A stretch of DNA of 30,479 bases. Origin: a virus. Below the pieces are notes generated by a model. The model was not told where the DNA came from. It ran no database searches and saw only the letters and a list, made by a program, of their open reading frames with translations. Made by a program: the position numbers and the translations under genes. The stretch lies in IMG/VR virus record IMGVR_UViG_3300042156_000117, positions 1 to 30,479 of that record; one strand, written 5' to 3'. Positions 1 to 30,479 of this stretch are shown here, piece after piece. Position 1 is the stretch's first letter, and every line of letters starts with the position of its first letter.

Positions 1-1
1 C

Positions 2-334
2 CAGTGCGGCGTAATGCCCGGCGAAGAGGATAAGGTGCTGCACAGCATCCTCCGCCAAGTCATCTTTGATCGCAAATTCCTGGCCTGCGTTGATTCCGGT
101 GCTGGGCTCAAGAATGCCGAATTTGCGGCCTTTGTCGCGCTGGACAACTGGGAGACGCGCGAAGATGACAACGCGCCAGGCAAATTCGTCGGATGGCGCT
201 GCGCAAACCTTCTGATGAAATTCGGCTTCCCGGCTGGAAACCTTATGGGAGGATTCGTTAGCGCACTAAACGAATACCGTGATCTGCGCCTGAAGATCGA
301 AGGCGTGATGCTGGCCAGCAAATTGGAGTCCTGA
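2..334 (+). CDS. Hypothetical protein, 3' part (left edge)
   Basis: The reading frame is open at the left window edge, so this may be only the C-terminal part of a longer gene. The first ATG is at base 14 and gives 106 residues, but no clear Shine-Dalgarno sequence precedes it within the few bases visible. The product is a soluble, mixed charged and aromatic protein with no transmembrane segment. It ends one base before the ATG of the next gene, so the two are probably translated together as the start of the early plus-strand operon. I do not recognise a family. Confidence 0.6.
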   Translation, partial: QCGVMPGEEDKVLHSILRQVIFDRKFLACVDSGAGLKNAEFAAFVALDNWETREDDNAPGKFVGWRCANLLMKFGFPAGNLMGGFVSALNEYRDLRLKIEGVMLASKLES

Positions 335-335
335 C

Positions 336-1637
336 ATGACCATAAAGCCTGATCAAAAGCCGTCCTACAGCCTCGTGCCGACCAAGGCGACGACCGACAT
401 GGTGCACGCCGGCATCGGCCACGCGCACGGCATCAGCTACGCGTCGGCCTGCGGCATCATCGAACGGGCCATAGCAGCAGCGCCGGAGGTCTTCCCTACC
501 AAGCGGGCCGATCTGGACGAAATCGTGCGCCTTGCCCAAAAGCGTGGCGCCTCGGTGCTATTCCTCGTGGAACCGGACGCGCCGGGAATCGACGGCGTGC
601 TGGCTGCCGAGCACACCAGAAGCTTGCTGGCGGAAGTCTATGAGTTGCGCCGGGAGAATGACCAGCTGCGCGCTGGCGTAGAAGGCACAGTGCCGGCCCA
701 CAAGTTCAACGGCCTGGTTCAGCACTGTAAGATGCTGGAGGATCGAGTGGCCAGTCTAAGTCGCGAGCTCAACCAAGTTCGCTACTACGAAGCCGGCAAC
801 ACCTGGTTCTGGGAGCGCGAAGGTGAGAACAACCTGGACTCGTTGGCCTGCCCAATCGTCATCCAAGCGGAGGACTTGCGGGAGTTGCTGGCGACGTCCG
901 TGGCTCCTGAGTTGGAGCGGGCCATCAGCGAGATGGCCAAAGAGCCGGAGTTGAGTCGCGCGCCCGTTGAAGTGGCCTCGAAAATTCTGGAATTCACGTA
1001 CTGCAACTATCGCGGGGAATGGTCACGGCGCAAGGTCGTGCCGCGCCTGATGACGTTCAAGTCCACTGAGTTCCACCCGGAGCCGCAATGGTTGCTGCAG
1101 GCGTTTGATGTGGATCGGGATGACGTCCGCCACTTCGCCATGAAGGGCATGTACTTTGACGAAGATTGTGAACCGGCAGAGCAGCGACGTCTTGTCCGCG
1201 AATTGGATGTCGTCCTCAACGGTGAGTTCGGTGCTGCCAAGCAGGCGAGTCTCTGCGATATCGTCGCGCAAGTCGTAAAACTTCTAGGAATGAGTGGCCT
1301 TCCGCACCTGCTGGCTGATTTCCCACCTGCCAATGCCTCGGACATCCAATCGGCCTTTGCCATTCAGGTGGAGAAGTCCATTTGTCAGTGGATCGGACGT
1401 CCATGGTCCGCAGAAGGGATTTCCATCGAGTCTCTGATCAAAGAGCTGGTCGATGCCATATGGACTCCGCGCCTGCCGTCCAATGTCCATATCGTCAAAG
1501 AGCATGGCGGGCACCCAGGTGTCAACTTGATCATCAATGGCCTACAAGACTTCCATCCATTCCACTCTGCAAATCCCCAGCAAGCCCGGCGCGCCAAGTT
1601 CCTCGCGGCGCTGGCAGGAATCGACATCAATGGCTAA
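336..1637 (+). CDS. Hypothetical early-operon protein with central coiled coil
   Basis: A 433-residue protein that I do not recognise. Residues about 90-150 are rich in heptad-like Leu/Glu/Arg patterns (AEVYELRREN, LEDRVASLSREL) and probably form a coiled coil. The remainder looks globular, with no signal peptide or membrane segment. The ATG follows the stop of the upstream gene by one base, and the 3' end overlaps the next gene by 8 bp, which is typical of a compact phage operon. Its place two genes before the primase suggests an early role, but no function can be assigned. Confidence 0.8.
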   Translation: MTIKPDQKPSYSLVPTKATTDMVHAGIGHAHGISYASACGIIERAIAAAPEVFPTKRADLDEIVRLAQKRGASVLFLVEPDAPGIDGVLAAEHTRSLLAEVYELRRENDQLRAGVEGTVPAHKFNGLVQHCKMLEDRVASLSRELNQVRYYEAGNTWFWEREGENNLDSLACPIVIQAEDLRELLATSVAPELERAISEMAKEPELSRAPVEVASKILEFTYCNYRGEWSRRKVVPRLMTFKSTEFHPEPQWLLQAFDVDRDDVRHFAMKGMYFDEDCEPAEQRRLVRELDVVLNGEFGAAKQASLCDIVAQVVKLLGMSGLPHLLADFPPANASDIQSAFAIQVEKSICQWIGRPWSAEGISIESLIKELVDAIWTPRLPSNVHIVKEHGGHPGVNLIINGLQDFHPFHSANPQQARRAKFLAALAGIDING

Positions 1638-1794
1638 GTCCAAATCCATCAGCGAGATGAGCGCCATCGAGCTTCTGTCGCACATCATTCAGAACCCGGA
1701 GTATCTGACCGATACCTATTACATCAAGGACCGGTGGGCCATCGAGGAACGCTATCAGAAGTTGCGCGACGAGGATTTGGACGATGGAAAGTAA
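1630..1794 (+). CDS. Small hypothetical protein (54 aa)
   Basis: A 54-residue acidic, helical-looking protein (MAKSKSISEMSAIELLSHII at the start, a D/E-rich end). The ATG at 1630 is preferred over upstream in-frame starts because it gives the usual short overlap with the preceding stop. Its own 3' end overlaps the start of the primase gene by 11 bp. The overlap on both sides implies coupled translation with the primase. The family is unknown. Confidence 0.65.
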   Translation: MAKSKSISEMSAIELLSHIIQNPEYLTDTYYIKDRWAIEERYQKLRDEDLDDGK

Positions 1795-2863
1795 CAAGCC
1801 CCAGCGCCTCGCGACTGCCGAAGAGTTCCTGCGCCAGCTCCAGCACACCATCCCTGAGGCCGAACGTGTCATGGTCGGCTATGCGGAGGAGGCCACCGTG
1901 CAAACCGACGCGAGCGGGAAGAAGGTCAATGCTGGTTGGTGGCCGGTGCCGTGGAAGGACGGCAAATATGTGAACTCGCGCGCCAACTGCTATGCCTGCA
2001 TTTCGTCCTCGGTGAAGACCCCGAACCCGCGAACCGGTGAGATGCGCTATTGGCGAGGCGAGACCAGCTTTGGCCACGGACTGGCCCTGATGGTGGACGA
2101 TATCGGCGACGGCAAAGGCTCCAAGGGCGGACTCGGCCTGGACTTCTTTGAGCTCAGGCTGCCACCTACAGCCACCGTGGAGACGTCGCCAGGCAACTAT
2201 CAGCTATGGTATTTCTTCGATGAGCCGGTGGACTCGCTGCTCCACTTCAAGGCACTGCTGAATTGCTTCGTGGCGAACGTGCTGAAGAAGGGCGGCGACA
2301 ACACCATCAAGGACATTTCGCGCTTCGGGCGGATGCCCATCGGCTACAACAACAAGCGCGAAGGACCAGACGGCAAGCTGAAGTATGCGATGGAGGACGG
2401 CAAGCCGTTCCAGGTGCGCCTGGTCCACGCAGACTACTCGCGGCGCTACTCGCCCGAAGAGGTTGCCCGCCAGTTCGGCTTCTCCATCGTCCTGCCGCAG
2501 AAGCCGGCGCTGACCATCAACGAGGATGATTGGAAATTCGATCAAGTCTGGTTGAAGTATGCCGAGCGCATTTGCTCCAAGTTGCAGATGGGCGAAGGTT
2601 CGGGCGGCGAGGTTTCCATGAACATGTCCGGCAAATATCGCATCCGCTGTCCCTGGGGCGATGAGCACACCAACGGCGACCCGTTCGGCGCCTACTTCCG
2701 TGGGCCGATCCCTGGTGCAGAGCATGAGTATGTGTTCGGTTGCGGTCACGATACCTGCCGCAAACTCCACAAGCGTACCTGGGCCGTCTTCATCGACGAA
2801 ATCGTTATACCTTACATGGCCGATGCGTTAGAATCGATCAACCGAAAAGCAGCAGGAATCTGA
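1784..2863 (+). CDS. RepB-type DNA primase (AEP-like) with C-terminal zinc domain
   Basis: A 359-residue putative replication primase. The core resembles the RepB_primase/archaeo-eukaryotic primase-like family: residues about 97-112 carry GHGLALMVDDIGDGKG with the paired acidic residues expected for metal binding, about 137-147 the NYQLWYFFDEP strand, and about 179-194 RFGRMPIGYNNKREGP, the basic nucleotide-binding stretch. The C-terminus has CPWGDEHT near residue 288 and CGHDTCRKLHKRT near 320, the Cys/His spacing of the small zinc-binding module often found after this core. The gene lies about 2.3 kb upstream of a VirE-type helicase in the same direction, the usual primase-helicase pairing of phages and integrative elements. 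It probably lays down primers at the phage origin. Motif reading only; catalytic activity is inferred. Confidence 0.8.
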   Translation: MESNKPQRLATAEEFLRQLQHTIPEAERVMVGYAEEATVQTDASGKKVNAGWWPVPWKDGKYVNSRANCYACISSSVKTPNPRTGEMRYWRGETSFGHGLALMVDDIGDGKGSKGGLGLDFFELRLPPTATVETSPGNYQLWYFFDEPVDSLLHFKALLNCFVANVLKKGGDNTIKDISRFGRMPIGYNNKREGPDGKLKYAMEDGKPFQVRLVHADYSRRYSPEEVARQFGFSIVLPQKPALTINEDDWKFDQVWLKYAERICSKLQMGEGSGGEVSMNMSGKYRIRCPWGDEHTNGDPFGAYFRGPIPGAEHEYVFGCGHDTCRKLHKRTWAVFIDEIVIPYMADALESINRKAAGI

Positions 2864-2865
2864 AC

Positions 2866-3072
2866 ATGAGCAAGACCGCAAGAATGTCCGTCAAAGTCGA
2901 AGTGGAGGTGGTCGTCGGCACATGGGATGCCAGTGCAACCTTCTCCAACCTCCGCGAGCAGATCAAACGCGAGGCCCTGGGCAAGTTGAAGCGCGCCATA
3001 GCCGGTGACAACGAGGTCGCCATCACCAAAGTCACTGGCTATGGCGCTGCCATTTTGGATTCCGCAGAATGA
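2866..3072 (+). CDS. Small hypothetical protein (68 aa)
   Basis: A 68-residue protein beginning MSKTARMSVKVEVEVVVGTW. Alternating hydrophobic and charged residues suggest an N-terminal beta strand followed by a basic helix (LREQIKREALGKLKRAI) and a C-terminal strand. The ATG lies 2 bp after the primase stop and was chosen over upstream in-frame codons that would overlap the primase. The stop overlaps the ATG of the next gene (ATGA). Its strand-helix-strand layout loosely recalls the small paralogues on the minus strand at 9450-11578, but I cannot claim homology. Confidence 0.7.
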   Translation: MSKTARMSVKVEVEVVVGTWDASATFSNLREQIKREALGKLKRAIAGDNEVAITKVTGYGAAILDSAE

Positions 3073-3245
3073 TCGACGTCTACCTGGAAATCATCGTTCA
3101 CCTCGTTATGTTCCTTCTCGGTGTGATGCTCGCCTGGCCGGAGCCGGGCAAGGGCGTCCATCGCTGGCACTTGGTGGCCGGCGCCACCGTCTGCTTTGGA
3201 GCCGTCCTGTTCGGTTGCTGGCGCCTGTTTGAGTATGCGACATGA
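3069..3245 (+). CDS. Small two-helix membrane protein (58 aa)
   Basis: A 58-residue protein overlapping both neighbours by 4 bp (ATGA at each junction). It has two hydrophobic stretches, residues about 5-22 (YLEIIVHLVMFLLGVMLAW) and about 36-52 (LVAGATVCFGAVLFGCW), joined by a short basic loop, and so is probably an inner-membrane hairpin protein. The topology would suit a small holin, but the early-operon position far from any lysis gene argues against that. Function unknown. Confidence 0.65.
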   Translation: MIDVYLEIIVHLVMFLLGVMLAWPEPGKGVHRWHLVAGATVCFGAVLFGCWRLFEYAT

Positions 3246-3430
3246 GCACGTTCAACGCGCAAGAATTTGTGAAGTGGATAAAGGATGACCAAGTCCCTTT
3301 TCGCCCGGAGGATGAGTGGGAGGATAAATTCAGCGAGATTGACCACGTCGCCTCCGCGCGACGTCGCGAGGCTGCTGAAGCAAAGCGCCAGCGCCGGATC
3401 GAACGCAACCGAAAGAGGGAAGGAAAGTGA
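3242..3430 (+). CDS. Small basic hypothetical protein (62 aa)
   Basis: A 62-residue protein whose N-terminal half is acidic and aromatic and whose C-terminus is a strongly basic helix (ARRREAAEAKRQRRIERNRK), which could contact nucleic acid. It starts within the previous gene (ATGA overlap) and ends within the GTGA that starts the next, so it is embedded in a chain of coupled small genes. No family recognised. Confidence 0.65.
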   Translation: MSTFNAQEFVKWIKDDQVPFRPEDEWEDKFSEIDHVASARRREAAEAKRQRRIERNRKREGK

Positions 3431-3882
3431 GCCGAGAGTTGCAGTTGATCCTCAAGGCAGGTGACCAGATCATCGCTACCGAGGATGCTTATTTTGACTA
3501 CAACGAGGAAGTCAAGGCCAAGCGCCTCCTTTCGCAGCGCAAAGGCGACATCATCATGGTCAACAACCCGATGGTGACGCGCAACGCCAATGGCGTCATC
3601 ACCAGCATCGGAGACAAGGTGAACGGCAACGGCATCTATGATGGAGGCAGAAGGCCCAAAGGCGAGCGCCCGAACAAGGGCCTTGGCTGCGGCTTGAAGG
3701 TCGGCACCTTTCGTATGGCGGAGTCGACCGACCCAGGTTACATGGCAACGCGCGAAGAGTGGCACGCCCATCTGCTGGCTGAGATCGACGGAATGCGCGC
3801 CAAGATCAAGGCCGAGCGCTTGAACTCCTTTGTGTCCGCCGCGCTGGCACTGGCGTCCTTTGGCCTTTGGCTTATGTTCTGA
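3427..3882 (+). CDS. Hypothetical protein with C-terminal membrane anchor
   Basis: A 151-residue protein starting at GTG in a GTGA overlap with the upstream stop; AGGGAAGGA just upstream serves as ribosome binding site. Most of the protein is soluble and basic. The last 18 residues or so (FVSAALALASFGLWLMF) form one hydrophobic helix, so this looks like a tail-anchored inner-membrane protein. Function unknown. Confidence 0.7.
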   Translation: MSRELQLILKAGDQIIATEDAYFDYNEEVKAKRLLSQRKGDIIMVNNPMVTRNANGVITSIGDKVNGNGIYDGGRRPKGERPNKGLGCGLKVGTFRMAESTDPGYMATREEWHAHLLAEIDGMRAKIKAERLNSFVSAALALASFGLWLMF

Positions 3883-3896
3883 AACGAGAGGAAATT

Positions 3897-4460
3897 ATGC
3901 CATATTCTGTCGAAGTAACATTCAAGCCGTTGTGCCCCAACTGCGGCAGCGAGCTGGGCTGCCCGGCCACCAAGTCACGCGACCCGATTCACCCGATTCA
4001 CCGCGACAACCCGATGGAAAGGAAGGACCGCGAGGTGTTCGTTGAGGCTTGTCCGAAGTGCTACAACTATGTTGGCCATCTGAAGGACGTCCAGCCGGCG
4101 ACCGACCTTCAACCATATTCCAACGAGACAGCGACCATAACCGATCCGTTTGAGCTGGGCGTTGCGTCCGGAAAGGCCGGACTGGAAGAGCACGACAACC
4201 CGTATTTCGGCGGCAAGGACGAAGGCACGACGGAACAGAAGCTGCGCTGGGAGGAAGGACGTCAGCAGGGCGAGCTGGAGCACCCTGGCCGTCTCCTTTC
4301 CCTTTGCGCGGAGGCGCTTGGCATCCTGTCTGGGCACGACCACCATGTCAATCTGATCCATCGCTACGGTGGCAACCCATGGCCAAAGATTGGCAGAATT
4401 CGCAAGGCTGCAGCATCCCACCCGCTAACCAATTCACCCACCAAGAAGAGCAGCAACTAA
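3897..4460 (+). CDS. Zinc-ribbon protein with an Rmf-like segment
   Basis: A 187-residue protein. The ATG at 3897 follows GAGAGGAA at good spacing and is preferred to an upstream in-frame codon that would overlap the previous gene. Near the N-terminus CPNCGS and, about 45 residues later, CPKC form a probable four-cysteine zinc ribbon. Residues about 85-125 (LGVASGKAGLE, then DNPY, then RWEEGRQQGE) reproduce the G-AG / NPY / W-EG pattern of ribosome modulation factor (Rmf/CrpP-like) proteins. This could be a ribosome- or nucleic-acid-associated protein made early. The Rmf resemblance is an inference from a short pattern. Confidence 0.7.
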   Translation: MPYSVEVTFKPLCPNCGSELGCPATKSRDPIHPIHRDNPMERKDREVFVEACPKCYNYVGHLKDVQPATDLQPYSNETATITDPFELGVASGKAGLEEHDNPYFGGKDEGTTEQKLRWEEGRQQGELEHPGRLLSLCAEALGILSGHDHHVNLIHRYGGNPWPKIGRIRKAAASHPLTNSPTKKSSN

Positions 4461-4996
4461 TGGGCATTCGCAACAACATCAACCACATCGCCGTCGATAC
4501 GCCAAACGCCAAAGGCTGGGCGCCGATCTTCTATAAGGGCCACCCGGTCGCTCGCATCCGCCTTGGCACCAAGGATATTGTCGCGATGGACCAGGACGCC
4601 AAGGCTCCCTGGATTCTGGAGTGCTTCCCGTATCCGGTCTGTGCTATCTGCGCCAACCACGAACTCGTCAAGCAGGAACTCGGTGCCCCGATGGCCTGCC
4701 GTAACTGCCTGAAGGTCCGTCTGGCGCGCACCACCTACCACAACCTTGGCAGCGCCGTCCTCCACGTCGTGCGCTACGTCAGCGCGCAAGAGGGCGCCTA
4801 TGCCACGCAGTACGAACTGAAAACGCTGCTGAAATTCCTCCTCGGCAAGATGGACGAAGGCGAAGCGCGCATGCAGTTCCGTCTCGATTGGTTCACTATC
4901 CGGCGCGCGACTGAAGCCGGCCTGGCGATCACTACCAATGGACGTATCGAAGCGCCAGCCGAGCAGGTAGAATCGGCGGTCCAGGCTCAAGAATAG
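4460..4996 (+). CDS. Hypothetical protein with CxxC zinc knuckle
   Basis: A 178-residue protein. The ATG shares a base with the stop of the preceding gene (TAATG) and has AAGAAGAG upstream; an earlier in-frame ATG at 4379 would overlap the neighbour by about 80 bp and is less likely. Residues about 54-80 contain CAIC and CRNC, a likely four-cysteine zinc site, and the C-terminal half is helical and acidic/basic. It is the last gene before the helicase promoter. Function unknown. Confidence 0.7.
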   Translation: MGIRNNINHIAVDTPNAKGWAPIFYKGHPVARIRLGTKDIVAMDQDAKAPWILECFPYPVCAICANHELVKQELGAPMACRNCLKVRLARTTYHNLGSAVLHVVRYVSAQEGAYATQYELKTLLKFLLGKMDEGEARMQFRLDWFTIRRATEAGLAITTNGRIEAPAEQVESAVQAQE

Positions 4997-5028
4997 TTCG
5001 CCAAAGAACACTGAGCACGGAACTTTAA

Positions 5029-5057
5029 TTGCCCTGGACGGTCGCGGGCGGGATAAT
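5029..5057 (+). promoter_or_regulatory. Sigma70-type promoter for the helicase gene
   Basis: TTGCCC at 5029-5034 and GATAAT at 5052-5057 are separated by exactly 17 bp. The predicted transcript starts about 60 bases before the helicase ATG, which has an AAGGAG site. The -35 sequence matches those of two other plus-strand promoters in this window, ahead of the portal and DUF2213 genes. Confidence 0.6.
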
Positions 5058-5125
5058 AGCGACCCTTTCCCCTAGAAAACATGTGCTGCCAAATGTAGCG
5101 CATATCACCGCTGTAAGGAGTTCGA

Positions 5126-6823
5126 ATGAACACAGAGGAACCGGGCGCCAGCAATGGCACTCACGATGATTCCGATATGTTCGACCTCTCGCTGATGACC
5201 GACGCTGGATTCAGTGAAGAGATGGAAGCCGCAGAAGAGGAAGCTGTACAGGTCGCGCTCAAGCTCAGCCATCGCGGCCACCGATCAGCGGTTGATGATG
5301 CTGAAATATACGCTGAGGCGAACCTCGCCAAACGCGCCAGACGCCTCGCCCAGTTCGTGATCTTCAAGCACTTCAAGAAGGCTTCAAAGGTCAAGGATGA
5401 AGACGTTGGCCCGCAACCCGATCCATCCTCATCGCTAAACATGTACCTGGCCTTTGACGCCCTCTTTGATAAGGGCAGCGGCCGTGTGCCATTCCCGCAC
5501 GTCGATACCTTCCGAGGCCGGCACGTCGATCATCGCGGCGAGCCAATCGAGAAGTTGATGGACACCCGCGAGATCGAAGAGGCCATGGACGAAATTGGCC
5601 TGGTGAACCCGCGCCGGAAGATCGTCCAAGAGTGCTATGAGCAATGGGCGCTCACGCACTTCCACGACCCGATTCAACACTACATCAGGACCAAGACGCC
5701 CGACTGGGACGGCGTATCGCGCCTGGATGACTCGCTGATCAAATTGTTCCGCCCGAAGGACACGCCGCTGACCAGGCTGGTCAGTCGCTACTTCTGGTTG
5801 TCACTCTATCAACGCATCATGTTTCCTGGGACGCTGGCGCAACTCTCCATCGCGCTGATCGGCGCCCAGGATGCGGGCAAGTCGTATTTCTCTCTGCTCC
5901 TTTGCCGCACCTTGATGGGCCAGCCGGACGTCCTCCCGACGCTGCTGGACCTCGGGGCGAAGGACTACAAGGAATTTCTGCGCAACATCACCGGCCAGTC
6001 CATCATCGCCAACGTCGGTGAGATGACCGGTATGAAGCACGGCGACCTGAACCGCATCAAGGAATTTGTTGCCAAGCCCGCAGACCAGTTTGACTACAAG
6101 TTTTTGTCCTCCAAGACCAAGCAGCGGCAATGGATCACCATCATGGATGGCAACGGCTACGATGGCCTGCAGCGCGACGACACCGGCAACAGGCGATTCT
6201 ATCCGCTGTTCGTGTACCAGACTGAGGACGTCGAAGGCAAGCCGGCCTGGGAGAAGGGCGTCCGCATTGACTACTCTGAGTTTGAGCAGGACATCTGGCA
6301 GATCATGGCCGAGTGCCGCGACTGGGTTGCCGCGAACGGCTTCGACGGCTGGCTGGCACTCACCAAAGAGGTTAACCAGGGCGTGTCCGCCTTCTCCGAG
6401 TCAGAAATGAATAGTGCTCGTGGCGTGATCCGTGACGAGACGGTGGAGGGCGCCATCAAGCAAGTGCTGGTGAATTGCGATGTGTTCGACGTCGCGCCTC
6501 GCGGCACCAGCAAAGGCAAGTTCTTCATTGAGACCATGAACATGCTGGTCATCTTTGATAAGCTCGCCAAGATCAAGACATTCCCGCGCGCCTTGACGCC
6601 TCACATGAAGGCCATGGGGTTCGAAGCGGCGCAGATCGGTTCGCGCGGCTGGGCGATGGACAAGGCCAAATTGATGGATTTGTATGGCATCGCGGAGCAT
6701 GATTTGAGCGTCAGGGATATGCATCGCCACATCGCGGCGCACCACATCGATGAAGAGTTGGATGTGGCCGATTTGGATATGATGGTGACTCGTTGGAAAA
6801 CGACCGAAAGCGAGCGCTTCTGA
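5126..6823 (+). CDS. VirE/D5-family replicative helicase (superfamily 3-like ATPase)
   Basis: A 565-residue protein of the virulence-associated E / phage replication ATPase type. Walker A is GAQDAGKS near residues 246-253. NVGEMTG near 295-301 supplies the acidic Walker B position. DGNGYDGLQRDDTGNRRFYPL near 340-360 matches the family's arginine-bearing sensor stretch (D-x-TGNRRF). The N-terminal 100 residues are acidic and variable, and the C-terminal 150 are probably a DNA- or partner-binding region. Paired with the RepB-type primase at 1784, it is the likely unwinding enzyme at the phage origin. AAGGAG lies 6 bp before the ATG. The gene has its own promoter and a strong terminator behind it. 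Confidence 0.88.
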   Translation: MNTEEPGASNGTHDDSDMFDLSLMTDAGFSEEMEAAEEEAVQVALKLSHRGHRSAVDDAEIYAEANLAKRARRLAQFVIFKHFKKASKVKDEDVGPQPDPSSSLNMYLAFDALFDKGSGRVPFPHVDTFRGRHVDHRGEPIEKLMDTREIEEAMDEIGLVNPRRKIVQECYEQWALTHFHDPIQHYIRTKTPDWDGVSRLDDSLIKLFRPKDTPLTRLVSRYFWLSLYQRIMFPGTLAQLSIALIGAQDAGKSYFSLLLCRTLMGQPDVLPTLLDLGAKDYKEFLRNITGQSIIANVGEMTGMKHGDLNRIKEFVAKPADQFDYKFLSSKTKQRQWITIMDGNGYDGLQRDDTGNRRFYPLFVYQTEDVEGKPAWEKGVRIDYSEFEQDIWQIMAECRDWVAANGFDGWLALTKEVNQGVSAFSESEMNSARGVIRDETVEGAIKQVLVNCDVFDVAPRGTSKGKFFIETMNMLVIFDKLAKIKTFPRALTPHMKAMGFEAAQIGSRGWAMDKAKLMDLYGIAEHDLSVRDMHRHIAAHHIDEELDVADLDMMVTRWKTTESERF

Positions 6824-6852
6824 GTTTCTAGGGAATGGCTAGTGTGGCCAGG

Positions 6853-6878
6853 GGCGTCCTTCGGGGCGCCTTATTTTT
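6853..6878 (+). terminator. Rho-independent terminator with UUCG loop
   Basis: GGCGTCC (6853-6859) pairs with GGGCGCC (6864-6870), one pair being G-U, around a TTCG tetraloop, followed by TTATTTTT. It lies 30 bp after the helicase stop and closes the early plus-strand operon. Confidence 0.85.
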
Positions 6879-7029
6879 GTCCGCTGATTTTTGGGTGTAG
6901 GAGCTATCCGATAAGTTGTTGTGTGGTTGGTTACTTGTTTGTGGTTGTTGGTTCGTGGTGTGTGTGCGCTTGCCGCGTTTGGTCTGACTGTAAAGTGTGG
7001 ATTTAGTGTCGACAACCAGTGTAAAGAGT

Positions 7030-7049
7030 TATCGGATAGCTATCCGATA
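7030..7049. repeat. Perfect 20-bp palindrome
   Basis: TATCGGATAGCTATCCGATA is its own reverse complement. It consists of two head-to-head copies of the TATC-S-GATA dyad joined by GC, and is the tightest site arrangement in locus A. A third copy follows at 7054. Confidence 0.9.
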
Positions 7050-7290
7050 TTTCTATCCGATAACTTTCGATGGGAAGGGTAGTTGCCGCGAGGGTGCGCC
7101 GGGTGTGGGTTGTAGAATCGAGCCGCGAAGTTTGCGGATAATCGGATAGCTTTTCGATTTTCGAACTTATTAAGAAATATATACGAACGACGCTAAACGT
7201 TAGCACGCAAACTAACACGTTTTCTCCTAACGGAATATATATGTATGTATATCCGATTATCCGATATATTTAGCGATATGAAATCCGAAA

Positions 7291-7405
7291 CCCAGGCAGG
7301 GCGCGGCCTGCAGCCAACTCCAAACTTATCGGATGGCGCGGCCAGGCCTCAAATTCACATCGCATTAGCCGATAAGTTCCACGCAGCCCAGGCAGGGCGC
7401 GGCCT
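7291..7405 (+). repeat. 19-bp direct repeat pair in locus A
   Basis: CCCAGGCAGGGCGCGGCCT occurs at 7291-7309 and again at 7387-7405, 96 bp apart. A partial, rearranged copy (GGCGCGGCCAGGCCT) lies between them near 7335. The pair is not present in locus B. Confidence 0.85.
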
Positions 7406-7515
7406 CCGCAATCGATCCACACAACCACAGCAATCAGCGGCCATGTACCACAAACCACGCATCAGCAACATTTGGGAGAGCAACACTGGCCAGATATACA
7501 CCGCCAACATGCCCA

Positions 7516-7545
7516 TAGACCACGCACACCGCGCGGCGGTATACT
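7516..7545 (+). promoter_or_regulatory. Candidate promoter for the small-terminase gene
   Basis: TAGACC at 7516-7521, an 18-bp spacer ending in GCGCGGCGG, and TATACT at 7540-7545. The spacer end and -10 box (GCGCGGCGGTATA) are identical to the promoter in locus B at 29014-29026. The -35 is weak but resembles the TAGAAC used before the large terminase. Confidence 0.5.
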
Positions 7546-7637
7546 TCATTCAACCAACTTGCAAGTTGCAACTTCCGCAACTAGTCAAGTCAACTAACAT
7601 ACATATCCACAATTGCAACTAAGTGTGAGCCACGAAG

Positions 7638-8147
7638 ATGTCTGACGATTATCTGCCAAACGCGAAAGACTTTGAAGACGAGAAGTTTGCGCTGATGAAT
7701 ACAGCATTCTTCGACAAATACATCAAGTTGCGTCTGGAGGGCGTCGGCTCCTATCGCGCATTTCGCCAGACCTTCGGTGACGATCTAATCGACGGTTTCA
7801 CCACTTCTCGCATCTACGCGCTGGAGCGGAACCCGTATTTCACCAAGCACTTCAAGCAGCGTTTCGACGTCCTGAAGCCTGCGGATATGTGGTCGCCAAA
7901 GGTTTCCGTCTTCGAACTGCTCCAGATCGTTAAGGACGACATGAACAAGGCGACCAGCCGAATCTCGGCCATCAGAGAGTTGAACGTGCTCCTGGGCATC
8001 ACAGTCATCGATGACCTCGGCAAGAGCAAGGTCAGCCGGTCGCTGGAGGATTTCTACAAGGAGAATGGCGATGCAATCCAAGACGCTGTCGCCGGAGGGG
8101 ACCAGGGCGAAATCCCAGCCCCAAACCCCACCCATACGACCCATTAG
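7638..8147 (+). CDS. Putative terminase small subunit
   Basis: A 169-residue protein. Residues about 25-75 (FDKYIKLRLEGVGSYRAFRQTFGD, then TSRIYALERNPYFTKHFKQR) look like a helix-turn-helix DNA-binding region followed by a helix, as in small terminases of the P22/PBSX-like groups. A middle helical segment (MNKATSRISAIRELNVLLGI) resembles their oligomerisation region, and the C-terminus is a low-complexity Pro/Thr/His tail. It would recognise the packaging site and load the large subunit. The large terminase lies 9.1 kb downstream beyond a reverse-strand block, so the pairing is inferred from order and direction rather than adjacency. A generic DNA-binding regulator is the alternative. Confidence 0.55.
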   Translation: MSDDYLPNAKDFEDEKFALMNTAFFDKYIKLRLEGVGSYRAFRQTFGDDLIDGFTTSRIYALERNPYFTKHFKQRFDVLKPADMWSPKVSVFELLQIVKDDMNKATSRISAIRELNVLLGITVIDDLGKSKVSRSLEDFYKENGDAIQDAVAGGDQGEIPAPNPTHTTH

Positions 8148-8164
8148 ACACACGGGCAGCCACT

Positions 8165-8221
8165 GCCTGGCCACGAACTGGGGCCAGGCTAGGCAAGGGT
8201 AGCGGGTCGCCCGACCGACCC
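8165..8221. other. Two tandem hairpins after the small-terminase gene
   Basis: GCCTGGCC (8165-8172) pairs with GGCCAGGC (8182-8189) around a 9-base loop, and GGGTCG (8204-8209) pairs with CGACCC (8216-8221) around a 6-base loop. There is no T tract, so it is a poor intrinsic terminator. A structured spacer, protein-binding site or packaging signal is possible. Confidence 0.5.
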
Positions 8222-8274
8222 ACGGAAACGCCACCGCATTGGATCCACTCAGAGACGGAAACCGGAGCAAGGAT

Positions 8275-8646
8275 ATGGGAGCTTTAACGCAGATTTCGAA
8301 GGTCTTGGCGAGTGGCGACGATGGGTCGCTGCTCTTCGATTGCCCCGGTTGCGGGATGGCCCACCAGGTCATGACGGGCGCCGGCTCCGGACCTCGCTGG
8401 GGATACAATGGCAATGCGGAAGCGCCGACCTTTACGCCATCGATTCTGGTGCGCTGGCATCAGTGGGAGCCTCCAGCATACGATCTGGGGATGGCCGAGC
8501 GGATTCGCCGTGGCGAGATAACGCAGGTCAAGGTGGAGAAGGTTTGCCACTCCTTCGTGACCGATGGCCAAATCCAGTTCCTGGGCGACTGCACCCATGC
8601 TCTCGCTGGCCAGACGGTTCCGCTGAAGGAATGGGATTTGGACTGA
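8275..8646 (+). CDS. DUF6527-like phage protein
   Basis: A 123-residue protein. CPGCGMAH near residue 23, WGYNGNAEAPTFTPSI near 43, and HSFVTDGQIQFLGDCTHALAGQTVPL near the C-terminus match the signature of the DUF6527 family of small phage proteins. The Cys/His residues probably bind a metal. The ATG at 8275 has GGAG at 7 bp spacing and is preferred to a TTG at 8239. The biochemical role of the family is not known to me. It sits behind the small terminase and is terminated by the hairpin at 8666. Confidence 0.7.
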   Translation: MGALTQISKVLASGDDGSLLFDCPGCGMAHQVMTGAGSGPRWGYNGNAEAPTFTPSILVRWHQWEPPAYDLGMAERIRRGEITQVKVEKVCHSFVTDGQIQFLGDCTHALAGQTVPLKEWDLD

Positions 8647-8665
8647 CGCGAAGGCCGGAAACGAC

Positions 8666-8694
8666 AAAGGGCGCCCACCTGGAGCGCCCTTTTT
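8666..8694 (+). terminator. Terminator between convergent genes
   Basis: AAAGGGCGC (8666-8674) pairs perfectly with GCGCCCTTT (8684-8692) and runs into TTTTT at 8690-8694. It ends plus-strand transcription from the DUF6527-like gene and, more weakly (three Ts on the other strand), minus-strand transcription from 8707. Confidence 0.85.
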
Positions 8695-8706
8695 GCTGCC
8701 TCGGAT

Positions 8707-9309
8707 TTACTCCTTGTCGGCGTTGGCTTCGAAGGCGCGGAACTCGTACACGATGCCGTTGTGCTCGAAAGCCAGGGCGCCCTCCTCCTTCAGCTTCATG
8801 CGGAAGCGGATGTGCTTGGAATCCGGCAGGCCGAACTCTGCGAAGGCGGTGCGAACCGAACGGTGCTCTGTGGTCTTGCCGTTGACGGTGACGGTGACGT
8901 TATGGCGAGTCATCCGGGCAGCTGCCACCTCGGCATCGCCCCAGCTGGCAGCGATGGCTTTGCCGAGGTCTTTGGCCGGAGCGGTCTTGGCCTTCTCGCG
9001 CATCTGGCGCAGCTCGGCCAGTGCCTCTTCCTCGGTCACTTCTTCTTCCGGCTTGGCATCGGCAGCCGGGGCTTCTTCAGCCTTGGCTTTGGAAGCTTTG
9101 CGGGTCTTGTGGACCGGCAGATCGGTTTTGGCCACTTCCTCTTCTTCCGGCAGGGTGGCAACCAGGGCCAGGCAGCGACGTTCTGCGGTCTTGCGATCCG
9201 CGAACTTCTTGATGGTGGCGTCTGCGTTGTGGGCGTTCCAGAACTGAACCAGTTCCTTGGTGTCTACAGCGGTGATGTCGGCGCGGATGCGGGAGATGAG
9301 AGTGGCCAT
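8707..9309 (-). CDS. Hypothetical protein, last gene of reverse block 1
   Basis: A 200-residue protein. The ATG at 9309 is chosen because GAGGA lies about 10 bp upstream and its promoter is at 9371-9399. The N-terminal 45 residues (AVDTKELVQFWNAHNADATIKKFADRKTAERR) match a short motif common in phage and plasmid proteins of unknown function. The centre is a low-complexity Ala/Glu/Pro/Lys linker of about 50 residues. The C-terminal 70 residues (VTVTVNGKTTEHRSVRTAFAEFGLPDSKHIRFRMKLKEEG, mixed beta) form a second domain. I read it as a two-domain nucleic-acid-associated protein, function unknown. Confidence 0.8.
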   Translation of the reverse strand: MATLISRIRADITAVDTKELVQFWNAHNADATIKKFADRKTAERRCLALVATLPEEEEVAKTDLPVHKTRKASKAKAEEAPAADAKPEEEVTEEEALAELRQMREKAKTAPAKDLGKAIAASWGDAEVAAARMTRHNVTVTVNGKTTEHRSVRTAFAEFGLPDSKHIRFRMKLKEEGALAFEHNGIVYEFRAFEANADKE

Positions 9310-9370
9310 TTTCTGCGTTCCTCTTTCTGGGGTCTTTCGGTTGATCCGGCTTCTTGCCGGGAGTGAGGTC

Positions 9371-9399
9371 ATTATCTATGAGCCTGTCCACACCGTCAA
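9371..9399 (-). promoter_or_regulatory. Minus-strand promoter for the 9309 gene
   Basis: Read on the minus strand: TTGACG (9394-9399), 17 bp, GATAAT (9371-9376), then CCTCACT. Near-consensus sigma70 promoter and a member of the twelve-member family in the reverse blocks. Confidence 0.75.
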
Positions 9400-9449
9400 C
9401 ACCTTTTGCAACTTTCTGCAAATAATGCATAGGTGCCGACGGGCGGTAG

Positions 9450-9695
9450 TCAAACAGACGACGAAATGGCGATGACGAAACCGGCCTCAGCGAAGTACGG
9501 CACCACGCCCTTGTAGGCGATGGCAGTCGCGGCCAGCTCCTGGCGCAGAGCCGACGAATTGGCCTTCACCCAGTCCAGGTATGTCACCGCAATATCTTCC
9601 TCGGCCTTCTGCCAATCCTGGCCCATGCCGGTGAGCATGAAGCCGAGTTCGATGCTGGAGACGGCGACGGTGATTATCATTGTTGACTGGGCCAT
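9450..9695 (-). CDS. Small paralogue family member (81 aa)
   Basis: An 81-residue protein of the small-paralogue array: N-terminal strand (MIITVAVSS), a central helix with Trp (WQKAEEDIAVTYLDWVKA), and the C-terminal signature VVPYFAEAGFVIAIS, matching x-L-x-x-x-G-[YF]-x-I-x-I in its neighbours. AGGAG precedes the ATG. It follows the 9699 gene by 3 bp and is the last gene of a three-gene run (9935, 9699, 9450). Function unknown. Confidence 0.7.
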   Translation of the reverse strand: MAQSTMIITVAVSSIELGFMLTGMGQDWQKAEEDIAVTYLDWVKANSSALRQELAATAIAYKGVVPYFAEAGFVIAISSSV

Positions 9696-9698
9696 GGC

Positions 9699-9935
9699 TC
9701 AGCGCTCCTGGATGGTGATGGCGTAGCCTTCGCTCGCGAGGTGGCGCAAGACGTTGGTTATGGCAGCGCCCTCGATGGAAAGGAAGATGGACTGGTTGAA
9801 GCGTTCCAACTTGAAACTCTCCAATGCCTTATCGATGACTGCTCTGGCGAGCAGATACACAGACTCATCGTAATGGCGACCGGTGACGCAGAAATCATTG
9901 GCACCAGCAATCTTAGCCTCGATTTTGATGGCCAT
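9699..9935 (-). CDS. Small paralogue family member (78 aa)
   Basis: A 78-residue protein with N-terminal strand MAIKIEAKI, central helices, and C-terminal NVLRHLASEGYAITIQ. Its ATG overlaps the upstream gene's stop (TAATG) with GGAGG 7 bp before it, so translation is coupled. It shows the family's beta-alpha-beta pattern and the clearest Gly-Tyr C-terminal signature. Confidence 0.7.
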   Translation of the reverse strand: MAIKIEAKIAGANDFCVTGRHYDESVYLLARAVIDKALESFKLERFNQSIFLSIEGAAITNVLRHLASEGYAITIQER

Positions 9936-10180
9936 TACGCAGCCTCCGAGATGTGGACTTCGTATCCGCTCTGGATGAGGTAGACGAAGGGGTTGGCGCC
10001 GGATGCCGGCCAGATGGAATCGAGCACATCGCAGAACTCGTCATTGCTCTTGTGCTTGGCAGCCCAGTCTTCGATCTGCTGGGCGAGTTGGCGATTGACC
10101 TGGTCTTGCGGGCAAGTCACCTCAAGGATGATTTCTTTATCCGGGAGGACTTTGATGGCGCGCACTTGGAGTATTGGCAT
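9935..10180 (-). CDS. Small paralogue family member (81 aa)
   Basis: An 81-residue protein: a pair of N-terminal strands (MPILQVRAIKV, then EIILEVTCP), the helix VNRQLAQQIEDWAAKH with the family Trp, and C-terminal FVYLIQSGYEVHIS. AAGGAG lies 8 bp before the ATG. No promoter is evident directly upstream; a 10-bp-stem hairpin at 10202-10231 separates it from the 10241 gene, so it may be expressed by read-through. Confidence 0.7.
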   Translation of the reverse strand: MPILQVRAIKVLPDKEIILEVTCPQDQVNRQLAQQIEDWAAKHKSNDEFCDVLDSIWPASGANPFVYLIQSGYEVHISEAA

Positions 10181-10201
10181 GGTTGGATGCTCCTTAGAAG
10201 T

Positions 10202-10231
10202 GAACGACCAGCCTGGCGCGACTGGTCGTTC
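10202..10231 (-). terminator. Hairpin after the 10241 paralogue
   Basis: GAACGACCAG (10202-10211) pairs perfectly with CTGGTCGTTC (10222-10231), a 10-bp stem with a 10-base loop. On the minus strand the stem is followed by ACTTCT rather than a U run, so it could be a leaky terminator or an RNA-processing hairpin between cassettes. Confidence 0.5.
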
Positions 10232-10240
10232 TGGGCCAGA

Positions 10241-10468
10241 TTAGAACTGCTGGATGAGGATGTCAAAGTCATTGGATGCCAGCCAGTCGATCAAACCGAC
10301 CATGCTCAGAGCGCGCATCTGGAAAGCATATTCGCTATCCTCAAAGACGGACTTGATCCAATCCTCAACATCCATCTGCAACTTGACGCGGGCACTGGCG
10401 ATATTGCTGGCGGTGACTTCAAAGTGAACATTGGCCATTTCGGCGTTCTTGGCTACGATCTTGATCAT
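10241..10468 (-). CDS. Small paralogue family member (75 aa)
   Basis: A 75-residue protein beginning MIKIVAKNAEMANVHFEV, with the helix KLQMDVEDWIKSV, and ending GLIDWLASNDFDILIQ. The start MIKI-AKNA is nearly identical to that of the 10616 gene, which supports recent duplication. AAAGGA precedes the ATG. It has its own promoter (10521-10550) and a hairpin behind it, forming a complete cassette. Function unknown. Confidence 0.75.
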   Translation of the reverse strand: MIKIVAKNAEMANVHFEVTASNIASARVKLQMDVEDWIKSVFEDSEYAFQMRALSMVGLIDWLASNDFDILIQQF

Positions 10469-10520
10469 GGCTTTCTGGTCCTTTCAACTTGGTCGGCGCC
10501 TCTCGCCTCCCAGTGAGCAG

Positions 10521-10550
10521 AGTATCGCCTATCTCACAAATGGCAGGCAA
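10521..10550 (-). promoter_or_regulatory. Minus-strand promoter for the 10241 cassette
   Basis: TTGCCT (10545-10550), 18 bp, GATACT (10521-10526), then GCTCACT. GTGAG and CTCAC arms flank the -10 box. Confidence 0.7.
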
Positions 10551-10582
10551 CAACTATTTCAGCAGAATTATCGGACGGAATG

Positions 10583-10610
10583 AGGCGCCCCGGATTCCTC
10601 CGAGGCGCCT
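10583..10610 (-). terminator. GNRA-loop hairpin after the 10616 paralogue
   Basis: AGGCGCC (10583-10589) pairs with GGCGCCT (10604-10610), and the inner CGGA pairs with TCCG. On the minus-strand RNA the interior G-U pair gives a continuous 12-bp stem with a GGAA loop. There is no strong U tract. The arms match those of the hairpin at 10953-10978. Confidence 0.55.
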
Positions 10611-10615
10611 GGCCG

Positions 10616-10840
10616 TTACTCGTTGGTGATGGTGATGTCGTAGCCGGCATCAGACAGGGTGCCGAGGATGCCGCGATCATCGACCAGGCCCATCAGACAG
10701 GTGTACTCGTGGTTGGAGATTTCGACGCTGGCCCACTGGTCAACGATCATGAAGAGGTGAGCTTCAGCGCCGATGAAGTCCGGGCCGCTTGCTTCGAACT
10801 CGCGTGACTCTTTGGCGTTCTTGGCGGTGATCTTGATCAT
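10616..10840 (-). CDS. Small paralogue family member (74 aa)
   Basis: A 74-residue protein beginning MIKITAKNAKESREFEAS, with a central Trp-containing helix (LFMIVDQWASVEI), and ending ILGTLSDAGYDITIT. It is the closest relative of the 10241 product within the array. Ribosome binding site AAAGGA in the leader AAAGGACCAGAAAG, which recurs before other members. Cassette promoter at 10892-10920 and hairpin at 10583-10610. Confidence 0.75.
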   Translation of the reverse strand: MIKITAKNAKESREFEASGPDFIGAEAHLFMIVDQWASVEISNHEYTCLMGLVDDRGILGTLSDAGYDITITNE

Positions 10841-10891
10841 CTTTCTGGTCCTTTCTGGTTCCGGTCGGCCTTATTGCCTCCCAGTGAACAT

Positions 10892-10920
10892 AGTATCGCG
10901 CTCCCAGGAATGGAAGGCAA
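10892..10920 (-). promoter_or_regulatory. Minus-strand promoter for the 10616 cassette
   Basis: TTGCCT (10915-10920), 17 bp beginning TCCATT, GATACT (10892-10897). The sequence upstream of the -35 (TGAAATAAATG) is AT-rich, as at 10521 and 17140. Confidence 0.75.
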
Positions 10921-10952
10921 CATTTATTTCAGCAGAATTGAAAGAAAGTGAG

Positions 10953-10978
10953 AGGCGCCCGAATCGCTCCGGGCGCCT
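10953..10978 (-). terminator. Hairpin after the 10985 paralogue
   Basis: AGGCGCCCG (10953-10961) pairs perfectly with CGGGCGCCT (10970-10978) around an 8-base loop. The minus-strand RNA continues CTCACTTTCTTTC, a pyrimidine-rich tail, so this is a plausible intrinsic terminator. Confidence 0.65.
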
Positions 10979-10984
10979 GGTCGA

Positions 10985-11239
10985 TCATTCCTTGTAGACG
11001 TCGATGGCGAGGCTGAAGCCGTCCTCAACCAGCCAGGCCACGGCGCCCATGGCGGTCATCTCATCCAGCATCTCGTCATACGCCTCGTTGTTTGTGCAAT
11101 TCTCATTGAGGAACTCATCGACAACGTCATACAGGCGCTTGACGACGGCGTGGTAGTCCTGGCCAACGACGTCGAAAACGGCGACGACTTGCGGGTGGGT
11201 GCCCTCGGTCATCTTGGAAGCGGTGATTTTGACTGGCAT
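10985..11239 (-). CDS. Small paralogue family member (84 aa)
   Basis: An 84-residue protein beginning MPVKITASKM, with the helix AVVKRLYDVVDEFLNE and ending AVAWLVEDGFSLAI. The ATG at 11239 has the AAAGGACCAGAAAG leader seen before other members; an earlier in-frame start would lie at the promoter's transcription start. It is a complete cassette with promoter 11288-11316 and hairpin 10953-10978. Function unknown. Confidence 0.75.
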   Translation of the reverse strand: MPVKITASKMTEGTHPQVVAVFDVVGQDYHAVVKRLYDVVDEFLNENCTNNEAYDEMLDEMTAMGAVAWLVEDGFSLAIDVYKE

Positions 11240-11287
11240 CTTTCTGGTCCTTTCTAGCCTGGAGGCGGGATGCCTTCCAGTGGACAT

Positions 11288-11316
11288 AGTATCGCCTGGT
11301 TGAAAATGGAAGTCAA
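11288..11316 (-). promoter_or_regulatory. Minus-strand promoter for the 10985 cassette
   Basis: TTGACT (11311-11316), 17 bp beginning TCCATT, GATACT (11288-11293). CTTCCA and TGGAAG arms lie on either side of the -10 region. Confidence 0.75.
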
Positions 11317-11326
11317 GCGCCCTGGA

Positions 11327-11578
11327 TCAAAAGGACTTGGCCGGATGATATCCGATGCTGAAGGAGTAGCGGAGGTCAAAGAGAAACCCCATCACGCCAT
11401 CGCGCTCGATGGACTTGACTGCGTGGTCCATGCCCATGTCATCGTACTGGGTCTGCAAATGGCGGAGGGCTTCTAAGCGCAACTGCTCTTCTGCCTCTTT
11501 GAGCGTCTGGCCCTCGGCCTTGTAACTGGCAGACGTCTCGTATGGGCCGCGAGCCTCTATGTTTATGTTGAGTTTCAT
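11327..11578 (-). CDS. Small paralogue family member, divergent (83 aa)
   Basis: An 83-residue protein beginning MKLNINIEARGPYETSASYKAEG, with the helix LKEAEEQLRLEALRHLQ and ending VMGFLFDLRYSFSIG. It keeps the strand-helix-helix-strand order but replaces the family Gly before Tyr by Arg. The ATG at 11578 was preferred; ATG at 11587 in the same frame is possible. GGAAT precedes the start, a weak ribosome binding site. Confidence 0.65.
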   Translation of the reverse strand: MKLNINIEARGPYETSASYKAEGQTLKEAEEQLRLEALRHLQTQYDDMGMDHAVKSIERDGVMGFLFDLRYSFSIGYHPAKSF

Positions 11579-11869
11579 GGCGTTCATTCCGATTGGTTGA
11601 AGTGGAGTGAATGGCACCAGACCGCCCGTCCGCCAATCCTTCTAGCATTCCCGGAACGGCCCAGCGCGACTGAAGCCCGATTGCGGCCTGGCGTCAAGTG
11701 CCGGCCTCCATACCATGAACGCCCGCATCCGTTTGGGCGATCCGGACACTGGCAGCTATATGCGCCTTGGGTGCCCGCCTCGATGATCGACGGGAAGCGC
11801 CTGCCTGATGTCCGACCTAGTCAGTAGCTGGCGCTGACCATCCATGCGTCGCGGTCCTGCTGGTGCCGA
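11579..11869. other. Gene-poor 0.29-kb stretch
   Basis: No reading frame with a ribosome binding site was found on either strand here; minus-strand frames are 30 codons or shorter. It follows a candidate minus-strand -10 box at 11869-11874 and may be a long 5' leader of the 11327 gene or the remains of a lost cassette. Confidence 0.4.
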
Positions 11870-11883
11870 TTATACCTGGCTGG
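11869..11883 (-). promoter_or_regulatory. Candidate -10 region at the end of the 11870 gene
   Basis: On the minus strand CCAGCCAGG is followed by TATAAT (11869-11874), overlapping the stop codon of the 11870 gene. The same string CCAGCCAGGTATA precedes the large-terminase gene on the plus strand at 17227-17239. There is no good -35 at 17 bp. Confidence 0.35.
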
Positions 11884-12040
11884 ATGAGGTCCGGATAGCA
11901 ATCGGAAGGAGGCGCATGGGCGCGCGTTCGGTCTGTTCATCTCGGACATAGTCGCGCGTCGGCGTCCAGTCGACATGTCCACCTGGGCGTTTGATGGTCC
12001 ATCCCATTGCGTTGCGCTTGTATTCTTGGTTATTAGTCAT
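11870..12040 (-). CDS. Small hypothetical protein (56 aa)
   Basis: A 56-residue protein (MTNNQEYKRNAMGWTIKRPG at its start). The ATG at 12040 has AGGAGAAG about 5 bp upstream and is preferred to an in-frame start 18 bp earlier. The Trp/Gly/Arg-rich middle gives no recognisable family. The stop codon overlaps a candidate -10 box. Confidence 0.6.
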   Translation of the reverse strand: MTNNQEYKRNAMGWTIKRPGGHVDWTPTRDYVRDEQTERAPMRLLPIAIRTSSSQV

Positions 12041-12066
12041 CGGGCTTCTCCTGGCCACAGAACGCG

Positions 12067-12096
12067 CTACGCCCGCAGCAATTGCCGAGGGCGTAG
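12067..12096. repeat. 30-bp imperfect palindrome upstream of the 12040 gene
   Basis: Outer arms CTACGCCC (12067-12074) and GGGCGTAG (12089-12096) are perfect complements, and the centre is the self-complementary GCAATTGC (12078-12085). 26 of the 30 positions are symmetric. It lies about 30 bp upstream of a start codon, a typical place for an operator or a 5' hairpin. Confidence 0.6.
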
Positions 12097-12137
12097 GGTA
12101 GACCAGGGAAGAGGGACGGAAGTTCTAGGATCGTGTC

Positions 12138-12482
12138 CTATGGGCTCCTGGGTGGGGCTTTCGGGGCTTTCGGTGGGGTCTCGGGGCGCTCGGTCCTCGG
12201 CATCGAGGCGGATGCCGCGAGCGAGTTGCGTCCGATGGTGTTTAGAGATGCCTCATGCCTGACGAACCAGTCAATGGCGTCCGACTCTCTGCCTACGCAC
12301 AGACGACAAAGGAAGCGAGTGAGATGTCCAGGCAGCAACTGGTCGGCCTCCAGAATCTTGGTCTTCCAGATGGGCTCCAGCCGTACCTGGTAGGCGCACG
12401 CAGCACAAGTACACCAGGTGAATATCGGCAGGACCAGACTCACCCGGATGTAGGATCGATCCTCCTTCTGCTTGCGCCTCAT
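12138..12482 (-). CDS. Hypothetical protein with N-terminal hydrophobic segment
   Basis: A 114-residue protein overlapping the upstream stop (ATGA) with GGAGG 8 bp before the ATG, so a real, coupled start is likely. Residues about 11-31 (YIRVSLVLPIFTWCTCAACAY) are hydrophobic after a basic start and may be a membrane anchor or signal. Six cysteines and a Pro/Lys/Arg-rich C-terminal tail follow. It is the last gene of the 14489-12138 operon. Function unknown. Confidence 0.6.
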   Translation of the reverse strand: MRRKQKEDRSYIRVSLVLPIFTWCTCAACAYQVRLEPIWKTKILEADQLLPGHLTRFLCRLCVGRESDAIDWFVRHEASLNTIGRNSLAASASMPRTERPETPPKAPKAPPRSP

Positions 12483-13087
12483 TCCGACAACCTCCGCTCC
12501 AGCTCAAGAGTCTCGCCCCAGAAGAAAGAACGGAAAATGCCCTGGTTGCTGATGGTGGACGTCATCGTCAAACGAACGACGCAACCGTCCACGTGCTGGA
12601 CAAACTTCACGACCAGGCGCGGCTCGCCATCGGGACCGCGCAGGACGACGTCGCCGGCCTTGATGAGTTCGACAAGCCTAAAACGCCTTGGATCGGCCTG
12701 GATGAAGCTGGTGGCCATCTCAAAAGCTTTGACGGGCTGTCCATCGGCATCGGTCACAACGGACCGATTGGCCGGAACCTGGATGGACGGGGCGCGCGGA
12801 GTCGGATGGAAGGATGCAATGGCCTCTGCTTCCGGGTCGTTGCCTTTGGCAGGCTCGCTTCTTTCCAGATGGAGGATGCTGATGACCGAGTTGACGTTGA
12901 GTTCGAATTGGCACGGACTCAAATCGTCGGCATTCTTGCCTTTGATCATGATGTTGTTGGTGCCCTTTACCATCTGGGCGCTCTCAACCAGAATCCGAGC
13001 CACAGCTTTTGACGTCGCCACTTGGATCAGATTTCCGCGCTGGACATCAGCAGCAAAAGCGCTGATGGCGTTATATTCCTTGGACAT
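12479..13087 (-). CDS. Hypothetical protein (202 aa)
   Basis: A 202-residue protein. The ATG at 13087 has AAGGAG upstream, formed by the last codons of the preceding gene, and is preferred to an earlier in-frame codon. Residues about 128-190 (DADGQPVKAFEMATSFIQADPRRFRLVELIKAGDVVL, then GEPRLVVKFVQHVDGCVVRL) look like a compact mixed alpha/beta domain, preceded by a Pro/Ala linker. No membrane segment. Function unknown. Confidence 0.7.
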   Translation of the reverse strand: MSKEYNAISAFAADVQRGNLIQVATSKAVARILVESAQMVKGTNNIMIKGKNADDLSPCQFELNVNSVISILHLERSEPAKGNDPEAEAIASFHPTPRAPSIQVPANRSVVTDADGQPVKAFEMATSFIQADPRRFRLVELIKAGDVVLRGPDGEPRLVVKFVQHVDGCVVRLTMTSTISNQGIFRSFFWGETLELERRLSE

Positions 13088-13088
13088 C

Positions 13089-13601
13089 TCAATTCTCCTT
13101 GGTAAATGCGGTACGGTCAACGGTGCGCTCGCCAATGACTAGCGTGAACCATTCAGGGTTAATCTTGCTATTGGCTCCCAGCCGGTGCATTGGCTCATAC
13201 GCCCACTTGCCTTTGGCGTTACGCTTCCAGAGCGCGCCATCGTGGCCAGATAGCGAGAAGTGGGCGCCCTTCTTCCAGCTGGCGCCGGTGAGGTCGCTGA
13301 ACCCGGCCAACTTGGCCCGGAGGACGATGATGCGCCCGAAGTGGTTGGCGTAGGCATAGAGGTCGGCACACGGCATGTTGAACAAGCCGTCCTGGAAGGC
13401 GTTGCGCGCATGGGCGGCAATGCCACGGTCACAGTGGCCGTAGTCGGACATGAACTGCTCCACAACCGCAAACGGATCGGCCTTTAGATAGGCGACGCAG
13501 TTGACGAAGTCGTGACGGACGAAGTCGCCATAGTAGTCGCCCAGAGATTTGGTGATGTCCGACTGGATGTTAACATTGGTCTGGATGGCGCTGAATGCCA
13601 T
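13089..13601 (-). CDS. Hypothetical protein (170 aa)
   Basis: A 170-residue soluble protein. The ATG at 13601 follows AAGAAGAGG; a longer in-frame version would reach into the spacer. The sequence is rich in aromatic residues and His (YYGDFVRHDFVNC, DYGHCDRGI, ANHFGRIIVL). The stop lies 1 bp before the next start. Member of the minus operon 14489-12138. I do not recognise a family. Confidence 0.7.
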   Translation of the reverse strand: MAFSAIQTNVNIQSDITKSLGDYYGDFVRHDFVNCVAYLKADPFAVVEQFMSDYGHCDRGIAAHARNAFQDGLFNMPCADLYAYANHFGRIIVLRAKLAGFSDLTGASWKKGAHFSLSGHDGALWKRNAKGKWAYEPMHRLGANSKINPEWFTLVIGERTVDRTAFTKEN

Positions 13602-13659
13602 GGCGCACCTCTTCTTGTTGGAATGGAAAGGCGCCACCTCGCGGCAGCGCCCTGGTCGG

Positions 13660-13872
13660 TTAGCGGGAGGTCAGGAGCATCCAGTCAGAGGCGCCGAATT
13701 TCACCACCTCGTCGGTGTCGGTGGCTTCGTCGTGCATCTCCAGGATGACCTTGGTGCCTTCGCGCTTGACGCTGAGGACTTGGCGAGCGTGCCACTGGCC
13801 CTTGGCGCGATAGCGGATTTTGTCGCCGGTGGTGGCTTCCAGAGCGGTGATGCTACGGGCGTTCATGTCCAT
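13660..13872 (-). CDS. Nested in-frame gene: C-terminal SH3-like domain (70 aa)
   Basis: The ATG at 13872 lies in frame inside the 14337 gene and is preceded by AGAAAGGAAAGCAAAG, which closely resembles the AAAGGACCAGAAAG leaders before the paralogue genes. Translation from here would give a 70-residue domain alone (MDMNARSITALEATTGDKIR at the start). Either the long frame was made by loss of a stop between two genes, or both forms are produced. Confidence 0.45.
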   Translation of the reverse strand: MDMNARSITALEATTGDKIRYRAKGQWHARQVLSVKREGTKVILEMHDEATDTDEVVKFGASDWMLLTSR

Positions 13873-14337
13873 CTTTGCTTTCCTTTCTTGAGGTGGAGCG
13901 GTTGGTTTATGAGGTGATTCTACTTGGACACTGGTGTCCGGGCAAGCAGAATGTTCATCTTTTTTGAAATATTTCTCGCACAACTCTGCGCTGCTAGGAA
14001 ACCTGAACTTGTCGATGTCCATCGAGGTCCAACCGAACATGCGCCACAACGGCAAACCGAGGTGGCCGCCATTGAATTGATCTTTGAGGCCATTCGTTCT
14101 TGGGTCCAGGAACGGCGATGCCGGGTCGCCCAGTCCTTCGAATTTGGTAGGCGCGTCTGCGCGACCAAAGAACAGCATTCGCTGCATCTCCGGCGTGAGT
14201 TCGGCAAAGTCCATGCCGAACACTGAACTCGTGGAGCTTCGGCAGCTCGGGTGCGCCGGAGGACGACTGGCACGCTCCGCAGCCTTCTCGCGTTCGCGCC
14301 TGGCGATGTACGGCATGATGTCGGTGACCTTCGCCAT
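13660..14337 (-). CDS. Hypothetical two-part protein with a nested start
   Basis: A 225-residue protein starting in a TGATG overlap with the 14489 gene. The N-terminal 150 residues contain a basic Pro/Ser-rich segment and FAELTPEMQRMLFFG. A Pro/Thr linker follows, then about 70 C-terminal residues with SH3-like beta character (GDKIRYRAKGQWHARQVLSV, then TKVILEMHD). An internal ATG at 13872 is preceded by AGAAAGGAAAG, the leader type used by neighbouring genes, so a separate 70-residue product of the C-terminal domain is likely as well. Confidence 0.65.
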   Translation of the reverse strand: MAKVTDIMPYIARREREKAAERASRPPAHPSCRSSTSSVFGMDFAELTPEMQRMLFFGRADAPTKFEGLGDPASPFLDPRTNGLKDQFNGGHLGLPLWRMFGWTSMDIDKFRFPSSAELCEKYFKKDEHSACPDTSVQVESPHKPTAPPQERKAKMDMNARSITALEATTGDKIRYRAKGQWHARQVLSVKREGTKVILEMHDEATDTDEVVKFGASDWMLLTSR

Positions 14338-14489
14338 CACGCGGCCTCCCACACCAGGTTGGCGGAGCGGTCGTGAGCCTCGTTGGATGCCCAGAACACC
14401 TTCTTGCCAAGACCATCGATCTTGGAGAAGACGAAGCGGACGCCGTTGGCCTTGGCCCATTTGATGGTAGCGGTCTTGGAGTGTATCAT
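14337..14489 (-). CDS. Small hypothetical protein (50 aa)
   Basis: A 50-residue basic protein beginning MIHSKTATIKWAKANGVRFV and ending LVWEAA. The ATG at 14489 has GGAG about 9 bp upstream. Promoter 14524-14552 lies directly before it, making it the first gene of a minus operon (14489, 14337, 13601, 13087, 12482). Its short strand-helix pattern gives no family. Confidence 0.65.
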   Translation of the reverse strand: MIHSKTATIKWAKANGVRFVFSKIDGLGKKVFWASNEAHDRSANLVWEAA

Positions 14490-14523
14490 TCTGGGTTGCT
14501 CCGGTTTCGTTTCAGGTGAGACA

Positions 14524-14552
14524 AGTATGCCTGCCCTCCGAATGGAAGGCAA
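14524..14552 (-). promoter_or_regulatory. Minus-strand promoter for the 14489 operon
   Basis: TTGCCT (14547-14552), 17 bp beginning TCCATT, CATACT (14524-14529), then TCTCACCT. Confidence 0.7.
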
Positions 14553-14566
14553 GCAATAGTGTTCAC

Positions 14567-14908
14567 TTATTTGACGATGGGCATCGCCAGAATGGCTTCG
14601 CGGAGTTCGATGGCCTGGACCATACGCGCTTCCAGGGCAGCAGCTTGGGCGTCGGTCAGGTAGGAGCGGATGGCGATGGTTTTGCGGGTGTTCCAGACCG
14701 GCTTGCCGGTGACCAGGCGGGCGCGGGCGCTTTCTTCGACATCAGCGCCCTTGGCTTCGAACACGGCAGCCAGAATTTCCTTCTCAACGCACTGGAATGC
14801 CCACTTGGCCTGGTCCGCAGCCTCTTGACGGTCGGCCTTGGTCTTGAAGGAGCCGGCAGCCGAGTTGGCCTTGGCCAGGTTCATGTAGACTTCGAAGGTG
14901 TAGATCAT
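14567..14908 (-). CDS. Hypothetical helical protein (113 aa)
   Basis: A 113-residue, strongly helical, Ala/Glu/Lys-rich protein (KADRQEAADQAKWAFQCVEK, later LTDAQAAALEARMVQAIELR). No membrane segment. It has its own promoter (14941-14969) in which an 11-bp perfect inverted repeat brackets the -10 box. Function unknown. Confidence 0.75.
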   Translation of the reverse strand: MIYTFEVYMNLAKANSAAGSFKTKADRQEAADQAKWAFQCVEKEILAAVFEAKGADVEESARARLVTGKPVWNTRKTIAIRSYLTDAQAAALEARMVQAIELREAILAMPIVK

Positions 14909-14923
14909 TTCGGCTTACTCTTT

Positions 14924-14969
14924 CTGGTGGATGTGAGCGAATTATAATGCACATCCACCAGCTCGGCAA
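14924..14969 (-). promoter_or_regulatory. Promoter with inverted repeat bracketing the -10 box
   Basis: TTGCCG (14964-14969), 17 bp, TATAAT (14941-14946). CTGGTGGATGT (14924-14934) and ACATCCACCAG (14951-14961) are perfect complements on either side of the -10 box, a geometry suited to an operator. Confidence 0.75.
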
Positions 14970-14974
14970 GCATC

Positions 14975-15178
14975 TTAGCTGATCTTTTTGATCCTCACCT
15001 CATAGCCGAGTTCCACCAGGTGCTTGGTGAAGGAATCGGAGCTGACGAAGCGCCCACGGATGGCCGAGGCGTCATGCATCCTCTGGTAGAGGTCGCGCAG
15101 CGCATAGTATTGCGTATGGCCTTCGCCGTGGCCCATCTCGGTGCCGTTGGCGTTGTATATCTTGACTTGGATTGGCAT
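14975..15178 (-). CDS. Nested small paralogue family member (67 aa)
   Basis: The ATG at 15178 has AAAGGAGG at 8 bp, one of the best ribosome binding sites in the window, and lies in frame within the 155-residue gene. The product carries the family pattern: N-terminal strand MPIQVKIY, central helix YALRDLYQRMHD, C-terminal HLVELGYEVRI. It is the eighth member of the family and lies about 3.6 kb from the main array. Confidence 0.6.
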   Translation of the reverse strand: MPIQVKIYNANGTEMGHGEGHTQYYALRDLYQRMHDASAIRGRFVSSDSFTKHLVELGYEVRIKKIS

Positions 15179-15442
15179 GGGGTCGGCCTCCTTTGGTGGA
15201 TTCCTGGTGAGTGGCGCGACGTCCTGGGCGTACCATAGGCCGCGATGGTGCGAGACGGCATGGTATAGCCGAAGCTCCAGCCGGTCGCGGCAATACTCCA
15301 GGGCGCGCGGTTTGGGGTTCTTTGGCAGGCGCTCGGCCAGTTCGTACCGGCGGCCGTCCGTCTTGAAGAGCAGCACGAGCGTGTCACGATTGGACACGCT
15401 CCAGCGCTTCCTGCCTTGGGAAAGCCAGGGCTTCTCAAACAT
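14975..15442 (-). CDS. Hypothetical protein fused in frame to a small-paralogue domain
   Basis: A 155-residue reading frame starting inside the end of the 15435 gene (8-bp overlap). The first 88 residues are basic (MFEKPWLSQGRKRWSVSNRD at the start) and unrecognised. The last 67 (MPIQVKIYNANG at their start, HLVELGYEVRIKKIS at the end) match the small-paralogue family of 9450-11578. A strong internal ribosome binding site (AAAGGAGG, 8 bp before the ATG at 15178) suggests that the C-terminal part is also made alone. Confidence 0.6.
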   Translation of the reverse strand: MFEKPWLSQGRKRWSVSNRDTLVLLFKTDGRRYELAERLPKNPKPRALEYCRDRLELRLYHAVSHHRGLWYAQDVAPLTRNPPKEADPMPIQVKIYNANGTEMGHGEGHTQYYALRDLYQRMHDASAIRGRFVSSDSFTKHLVELGYEVRIKKIS

Positions 15443-15623
15443 CCTGTTTGGACTCCTTCAGCCGCTTGAAGTCCGCGAAGGTCAGGACCGCGCAGTGACG
15501 TTGGGCTTGCTTCCAGCCAGTCGCCCAGTACTGGCGTTTGGTCGATCCGGCAGGGTACGGATTGGCATCACTCCCATCAAAGAAGGCGTGCCATCCAGCC
15601 TTCTTGGCGACGGTTCCGCTCAT
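15435..15623 (-). CDS. Ribosome modulation factor-like protein (Rmf/CrpP type)
   Basis: A 62-residue protein. KKAGWHAFFDGSDANPYPAG followed by RQYWATGWKQAQ reproduces the Rmf family layout: G..A...G, then (C/N)PYP.G, then W..GW..A. Rmf dimerises 70S ribosomes in resting Gram-negative bacteria, and small relatives such as CrpP occur on mobile elements. A phage copy could adjust host translation, but only the fold is supported here. Its ATG overlaps the upstream stop (TGATG). It belongs to an operon of small genes beginning at 16206. Confidence 0.65.
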   Translation of the reverse strand: MSGTVAKKAGWHAFFDGSDANPYPAGSTKRQYWATGWKQAQRHCAVLTFADFKRLKESKQDV

Positions 15624-16024
15624 CAGCGCACCGCCTTGCTCAGACGCACCAGGTCGTCAGCTCGGAAGATGCGGGCCTGCAGGAGCGTGTAGTGCGGGTC
15701 ACGGAACACCAGCTCAGTGAGGGCGCGCCCTTCGCGCGGGAAGGTGTGGACGTCGACCAGGCGGACGTCGCCCCAGGTTTCGTCGCAGATGACGTCGCCC
15801 ACTTCAAGCTCGCAAGCTTGGAGGAAGCTGGCGCGGATTTCCACGTGGCACTTCTCATCAAAGCAAAATTCCGAGCGACCAATGAACAGCGACACCTCAG
15901 CAGCGCCGTCCGGGCCGGTGTGGAACACTTTCTGTTTGATTGACCGAAACTCGCCATTGCCCATGGCCAGTTCCATAGTCACGCGAACTTCCTTGGCGGT
16001 GAAGCGGGTGGTGATCTGGTTCAT
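15623..16024 (-). CDS. Hypothetical beta-rich protein (133 aa)
   Basis: A 133-residue protein dominated by alternating hydrophobic strands (VRVTMELAMG, AEVSLFIGRSEF, CHVEIRASF, VGDVICDETWGDVRLVDVHTF), probably a beta barrel. The TAATG start overlaps the upstream stop, with AAGGAG 8 bp before it. No catalytic motif visible. Function unknown. Confidence 0.75.
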   Translation of the reverse strand: MNQITTRFTAKEVRVTMELAMGNGEFRSIKQKVFHTGPDGAAEVSLFIGRSEFCFDEKCHVEIRASFLQACELEVGDVICDETWGDVRLVDVHTFPREGRALTELVFRDPHYTLLQARIFRADDLVRLSKAVR

Positions 16025-16206
16025 TATTTGAACTCCTTGGCAAACTTGGCTTTGAGGACAACGAGACGGTGCTTGACGGCCAGCATCGCTTCACCGCGCA
16101 GGCCTTCCATCTCGGCATCGCGGATGTCGAAGACGGCGCTGCGGATTTGGTCGTTCAGTTCAGCGCGGCGGGCTTCACGGGCTTCGTAGGTCATTTCAGT
16201 CACCAT
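16024..16206 (-). CDS. Small helical protein (60 aa)
   Basis: A 60-residue charged helical protein (EAREARRAELNDQIRSAVFD, then MLAVKHRLVVLKAKFAKEFK). The ATG at 16206 is only about 12 bases from the predicted transcription start and has no ribosome binding site; the in-frame ATG at 16194 has GGTGA at 5 bp and may be the true start. First gene of the operon 16206-14975. Confidence 0.65.
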   Translation of the reverse strand: MVTEMTYEAREARRAELNDQIRSAVFDIRDAEMEGLRGEAMLAVKHRLVVLKAKFAKEFK

Positions 16207-16212
16207 TTCGTT

Positions 16213-16253
16213 GGAAGTGAGGCTATTATGAACGCCTCACTTCCATTCGGCAA
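16213..16253 (-). promoter_or_regulatory. Promoter with 11-bp inverted repeat around the -10 box
   Basis: TTGCCG (16248-16253), 17 bp, CATAAT (16225-16230). GGAAGTGAGGC (16213-16223) and GCCTCACTTCC (16234-16244) are perfect complements flanking the -10 box. Confidence 0.75.
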
Positions 16254-16256
16254 CAC

Positions 16257-16544
16257 TTATTTGTGCTTTTGTTGCCGGCCATTTGAGCCGTTGACTTCAT
16301 CGTCAAACCGCAGCTCACAGAGGGCGTCCAGCTCGGCCTCGGTTTCCACGCGGATGTTTTCGATGGCCTGCTCATACTTCTGGATGGCCAGTTCGATGTC
16401 CTTCTTGGCCAGGGCGTCCGGCTTCTTGCTGGAGCTGATGCTGTGGATTTCGTCCGAAAGGTCGAAACCGGCTTTGCCGACACGAAAGTTCATTTGCAGA
16501 ACGATGGCAGCGATGGCGTTAGCACGTTTGGTGAACTTGATCAT
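16257..16544 (-). CDS. Hypothetical helical protein (95 aa)
   Basis: A 95-residue protein with a long acidic helix (AKKDIELAIQKYEQAIENIR, continuing VETEAELDAL) suggesting a coiled coil, and an Asn/Gln/Lys-rich C-terminus. AAAGGAG lies 7 bp before the ATG. Its promoter (16647-16675) carries an inverted repeat around the -10 box. Function unknown. Confidence 0.75.
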   Translation of the reverse strand: MIKFTKRANAIAAIVLQMNFRVGKAGFDLSDEIHSISSSKKPDALAKKDIELAIQKYEQAIENIRVETEAELDALCELRFDDEVNGSNGRQQKHK

Positions 16545-16635
16545 GGTGAGTCTCCTTTGCGGCGTTTATGTGTGCCGCGCTTTCTGATGGATTTGCCCCC
16601 AAATCACAACTCTTCACTCCAGCGGTCTTTCATTT

Positions 16636-16675
16636 CCGCTGATCTGATACTAGCCCAGATCAGCGGAGTCGGCAA
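16636..16675 (-). promoter_or_regulatory. Promoter with 10-bp inverted repeat around the -10 box
   Basis: TTGCCG (16670-16675), 17 bp, TAGTAT (16647-16652). CCGCTGATCT (16636-16645) and AGATCAGCGG (16657-16666) are perfect complements flanking the -10 box. The predicted transcript has a roughly 95-base leader before the 16544 gene. Confidence 0.7.
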
Positions 16676-16698
16676 GGTCCATTGTGCCGAAATTTTGC

Positions 16699-17103
16699 TT
16701 ATTGGTTCAGGCTCGCCAGATACTCTTCCAGCCCGGCCTCTTTGATGGCCAGCATCTTGGCGACTTTGATGGAGGCCATCATCTCGGCGCGGATGGCGCG
16801 GCCCAGCTCGCCGTCACGACGCTCCGAATAGGGGATATCGTGATACTTGGTGCGCTCGGTGATTGCTTCGCGAGCAGCCTTGACGACTGCCACCAGGCCA
16901 TCGCGGACGTCCAGGTCAACGACTTCGAAGGTGGAGCACGTGCCTTTTGCCTTCTCGTGGGCCAGCACCTGGTCAACCTCTTTGCGGGCCATGTCGCGGA
17001 CGCTGCCGGTGGTCCAGTGGCCGGAAACCATGTCCTTGGAGTACACGCCGCCTTGAGGGGAGGTCATCACTACAGCGAAACGGGTCTTGGTGGTGGTGAT
17101 CAT
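16699..17103 (-). CDS. Hypothetical protein (134 aa), first gene of reverse block 1
   Basis: A 134-residue soluble protein. The N-terminal part (TRFAVVMTSPQGGVYSKDMV) looks like beta strands; the rest is helical with many charged residues (VVKAAREAITERTKYHDIPY). GGAG lies 8 bp before the ATG, and a promoter with the family consensus is directly upstream. It is divergent from the large-terminase gene. Function unknown. Confidence 0.75.
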   Translation of the reverse strand: MITTTKTRFAVVMTSPQGGVYSKDMVSGHWTTGSVRDMARKEVDQVLAHEKAKGTCSTFEVVDLDVRDGLVAVVKAAREAITERTKYHDIPYSERRDGELGRAIRAEMMASIKVAKMLAIKEAGLEEYLASLNQ

Positions 17104-17139
17104 TTTCTTTCTCCGGGGCTTTCTGGTGGAAGTGAGGCT

Positions 17140-17168
17140 AGTATGCCGAAGCTCAGAATGGACGGCAA
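17140..17168 (-). promoter_or_regulatory. Minus-strand promoter for the 17103 gene
   Basis: TTGCCG (17163-17168), 17 bp beginning TCCATT, CATACT (17140-17145), then GCCTCACTTCCA. An AT-rich GAAATAATTG precedes the -35. Confidence 0.75.
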
Positions 17169-17212
17169 CAATTATTTCACCTGAATGTTTATGAAGCCGA
17201 CGAAAGGCAACA

Positions 17213-17241
17213 TAGAACGTGGTGCGCCAGCCAGGTATACT
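17213..17241 (+). promoter_or_regulatory. Candidate promoter for the large-terminase gene
   Basis: TAGAAC (17213-17218), 17 bp, TATACT (17236-17241). The -35 is weak, but the pair resembles TAGACC/TATACT before the small-terminase gene. The predicted start is about 25 bases before the ATG. Confidence 0.45.
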
Positions 17242-17272
17242 CCGGCCAAAGCCTTATAGTTTGGAAGCCTCA

Positions 17273-18658
17273 ATGTTCCAATTGAACCCGTTCCTCAAAC
17301 AGTTCTGGCGCACTAAAAGCCGGTACAAAGTCCTCTATGGAGGCCGCGCCAGCTCCAAGTCTCACGACGCGGCTGGCATCGCCGTCTACCTGGCCGCCAA
17401 CTTCACTTTGAAGTTTCTTTGTGCTCGCCAGTTCCAGAACCGTATCAGCGAATCTGTGTACACTCTGATCAAGGACAAGATCGAAAATTCAGAGTATCGT
17501 GGCGAGTTCCACATCACCAAAAACTCGATTATCCACAAGCGGACGCGCAGCGAATTCCTTTTCTACGGTATTGCCAGGAACCTATCTGAGATTAAATCGA
17601 CGGAAGGCGTCGACGTCCTCTGGCTGGAAGAGGCGCACTATCTTACCAAAGAGCAGTGGGAGGTGATTGAGCCGACAATCCGTAAAGAGGGGTCGGAAAT
17701 CTGGATCATCTTCAACCCGAATGAAATGGCAGACTTCGTCTACCAGCGCTTTGTGGTCGCGCCTCCACCAAACACCGTCGTGAAGATGATCAACTGGAAC
17801 GCAAACCCGTTCCTCAGCGAGACGATGCTGGATGTTATCCGTCACGCGTACATCGAAAACGACGAAGACGCACAGCACATCTACGGCGGCCAGCCAAAGA
17901 CGGGTGGCGACCTATCCGTCATCAACCTCAAGTTCATCCTGGCTTCGCTGGATGCCCACATCAAGCTGGGCTGGGAGCCTGCCGGGCAGAAGCGTATCGG
18001 CTTCGACGTCGCGGACGATGGCCGAGACAAGAACGCCACCACCTATGCCCACGGCAACGTGCTTATGGAGGTCGATGAGTGGGCCGGCTTGGAGGATAAG
18101 TTGCTGCAGTCGTCGTCTCGCGTCTGGAACCTGGCCCGCGAGAAGGGTGCCAGCGTGACCTATGACTCTATTGGCGTCGGCGCCCACGTCGGGTCGAAGT
18201 TCTCGGAGTTGAACGATGAGCATGGATCCAAGTTCAAGCTTCCGTATGACCCATTCAACGCTGGCGGAGCGGTTATGGACCCGGATGCGATATTTATGAA
18301 GCTTCCGCACACCGAAATCACCAACAAAGACTATTTCTCGAACATCAAGGCGCAGATGTGGGTGGACGTCGCAACCCGGTTCCGCAAGACCTATGAGATG
18401 ATCGAGCACGGCAAGGTCTATCCGTTTGATGAACTGATATCCATCAACACCGCGACGATTCCGAAGGACAAGCTGAACCAGCTCTGCCTGGAACTCGCGG
18501 CGCCTCGCAAAGACCTGGACAAGAACGGTCGCTACAAGGTCGAATCCAAGGACGATATGCGCGACAAGCGCGGCATCCAGTCACCGAACATCGCAGACTC
18601 CGCCATCATGGCGCTGGTCAAGCCGAAGCGGAAACCTGCTGGGTTCTTCGACTTCTAA
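17273..18658 (+). CDS. terL: Terminase large subunit (PBSX/Terminase_3 type)
   Basis: A 461-residue packaging motor. Walker A is GGRASSKS at residues 23-30. Walker B is VLWLEEA near 115-121, ending in the catalytic Glu pair. The C-terminal nuclease domain begins GFDVADDGRDKNA near 242 (metal-binding Asp), continues with YDSIGVGAHVG near 296 and closes with ADSAIMAL near 441. This order is standard for ATPase plus RNase H-like nuclease terminases. The ATG at 17273 has GGAAG 5 bp upstream and places the Walker A at the usual position. The gene stands alone on the plus strand between two reverse-strand blocks and ends at a strong hairpin. Confidence 0.93.
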   Translation: MFQLNPFLKQFWRTKSRYKVLYGGRASSKSHDAAGIAVYLAANFTLKFLCARQFQNRISESVYTLIKDKIENSEYRGEFHITKNSIIHKRTRSEFLFYGIARNLSEIKSTEGVDVLWLEEAHYLTKEQWEVIEPTIRKEGSEIWIIFNPNEMADFVYQRFVVAPPPNTVVKMINWNANPFLSETMLDVIRHAYIENDEDAQHIYGGQPKTGGDLSVINLKFILASLDAHIKLGWEPAGQKRIGFDVADDGRDKNATTYAHGNVLMEVDEWAGLEDKLLQSSSRVWNLAREKGASVTYDSIGVGAHVGSKFSELNDEHGSKFKLPYDPFNAGGAVMDPDAIFMKLPHTEITNKDYFSNIKAQMWVDVATRFRKTYEMIEHGKVYPFDELISINTATIPKDKLNQLCLELAAPRKDLDKNGRYKVESKDDMRDKRGIQSPNIADSAIMALVKPKRKPAGFFDF

Positions 18659-18661
18659 ATG

Positions 18662-18690
18662 GAAAGCCCCGGACGATGCCGGGGCTTTCT
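18662..18690. terminator. Bidirectional terminator between convergent genes
   Basis: GAAAGCCCCGG (18662-18672) pairs perfectly with CCGGGGCTTTC (18679-18689) around ACGATG, 3 bp after the large-terminase stop. Plus-strand RNA ends CUUUCUUCU and minus-strand RNA ends CUUUCC, so it serves both directions. Confidence 0.85.
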
Positions 18691-18707
18691 TCTACCAGGG
18701 CTGGCGC

Positions 18708-19145
18708 TTAGTGCTTGGTCACGTCGGATGGCGCGTCGGACGGCGCGGGTGCTGGTGCCGCTTCCTGGGCCGGAACTAGCGCCGCCATGTTGAAGCCCTT
18801 GCCCATGTCCAGGATTTTTCCGATGGTCTGTTTGAGTGCGCAGGACGGGCAGCCGCACTGGAATCCTTCGACTTGCTTGACCTCTTCGACCAGGGCCACC
18901 ACGACGTCGCCATCATCGTCCTTGTCGATGATGTAGCGTGCCTCTGGATCGTTGATGCCGGCTGCCGTGCGAATCTCATCCCAGACCTCCTGGTGCTCGG
19001 CTGATTGCTTCGCCAGAAGCTCCTTGCGTTGCTGGTTGTGGGCTTCCAGCTCGGCATTGTGGCGAGTCCCCACGGCCTCCAACTTGGCGAAAATATCGCC
19101 GGAGATGACGACTGCGGAAGGGCACGCTTTGATGGTCTTGTACAT
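18708..19145 (-). CDS. Hypothetical protein with CxCPxC motif
   Basis: A 145-residue protein. The ATG at 19145 has GGAG 8 bp upstream and lies just after the 19681 gene's stop. Residues about 35-60 form a charged helix (ELEAHNQQRKELLAKQSAEH). A later CGCPSC near residue 98 may bind a metal, and the C-terminus is an Ala/Pro/Asp-rich tail. Last gene of reverse block 2. Function unknown. Confidence 0.7.
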   Translation of the reverse strand: MYKTIKACPSAVVISGDIFAKLEAVGTRHNAELEAHNQQRKELLAKQSAEHQEVWDEIRTAAGINDPEARYIIDKDDDGDVVVALVEEVKQVEGFQCGCPSCALKQTIGKILDMGKGFNMAALVPAQEAAPAPAPSDAPSDVTKH

Positions 19146-19156
19146 GCAGAAAACTC

Positions 19157-19681
19157 CTAGTTTTCTTTGTGGTTGAGGTAGTGGAACAGGAACAAGCCGC
19201 ACACCAGGCCGGCAAAGCAAATCAAAACACCAACTCCGATGCCGCGAACGAACTCGGCTTGGGCTTTGAAGTGGAAATACAGGTGCTGGGCGCGAATCTC
19301 GCGGACTTGCGCGGCGGTATACGTCGCCTGGCCAGCGTATTGGCCCGGTTTGGCCACAGAAGACCCATCGACTGGCGGAATAGGGACTAAGGCCTGGTCC
19401 GATACCTTGGACCATCCTGGGGCGCCCTGGCCCACCGGGCGCTCGGCAGCCAGCAGGCCGTTATCGTGCAGCGCGACGACTATGCCAATCGCCACAACCA
19501 GGATGACTTGGACGACCCGGAGGCGCCATTTATCGGTTCTTTGGCGCTGGCGGTCCAGCGCGGTTTCCAGGTCCAGCAAATCATTCTCCAGCTTCTTGAT
19601 GTAGTCCTCGCGAGAAATTGCGCGGGTGATGTCCTCCGGGCGACGGGCGCCAGGAGTGTCGATGAATCCCTTGTATCGCAT
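19157..19681 (-). CDS. Membrane protein with two transmembrane segments
   Basis: A 174-residue protein. An N-terminal cytoplasmic region with a coiled-coil stretch (YIKKLENDLLDLETALDRQR) is followed by one transmembrane helix (VVQVILVVAIGIVVAL), a roughly 80-residue loop likely in the periplasm, and a second helix (GIGVGVLICFAGLVCGLFLF) near the C-terminus. The ATG at 19681 follows GAGGA; TTG at 19687, overlapping the upstream stop, is an alternative. The layout could suit a superinfection or host-membrane factor, but no family is recognised. Confidence 0.7.
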   Translation of the reverse strand: MRYKGFIDTPGARRPEDITRAISREDYIKKLENDLLDLETALDRQRQRTDKWRLRVVQVILVVAIGIVVALHDNGLLAAERPVGQGAPGWSKVSDQALVPIPPVDGSSVAKPGQYAGQATYTAAQVREIRAQHLYFHFKAQAEFVRGIGVGVLICFAGLVCGLFLFHYLNHKEN

Positions 19682-19683
19682 TA

Positions 19684-20421
19684 TCAATCCTCGATGGAGC
19701 GAATGATTTCAACTTTGTGGCCGGCAACTACGCCAGCATTGAAGGCGTCGGCATCTTCCAGGCTGGCGACGGTCGGCAACTTGCCTTTCTTGTACTGGAT
19801 ATCACCGAAGCGCTCGGCAACCGCCTTCTCTTTGGCGACGATCAGCGCGGTTCCGGTGGAGCCGGCCTGGCTGGTCAGCGCCTCGCGCTCTTTGGTCATG
19901 GCGCGCAGACGGCGGGTGATGGTGTCGATTGCTGCGTGCTTGAACTGGCCGCCAAGGCGGACGTTGTACTTGGGAAGGCCCAGGCCGTCCATGTACTCTT
20001 TGCAGAGCTTGTTGATGGCCGCTTCCAGCGAGTTGTACATTTGGACGCACATCTCAACGTCTGACTGATAGCCACGGAACTGCATGGCCTTGCCCATCTT
20101 CTTGCGGTCACCGACCTTCTTCTTGAAGTCCACGACGCCCCAGTCAAAGACGGCCTGGCAGTCATTGTACTTGGCGATGGCGCAGCCAAAGAAGCTGAGG
20201 TAGAGCGGGAAGGCAGCGAAGTGGCGGGTGGCGTTCATGGACAGGAACTCTTCGATGAACCCGGCCTGGCAATCCATCGCGTCCAGCTGATACTTGTCCA
20301 TCAGCTTGCGAGCACGCGAGGCAGCGATGGCGGCCTCATTCGGGCTGGACGAATCTTCCGCCATAGCGAGCAACTTGGCGATGCGATCCTTGATTTTCTG
20401 CAGGTCGGTAGTGTCGTTCAT
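19684..20421 (-). CDS. DUF2786 family protein
   Basis: A 245-residue protein. The N-terminus (KIKDRIAKLLAMAEDSSSPN followed by EAAIAASRARKLMDKYQLD) is a clear match to the DUF2786 signature found in many phages and mobile elements. The C-terminal part, from about residue 60, resembles the usual partner domain with conserved Asn/Tyr/Arg. Biochemical role not known to me. Promoter 20463-20491 carries an inverted repeat round the -10 box. Confidence 0.8.
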   Translation of the reverse strand: MNDTTDLQKIKDRIAKLLAMAEDSSSPNEAAIAASRARKLMDKYQLDAMDCQAGFIEEFLSMNATRHFAAFPLYLSFFGCAIAKYNDCQAVFDWGVVDFKKKVGDRKKMGKAMQFRGYQSDVEMCVQMYNSLEAAINKLCKEYMDGLGLPKYNVRLGGQFKHAAIDTITRRLRAMTKEREALTSQAGSTGTALIVAKEKAVAERFGDIQYKKGKLPTVASLEDADAFNAGVVAGHKVEIIRSIED

Positions 20422-20449
20422 CTTTCTATCCTCTTTCTGGGGAGTTCGT

Positions 20450-20491
20450 TTCAGATGGCGCCATTATCCGCCACCTGAAACCCAAAGTAAA
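20450..20491 (-). promoter_or_regulatory. Promoter with near-perfect inverted repeat round the -10 box
   Basis: TTTACT (20486-20491), 17 bp, GATAAT (20463-20468). TTCAGATGGCG (20450-20460) and CGCCACCTGAA (20469-20479) match at 10 of 11 positions and flank the -10 box. Confidence 0.7.
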
Positions 20492-20507
20492 CCCCTTTTT
20501 GGAAATA

Positions 20508-21104
20508 TTATCGAACGCTGAACATACGTCCACCGATGACGTCCAAAACATACTCCCACAACGCCTCCTCCGGGAGTTGGAAGCGGTCGAAGTGCGCATC
20601 AGGCGTCACGCCAACGGCGCAGTATGAGGTGGCGCCGCGACTGAATTCGGCGGTCTTGGTCATGATCGTGGCAGCTTTCCCGTCCTGGCAGACCGGCATG
20701 GACGTGTGAAGTTCATACGGCTTGATTTCGTAGCGGTCGCCTGGGTTTATCCACTTGTTTGCGCGGTGCGCCTTGTATTCGGCGATGCTGACCCAACCAC
20801 TGCGATCCCACGGACGCCCTCCGCCAGCCATCCTAGGACCTTCGTGGCGATATGCTGCGTGAGTCGCGTAGCGCTCTGACTCCTTCGGCTCTGCCTTGTA
20901 CATGGTGCTATTGAGGATTCCGACCAACACCTGGCTGGTGAAGCCAAACCGATGGTCGTGGATGGCAGAATCCTTGAAGCATGCCCGGCGCGGCAAGTCC
21001 GGGTGCCAAACGTGCATACGCTGGTTGCCGTCCAGCTGGACCTGGATGAATCCGAGGCCGTGGAGGGATATCTTGGACTTCATTTTATCATCGATAGTGG
21101 ACAT
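20508..21104 (-). CDS. Cupin-like protein
   Basis: A 198-residue protein. IHDHRFGFTSQVLVG near residue 48 followed about 75 residues later by PYELHTSMPV resembles the two His-bearing strands of a cupin barrel (H-x-H, then H), as in cysteine dioxygenase-like proteins. The sequence between is rich in Tyr/Arg/Gly. A metal-dependent enzyme or binding protein is possible; no specific substrate can be named. GGTGA lies 6 bp before the ATG. Confidence 0.55.
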   Translation of the reverse strand: MSTIDDKMKSKISLHGLGFIQVQLDGNQRMHVWHPDLPRRACFKDSAIHDHRFGFTSQVLVGILNSTMYKAEPKESERYATHAAYRHEGPRMAGGGRPWDRSGWVSIAEYKAHRANKWINPGDRYEIKPYELHTSMPVCQDGKAATIMTKTAEFSRGATSYCAVGVTPDAHFDRFQLPEEALWEYVLDVIGGRMFSVR

Positions 21105-21107
21105 TGT

Positions 21108-21425
21108 TCAATCACCCTGGACGGTCTGGACCTTCACCAGAAGATCGGCGCTGACGCGCTCGACTTCGCAGTCATCGGCACGCCAAACACGCCCGGTCTG
21201 GAGGTTCGTGATCCAATAGCCGTGCTCCGGTCCCTCATTGATGTCCAAAGAGGCACATGAAGAGCGAATGGCAACATCAGCACGCATACATGCCATGCCT
21301 TCGCGCAGGAAGAGTTGGCCGCGCTTCAACTCGGATATCCTAGCCGCGTTCGGACGGACGCCGATGAATTGGACTTTCAACTCGGATGCCGACTTGATGG
21401 CGCGCGGCTGTCTTTCGTGTCGCAT
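21108..21425 (-). CDS. Hypothetical protein (105 aa)
   Basis: A 105-residue soluble protein. The ATG at 21425 has GAGG 5 bp upstream, embedded in the end of a micro-gene at 21428, and is preferred to an in-frame GTG at 21440. Beta-rich, with EHGYWITNLQTGRVWRADDC near the C-terminus. Its stop lies 3 bp before the cupin-like gene. Function unknown. Confidence 0.7.
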   Translation of the reverse strand: MRHERQPRAIKSASELKVQFIGVRPNAARISELKRGQLFLREGMACMRADVAIRSSCASLDINEGPEHGYWITNLQTGRVWRADDCEVERVSADLLVKVQTVQGD

Positions 21426-21427
21426 TT

Positions 21428-21523
21428 TCACCTCAAACACTCGATGTAGATTAGCAGGGAAAGGATGGCGCCGCTATACAGCAGCGCCGTGCACAACATG
21501 GCCTTTGCGATGAGGCTGAGCAC
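21428..21523 (-). CDS. Possible 31-aa single-helix membrane peptide
   Basis: GTG at 21523 opens a 31-residue frame in the gap between the 21528 and 21425 genes. The product (MLSLIAKAMLCTALLYSGAI, then LSLLIYIECLR) is almost entirely hydrophobic, like a single transmembrane helix. Its stop lies 2 bp before the next ATG and its last codons supply that gene's GAGG site. The frame fits the gap exactly, but the GTG has only a weak GGGTGATGG upstream, so the gene is tentative. Confidence 0.4.
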   Translation of the reverse strand: MLSLIAKAMLCTALLYSGAILSLLIYIECLR

Positions 21524-21527
21524 CCCA

Positions 21528-22469
21528 TCACCCAAAGAACTTGGAACGGCAGATGGGGCCGATGCCGAGGCGCACCGACTCCTCATTGGAAAGCTCGCGG
21601 CCACAGCAGGAGCAGGTGCCGGTCAGGTTTCCGTAGGCCACAGCGGAGGCCAGGGAATCCTTGAACATCTCGATGATGCTGGCACGCTGCTCCGGGGTGC
21701 AGTCACGGCCATGGAGGAATTTGCCGTTGGTGATCTTGCCCATGTACTCGCCATCGGTCGACTTGACGTAAAGCGAGCCGGCGTTGACGCTGTGGGCCAC
21801 GGCCTCGTACACTACGATGGTGAATTCATCCTTGCCGGCCAGGCGCACCTTCGGCTTGCCGAGGCCGTTGGCTTTGGCGGTACGGATGGCCCGCTCAATG
21901 CTCTCAGTCTCCAGGACCGGTGCATCAGCTACGGCCTGGGCGCGCTCGGCTTGGCGCTGCTTGCCCTTCTCGATGGTGCGGAGGGCTGCCGCGTGTTGGC
22001 CTTCGGTCAGTTTGCCGTAGCGGAAGCAAGCCGCGCGCAGCGACTGGGAGAACTCCCAGGTGTTCTCACGCCACCAGGCAGCAATCTCCGGATTTTCGGC
22101 TTCGAACTGGTCAAAGGCGATTTGGCGCTGGCGCAGCTCTTCGTCGGCCTTTGCCAATTTGCGCTCAGCGGCCTTGCCGCGAGCTTTGGCGCGCTGTTCG
22201 GCGCTGGTTTTGAACTCTTTGTAGCCGGCGCCACCGCACTCAAAGCACTGGTTGCCATGGGTGGACGGGTGGAAGTATTTCCCGGACCCGCCACACTTTT
22301 GGCACTTCTCGCGGAACAACTTGACCTCTTGAGCAGCGGTCTTGCGAGTGTGGCGAGCGCCCATGGATGCTTCCTCCACGGTGTCCGGCTTGCCGGTCGT
22401 GGTGGAGATGTCGTTGAAATCGTTGCCGAGGTCATCGAAGCCGGTGAAGGTGTTCTTGGCTGCGTTCAT
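21528..22469 (-). CDS. DnaJ-type zinc finger and C-terminal zinc-binding protein
   Basis: A 313-residue protein. CQKCGGSGKYFHPSTHGNQC followed by FECGGAGY near residue 56 is a pair of CxxCGGxG repeats as in the DnaJ zinc finger. A long charged coiled coil (EQRAKARGKAAERKLAKADE) follows. The C-terminus has GTCSCCGRELSNEESVRLGI followed by GPICRSKF, the Cys spacing of the DUF6011-type zinc module of phage proteins. AAGGAG lies 8 bp before the ATG, promoter at 22509-22537. Probably a nucleic-acid-binding phage protein; role unknown. Confidence 0.75.
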   Translation of the reverse strand: MNAAKNTFTGFDDLGNDFNDISTTTGKPDTVEEASMGARHTRKTAAQEVKLFREKCQKCGGSGKYFHPSTHGNQCFECGGAGYKEFKTSAEQRAKARGKAAERKLAKADEELRQRQIAFDQFEAENPEIAAWWRENTWEFSQSLRAACFRYGKLTEGQHAAALRTIEKGKQRQAERAQAVADAPVLETESIERAIRTAKANGLGKPKVRLAGKDEFTIVVYEAVAHSVNAGSLYVKSTDGEYMGKITNGKFLHGRDCTPEQRASIIEMFKDSLASAVAYGNLTGTCSCCGRELSNEESVRLGIGPICRSKFFG

Positions 22470-22508
22470 GGTGGCGCTCCTTTTTGGGATTTCGCGTTAG
22501 GTGAGGCA

Positions 22509-22537
22509 AGTATGCGCCACCTTTTCCATCTCGGCAA
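22509..22537 (-). promoter_or_regulatory. Minus-strand promoter for the 22469 gene
   Basis: TTGCCG (22532-22537), 17 bp, CATACT (22509-22514), then TGCCTCACCT. Partial AGGTG/CACCT arms flank the -10 box. Confidence 0.7.
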
Positions 22538-22547
22538 CAACTATCTG

Positions 22548-22736
22548 CTATAGGTCAATCAAAAGTTCACTGATGGTGGACTTGTCCTGGGCCGAGATGT
22601 CATCATCGTGTATCGTCATGTAGGTGAGGAGGGTCAAGGCCAGGGCCTTGGCGATGTCGCCCTGGGCGACGCCGTGAAACTCCTTCATACGGACGGCGTT
22701 TGTCAGGGATTCGACCACCGATGCCATGTCTTTCAT
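22548..22736 (-). CDS. Small helical protein (62 aa)
   Basis: A 62-residue protein (SVVESLTNAVRMKEFHGVAQ, then KALALTLLTYMTI and a D/S-rich end). AAGGA precedes the ATG. It follows the 22997 gene by 9 bp and is probably the last gene of that operon. Function unknown. Confidence 0.65.
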   Translation of the reverse strand: MKDMASVVESLTNAVRMKEFHGVAQGDIAKALALTLLTYMTIHDDDISAQDKSTISELLIDL

Positions 22737-22745
22737 TTTCGGTCC

Positions 22746-22997
22746 TTAGAATGGGAAATCGTCGTGGACAGGTGACAACTCAAAGGCCGGCGCCAATTTG
22801 CCGTCCTGGTCGCGCTTGCAGCCAGCAGAGCCGGCCCGGTGGGGATATTCACGGCAATCCAAATCGCACACGTGCTCTCGTTTGACGGCATAGAAATTCC
22901 TCCAGCCGCACCGGGTGCACTTCGGGTCCGCCTGGACGTCACGGAAGCGGTGGCGCTTTCCGCAACGTCCACAACGAACGGTAGGCCAGTGAAACAT
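22746..22997 (-). CDS. Zinc-ribbon protein (83 aa)
   Basis: An 83-residue protein. Three Cys pairs (CGRC, CTRC, CDLDC) and a later Cys make at least one, perhaps two, zinc ribbons. The ATG at 22997 overlaps the upstream stop (TGATG) with GAGG just before it; a longer in-frame start would overlap the neighbour. A nucleic-acid-binding accessory protein is likely, but no partner is known. Confidence 0.7.
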   Translation of the reverse strand: MFHWPTVRCGRCGKRHRFRDVQADPKCTRCGWRNFYAVKREHVCDLDCREYPHRAGSAGCKRDQDGKLAPAFELSPVHDDFPF

Positions 22998-23530
22998 CAA
23001 CCTCGGAGCGCCCCATGGCCACCGTTGTAGCGCTCCGGGTTGAATCGGCCAAGGATGTAGTCCGGGCGCCGGGAATCCGGCTGCGGGCACGCGGCAATTA
23101 TGCGCCAGCCTTCATCGATCTTGCCTTGCAGGAGGTCGGTACACGCATCCTCCAGCAGCAGAGTTTCGTTGTAGGTGGCAAGGGCCTGGCCAGGCATGTG
23201 AACTTCGCAGCGCTCGTTGAAGTGCGACTCAAAAGGGGATGACATCGTCATCTGCTGCTCGAATCTTTGGGCCGCTACTTCGAAAGGGCGCGCAATTGCC
23301 GGCGCGGAAAGGTCCATGGAGCTGATGATGGCATCCGGCGGGTGTCCGGCCAACCAGAGGTCGACCAACTGGGAGTCCGTCACCAGGACTTGCGGCTGGT
23401 GCTTTTGACCGCCTTGGTAGGATATGCCCATTTGCTCCAGCAGTTTCAGGCGCTCTTCTTGCTTGACTTCCGATTCTGCGCCATACATCCATTGGAGTTG
23501 TATGAGGTTAACGCGAGTCTTCCCTTGCAT
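22997..23530 (-). CDS. Hypothetical protein (177 aa)
   Basis: A 177-residue soluble protein. The C-terminal segment (KIDEGWRIIAACPQPDSRRP, then DYILGRFNP) looks like a short structured motif; the centre is helical and acidic. AAAGGA and AAAGAG precede the ATG. It overlaps the zinc-ribbon gene. Function unknown. Confidence 0.7.
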   Translation of the reverse strand: MQGKTRVNLIQLQWMYGAESEVKQEERLKLLEQMGISYQGGQKHQPQVLVTDSQLVDLWLAGHPPDAIISSMDLSAPAIARPFEVAAQRFEQQMTMSSPFESHFNERCEVHMPGQALATYNETLLLEDACTDLLQGKIDEGWRIIAACPQPDSRRPDYILGRFNPERYNGGHGALRG

Positions 23531-23557
23531 CTCTTTCTGTTCCTTTCTGATTGATGT

Positions 23558-23872
23558 TCAAATGATGCCGTGCATGTAGTCCAACGTCTTGATGAGGTCG
23601 TCGTCCTGCTTGCCGCGAGACGCTATCTTAAGCGTTTCTGAGGCACCGTGGCAACCTCCTTCTATGGACAGAGATGAGATGAAGCCTGCGGACACAACAG
23701 AAGTTAGAACGGCGCCAGGACGTCGCTCATCGATGTGAGTGCTGCGAATTGCAGCGGCCAAGTCCGTGGCGACGTCCGCATGAACAAGCTCATTTGGGAA
23801 TATGAAGGGTAGCTCCCGTATAAACTCGCCATTGTCGTTGACGGTCTTGACTTGAAGGACTATGTATTTCAC
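23558..23872 (-). CDS. Hypothetical protein (104 aa)
   Basis: A 104-residue protein starting at GTG in a GTGA overlap with the upstream stop and with GGGAG about 9 bp before it. The N-terminal strand (KYIVLQVKTV) and the later acidic helix give no family. The GTG is preferred to a longer in-frame start that would run through the upstream secreted-protein gene. Function unknown. Confidence 0.6.
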   Translation of the reverse strand: MKYIVLQVKTVNDNGEFIRELPFIFPNELVHADVATDLAAAIRSTHIDERRPGAVLTSVVSAGFISSLSIEGGCHGASETLKIASRGKQDDDLIKTLDYMHGII

Positions 23873-24072
23873 TTTTGAACGCTCCCGTAACGCTGGATGC
23901 ACGGAAATTGGCAAGACGGCTCCAGTCGCGGCGCCGGGCGATAGACCTCCCAGTATACCGGACACTGAGCGGTGGAATCCTCGTGAACCTCTCCGGCGAC
24001 TAGGGCGCCAAATAGCGCGCTAGATGTCGACAACATAAGGACTTGGTACCAGGACTTCAACGGTCGGCGCAT
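23869..24072 (-). CDS. Small secreted or anchored protein (67 aa)
   Basis: A 67-residue protein with a classic signal-peptide start: basic MRRPLK, a hydrophobic core (VLMLSTSSALFGALVAG), then a polar region with two cysteines (STAQCPVYW, PSCQFPC). Cleavage after the AG is plausible, leaving a small Cys-bearing periplasmic peptide. It overlaps the 24518 gene by 16 bp. Third of three exported proteins in a row. Confidence 0.6.
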   Translation of the reverse strand: MRRPLKSWYQVLMLSTSSALFGALVAGEVHEDSTAQCPVYWEVYRPAPRLEPSCQFPCIQRYGSVQK

Positions 24073-24518
24073 GACCACTCAATCCGCTTGGATCCGCTGA
24101 AATATCGATACTGTCCGAAGTAGATGCCGCCCAGCTTGCCGCGAGCCATGATGACTCCGGTTGCAGGAACAGCAGTCTCCCACCCATCGGCCTTCGGGTG
24201 GTCGGTGAACGGCGTAGAGTATGCCATTCCGCCAGAAGGCGACAGCGCGAAGAACTCGTGGCCACGGTCCAGGATGAACACGCGCTGTGCACCAACCATC
24301 CGCTCTTCAATCTGGCCATCGCCGTCCGAGCCTGACAGGACAAATACGCGCTCGTTGCAGGCCAGCAAGATGGCCTCTGCGCCCTTCTGGTCGGTGACGT
24401 CACTCAGGTACGTGCCGTGGATCGTCAGAACTTGGAGGCGGTCGCGATTGCCATCGGCCATCGCCACAGAACTCGCGGCGATGGCCAGGAACAACGCTTT
24501 GGCGCTTAGGTTGATCAC
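24057..24518 (-). CDS. Periplasmic protein with signal peptide (153 aa)
   Basis: A 153-residue protein starting at GTG in a GTGA overlap, GGGAG 7 bp upstream. Residues 1-22 (INLSAKALFLAIAASSVAMA) are a Sec signal with an AxA-type cleavage site before DGN. The mature part is beta-rich (ERVFVLSGSD, QRVFILDRGHEFFAL, GVIMARGKLGGIYFG) with one or two Cys. Probably periplasmic; the role could be at the host envelope. Family unknown. Confidence 0.7.
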   Translation of the reverse strand: MINLSAKALFLAIAASSVAMADGNRDRLQVLTIHGTYLSDVTDQKGAEAILLACNERVFVLSGSDGDGQIEERMVGAQRVFILDRGHEFFALSPSGGMAYSTPFTDHPKADGWETAVPATGVIMARGKLGGIYFGQYRYFSGSKRIEWSCADR

Positions 24519-24724
24519 CAAGAGTCTCCCTTTGACGGACGGTAAACCGGCACACAGTCGACATCAGCCGCGTTGATGCTGGGGAGATGAGACGGCAGGT
24601 CGGCGCGGCAACCATACTCTGTCTGGTAGACTTTGTCCACCTCCTGCTTGATGACACAATCGTCGGACCCAGGGAAGACGCAAACGATACTGGCTATGAT
24701 GTAGCCAACAAGCACTCCGTCCAT
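24515..24724 (-). CDS. Small Cys-rich exported protein (69 aa)
   Basis: A 69-residue protein. The ATG at 24724 has AAAGGAG about 9 bp upstream. A short hydrophobic start (VLVGYIIASIVCVF) is followed by a polar region with three further cysteines (DDCVIK, YGCRAD, VDCVP), suggesting disulfides in the periplasm. It heads the run of three exported proteins, with promoter 24754-24782. Confidence 0.65.
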   Translation of the reverse strand: MDGVLVGYIIASIVCVFPGSDDCVIKQEVDKVYQTEYGCRADLPSHLPSINAADVDCVPVYRPSKGDSW

Positions 24725-24753
24725 TTCTTCGACTCCTTTGTTGAGGTGAGATA

Positions 24754-24782
24754 AGCATAACGCCAAAGGTCGCAGCCGGCAA
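24754..24782 (-). promoter_or_regulatory. Minus-strand promoter for the exported-protein run
   Basis: TTGCCG (24777-24782), 17 bp, TATGCT (24754-24759), then TATCTCACCT. It overlaps the end of the 25137 gene. Confidence 0.65.
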
Positions 24783-24783
24783 G

Positions 24784-25137
24784 CTATTCAGCCAGACCTT
24801 TGATATCCTTCCCCATCAGCCAGATGGGCGCGTCTTTGTGATCACCTTGGACGAAGTACAGCACCGAGTCACTGGAGTCCAAAGCCGTAAATTCAACCTC
24901 CAGGACTATCCCGATTCCCTCAACGATTCCGTCTTTGTACACCACGCTGTCGTTGACGTCATAACGGTCTTTCTTTCGGAGATTCACCGGAGCCTCTTGG
25001 TCATTGACCATCCAACTCTCGACGGACGCGCCAGGATAACTAGCGGCCAGCTCATTGGCCTTGTTGTCATCCTCAAAAACACCGATGACGCCTGTTCCAT
25101 CCGTTACTATGTGGACAATAGGTGAAAGTTCTTTCAT
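24784..25137 (-). CDS. Hypothetical protein (117 aa)
   Basis: A 117-residue protein beginning MKELSPIVHIVTDGTGVIGV. AGGAGA precedes the ATG at 25137. It has a mixed alpha/beta N-terminal half (VFEDDNKANELAASYPGASV) and a C-terminal half with Tyr/Asp/Ile strands. First gene of reverse block 2, divergent from the portal gene. Function unknown. Confidence 0.7.
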   Translation of the reverse strand: MKELSPIVHIVTDGTGVIGVFEDDNKANELAASYPGASVESWMVNDQEAPVNLRKKDRYDVNDSVVYKDGIVEGIGIVLEVEFTALDSSDSVLYFVQGDHKDAPIWLMGKDIKGLAE

Positions 25138-25167
25138 TTTGAAGTTCTCCTGTATTAACTCACACGC

Positions 25168-25173
25168 ATTATA
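25168..25173 (-). promoter_or_regulatory. Candidate -10 box for the 25137 gene
   Basis: On the minus strand TATAAT occurs at 25168-25173, about 30 bp before the ATG. The -35 at 17 bp (AGGTCA) is poor and lies inside an inverted repeat (GTGACCT/AGGTCAC), so activity may need an activator or be repressed. Confidence 0.4.
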
Positions 25174-25189
25174 TGTGCATATTGGCAAT

Positions 25190-25240
25190 GTGACCTTAAC
25201 AGTAATGTGATTGCCCTGTGTGGAGGTCACACAATATACT
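25190..25240 (+). promoter_or_regulatory. Portal promoter with flanking inverted repeat
   Basis: TTGCCC (25211-25216), 18 bp, TATACT (25235-25240). GTGACCT (25190-25196) and AGGTCAC (25224-25230) form a 7-bp inverted repeat that brackets the -35 box and also covers the -35 position of the divergent minus-strand gene, so one regulator could act on both. Confidence 0.55.
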
Positions 25241-25265
25241 AGCCACAAGTCTCAGCCCAATAAAC

Positions 25266-27572
25266 ATGGAACCAAACATGTTCAGATTCCAGTGGCCTTT
25301 TAAGTCGGTCAAGAATAATGGCGCCGAAGAACTTCGGCAAGTAAAAGAGCAATTTGCGCCTCAGTATGACGCCCTTGACCCACTAAGCCGTCTGGGAAAA
25401 GTTCGCGGCTGGGATGTCACCGAGAAAGAGCCGTTCAAGCTCGCGACGGTGGATGACTTCCTGGAGAGCAAGTTGATGCCTGTCGGCGTTATGGACGGCG
25501 CCCTGGCAAAGAGCGCGATGGACGATGGCGACGGCACCATGCCGGCTGCCAAGGCCGCGAACGGCGCCGGCAACTATACGGTGCCGGAGCAACTTCAGAA
25601 CTGGTACAATTCCCAGAGCTTCATCGGCTATCAGTCTTGCGCGATCATCGCCCAGCACTGGCTGGTGGACAAGGCTTGTTCCATGGCCGGCGAGGATGCC
25701 CTGCGGAACGGCTGGGAAGTAAAGACCGATGGCGTTAAGATCACCGATGAACAGAAGGCGGTTATTGCCGATCTGGACATCAAGTTCAAGATCAAAGAAA
25801 ACTTGGCCGAGTTCAACCGGTTCAAGAACATCTTTGGCATCCGAATCGCCCTGTTTGAAGTTGAGTCCGATGACAAAGACTACTACAGCAAGCCGTTCAA
25901 CATCGATGGCGTGATCGAAGGCTCATACAAGGGCGTTTCCCAGGTAGACCCGTACTGGATGATGCCGATGTTGACGAACGCATCGACCGCCGATCCGTCT
26001 GCCAAGGACTTCTATGAGCCGGACTATTGGATCATCAGCGGCAAGAAGTATCACCGCAGCCACCTGATCATCGCTCGCGGCCCGCAGCCAGCGGACATCC
26101 TCAAGCCAACATACATATTCGGCGGAATCCCGCTGACCCAGCGCATCTATGAGCGTGTGTATGCTGCCGAACGGACGGCCAACGAGGCGCCGCTGCTGGC
26201 AACCAACAAGCGGACCACGGCCATTCACGTGGACGTCGAAAAGGCCCTGGTCAACGAGGAGAGTTTTGTCAAACGCCTCCTGTTCTGGGTCAAATACCGG
26301 GACAACCATGCCGTCAAAGTTCTTGGCAAAGAAGAGTCCATGGAACAATTCGACACCAACTTGTCGGATTTCGACTCGGTCATCATGAACCAATACCAAC
26401 TTGTCGCGGCCATTGCCAAGACTCCGGCCACCAAGTTGCTTGGAACTTCGCCAAAGGGATTCAATGCCACCGGCGAGTTTGAGATGGTATCCTATCACGA
26501 GGAACTGGAGTCCATCCAGGAGCATGTTTATGACCCGCTACTGGACCGCCACTACCAGCTGGCGTGCAAATCTCTCAACTTCAGCGCCCAACTGAAAGTT
26601 GTATGGAACTCGGTGGACTCCTGCACCAGCCAGCAGTTGGCCGACCTCAACGCGAAGAAGGCCGAGACTGATGAGCGCAACGTCAATATGGGCGCGATTT
26701 CTCCTGACGAAGTTCGCCAGCGTCTGCGCGATGATCCGCGTTCCGGATACAATCGCCTGACTGACGATGAGGCCGAGATGGAACCTGGCATGTCGCCGGA
26801 GAACCTGGCCGAATTGGAGAAGGCCGGCAGCGAGGCGGGCGAAGCCGAGGCCGCGCGCACGGCTTCGGCGCTTGGCGCGACCCCTCCGACCGCCCCGACA
26901 ACGCCTAAGCCCCAGGCAGCGCCCATCCCGGCGCCCAAAGCCAAGGAGGATGCTGAGCCGGCGCCGACCAAGGCCGACGAAATCCGGAACCTGCTGGCCT
27001 CGCTGGTGTCGAAGCTGGACGACCTGGCCGACGCGACCATGGCCGAAGGCGTCGACCTTCAGCACGACGATGCGCCAGGCCTCCAGCGAACCACCAAGCC
27101 GAGTGTGAAAGGCATGGAGCCTAGCGTGTATGGACAGGCCAGACTGGTTGGCGAGAAAGACCACTCCAATCTCCACCGCATTAAGATGGACGGCATCGTG
27201 TCTCTAATCGAGAACCCGCGCGGAAGCATCAGACAAGGCAAAGACGGCTCGTGGCGCGTCAAGATGCCTCACCATTATGGCTTCATCAAAGGGACCAAAG
27301 GCGCGGACGGCGATGAGGTTGACTGCTTCATAGGTCCTAACTTGAAGTCCAAGCGTGTTTTCGTGGTCAACCAGGTCGGCAAAACCGGCCAGTTTGACGA
27401 GCACAAGTGTATGCTGGGCTTCGACTCCGAAACCGACGCACGCAAAGGCTATCTTGGCAGCTTCTCGCCAGGCTGGGACGGCCTCAGCTCAATCCACGAA
27501 ATCCACCTGAATGACTTCCGGAAGTGGCTGGCGAAAGGCGACACTAGCAAACCGTTCGGGGCCATCCGCTGA
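25266..27572 (+). CDS. DUF1073-type portal protein fused to an inorganic pyrophosphatase domain
   Basis: A 768-residue protein. Residues about 100-490 match the DUF1073 (Phage_portal_3) pattern: WLVDKACSMAGEDALRNGWE, a long alpha/beta core, RSHLIIARG, and GFNATGEFEMVSYHEELESI near 400. It would form the DNA-entry portal ring of the capsid. A helical Ala/Pro/Lys-rich linker (about 500-600) follows. Residues about 635-768 carry IENPRGSIRQGKDGSWRVKM, HYGFIKGTKGADGDEVDCFI, GPNLKSKRVFVVNQVGKTGQ and FDEHKCMLGF, the InPase domain known from polyvalent phage proteins. Start codon ATG 25266 or 25278, neither with a strong ribosome site. It overlaps the next gene (TGATG). Confidence 0.88.
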   Translation: MEPNMFRFQWPFKSVKNNGAEELRQVKEQFAPQYDALDPLSRLGKVRGWDVTEKEPFKLATVDDFLESKLMPVGVMDGALAKSAMDDGDGTMPAAKAANGAGNYTVPEQLQNWYNSQSFIGYQSCAIIAQHWLVDKACSMAGEDALRNGWEVKTDGVKITDEQKAVIADLDIKFKIKENLAEFNRFKNIFGIRIALFEVESDDKDYYSKPFNIDGVIEGSYKGVSQVDPYWMMPMLTNASTADPSAKDFYEPDYWIISGKKYHRSHLIIARGPQPADILKPTYIFGGIPLTQRIYERVYAAERTANEAPLLATNKRTTAIHVDVEKALVNEESFVKRLLFWVKYRDNHAVKVLGKEESMEQFDTNLSDFDSVIMNQYQLVAAIAKTPATKLLGTSPKGFNATGEFEMVSYHEELESIQEHVYDPLLDRHYQLACKSLNFSAQLKVVWNSVDSCTSQQLADLNAKKAETDERNVNMGAISPDEVRQRLRDDPRSGYNRLTDDEAEMEPGMSPENLAELEKAGSEAGEAEAARTASALGATPPTAPTTPKPQAAPIPAPKAKEDAEPAPTKADEIRNLLASLVSKLDDLADATMAEGVDLQHDDAPGLQRTTKPSVKGMEPSVYGQARLVGEKDHSNLHRIKMDGIVSLIENPRGSIRQGKDGSWRVKMPHHYGFIKGTKGADGDEVDCFIGPNLKSKRVFVVNQVGKTGQFDEHKCMLGFDSETDARKGYLGSFSPGWDGLSSIHEIHLNDFRKWLAKGDTSKPFGAIR

Positions 27573-28411
27573 TGGCCTTCGTGGCGCGCAAAACTCGCGA
27601 GCGACGGGCGCCGATGCCCGTTGGTCGCGGCAAGCCCATTGTGCCAAACGCAGCAATCGAGGCCTGGTATCGCCAGCAGATGAACGCCATGGCAAAGGCC
27701 ATGATTGCCGACTACCGGAAAGAGCTCGGATCGGTGATGGCCTCGCCCAGCGTCCGCAAGTTTTATGGCAAGGACGAATCGCCAAGCTCAGCCTTCACGC
27801 GCACTCTGAATAGCCTTCGGCAACGCTGGCGTAGCATGTTCGAAGGATTCGCCATCAAGCTGGCGCCGGAGTTCACCGGAAAGGTCGATGCTGCGGCGAC
27901 ATCCTCCACCCTCAACAGCCTTTCCGTGGCCGGCCTGGATCAGCCGCGTGCGACCTATAACGAGTCCATTCAGAATACCCTCAAGGCCGCGACTGAATTC
28001 AACCACACGCTGATAACGAACATCAGCCAAGAAGTGCACGAAAAGATTTACAGTGCCATCATGCTTTCCCTAACTTCTCCCAATCCGGAGGAGCAAGGGA
28101 CTGCAGGCATTACGAATGCCTTGCGCGACGTCGGGGAGTTCTCCGAGAAGCGCATCAAGCTCATCGCCAAAGACCAGACCAGCAAGTTGTACAGCTCTGT
28201 CAGCGATGAGCGAATGGGGCAAAATGGCGTTGAAGAGTTTGAATGGATGCACTCTTCTGCAGGGAAAGTTCCACGGCACACCCACGTGGAGAAAAATGGA
28301 CAAATATTCAAACTCAATGACCCACGGCTGTGGCAGGGACCGAAGGCCGACCAGGGACCGCCAGGGTGGGCGATCAACTGCCGGTGTCGCAAGATTCCGG
28401 TCATCAGATAA
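27572..28411 (+). CDS. Phage Mu F-like head morphogenesis protein
   Basis: A 279-residue protein. The C-terminal 90 residues (EKRIKLIAKDQTSKLYSSVS, EFEWMHSSAGKVPRHTHVEK, PRLWQGPKADQGPPGWAINC and RCRKIPVI) are the Mu F-like domain, with the HTHVEK and GWAINCRC ends typical of the family. The N-terminal part is helical. It probably helps head assembly next to the portal. ATG in a TGATG overlap with the portal stop, so coupled. Confidence 0.88.
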   Translation: MAFVARKTRERRAPMPVGRGKPIVPNAAIEAWYRQQMNAMAKAMIADYRKELGSVMASPSVRKFYGKDESPSSAFTRTLNSLRQRWRSMFEGFAIKLAPEFTGKVDAAATSSTLNSLSVAGLDQPRATYNESIQNTLKAATEFNHTLITNISQEVHEKIYSAIMLSLTSPNPEEQGTAGITNALRDVGEFSEKRIKLIAKDQTSKLYSSVSDERMGQNGVEEFEWMHSSAGKVPRHTHVEKNGQIFKLNDPRLWQGPKADQGPPGWAINCRCRKIPVIR

Positions 28412-28463
28412 CTTCGCGGTCTGCTTTGGCGTTGTGACGCGATACCAACGTGGAGACACCGAG

Positions 28464-28610
28464 ATGAATACCGAATCGACGCGGGAAAGAAAGTGGTGGC
28501 TGGAGTTCTCCGCTGCTTTTGCGGATTGCAAACGTGGCCGCTTCCTTAACCCGAAACTTGCCGCTGTGGACTTAGTGGTCTGCTTGGCATTCGTTGTGAC
28601 GTTGTTCTAG
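28464..28610 (+). CDS. Small membrane protein (48 aa)
   Basis: A 48-residue protein. GGAG lies 8 bp before the ATG at 28464. It has a charged N-terminal half (MNTESTRERKWWLEFSAAFA) and one hydrophobic C-terminal helix (LAAVDLVVCLAFVVTLF). It follows the Mu F-like gene by 52 bp and precedes locus B. Function unknown. Confidence 0.6.
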   Translation: MNTESTRERKWWLEFSAAFADCKRGRFLNPKLAAVDLVVCLAFVVTLF

Positions 28611-28619
28611 TGTTAAGAG

Positions 28620-28653
28620 TTATCGGATAACTTCCAAGGAGGTTATCCGATAA
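28620..28653. repeat. 12-bp perfect inverted repeat in locus B
   Basis: TTATCGGATAAC (28620-28631) and GTTATCCGATAA (28642-28653) are perfect complements with a 10-bp spacer. Each arm is a full TTATC-S-GATAA dyad. Confidence 0.9.
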
Positions 28654-28998
28654 TTTATCCGATAAGTTTGCACACCTAGTGCCGCGTGCGTTTGCTGGGA
28701 AGTTATCGGATAATCGGATAGAGTTGCAATTTTCGCAAGCTTTACGGAAATATATAAGACTCTTCCATTTAGTGTACTATTCCTGAAATATTTCTCCTAA
28801 CGTATTCAAATGCAATATCTATCCGATTATCCGGGAAGTATTAGCGATTGAATCGCAGACCCCTTGCGGCAGTAAGGACGCACACAACTCCAGACCCATC
28901 GCATGGACTTCCCGGATAGATTGCGGCAAATTATCCGATAACTTCGCCACTCTTCCCGTCCAATACACGACGCACGGCCATGCCCCTCTATATTACAC

Positions 28999-29028
28999 TT
29001 GCCCTCACACTTGGCGCGGCGGTATAAT
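28999..29028 (+). promoter_or_regulatory. Promoter for the DUF2213 gene
   Basis: TTGCCC (28999-29004), 18 bp ending GGCGCGGCGG, TATAAT (29023-29028). The predicted start is about 28 bases before the ATG. It shares GCGCGGCGGTATA with the locus A promoter. Confidence 0.65.
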
Positions 29029-29062
29029 GCCAACCATCTTTCGTATTATCTGAATAACACCG

Positions 29063-30460
29063 ATGCCAAGATCAGCGCGAAGAATCGACGAAAATGGGTA
29101 CATGACAGTGCGTGCATGTCCAATATCGTCTTTTGGCATATTCGATTATTCGGCAGGCCAACTTGGCTTGCCTGGTGATCCGAATCGCATAGTCAAAGTC
29201 TTCCGCCCGGAGTCTGCCGTCAGCAGCCTTGAGGCCATCGAGTCGTTCAAAGATATCCCTCTCATCAATGACCATGAAATGCTTTCCGGGTTCGATGGTG
29301 ATGACGAGAACACCGCCCCGGAAGACTACGGCATTGACGGTGTAATGACCGGCAATGTGTACTATGAGGCGCCGTGGATGCGCGGCGACCTCAAGGTGTT
29401 CAGTCGTTCGATGCAGCAGGCCCTTCGCAAAGGCAAAAAATGCCTTTCCCTTGGGTATGATTGCGACTTCGAAGAGGCCCCAGGCACTTGGCAAGGGCAA
29501 GCCTATGAGCTGGTCCAAGTCAACATGCGCGGAAACCACATTGCACTCGTTGATGACGGGCGCGTGCCGGGCGCGCGAGTGCTCGATGGTCGTTGCTTCG
29601 ACCACATGAGCTTCACCTTCAAACCATCCGATGAGGACGACACCATGCCGAAAGGTATCAAGGCGATGGACAAAGCGGCTCGTGATTCTGCCGTGGACGA
29701 CCTTCGCAAGCTGATCCCGGCCCTCACTTCCGCCATGGAAAAATTCCTGGCTGAAGAGGCCCAAGAACCGCAGCACGAAGGTGGCGAACAACCCGCTGCC
29801 GACCCCGCTGCCGACCCCGCTGCCAAGCCGGAAGAGGGCACCCCGGAGGCCATCGCCCAGCCGGAGCAGGACGTTGATCCCGCTGCCGAACCCGCTGCCG
29901 AGGGCAACAGCCTGGAAGAGCTGATTGGCGCCGCTCGCGACCTGCTGGCCCGTCTGGAGGCCGCAGCTGGCGGCGAGCAACCGCAACCGGAAAGCGAGGC
30001 ACCGGCACAGGATGAAGTCGAAGCCAACGAGGTCAAAGACACCGTTGAGGGCCTCCAAGCTCAAGACCCGGTTGAGGGCGCCCAAGTCGCCACCGACGAA
30101 GACCCCATGGCCGCTGCCGTCGACAACGAAGACCCTGCCGTCCCAGCCCAAAAGGCTCAAGACGCTGCGCTTCGCCATTTCTACGCTGATGCTGCTGCTA
30201 AGGATAGCCTCTACAAGCGTGTTAGTCCCCTGGTTGGTGCATTTGATCACCGAGCTATGGACGCGCGTGCGGTCAGCGTTTACGGCGTGAAGAAACTCGG
30301 CATCAAGTGTGCCGATGGCCAAGAAATGGTCGTTCTCGATGCCTACCTGTCGGGCATCGAAATGGCAAACAAGGCAGCCAAAACTGCTCCGCAAAAACGT
30401 GCCCAGGATGCCGCTCCGAAGTGCGATGAACTGGAAGACTACCTGAAGGGGAGTATTTAA
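29063..30460 (+). CDS. DUF2213 prohead protease/scaffold protein
   Basis: A 465-residue protein of the DUF2213 family, usually found between Mu F-like and major capsid genes. Conserved points fit a serine-type prohead protease: H71 (INDHEM), S129 (CLSLGYDC) and H159 (MRGNHIALVDDGRV). From about residue 190 the protein is a low-complexity Ala/Pro/Glu/Gln scaffold-like region with a DPAADPAAK/EPAAEG repeat, followed by a helical C-terminus (RHFYADAAAKDSLYKRVSPL). There is no clear ribosome site before ATG 29063; M14 (29102) is an alternative start. A nested start at 29645 is likely (see separate entry). Confidence 0.83.
   Translation: MPRSARRIDENGYMTVRACPISSFGIFDYSAGQLGLPGDPNRIVKVFRPESAVSSLEAIESFKDIPLINDHEMLSGFDGDDENTAPEDYGIDGVMTGNVYYEAPWMRGDLKVFSRSMQQALRKGKKCLSLGYDCDFEEAPGTWQGQAYELVQVNMRGNHIALVDDGRVPGARVLDGRCFDHMSFTFKPSDEDDTMPKGIKAMDKAARDSAVDDLRKLIPALTSAMEKFLAEEAQEPQHEGGEQPAADPAADPAAKPEEGTPEAIAQPEQDVDPAAEPAAEGNSLEELIGAARDLLARLEAAAGGEQPQPESEAPAQDEVEANEVKDTVEGLQAQDPVEGAQVATDEDPMAAAVDNEDPAVPAQKAQDAALRHFYADAAAKDSLYKRVSPLVGAFDHRAMDARAVSVYGVKKLGIKCADGQEMVVLDAYLSGIEMANKAAKTAPQKRAQDAAPKCDELEDYLKGSI
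29645..30460 (+). CDS. Candidate nested in-frame scaffold gene (271 aa)
   Basis: ATG 29645 (M195 of the DUF2213 protein) is preceded by GAGG at exactly 8 bp. Translation from here would give the scaffold-like part without the protease, MPKGIKAMDKAARDS onward. This is the arrangement of lambda C/Nu3-type nested scaffolds, but it is inferred only from the ribosome site and domain boundary. Confidence 0.45.
   Translation: MPKGIKAMDKAARDSAVDDLRKLIPALTSAMEKFLAEEAQEPQHEGGEQPAADPAADPAAKPEEGTPEAIAQPEQDVDPAAEPAAEGNSLEELIGAARDLLARLEAAAGGEQPQPESEAPAQDEVEANEVKDTVEGLQAQDPVEGAQVATDEDPMAAAVDNEDPAVPAQKAQDAALRHFYADAAAKDSLYKRVSPLVGAFDHRAMDARAVSVYGVKKLGIKCADGQEMVVLDAYLSGIEMANKAAKTAPQKRAQDAAPKCDELEDYLKGSI
29792..29901 (+). 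repeat. CCCGCTGCCGA tandem and dispersed repeats in the scaffold region
   Basis: The 12-bp unit CCCGCTGCCGAC repeats nearly three times at 29792-29826 and twice more, as CCCGCTGCCGAA/G, at 29879-29901. It encodes (D/E)PAA repeats, a slippage-prone stretch inside the scaffold-like part. Confidence 0.75.
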
Positions 30461-30462
30461 CT

Positions 30463-30479
30463 ATGTTCCAGAAAACCGT
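30463..30479 (+). CDS. Start of the next head gene (cut by the window edge)
   Basis: ATG at 30463, 2 bp after the DUF2213 stop, with AAGGGGAG at 30446-30453 as ribosome site. Only MFQKT is visible. By position it is probably a decoration or major capsid gene, but the sequence does not show this. Confidence 0.5.

Follow-up and report, generated by a model that had tools for sequence, protein, structure and literature searches.

What is the function of two AT-rich non-coding loci, here termed A and B, that carry the same elements in the same order within one fragment of a phage genome? The DNA analysed, referred to as the window, is an entire virus record of 30,479 bases. On the evidence of its encoded proteins, the source phage is a PB1/BcepF1-like virulent myovirus. 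Placement with the PB1-like and BcepF1-like myoviruses rests on the portal-region protein, the helicase and the head protease, and comparison of gene order revealed the arrangement of these phages in the window: RepB-type primase, VapE-like helicase, locus A, phrog_4783 gene, small genes, terminase, head genes, locus B and head protease. The genes that frame the two loci are all encoded on the plus strand and comprise a RepB-type DNA primase (1784..2863; Pfam RepB_primase, E = 4.9e-46; phrog_4861), a VapE/D5-type AAA+ helicase that is the candidate initiator (5126..6823; phrog_4630, E = 2e-181; Pfam VapE-like_dom, E = 1.5e-24), the phrog_4783 gene after A (7638..8147) and the head maturation protease gene after B (29063..30460; phrog_3778, E = 2.5e-167). 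An Rfam scan of the window returned no RNA families; ARAGORN called an 89-base tRNA-Ala (anticodon agc) at 11867-11955, which may be spurious.

Anatomy of loci A and B

Locus A (6902..7546) is an origin-like module that begins ∼80 bp past the helicase stop codon, on the 3′ side of that gene. Its left iterons (6904..7149) include TATCCG at 6905, 7033, 7041, 7054, 7135 and 7143, and its right iterons (7250..7375) comprise copies at 7250 and 7258 together with degenerate copies at 7326 and 7365. Between these sets lies an AT-rich core (7150..7249; GC content 0.32 in the lowest 100 bp) that holds GAAATATATA and TTTCTCCTAACG. Pentamers that point outward from the core span 6972..7537, with GCCGC on the left at 6972, 7085 and 7122 and GCGGC on the right at 7303, 7338, 7399, 7437 and 7533; no inward site was found in A. 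A putative promoter-like −10 element, GGTATACT, lies at the 3′ end of the locus (7531..7547, plus strand).

Locus B (28612..29030), the second origin-like module, is not located 3′ of a helicase gene in the window but is organized in the same manner. Left iterons (28620..28721; TATCCG at 28624, 28644, 28656, 28707 and 28715) and right iterons (28820..28941; 28820, 28828, 28913 and 28932) flank an AT-rich core (28722..28819) that again holds GAAATATATA and TTTCTCCTAACG. The iteron sets that surround the AT-rich region thus number six on the left and two plus two degenerate on the right in A, and five and four in B. Outward sites in B (28681..29020) consist of GCCGC at 28681 and GCGGC at 28866, 28923 and 29016, and a promoter-like −10 element, GGTATAAT, lies ∼40 bp before the protease start (29014..29030, plus strand).

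Blocks shared by the two loci were found at the following positions in A and B, respectively: AAGAGTTATCGGATA at 7024 and 28615, CGGATAATCGGATAG at 7135 and 28707, GAAATATATA at 7174 and 28747, TTTCTCCTAACG at 7221 and 28791, TATCCGATTATCCG at 7250 and 28820, TTAGCGAT at ∼7271 and ∼28841, and GCGCGGCGGTATA at 7531 and 29014. From the first iteron pair through TTAGCGAT, the spacings match within ∼2 bp. Global alignment of the collinear ∼160-bp cores (7125-7285 against 28697-28855) gave 110 identical columns out of 166 and a score of 38, compared with a mean of −29.7 (S.D. 5.9, maximum −7) for 1000 shuffles. Of the 15 copies of TATCCGAT in the window, 14 fall in A or B, where 0.51 would be expected; for the looser TATCCG, 17 of 31 copies lie within the 1,266 bp of A and B. 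The sites are not scattered over the rest of the sequence.

These data bear out the original prediction of two loci with the same ordered elements, both of which are present as described, and of unconserved sequence between the elements: only the iterons, the core boxes and the GCGGC sites are common to A and B. Other parts of that description required revision. Clustered TTATCSGATAA dyads had been assigned to both loci; B contains five perfect sites, but A contains versions with one or two mismatches and no perfect one. CGGATAATCGGATA and TATCCGATTATCCG, listed as separate elements, are one element inverted about the AT-rich core. Each locus had also been placed upstream of a head or packaging gene, which holds for B, whereas A precedes the phrog_4783 gene and its more telling neighbor is the VapE-like helicase gene that it follows. 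The closing GCGCGGCGGTATA is present in both loci, but an additional copy outside them, at 19309-19321, means that it is no locus marker when taken alone.

Conservation of the pair and orientation of GCGGC

In most of the distant PB1 relatives examined, the A/B pair recurs at the two positions that it has in the window: A falls in the interval from the VapE/D5-type helicase gene to the phrog_4783 gene, and B lies before the head-protease gene. In whole-genome 10-mer scans, the best match to B was A in the window, PB1, WFC, MyoSmar and BcepF1. Own A-B similarity was assessed in 19 A/B pairs, including contigs from IMG/VR, as core-centered 9-mer sharing compared with dinucleotide shuffles; here, A was searched in the helicase-to-phrog_4783 regions. 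Values of z between 7.4 and 17.9 were obtained for 12 of the 19 genomes (17.6 for the window), and the signal was weak or absent in the remaining seven, some of which (for example, G005) nevertheless have a shared repeat visible by eye. In Luteibacter phage Pluto, an A-like locus is present but a whole-genome 10-mer scan gave no region resembling it as B, so B is not universal. A strongly repeated A was also observed in G006 (GGTTAC, 11 sites) and G013 (TGACGTA, 8 sites); in neither is the repeat of A present before the protease gene, and B may have moved or been lost.

The element set had been expected to recur in relatives, and what recurs is the two-locus arrangement; the exact letters are not conserved, and the repeat differs for each lineage. 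The proportion of genomic copies located in A plus B was 11 of 11 for CTTAGTTA in BcepF1, 5 of 5 for GGTAATTTG in PB1, 8 of 9 for ATACGGAT in WFC and 4 of 7 for the MyoSmar repeat. These counts cover whole genomes (for WFC, that record alone, with the other Wifcevirus record left out) and, given that the repeats were chosen from the loci, describe privacy and not odds of discovery. Most loci have iterons both to the left and to the right of the AT-rich core. Since letters are not conserved between genera, a nucleotide search of phage records with locus A gave no match. A scan of viral contigs with CGGATAATCGGATA returned 77 stretches, all of them single matches except for a near-identical contig.

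The position of A relative to its neighbors was also compared. A directly follows the helicase gene in the window, PB1, MyoSmar, BcepF1 and most contigs; in WFC, G001, G004 and G016, it lies several kilobases downstream of that gene and adjoins the phrog_4783 gene. In nearly all genomes, the phrog_4783 gene comes after A. BcepF1 appeared at one stage to lack this gene at that place, an interpretation rejected on finding an unannotated homologue directly after A (20023-20525, minus strand; 32% identity to window 7638-8147, E = 1e-22).

Across 36 loci, GCGGC was the most strongly strand-asymmetric of all pentamers. It points outward from the core 193 times and inward 15 times, with outward copies present in 36 of 36 loci. 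The ratio of GCCGC to GCGGC was 44:13 to the left of the core and 2:92 to the right in A loci, and 45:2 and 3:32, respectively, in B loci; as the loci are related, Fisher p values for these counts overstate independence. No outward bias was observed in a control region 600-1000 bp to the left (9 GCGGC and 18 GCCGC). For GC skew, the left side of the core had the higher value in 25 of the 27 A loci and in 13 of the 17 B loci. A check for an origin by cumulative GC skew, as had been proposed, did not point to the loci: the extrema lie off A and B in PB1, WFC, MyoSmar and BcepF1.

Candidate functions of the pair

Paired origins were one of three options offered in the original prediction and are the best supported of them; no sign of a partition or recombination system emerged from analyses directed at other features. 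We consider that A and B are probably two cis-acting replication modules, either two iteron origins or an origin with an origin-like partner as in the ori and crr loci of P4, and assign this reading a probability of roughly 70%. A more specific proposal is that, in virulent myoviruses of this family, every genome has a matched pair of iteron origins, both with built-in, symmetric outward GCGGC primase start sites, and that in some genera one core also sets the packaged genome end and so couples the start of replication to packaging; this proposal is tentative, and we rather doubt that it holds in full.

It is unlikely that the pair serves primarily in transcriptional control, with the iterons acting as operators through which a phage regulator or phage sigma factor activates the genes that follow A and B. 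Both loci do close with a −10-like element ahead of a gene, and in 13 of 19 B loci this element lies 35-46 bp before the protease start codon. In addition, the JG024 paper describes AT-rich boxes in PB1-like phages along with conserved intergenic motifs, for which it suggests a phage sigma factor (PMC3008698), and the product of 336-1637, encoded before the primase in the window, matches the WYL domain below threshold and may be a DNA-binding regulator. Against such a role, the inner iteron pair and the promoter-like element are spaced differently in the two loci (about 280 bp apart in A and 190 bp in B), the iterons flank the AT-rich core on both sides, and the GCGGC sites are symmetric about the core, an arrangement needless for one-way transcription. 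The A-like locus of Pluto follows the helicase gene with the phrog_4783 gene elsewhere and not directly next to it. An origin may also carry a promoter, so the two readings are compatible.

A packaging start, in which the genome is cut at A, perhaps on recognition by the phrog_4783 protein, with B as a relic or second site, appears less probable still. The long terminal repeat starts 17 bp (WFC) and 14 bp (G004) from the center of the AT core of A, and the PhageTerm edge of MyoSmar lies 94 bp from it; the terminus data for these three phages were taken from the genome records and from PMC6753285 and PMC6563267. Long terminal repeats whose start falls inside or near the AT core of A were noted at 68689 in NC_048195, 3559 in NC_048800 and 69566 in G004. 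The near-constant presence of the phrog_4783 gene after A would also fit a cutting site, but in Pluto that gene is elsewhere, and B, with the same elements, coincides with no reported terminus. Moreover, the Pbunavirus Banzai is reported to show no terminus by PhageTerm (PMC12390725), whereas A and B are both present in the Pbunaviruses PB1 and Epa6. A terminus within A may instead reflect coupling to replication.

That A and B are simply a functionless duplicated pair, kept alike by recombination between them, is highly improbable. The A and B of one genome are more alike than their counterparts in other genera, as such recombination would produce, but the likeness is confined to the iterons, core boxes and GCGGC sites and does not extend to the sequence between, and the same two genome positions are kept in genera with completely different repeats.

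The candidate initiator and related systems

In the preferred reading of A and B as replication modules, the VapE/D5-type helicase encoded just before A would bind the TATCCGAT iterons through a variable C-terminal domain, by analogy with SaPI Rep and Cch2. Iterons on both sides of the core could load two hexamers, upon which the core would melt. The RepB-type protein is a candidate primase for both origins from its sequence family, and it, or another primase, might start on the lagging-strand templates of both forks. In this least certain step, priming might occur at the outward GCGGC pentamers, and the arms, rich in C and A but poor in G, would provide unstructured template. The promoter-like element that ends each locus would serve the next gene.

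The closest solved relative of the helicase by sequence is SaPI PriRep1 with double-stranded DNA (PDB 7pds, E = 4e-11). An AF2 model of moderate quality (mean pLDDT 79) gave 7pds entries as its top six Foldseek matches, and with VIA, 7pds aligned with Z = 23.8 over model residues 76-520, including the C-terminal region, compared with 12.1 for the next entry. A winged-helix-like domain is predicted, with moderate model confidence, at residues ∼438-520 inside the aligned stretch. In pairwise comparisons, the helicases averaged 49% identity over the AAA core, compared with 22% over the C-terminal region. Co-variation of iteron sequence with this region was negative by a crude metric (partial r = −0.02, p = 0.60), and because of this outcome, the assignment of the helicase as iteron binder draws on the SaPI and Cch2 work. 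G014 has ATAGTTG repeats in common with G011 and G005 but not the C-terminal domain. It is possible that a protein other than the helicase binds the iterons.

The original prediction knew of no named element of this design, a statement that should be amended given two close functional analogues, the SaPI/PICI origin (PMC6092414 and PMC7581432) and the P4 ori/crr pair. In PICIs, the origin is located just past the 3′ end of the initiator gene and has an AT-rich region bracketed by two sets of iterons (PMC6092414), and the SaPI Rep and SCCmec Cch2 work is the source of the proposed C-terminal DNA binding at the site (PMC7581432). The SaPI/PICI Rep-ori systems (PriRep1 and Cch2) thus resemble the present one in their AAA+ initiator helicase, here a candidate with a predicted winged-helix-like C-terminal domain, in an origin or origin-like module 3′ of its gene and in iterons around an AT-rich region. 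They differ in that the present host of the modules is a full-size virulent phage and not a satellite, has two modules per genome with the second ∼20 kb away in the head-gene cluster, encodes a separate RepB-type primase and has symmetric outward GCGGC sites, the last a contrast with the available descriptions (PMC6092414 and PMC7581432).

P4 also has two AT-rich loci with the same initiator repeats (of the TGTTCACC type), one of them directly 3′ of the initiator gene. In the P4 record, both annotation and scanning put crr immediately 3′ of the alpha gene, with ori at a distance of ∼4.5 kb, and as a positive control, a scan from crr recovered ori (35 against a mean of 5.3, S.D. 5.4). Unlike the loci described here, P4 crr consists of two 120-bp direct repeats, type 2 repeats are found in ori alone and neither locus contains GCGGC. 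The P4 alpha protein is a fused primase-helicase. The present helicase has only the VapE-like domain among its Pfam content, with RepB_primase in a separate gene upstream, and is therefore not classed as a P4-type member. The oriV of RSF1010 (RepB′ primase; ssiA/ssiB) shares an encoded RepB-type primase and the idea of oriented single-strand start sites for each strand, but uses one 40-nucleotide hairpin site per strand (PMC4434180), as opposed to a short pentamer repeated several times per arm.

A literature search of partial coverage found no text that describes the A/B loci as origins, and the available text of the JG024 and Banzai papers does not mention paired iteron loci. The latter proposes that the Pbunavirus homologue of the helicase acts as initiator, links it to no origin site in the available text, and derives origin positions from GC skew, with minima away from A and B (PMC12390725). 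PB1-like phages have been sequenced in large numbers and find use against Pseudomonas, yet no iteron origin is assigned to them in the literature searched. In about ten lineages, the A/B loci define exact positions open to testing, and together they provide a natural set of initiator-site pairs whose specificity changes, as well as a candidate for a universal priming motif. Should both modules fire, why would a phage of 65-72 kb keep two? A further feature of the helicases was apparent at their C termini: in 21 of 21 aligned sequences, that of the window (5126-6823) and its homologues, the last residue is phenylalanine, in many cases preceded by a tail that is acidic or rich in glycine. This tip recalls the C-terminal tip of SSB and is possibly part of a partner-docking tail.

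What the first reader, a model, noticed from the sequence alone, without database searches (positions are those of the whole stretch)
9450..11578. Array of seven small, highly diverged paralogues (plus one nested at 14975-15178)
Products of genes at 9450, 9699, 9935, 10241, 10616, 10985, 11327 and 14975-15178 are 67-84 aa, mostly start M-(P/A)-I-K-I or similar, carry one or two central helices often with Trp, and most end in L-x-x-x-G-[YF]-x-[ILV]-x-I (variants near the Gly in the 10241 and 11327 products). Pairwise identity is low except for 10241/10616 (MIKI-AKNA starts). Expanded small-gene families of this kind are typical of host-interaction or counter-defence proteins, but no known family came to mind.
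Basis: partly seen in the sequence, partly recalled or inferred. Interest (0 to 1): 0.8.

Follow-up and report, generated by a model that had tools for sequence, protein, structure and literature searches.

The report
Seven-gene paralogue array in PB1-like phage
A PB1-like phage carries at least seven small adjacent genes that are all diverged copies of one small protein with the same predicted fold and no relatives in the databases searched, probably a set of early proteins adapted to bind different targets in the bacterial host, although no target is known.

Summary
The seven genes at 9450-11578 (minus strand) are real and form one family. An iterated profile search of 11,729 ORFs, seeded only with the closest pair, recovers four more members in turn, each as top hit; the seventh (9935-10180) scores lower there but stands out in leave-one-out tests. 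With only the seven paralogues as alignment, AlphaFold2 folds the 10616-10840 protein at pLDDT 97.6 (beta-beta-alpha-alpha-beta). The eighth (14975-15178) is tentative.

No Pfam, NCBIfam, PADLOC or PHROG family covers them, and tblastn found no credible match in 50,697 phage or 72,556 plasmid records. The window is half of a new Lindbergviridae phage; related genera lack the family, apart from a weak C-terminal similarity to Pbunavirus ORF6 (phrog_5013).

New here: three members each carry a near-copied promoter-leader unit (72-77% identical, against 45-54% in the coding parts), and strong hairpins follow three members. Conservation is confined to core residues plus Gly/Trp; no catalytic residue is invariant. 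Best reading: early host-interaction or counter-defence binding proteins, expanded by duplicating whole transcription units and diversified on one scaffold. Family and fold are well supported; function is inferred.

The parts
9450..9695 (-). Member A, 81 aa (MAQSTMIITV...FAEAGFVIAISSSV); the aligned part starts at its internal Met (window 9680)
   Evidence: leave-one-out 20.3 bits; recruited by iterated profile E 0.04
9699..9935 (-). Member B, 78 aa (MAIKIEAK...LASEGYAITIQER)
   Evidence: leave-one-out 19.6 bits; recruited E 0.015
9935..10180 (-). Member C, 81 aa (...LIQSGYEVHISEAA); 3-residue insert between the helices
   Evidence: leave-one-out 16.5 bits; E 0.15-0.27 in the iteration, not accepted there; aligned in A4
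10241..10468 (-). Member D, 75 aa (MIKIVAKNA...LASNDFDILIQQF)
   Evidence: 31% identical to E; phmmer E 2.8e-7; leave-one-out 28.3 bits
10616..10840 (-). Member E, 74 aa (MIKITAKNA...LSDAGYDITITNE); protein whose fold was predicted
   Evidence: leave-one-out 31.1 bits; AF2 pLDDT 97.6, strands 2-8, 13-19, helices 22-40, 43-64, strand 68-73
10985..11239 (-). Member F, 84 aa (MPVKITASK...LVEDGFSLAIDVYKE)
   Evidence: top non-seed hit of the D/E profile, E 0.034; leave-one-out 19.6 bits
11327..11578 (-). Member G, 83 aa (MKLNINIEA...LFDLRYSFSIGYHPAKSF)
   Evidence: recruited at E 0.0076; ungapped core alignment with A, D, E; leave-one-out only 9.8 bits
14975..15178 (-). Candidate member H, 67 aa, internal start in a 155-codon frame; shorter helix region; tentative
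   Evidence: leave-one-out 11.7 bits, 0/5000 shuffles; not found by the 7-member profile; SD AAAGGAGG upstream
11240..11326 (-). Promoter-leader unit of F: TTGACT-17-GATACT (11316-11288), leader CACTGGAAGGC, RBS AAAGGACCAGAAAG
10841..10952 (-). Promoter-leader unit of E: TTGCCT-17-GATACT (10920-10892), leader CACTGGGAGGC, RBS AAAGGACCAGAAAG
   Evidence: noncoding identity to the D unit 77% (141 nt), to the F unit 74% (85 nt)
10469..10582 (-). Promoter-leader unit of D: TTGCCT-18-GATACT (10550-10521), leader CACTGGGAGGC, RBS AAAGGACCAGAAAG
10953..10978 (-). Hairpin after F (AGGCGCCCGGA-GCGA-UUCGGGCGCCU), weak U tail
   Evidence: MFE -22.2 kcal/mol for 55 nt, z -3.4
10583..10610 (-). Hairpin after E (AGGCGCCUCGGA-GGAA-UCCGGGGCGCCU), no clear U tail
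   Evidence: MFE -27.6 kcal/mol for 56 nt, z -3.1
10202..10231 (-). Hairpin between D and C (12 bp stem), unrelated in sequence to the other two
   Evidence: MFE -22.4 kcal/mol for 46 nt, z -4.3

Best explanation
The array is a phage-specific family of small, mostly acidic proteins that share one beta-beta-alpha-alpha-beta scaffold and have diverged almost everywhere except in the core. It grew by tandem duplication of whole transcription units (host-type promoter, leader, RBS, ORF, hairpin), seen most clearly for D, E and F. The copies probably act soon after infection as non-enzymatic binding proteins that block, mask or redirect host proteins, defence systems being the most likely class of target, with each copy adapted to a different target or target variant. 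Shown computationally: genes, family, confident fold for one member, repeated promoter units and hairpins. Inferred: the same fold in all members, early expression, protein binding, host or defence targets, one target per copy.
For: Family and fold. Conserved columns are hydrophobic core positions plus Gly19, Gly57, Gly66 and Trp36; only one column is invariant in A4 (Ile71) and no polar residue is, which argues against an enzyme. Six of the seven have net charge -3 to -11. Sigma70-like promoters in front of D, E and F share leader and RBS; upstream noncoding identity 72-77% against 45-54% in coding, with third codon positions no better conserved than first and second. Variable small-gene region next to the phrog_4730 gene: PB1 has other small ORFs there and the tabernarius-like L032 has none of the family. 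Precedent: SIRV2 has 12 AcrID1-homologue genes; its early genes share a conserved regulatory sequence while the genes themselves are poorly conserved (PMC11065993).
Against: No member resembles a known inhibitor: no credible hits in Pfam, NCBIfam, PADLOC or PHROGs, and structural matches are weak. No expression data for this phage; early timing is assumed from the host-type promoters and the region. Diversity could equally reflect relaxed constraint. B and H are not strongly acidic (pI 6.1 and 9.1). The members may have a phage-internal role.
Confidence: 0.55

Rival explanations
1. Host takeover rather than counter-defence: the copies bind housekeeping machinery (RNA polymerase, nucleases, cell division) and shut it down, as small early phage proteins such as T7 Gp2 do.
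For: Size, acidity and promoter layout fit equally well; T7 Gp2 appears among weak structural matches (Z 2.2), which is not significant.
Against: Seven diverged copies of one scaffold suggest several or changing targets; housekeeping targets are usually single and conserved (inference).
Confidence: 0.25
2. Modular shuffling drives the array: the promoter-hairpin unit is the recombining element (like T4 PeSL cassettes), and the ORFs are passengers kept mainly because of recombination; function may differ between members or be minor.
For: Noncoding units are far more alike than the ORFs, even at third codon positions; a promoter plus stem-loop repeated between small ORFs is the layout described for PeSLs (Arbiol 2010 and Comeau 2014, as cited in PMC4503421).
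Against: The ORFs are homologous to each other and hold one fold, with coding signal intact. Only three units carry the cassette and none was found in other viral contigs.
Confidence: 0.12
3. A phage-internal role, such as multi-subunit assembly or DNA-binding regulators of the phage's own genes, with paralogues forming a hetero-oligomer.
For: Adjacent paralogues of equal size can form hetero-oligomers; strand-edge pairing would be possible with this fold (inference).
Against: Absent from related genera, so not needed for the shared life cycle; mostly acidic, no DNA-binding family match; separate promoters for D, E and F do not suggest fixed stoichiometry.
Confidence: 0.08

Closest known systems
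Pbunavirus PB1 ORF6 family (phrog_5013, 72 aa, in 297 phage records)
   Same: Best outside hit of the family profile (11-13.5 bits, E 0.03-0.15 in several profiles); C-terminal helix-strand GALTYLADNGYNVTF matches the family motif; small minus-strand gene of a related phage
   Different: Similarity limited to about 23 residues; no long first helix in its low-confidence single-sequence model (pLDDT 68); single copy; lies downstream of the terminase, not in the array
AcrID1 family of archaeal virus SIRV2 (multi-copy early anti-CRISPR family)
   Same: Many diverged copies of one small protein in close proximity; conserved regulatory sequence in front of poorly conserved genes (PMC11065993)
   Different: No sequence link sought or found; archaeal virus; function known there and unknown here; a likeness of layout only
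T4-type PeSL promoter-stem-loop cassettes
   Same: Promoter combined with stem-loop between small accessory ORFs (described in PMC4503421)
   Different: Different phage family and sequence; only two or three units; mobility not shown; primary papers not held in the library
Chaseviridae protein next to DNA polymerase (phiEcoM-GJ1 gp38, Y2 gp51; 4HA13 and PP101 homologues)
   Same: Chaseviridae entries (PP101, 4HA13) are among the best viral fold matches; this gene fits their protein lengths; top match SKA49 prob 1.00, TM 0.65/0.61
   Different: No profile homology (hhalign probability 0.3%); single conserved gene; identity of the BFVD entries with this gene is inferred from length and order
AcrIIA15 C-terminal domain (8jfu, 8jfo, 8jft)
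   Same: First-ranked solved structure by both aligners (Z 5.1, 62 residues, 2.8 A)
   Different: Foldseek E 0.57, 8-12% identity; Z 5 is below the typical best Z of models without a clear match, so no evidence of kinship

Membership tests
New array family (defined here by A-G) | Profile of the other members finds the protein above shuffles and control ORFs | tested here: met
   A-F at 16-31 bits, 0/5000 and 0/2946; G weak by this test (9.8 bits, 2/5000, 1/2946) but recruited by iteration at E 0.0076
New array family (defined here by A-G) | H (14975-15178) is a member | tested here: inconclusive
   11.7 bits, 0/5000 shuffles, but not found by the A4 profile or the iteration
New array family (defined here by A-G) | One beta-beta-alpha-alpha-beta fold | tested here: met
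   E folded with the seven-row paralogue alignment: pLDDT 97.6, pTM 0.85; other members not folded separately
phrog_5013 / PB1 ORF6 | Full-length sequence homology | tested here: inconclusive
   only alpha2-beta3 aligns (hhalign prob 58% over 23 columns; 2/50000 shuffles); no BLASTP match to H; members A-H do not hit phrog_5013
phrog_535 | Full-length match to profile | tested here: not met
   only F, 29 residues, E 5e-4; the same profile also rings in 7 of 14 control genomes at E up to 10
AcrIIA15 C-terminal domain | Same fold at significant score | tested here: inconclusive
   Z 5.1, Foldseek E 0.57
AcrIIA15 C-terminal domain | Inhibition of Cas9 | not testable with these tools
   needs an experiment
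T4-type PeSL cassette | Early promoter plus stem-loop repeated between small ORFs | tested here: met
   hairpin and promoter units between F/E and E/D; promoter but no upstream hairpin copy for F; early timing itself not tested
T4-type PeSL cassette | Mediates gene shuffling between related phages | tested here: inconclusive
   no viral contig with the cassette found, so no sister phage to compare
Known anti-phage defence proteins (PADLOC) | Profile match | tested here: not met
   best E 0.012, single members only

The most novel reading that the evidence does not exclude
A new scaffold family of phage inhibitors: one beta-beta-alpha-alpha-beta fold, diversified into at least seven side-by-side copies with different targets, that expands by copying complete promoter-ORF-hairpin units whose noncoding parts are kept alike while the coding parts diverge.
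Probability: 0.3. Interest if true: 0.75.

Novelty: new variant of a known kind. Interest (0 to 1): 0.55.

Why it matters
Small early phage proteins are the main source of new anti-defence inhibitors, and most are unrelated singletons. A seven-copy family on one confident scaffold is a natural diversification experiment: if the copies hit different host targets, it would show how one fold is retargeted and would offer seven ready-made test genes. The shared promoter units give a sequence handle (as used in archaeal viruses) for finding more such genes in a well-studied phage family, the Lindbergviridae.

Tried and rejected
Known families: Pfam, NCBIfam, PADLOC and PHROGs gave only chance-level or short matches; F to phrog_535 rejected as a short match that also occurs in half of the control genomes at a lax cut-off. 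PDB sequence hits with the A4 profile were short helical stretches on repetitive or unrelated chains. Close relatives: E and F in viral contigs and D in genome contigs gave none; concatenated tblastn gave nothing in phages and one chance hit (E 8) in plasmids. Leader and promoter patterns in viral contigs: leader matches had no family member nearby; promoter pattern zero. Profile scans of whole relatives (Myosmarvirus, Wifcevirus, Bcepfunavirus, Tabernariusvirus, Carpasinavirus, Karil-Mokiny-1 and several IMG/VR genomes) were negative. Chaseviridae fold match tested for homology and rejected. ORF6 as full member: its single-sequence fold was low in confidence, so left open. First auto-alignments (A1, A2) misaligned C and B; A4 used instead. 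A tRNA-Ala call at 11867-11955 is unsupported by Rfam.

Full report
What the window is. The window is a whole IMG/VR virus record of 30,479 bases, linear and evidently incomplete. Its large terminase is about 79% identical to those of Pbunavirus phages, its portal protein 65-70%, and its primase only 42-46%. It is therefore roughly half of a genome from a new lineage in the Lindbergviridae (PB1-like myoviruses, genomes 62-72 kb). The array lies on the minus strand directly upstream of the conserved phrog_4730 gene (8707-9372), within the small-gene region before the terminase.

The genes are real. All eight ORFs have an ATG start; most have a clear RBS, and their codon usage matches the reference genes of the window (0.34-0.78 bits per codon against 0.49), whereas the overlapping plus-strand ORFs score 0.00-0.14. 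H sits in a longer in-frame ORF, but the extension scores 0.16, and a strong AAAGGAGG lies before the internal ATG, so H is probably its own gene.

They are one family. Only D and E are similar enough for an ordinary search (phmmer E 2.8e-7). Starting from these two and accepting only the single best hit among 11,729 ORFs of the window and related phages at each round (E under 0.05), the search takes in F (0.034), A (0.04), B (0.015) and G (0.0076); the first non-array ORF to rank near the top is PB1-type ORF6. The E-values are modest, but every accepted hit fell in the same 2 kb. C reached ranks 3-4 and was not accepted, but in leave-one-out tests on a hand alignment it scores 16.5 bits, above 5,000 shuffles and 2,946 control ORFs; A, B, D, E and F do likewise at 19.6-31.1 bits, G (9.8) and H (11.7) less clearly. 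The hand alignment was made by eye with knowledge of all members, so those leave-one-out values are somewhat favourable. H was not found by the seven-member profile and stays tentative.

They share a scaffold. AlphaFold2 on E with only the seven paralogues as alignment gave pLDDT 97.6 and pTM 0.85: two strands, two long helices, one strand. Such confidence from seven sequences of 8-31% pairwise identity indicates that the alignment is right. Conserved positions are hydrophobic core residues, three glycines and a frequent tryptophan at residue 36; no polar residue is invariant. That argues for a binding protein, not an enzyme; this step is inference.

How the array is built. D, E and F each have a sigma70-like promoter (TTGMCT, 17-18 nt, GATACT), a leader with CACTGGRAGGC, and the RBS AAAGGACCAGAAAG, repeated at 370-399 nt spacing. 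Strong hairpins follow F and E (both with AGGCGCC stems) and lie between D and C; their U tails are weak, so termination is not certain. Between D, E and F the noncoding upstream parts are 72-77% identical, while the coding parts are 45-54% identical, with third codon positions no better than the others. Either the coding parts have diverged very fast, or the noncoding units have been kept alike or exchanged; the data do not separate these. C, B and A are tightly packed, have no copy of the unit, and would depend on D's promoter or one not recognised.

Distribution. Nothing credible in 50,697 phage records, 72,556 plasmid records, or in targeted scans of IMG/VR and GTDB genomes with single members. 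These scans find close relatives only, so distant homologues outside the related phages could have been missed; the sensitive profile was run on complete related phages, where only the ORF6 record rang, in a model that included ORF6. ORF6 of Pbunavirus (phrog_5013, 297 records) is the best candidate for a distant relative, but the similarity covers only the last helix and strand, and its single-sequence model is poor.

Fold neighbours. No significant solved structure; AcrIIA15's C-terminal domain ranks first in both tools at Z 5, a level that models without true relatives also reach. In viral predicted structures the best match is a phage SKA49 protein (prob 1.00, TM 0.65), with Chaseviridae proteins of PP101 and 4HA13 further down; the likely gene in those phages, next to the DNA polymerase, shows no profile homology.

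Function. The best reading is a set of early-acting host-interaction proteins, counter-defence being the likeliest class, which expanded by copying whole transcription units and then changed their surfaces. The nearest documented parallel is SIRV2, which has 12 AcrID1-homologue genes and whose early genes share regulatory sequence but little coding similarity (PMC11065993). The promoter-plus-hairpin layout resembles T4 PeSL cassettes (PMC4503421). Neither is evidence of kinship. I put the host-interaction reading with counter-defence as likeliest target class at about 0.55, with host takeover next at 0.25.

Noticed in passing
25218-27572: The portal protein carries a C-terminal inorganic-pyrophosphatase-like domain (PF18823, E 3.7e-43, residues 652-771) that also occurs in large polyvalent phage proteins such as DarB-like antirestriction and endolysin families; shared with other PB1-like phages (phrog_4660).
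   Followed up: partly
11867-11955: ARAGORN reports a tRNA-Ala (AGC) on the plus strand opposite the gene direction; Rfam finds no tRNA, so probably spurious.
   Followed up: yes
14493-14552: A promoter-like TTGCCTTCCATT...GCATACT, similar to the array promoters, precedes the small gene at 14337-14493 on the minus strand.
   Followed up: partly
10532-10590 and 10902-10960: An AATTCTGCTGAAATA element, identical in the D and E units and lacking in F, lies upstream of the -35 box; it contains the inverted repeat TTC-TGCT-GAA and could be an operator or UP-like element.
   Followed up: no
18658-18708: Pbunavirus ORF5 and ORF6, which follow the terminase in PB1, are missing here; a PB1 ORF7-like gene comes directly after the terminase.
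   Followed up: partly
L066 (IMGVR_UViG_3300041405_000154): A 6.4 kb contig from another sample encodes a head maturation protease 100% identical to that at 29063-30460, so the same or a very close phage occurs elsewhere; the contig does not reach the array.
   Followed up: no
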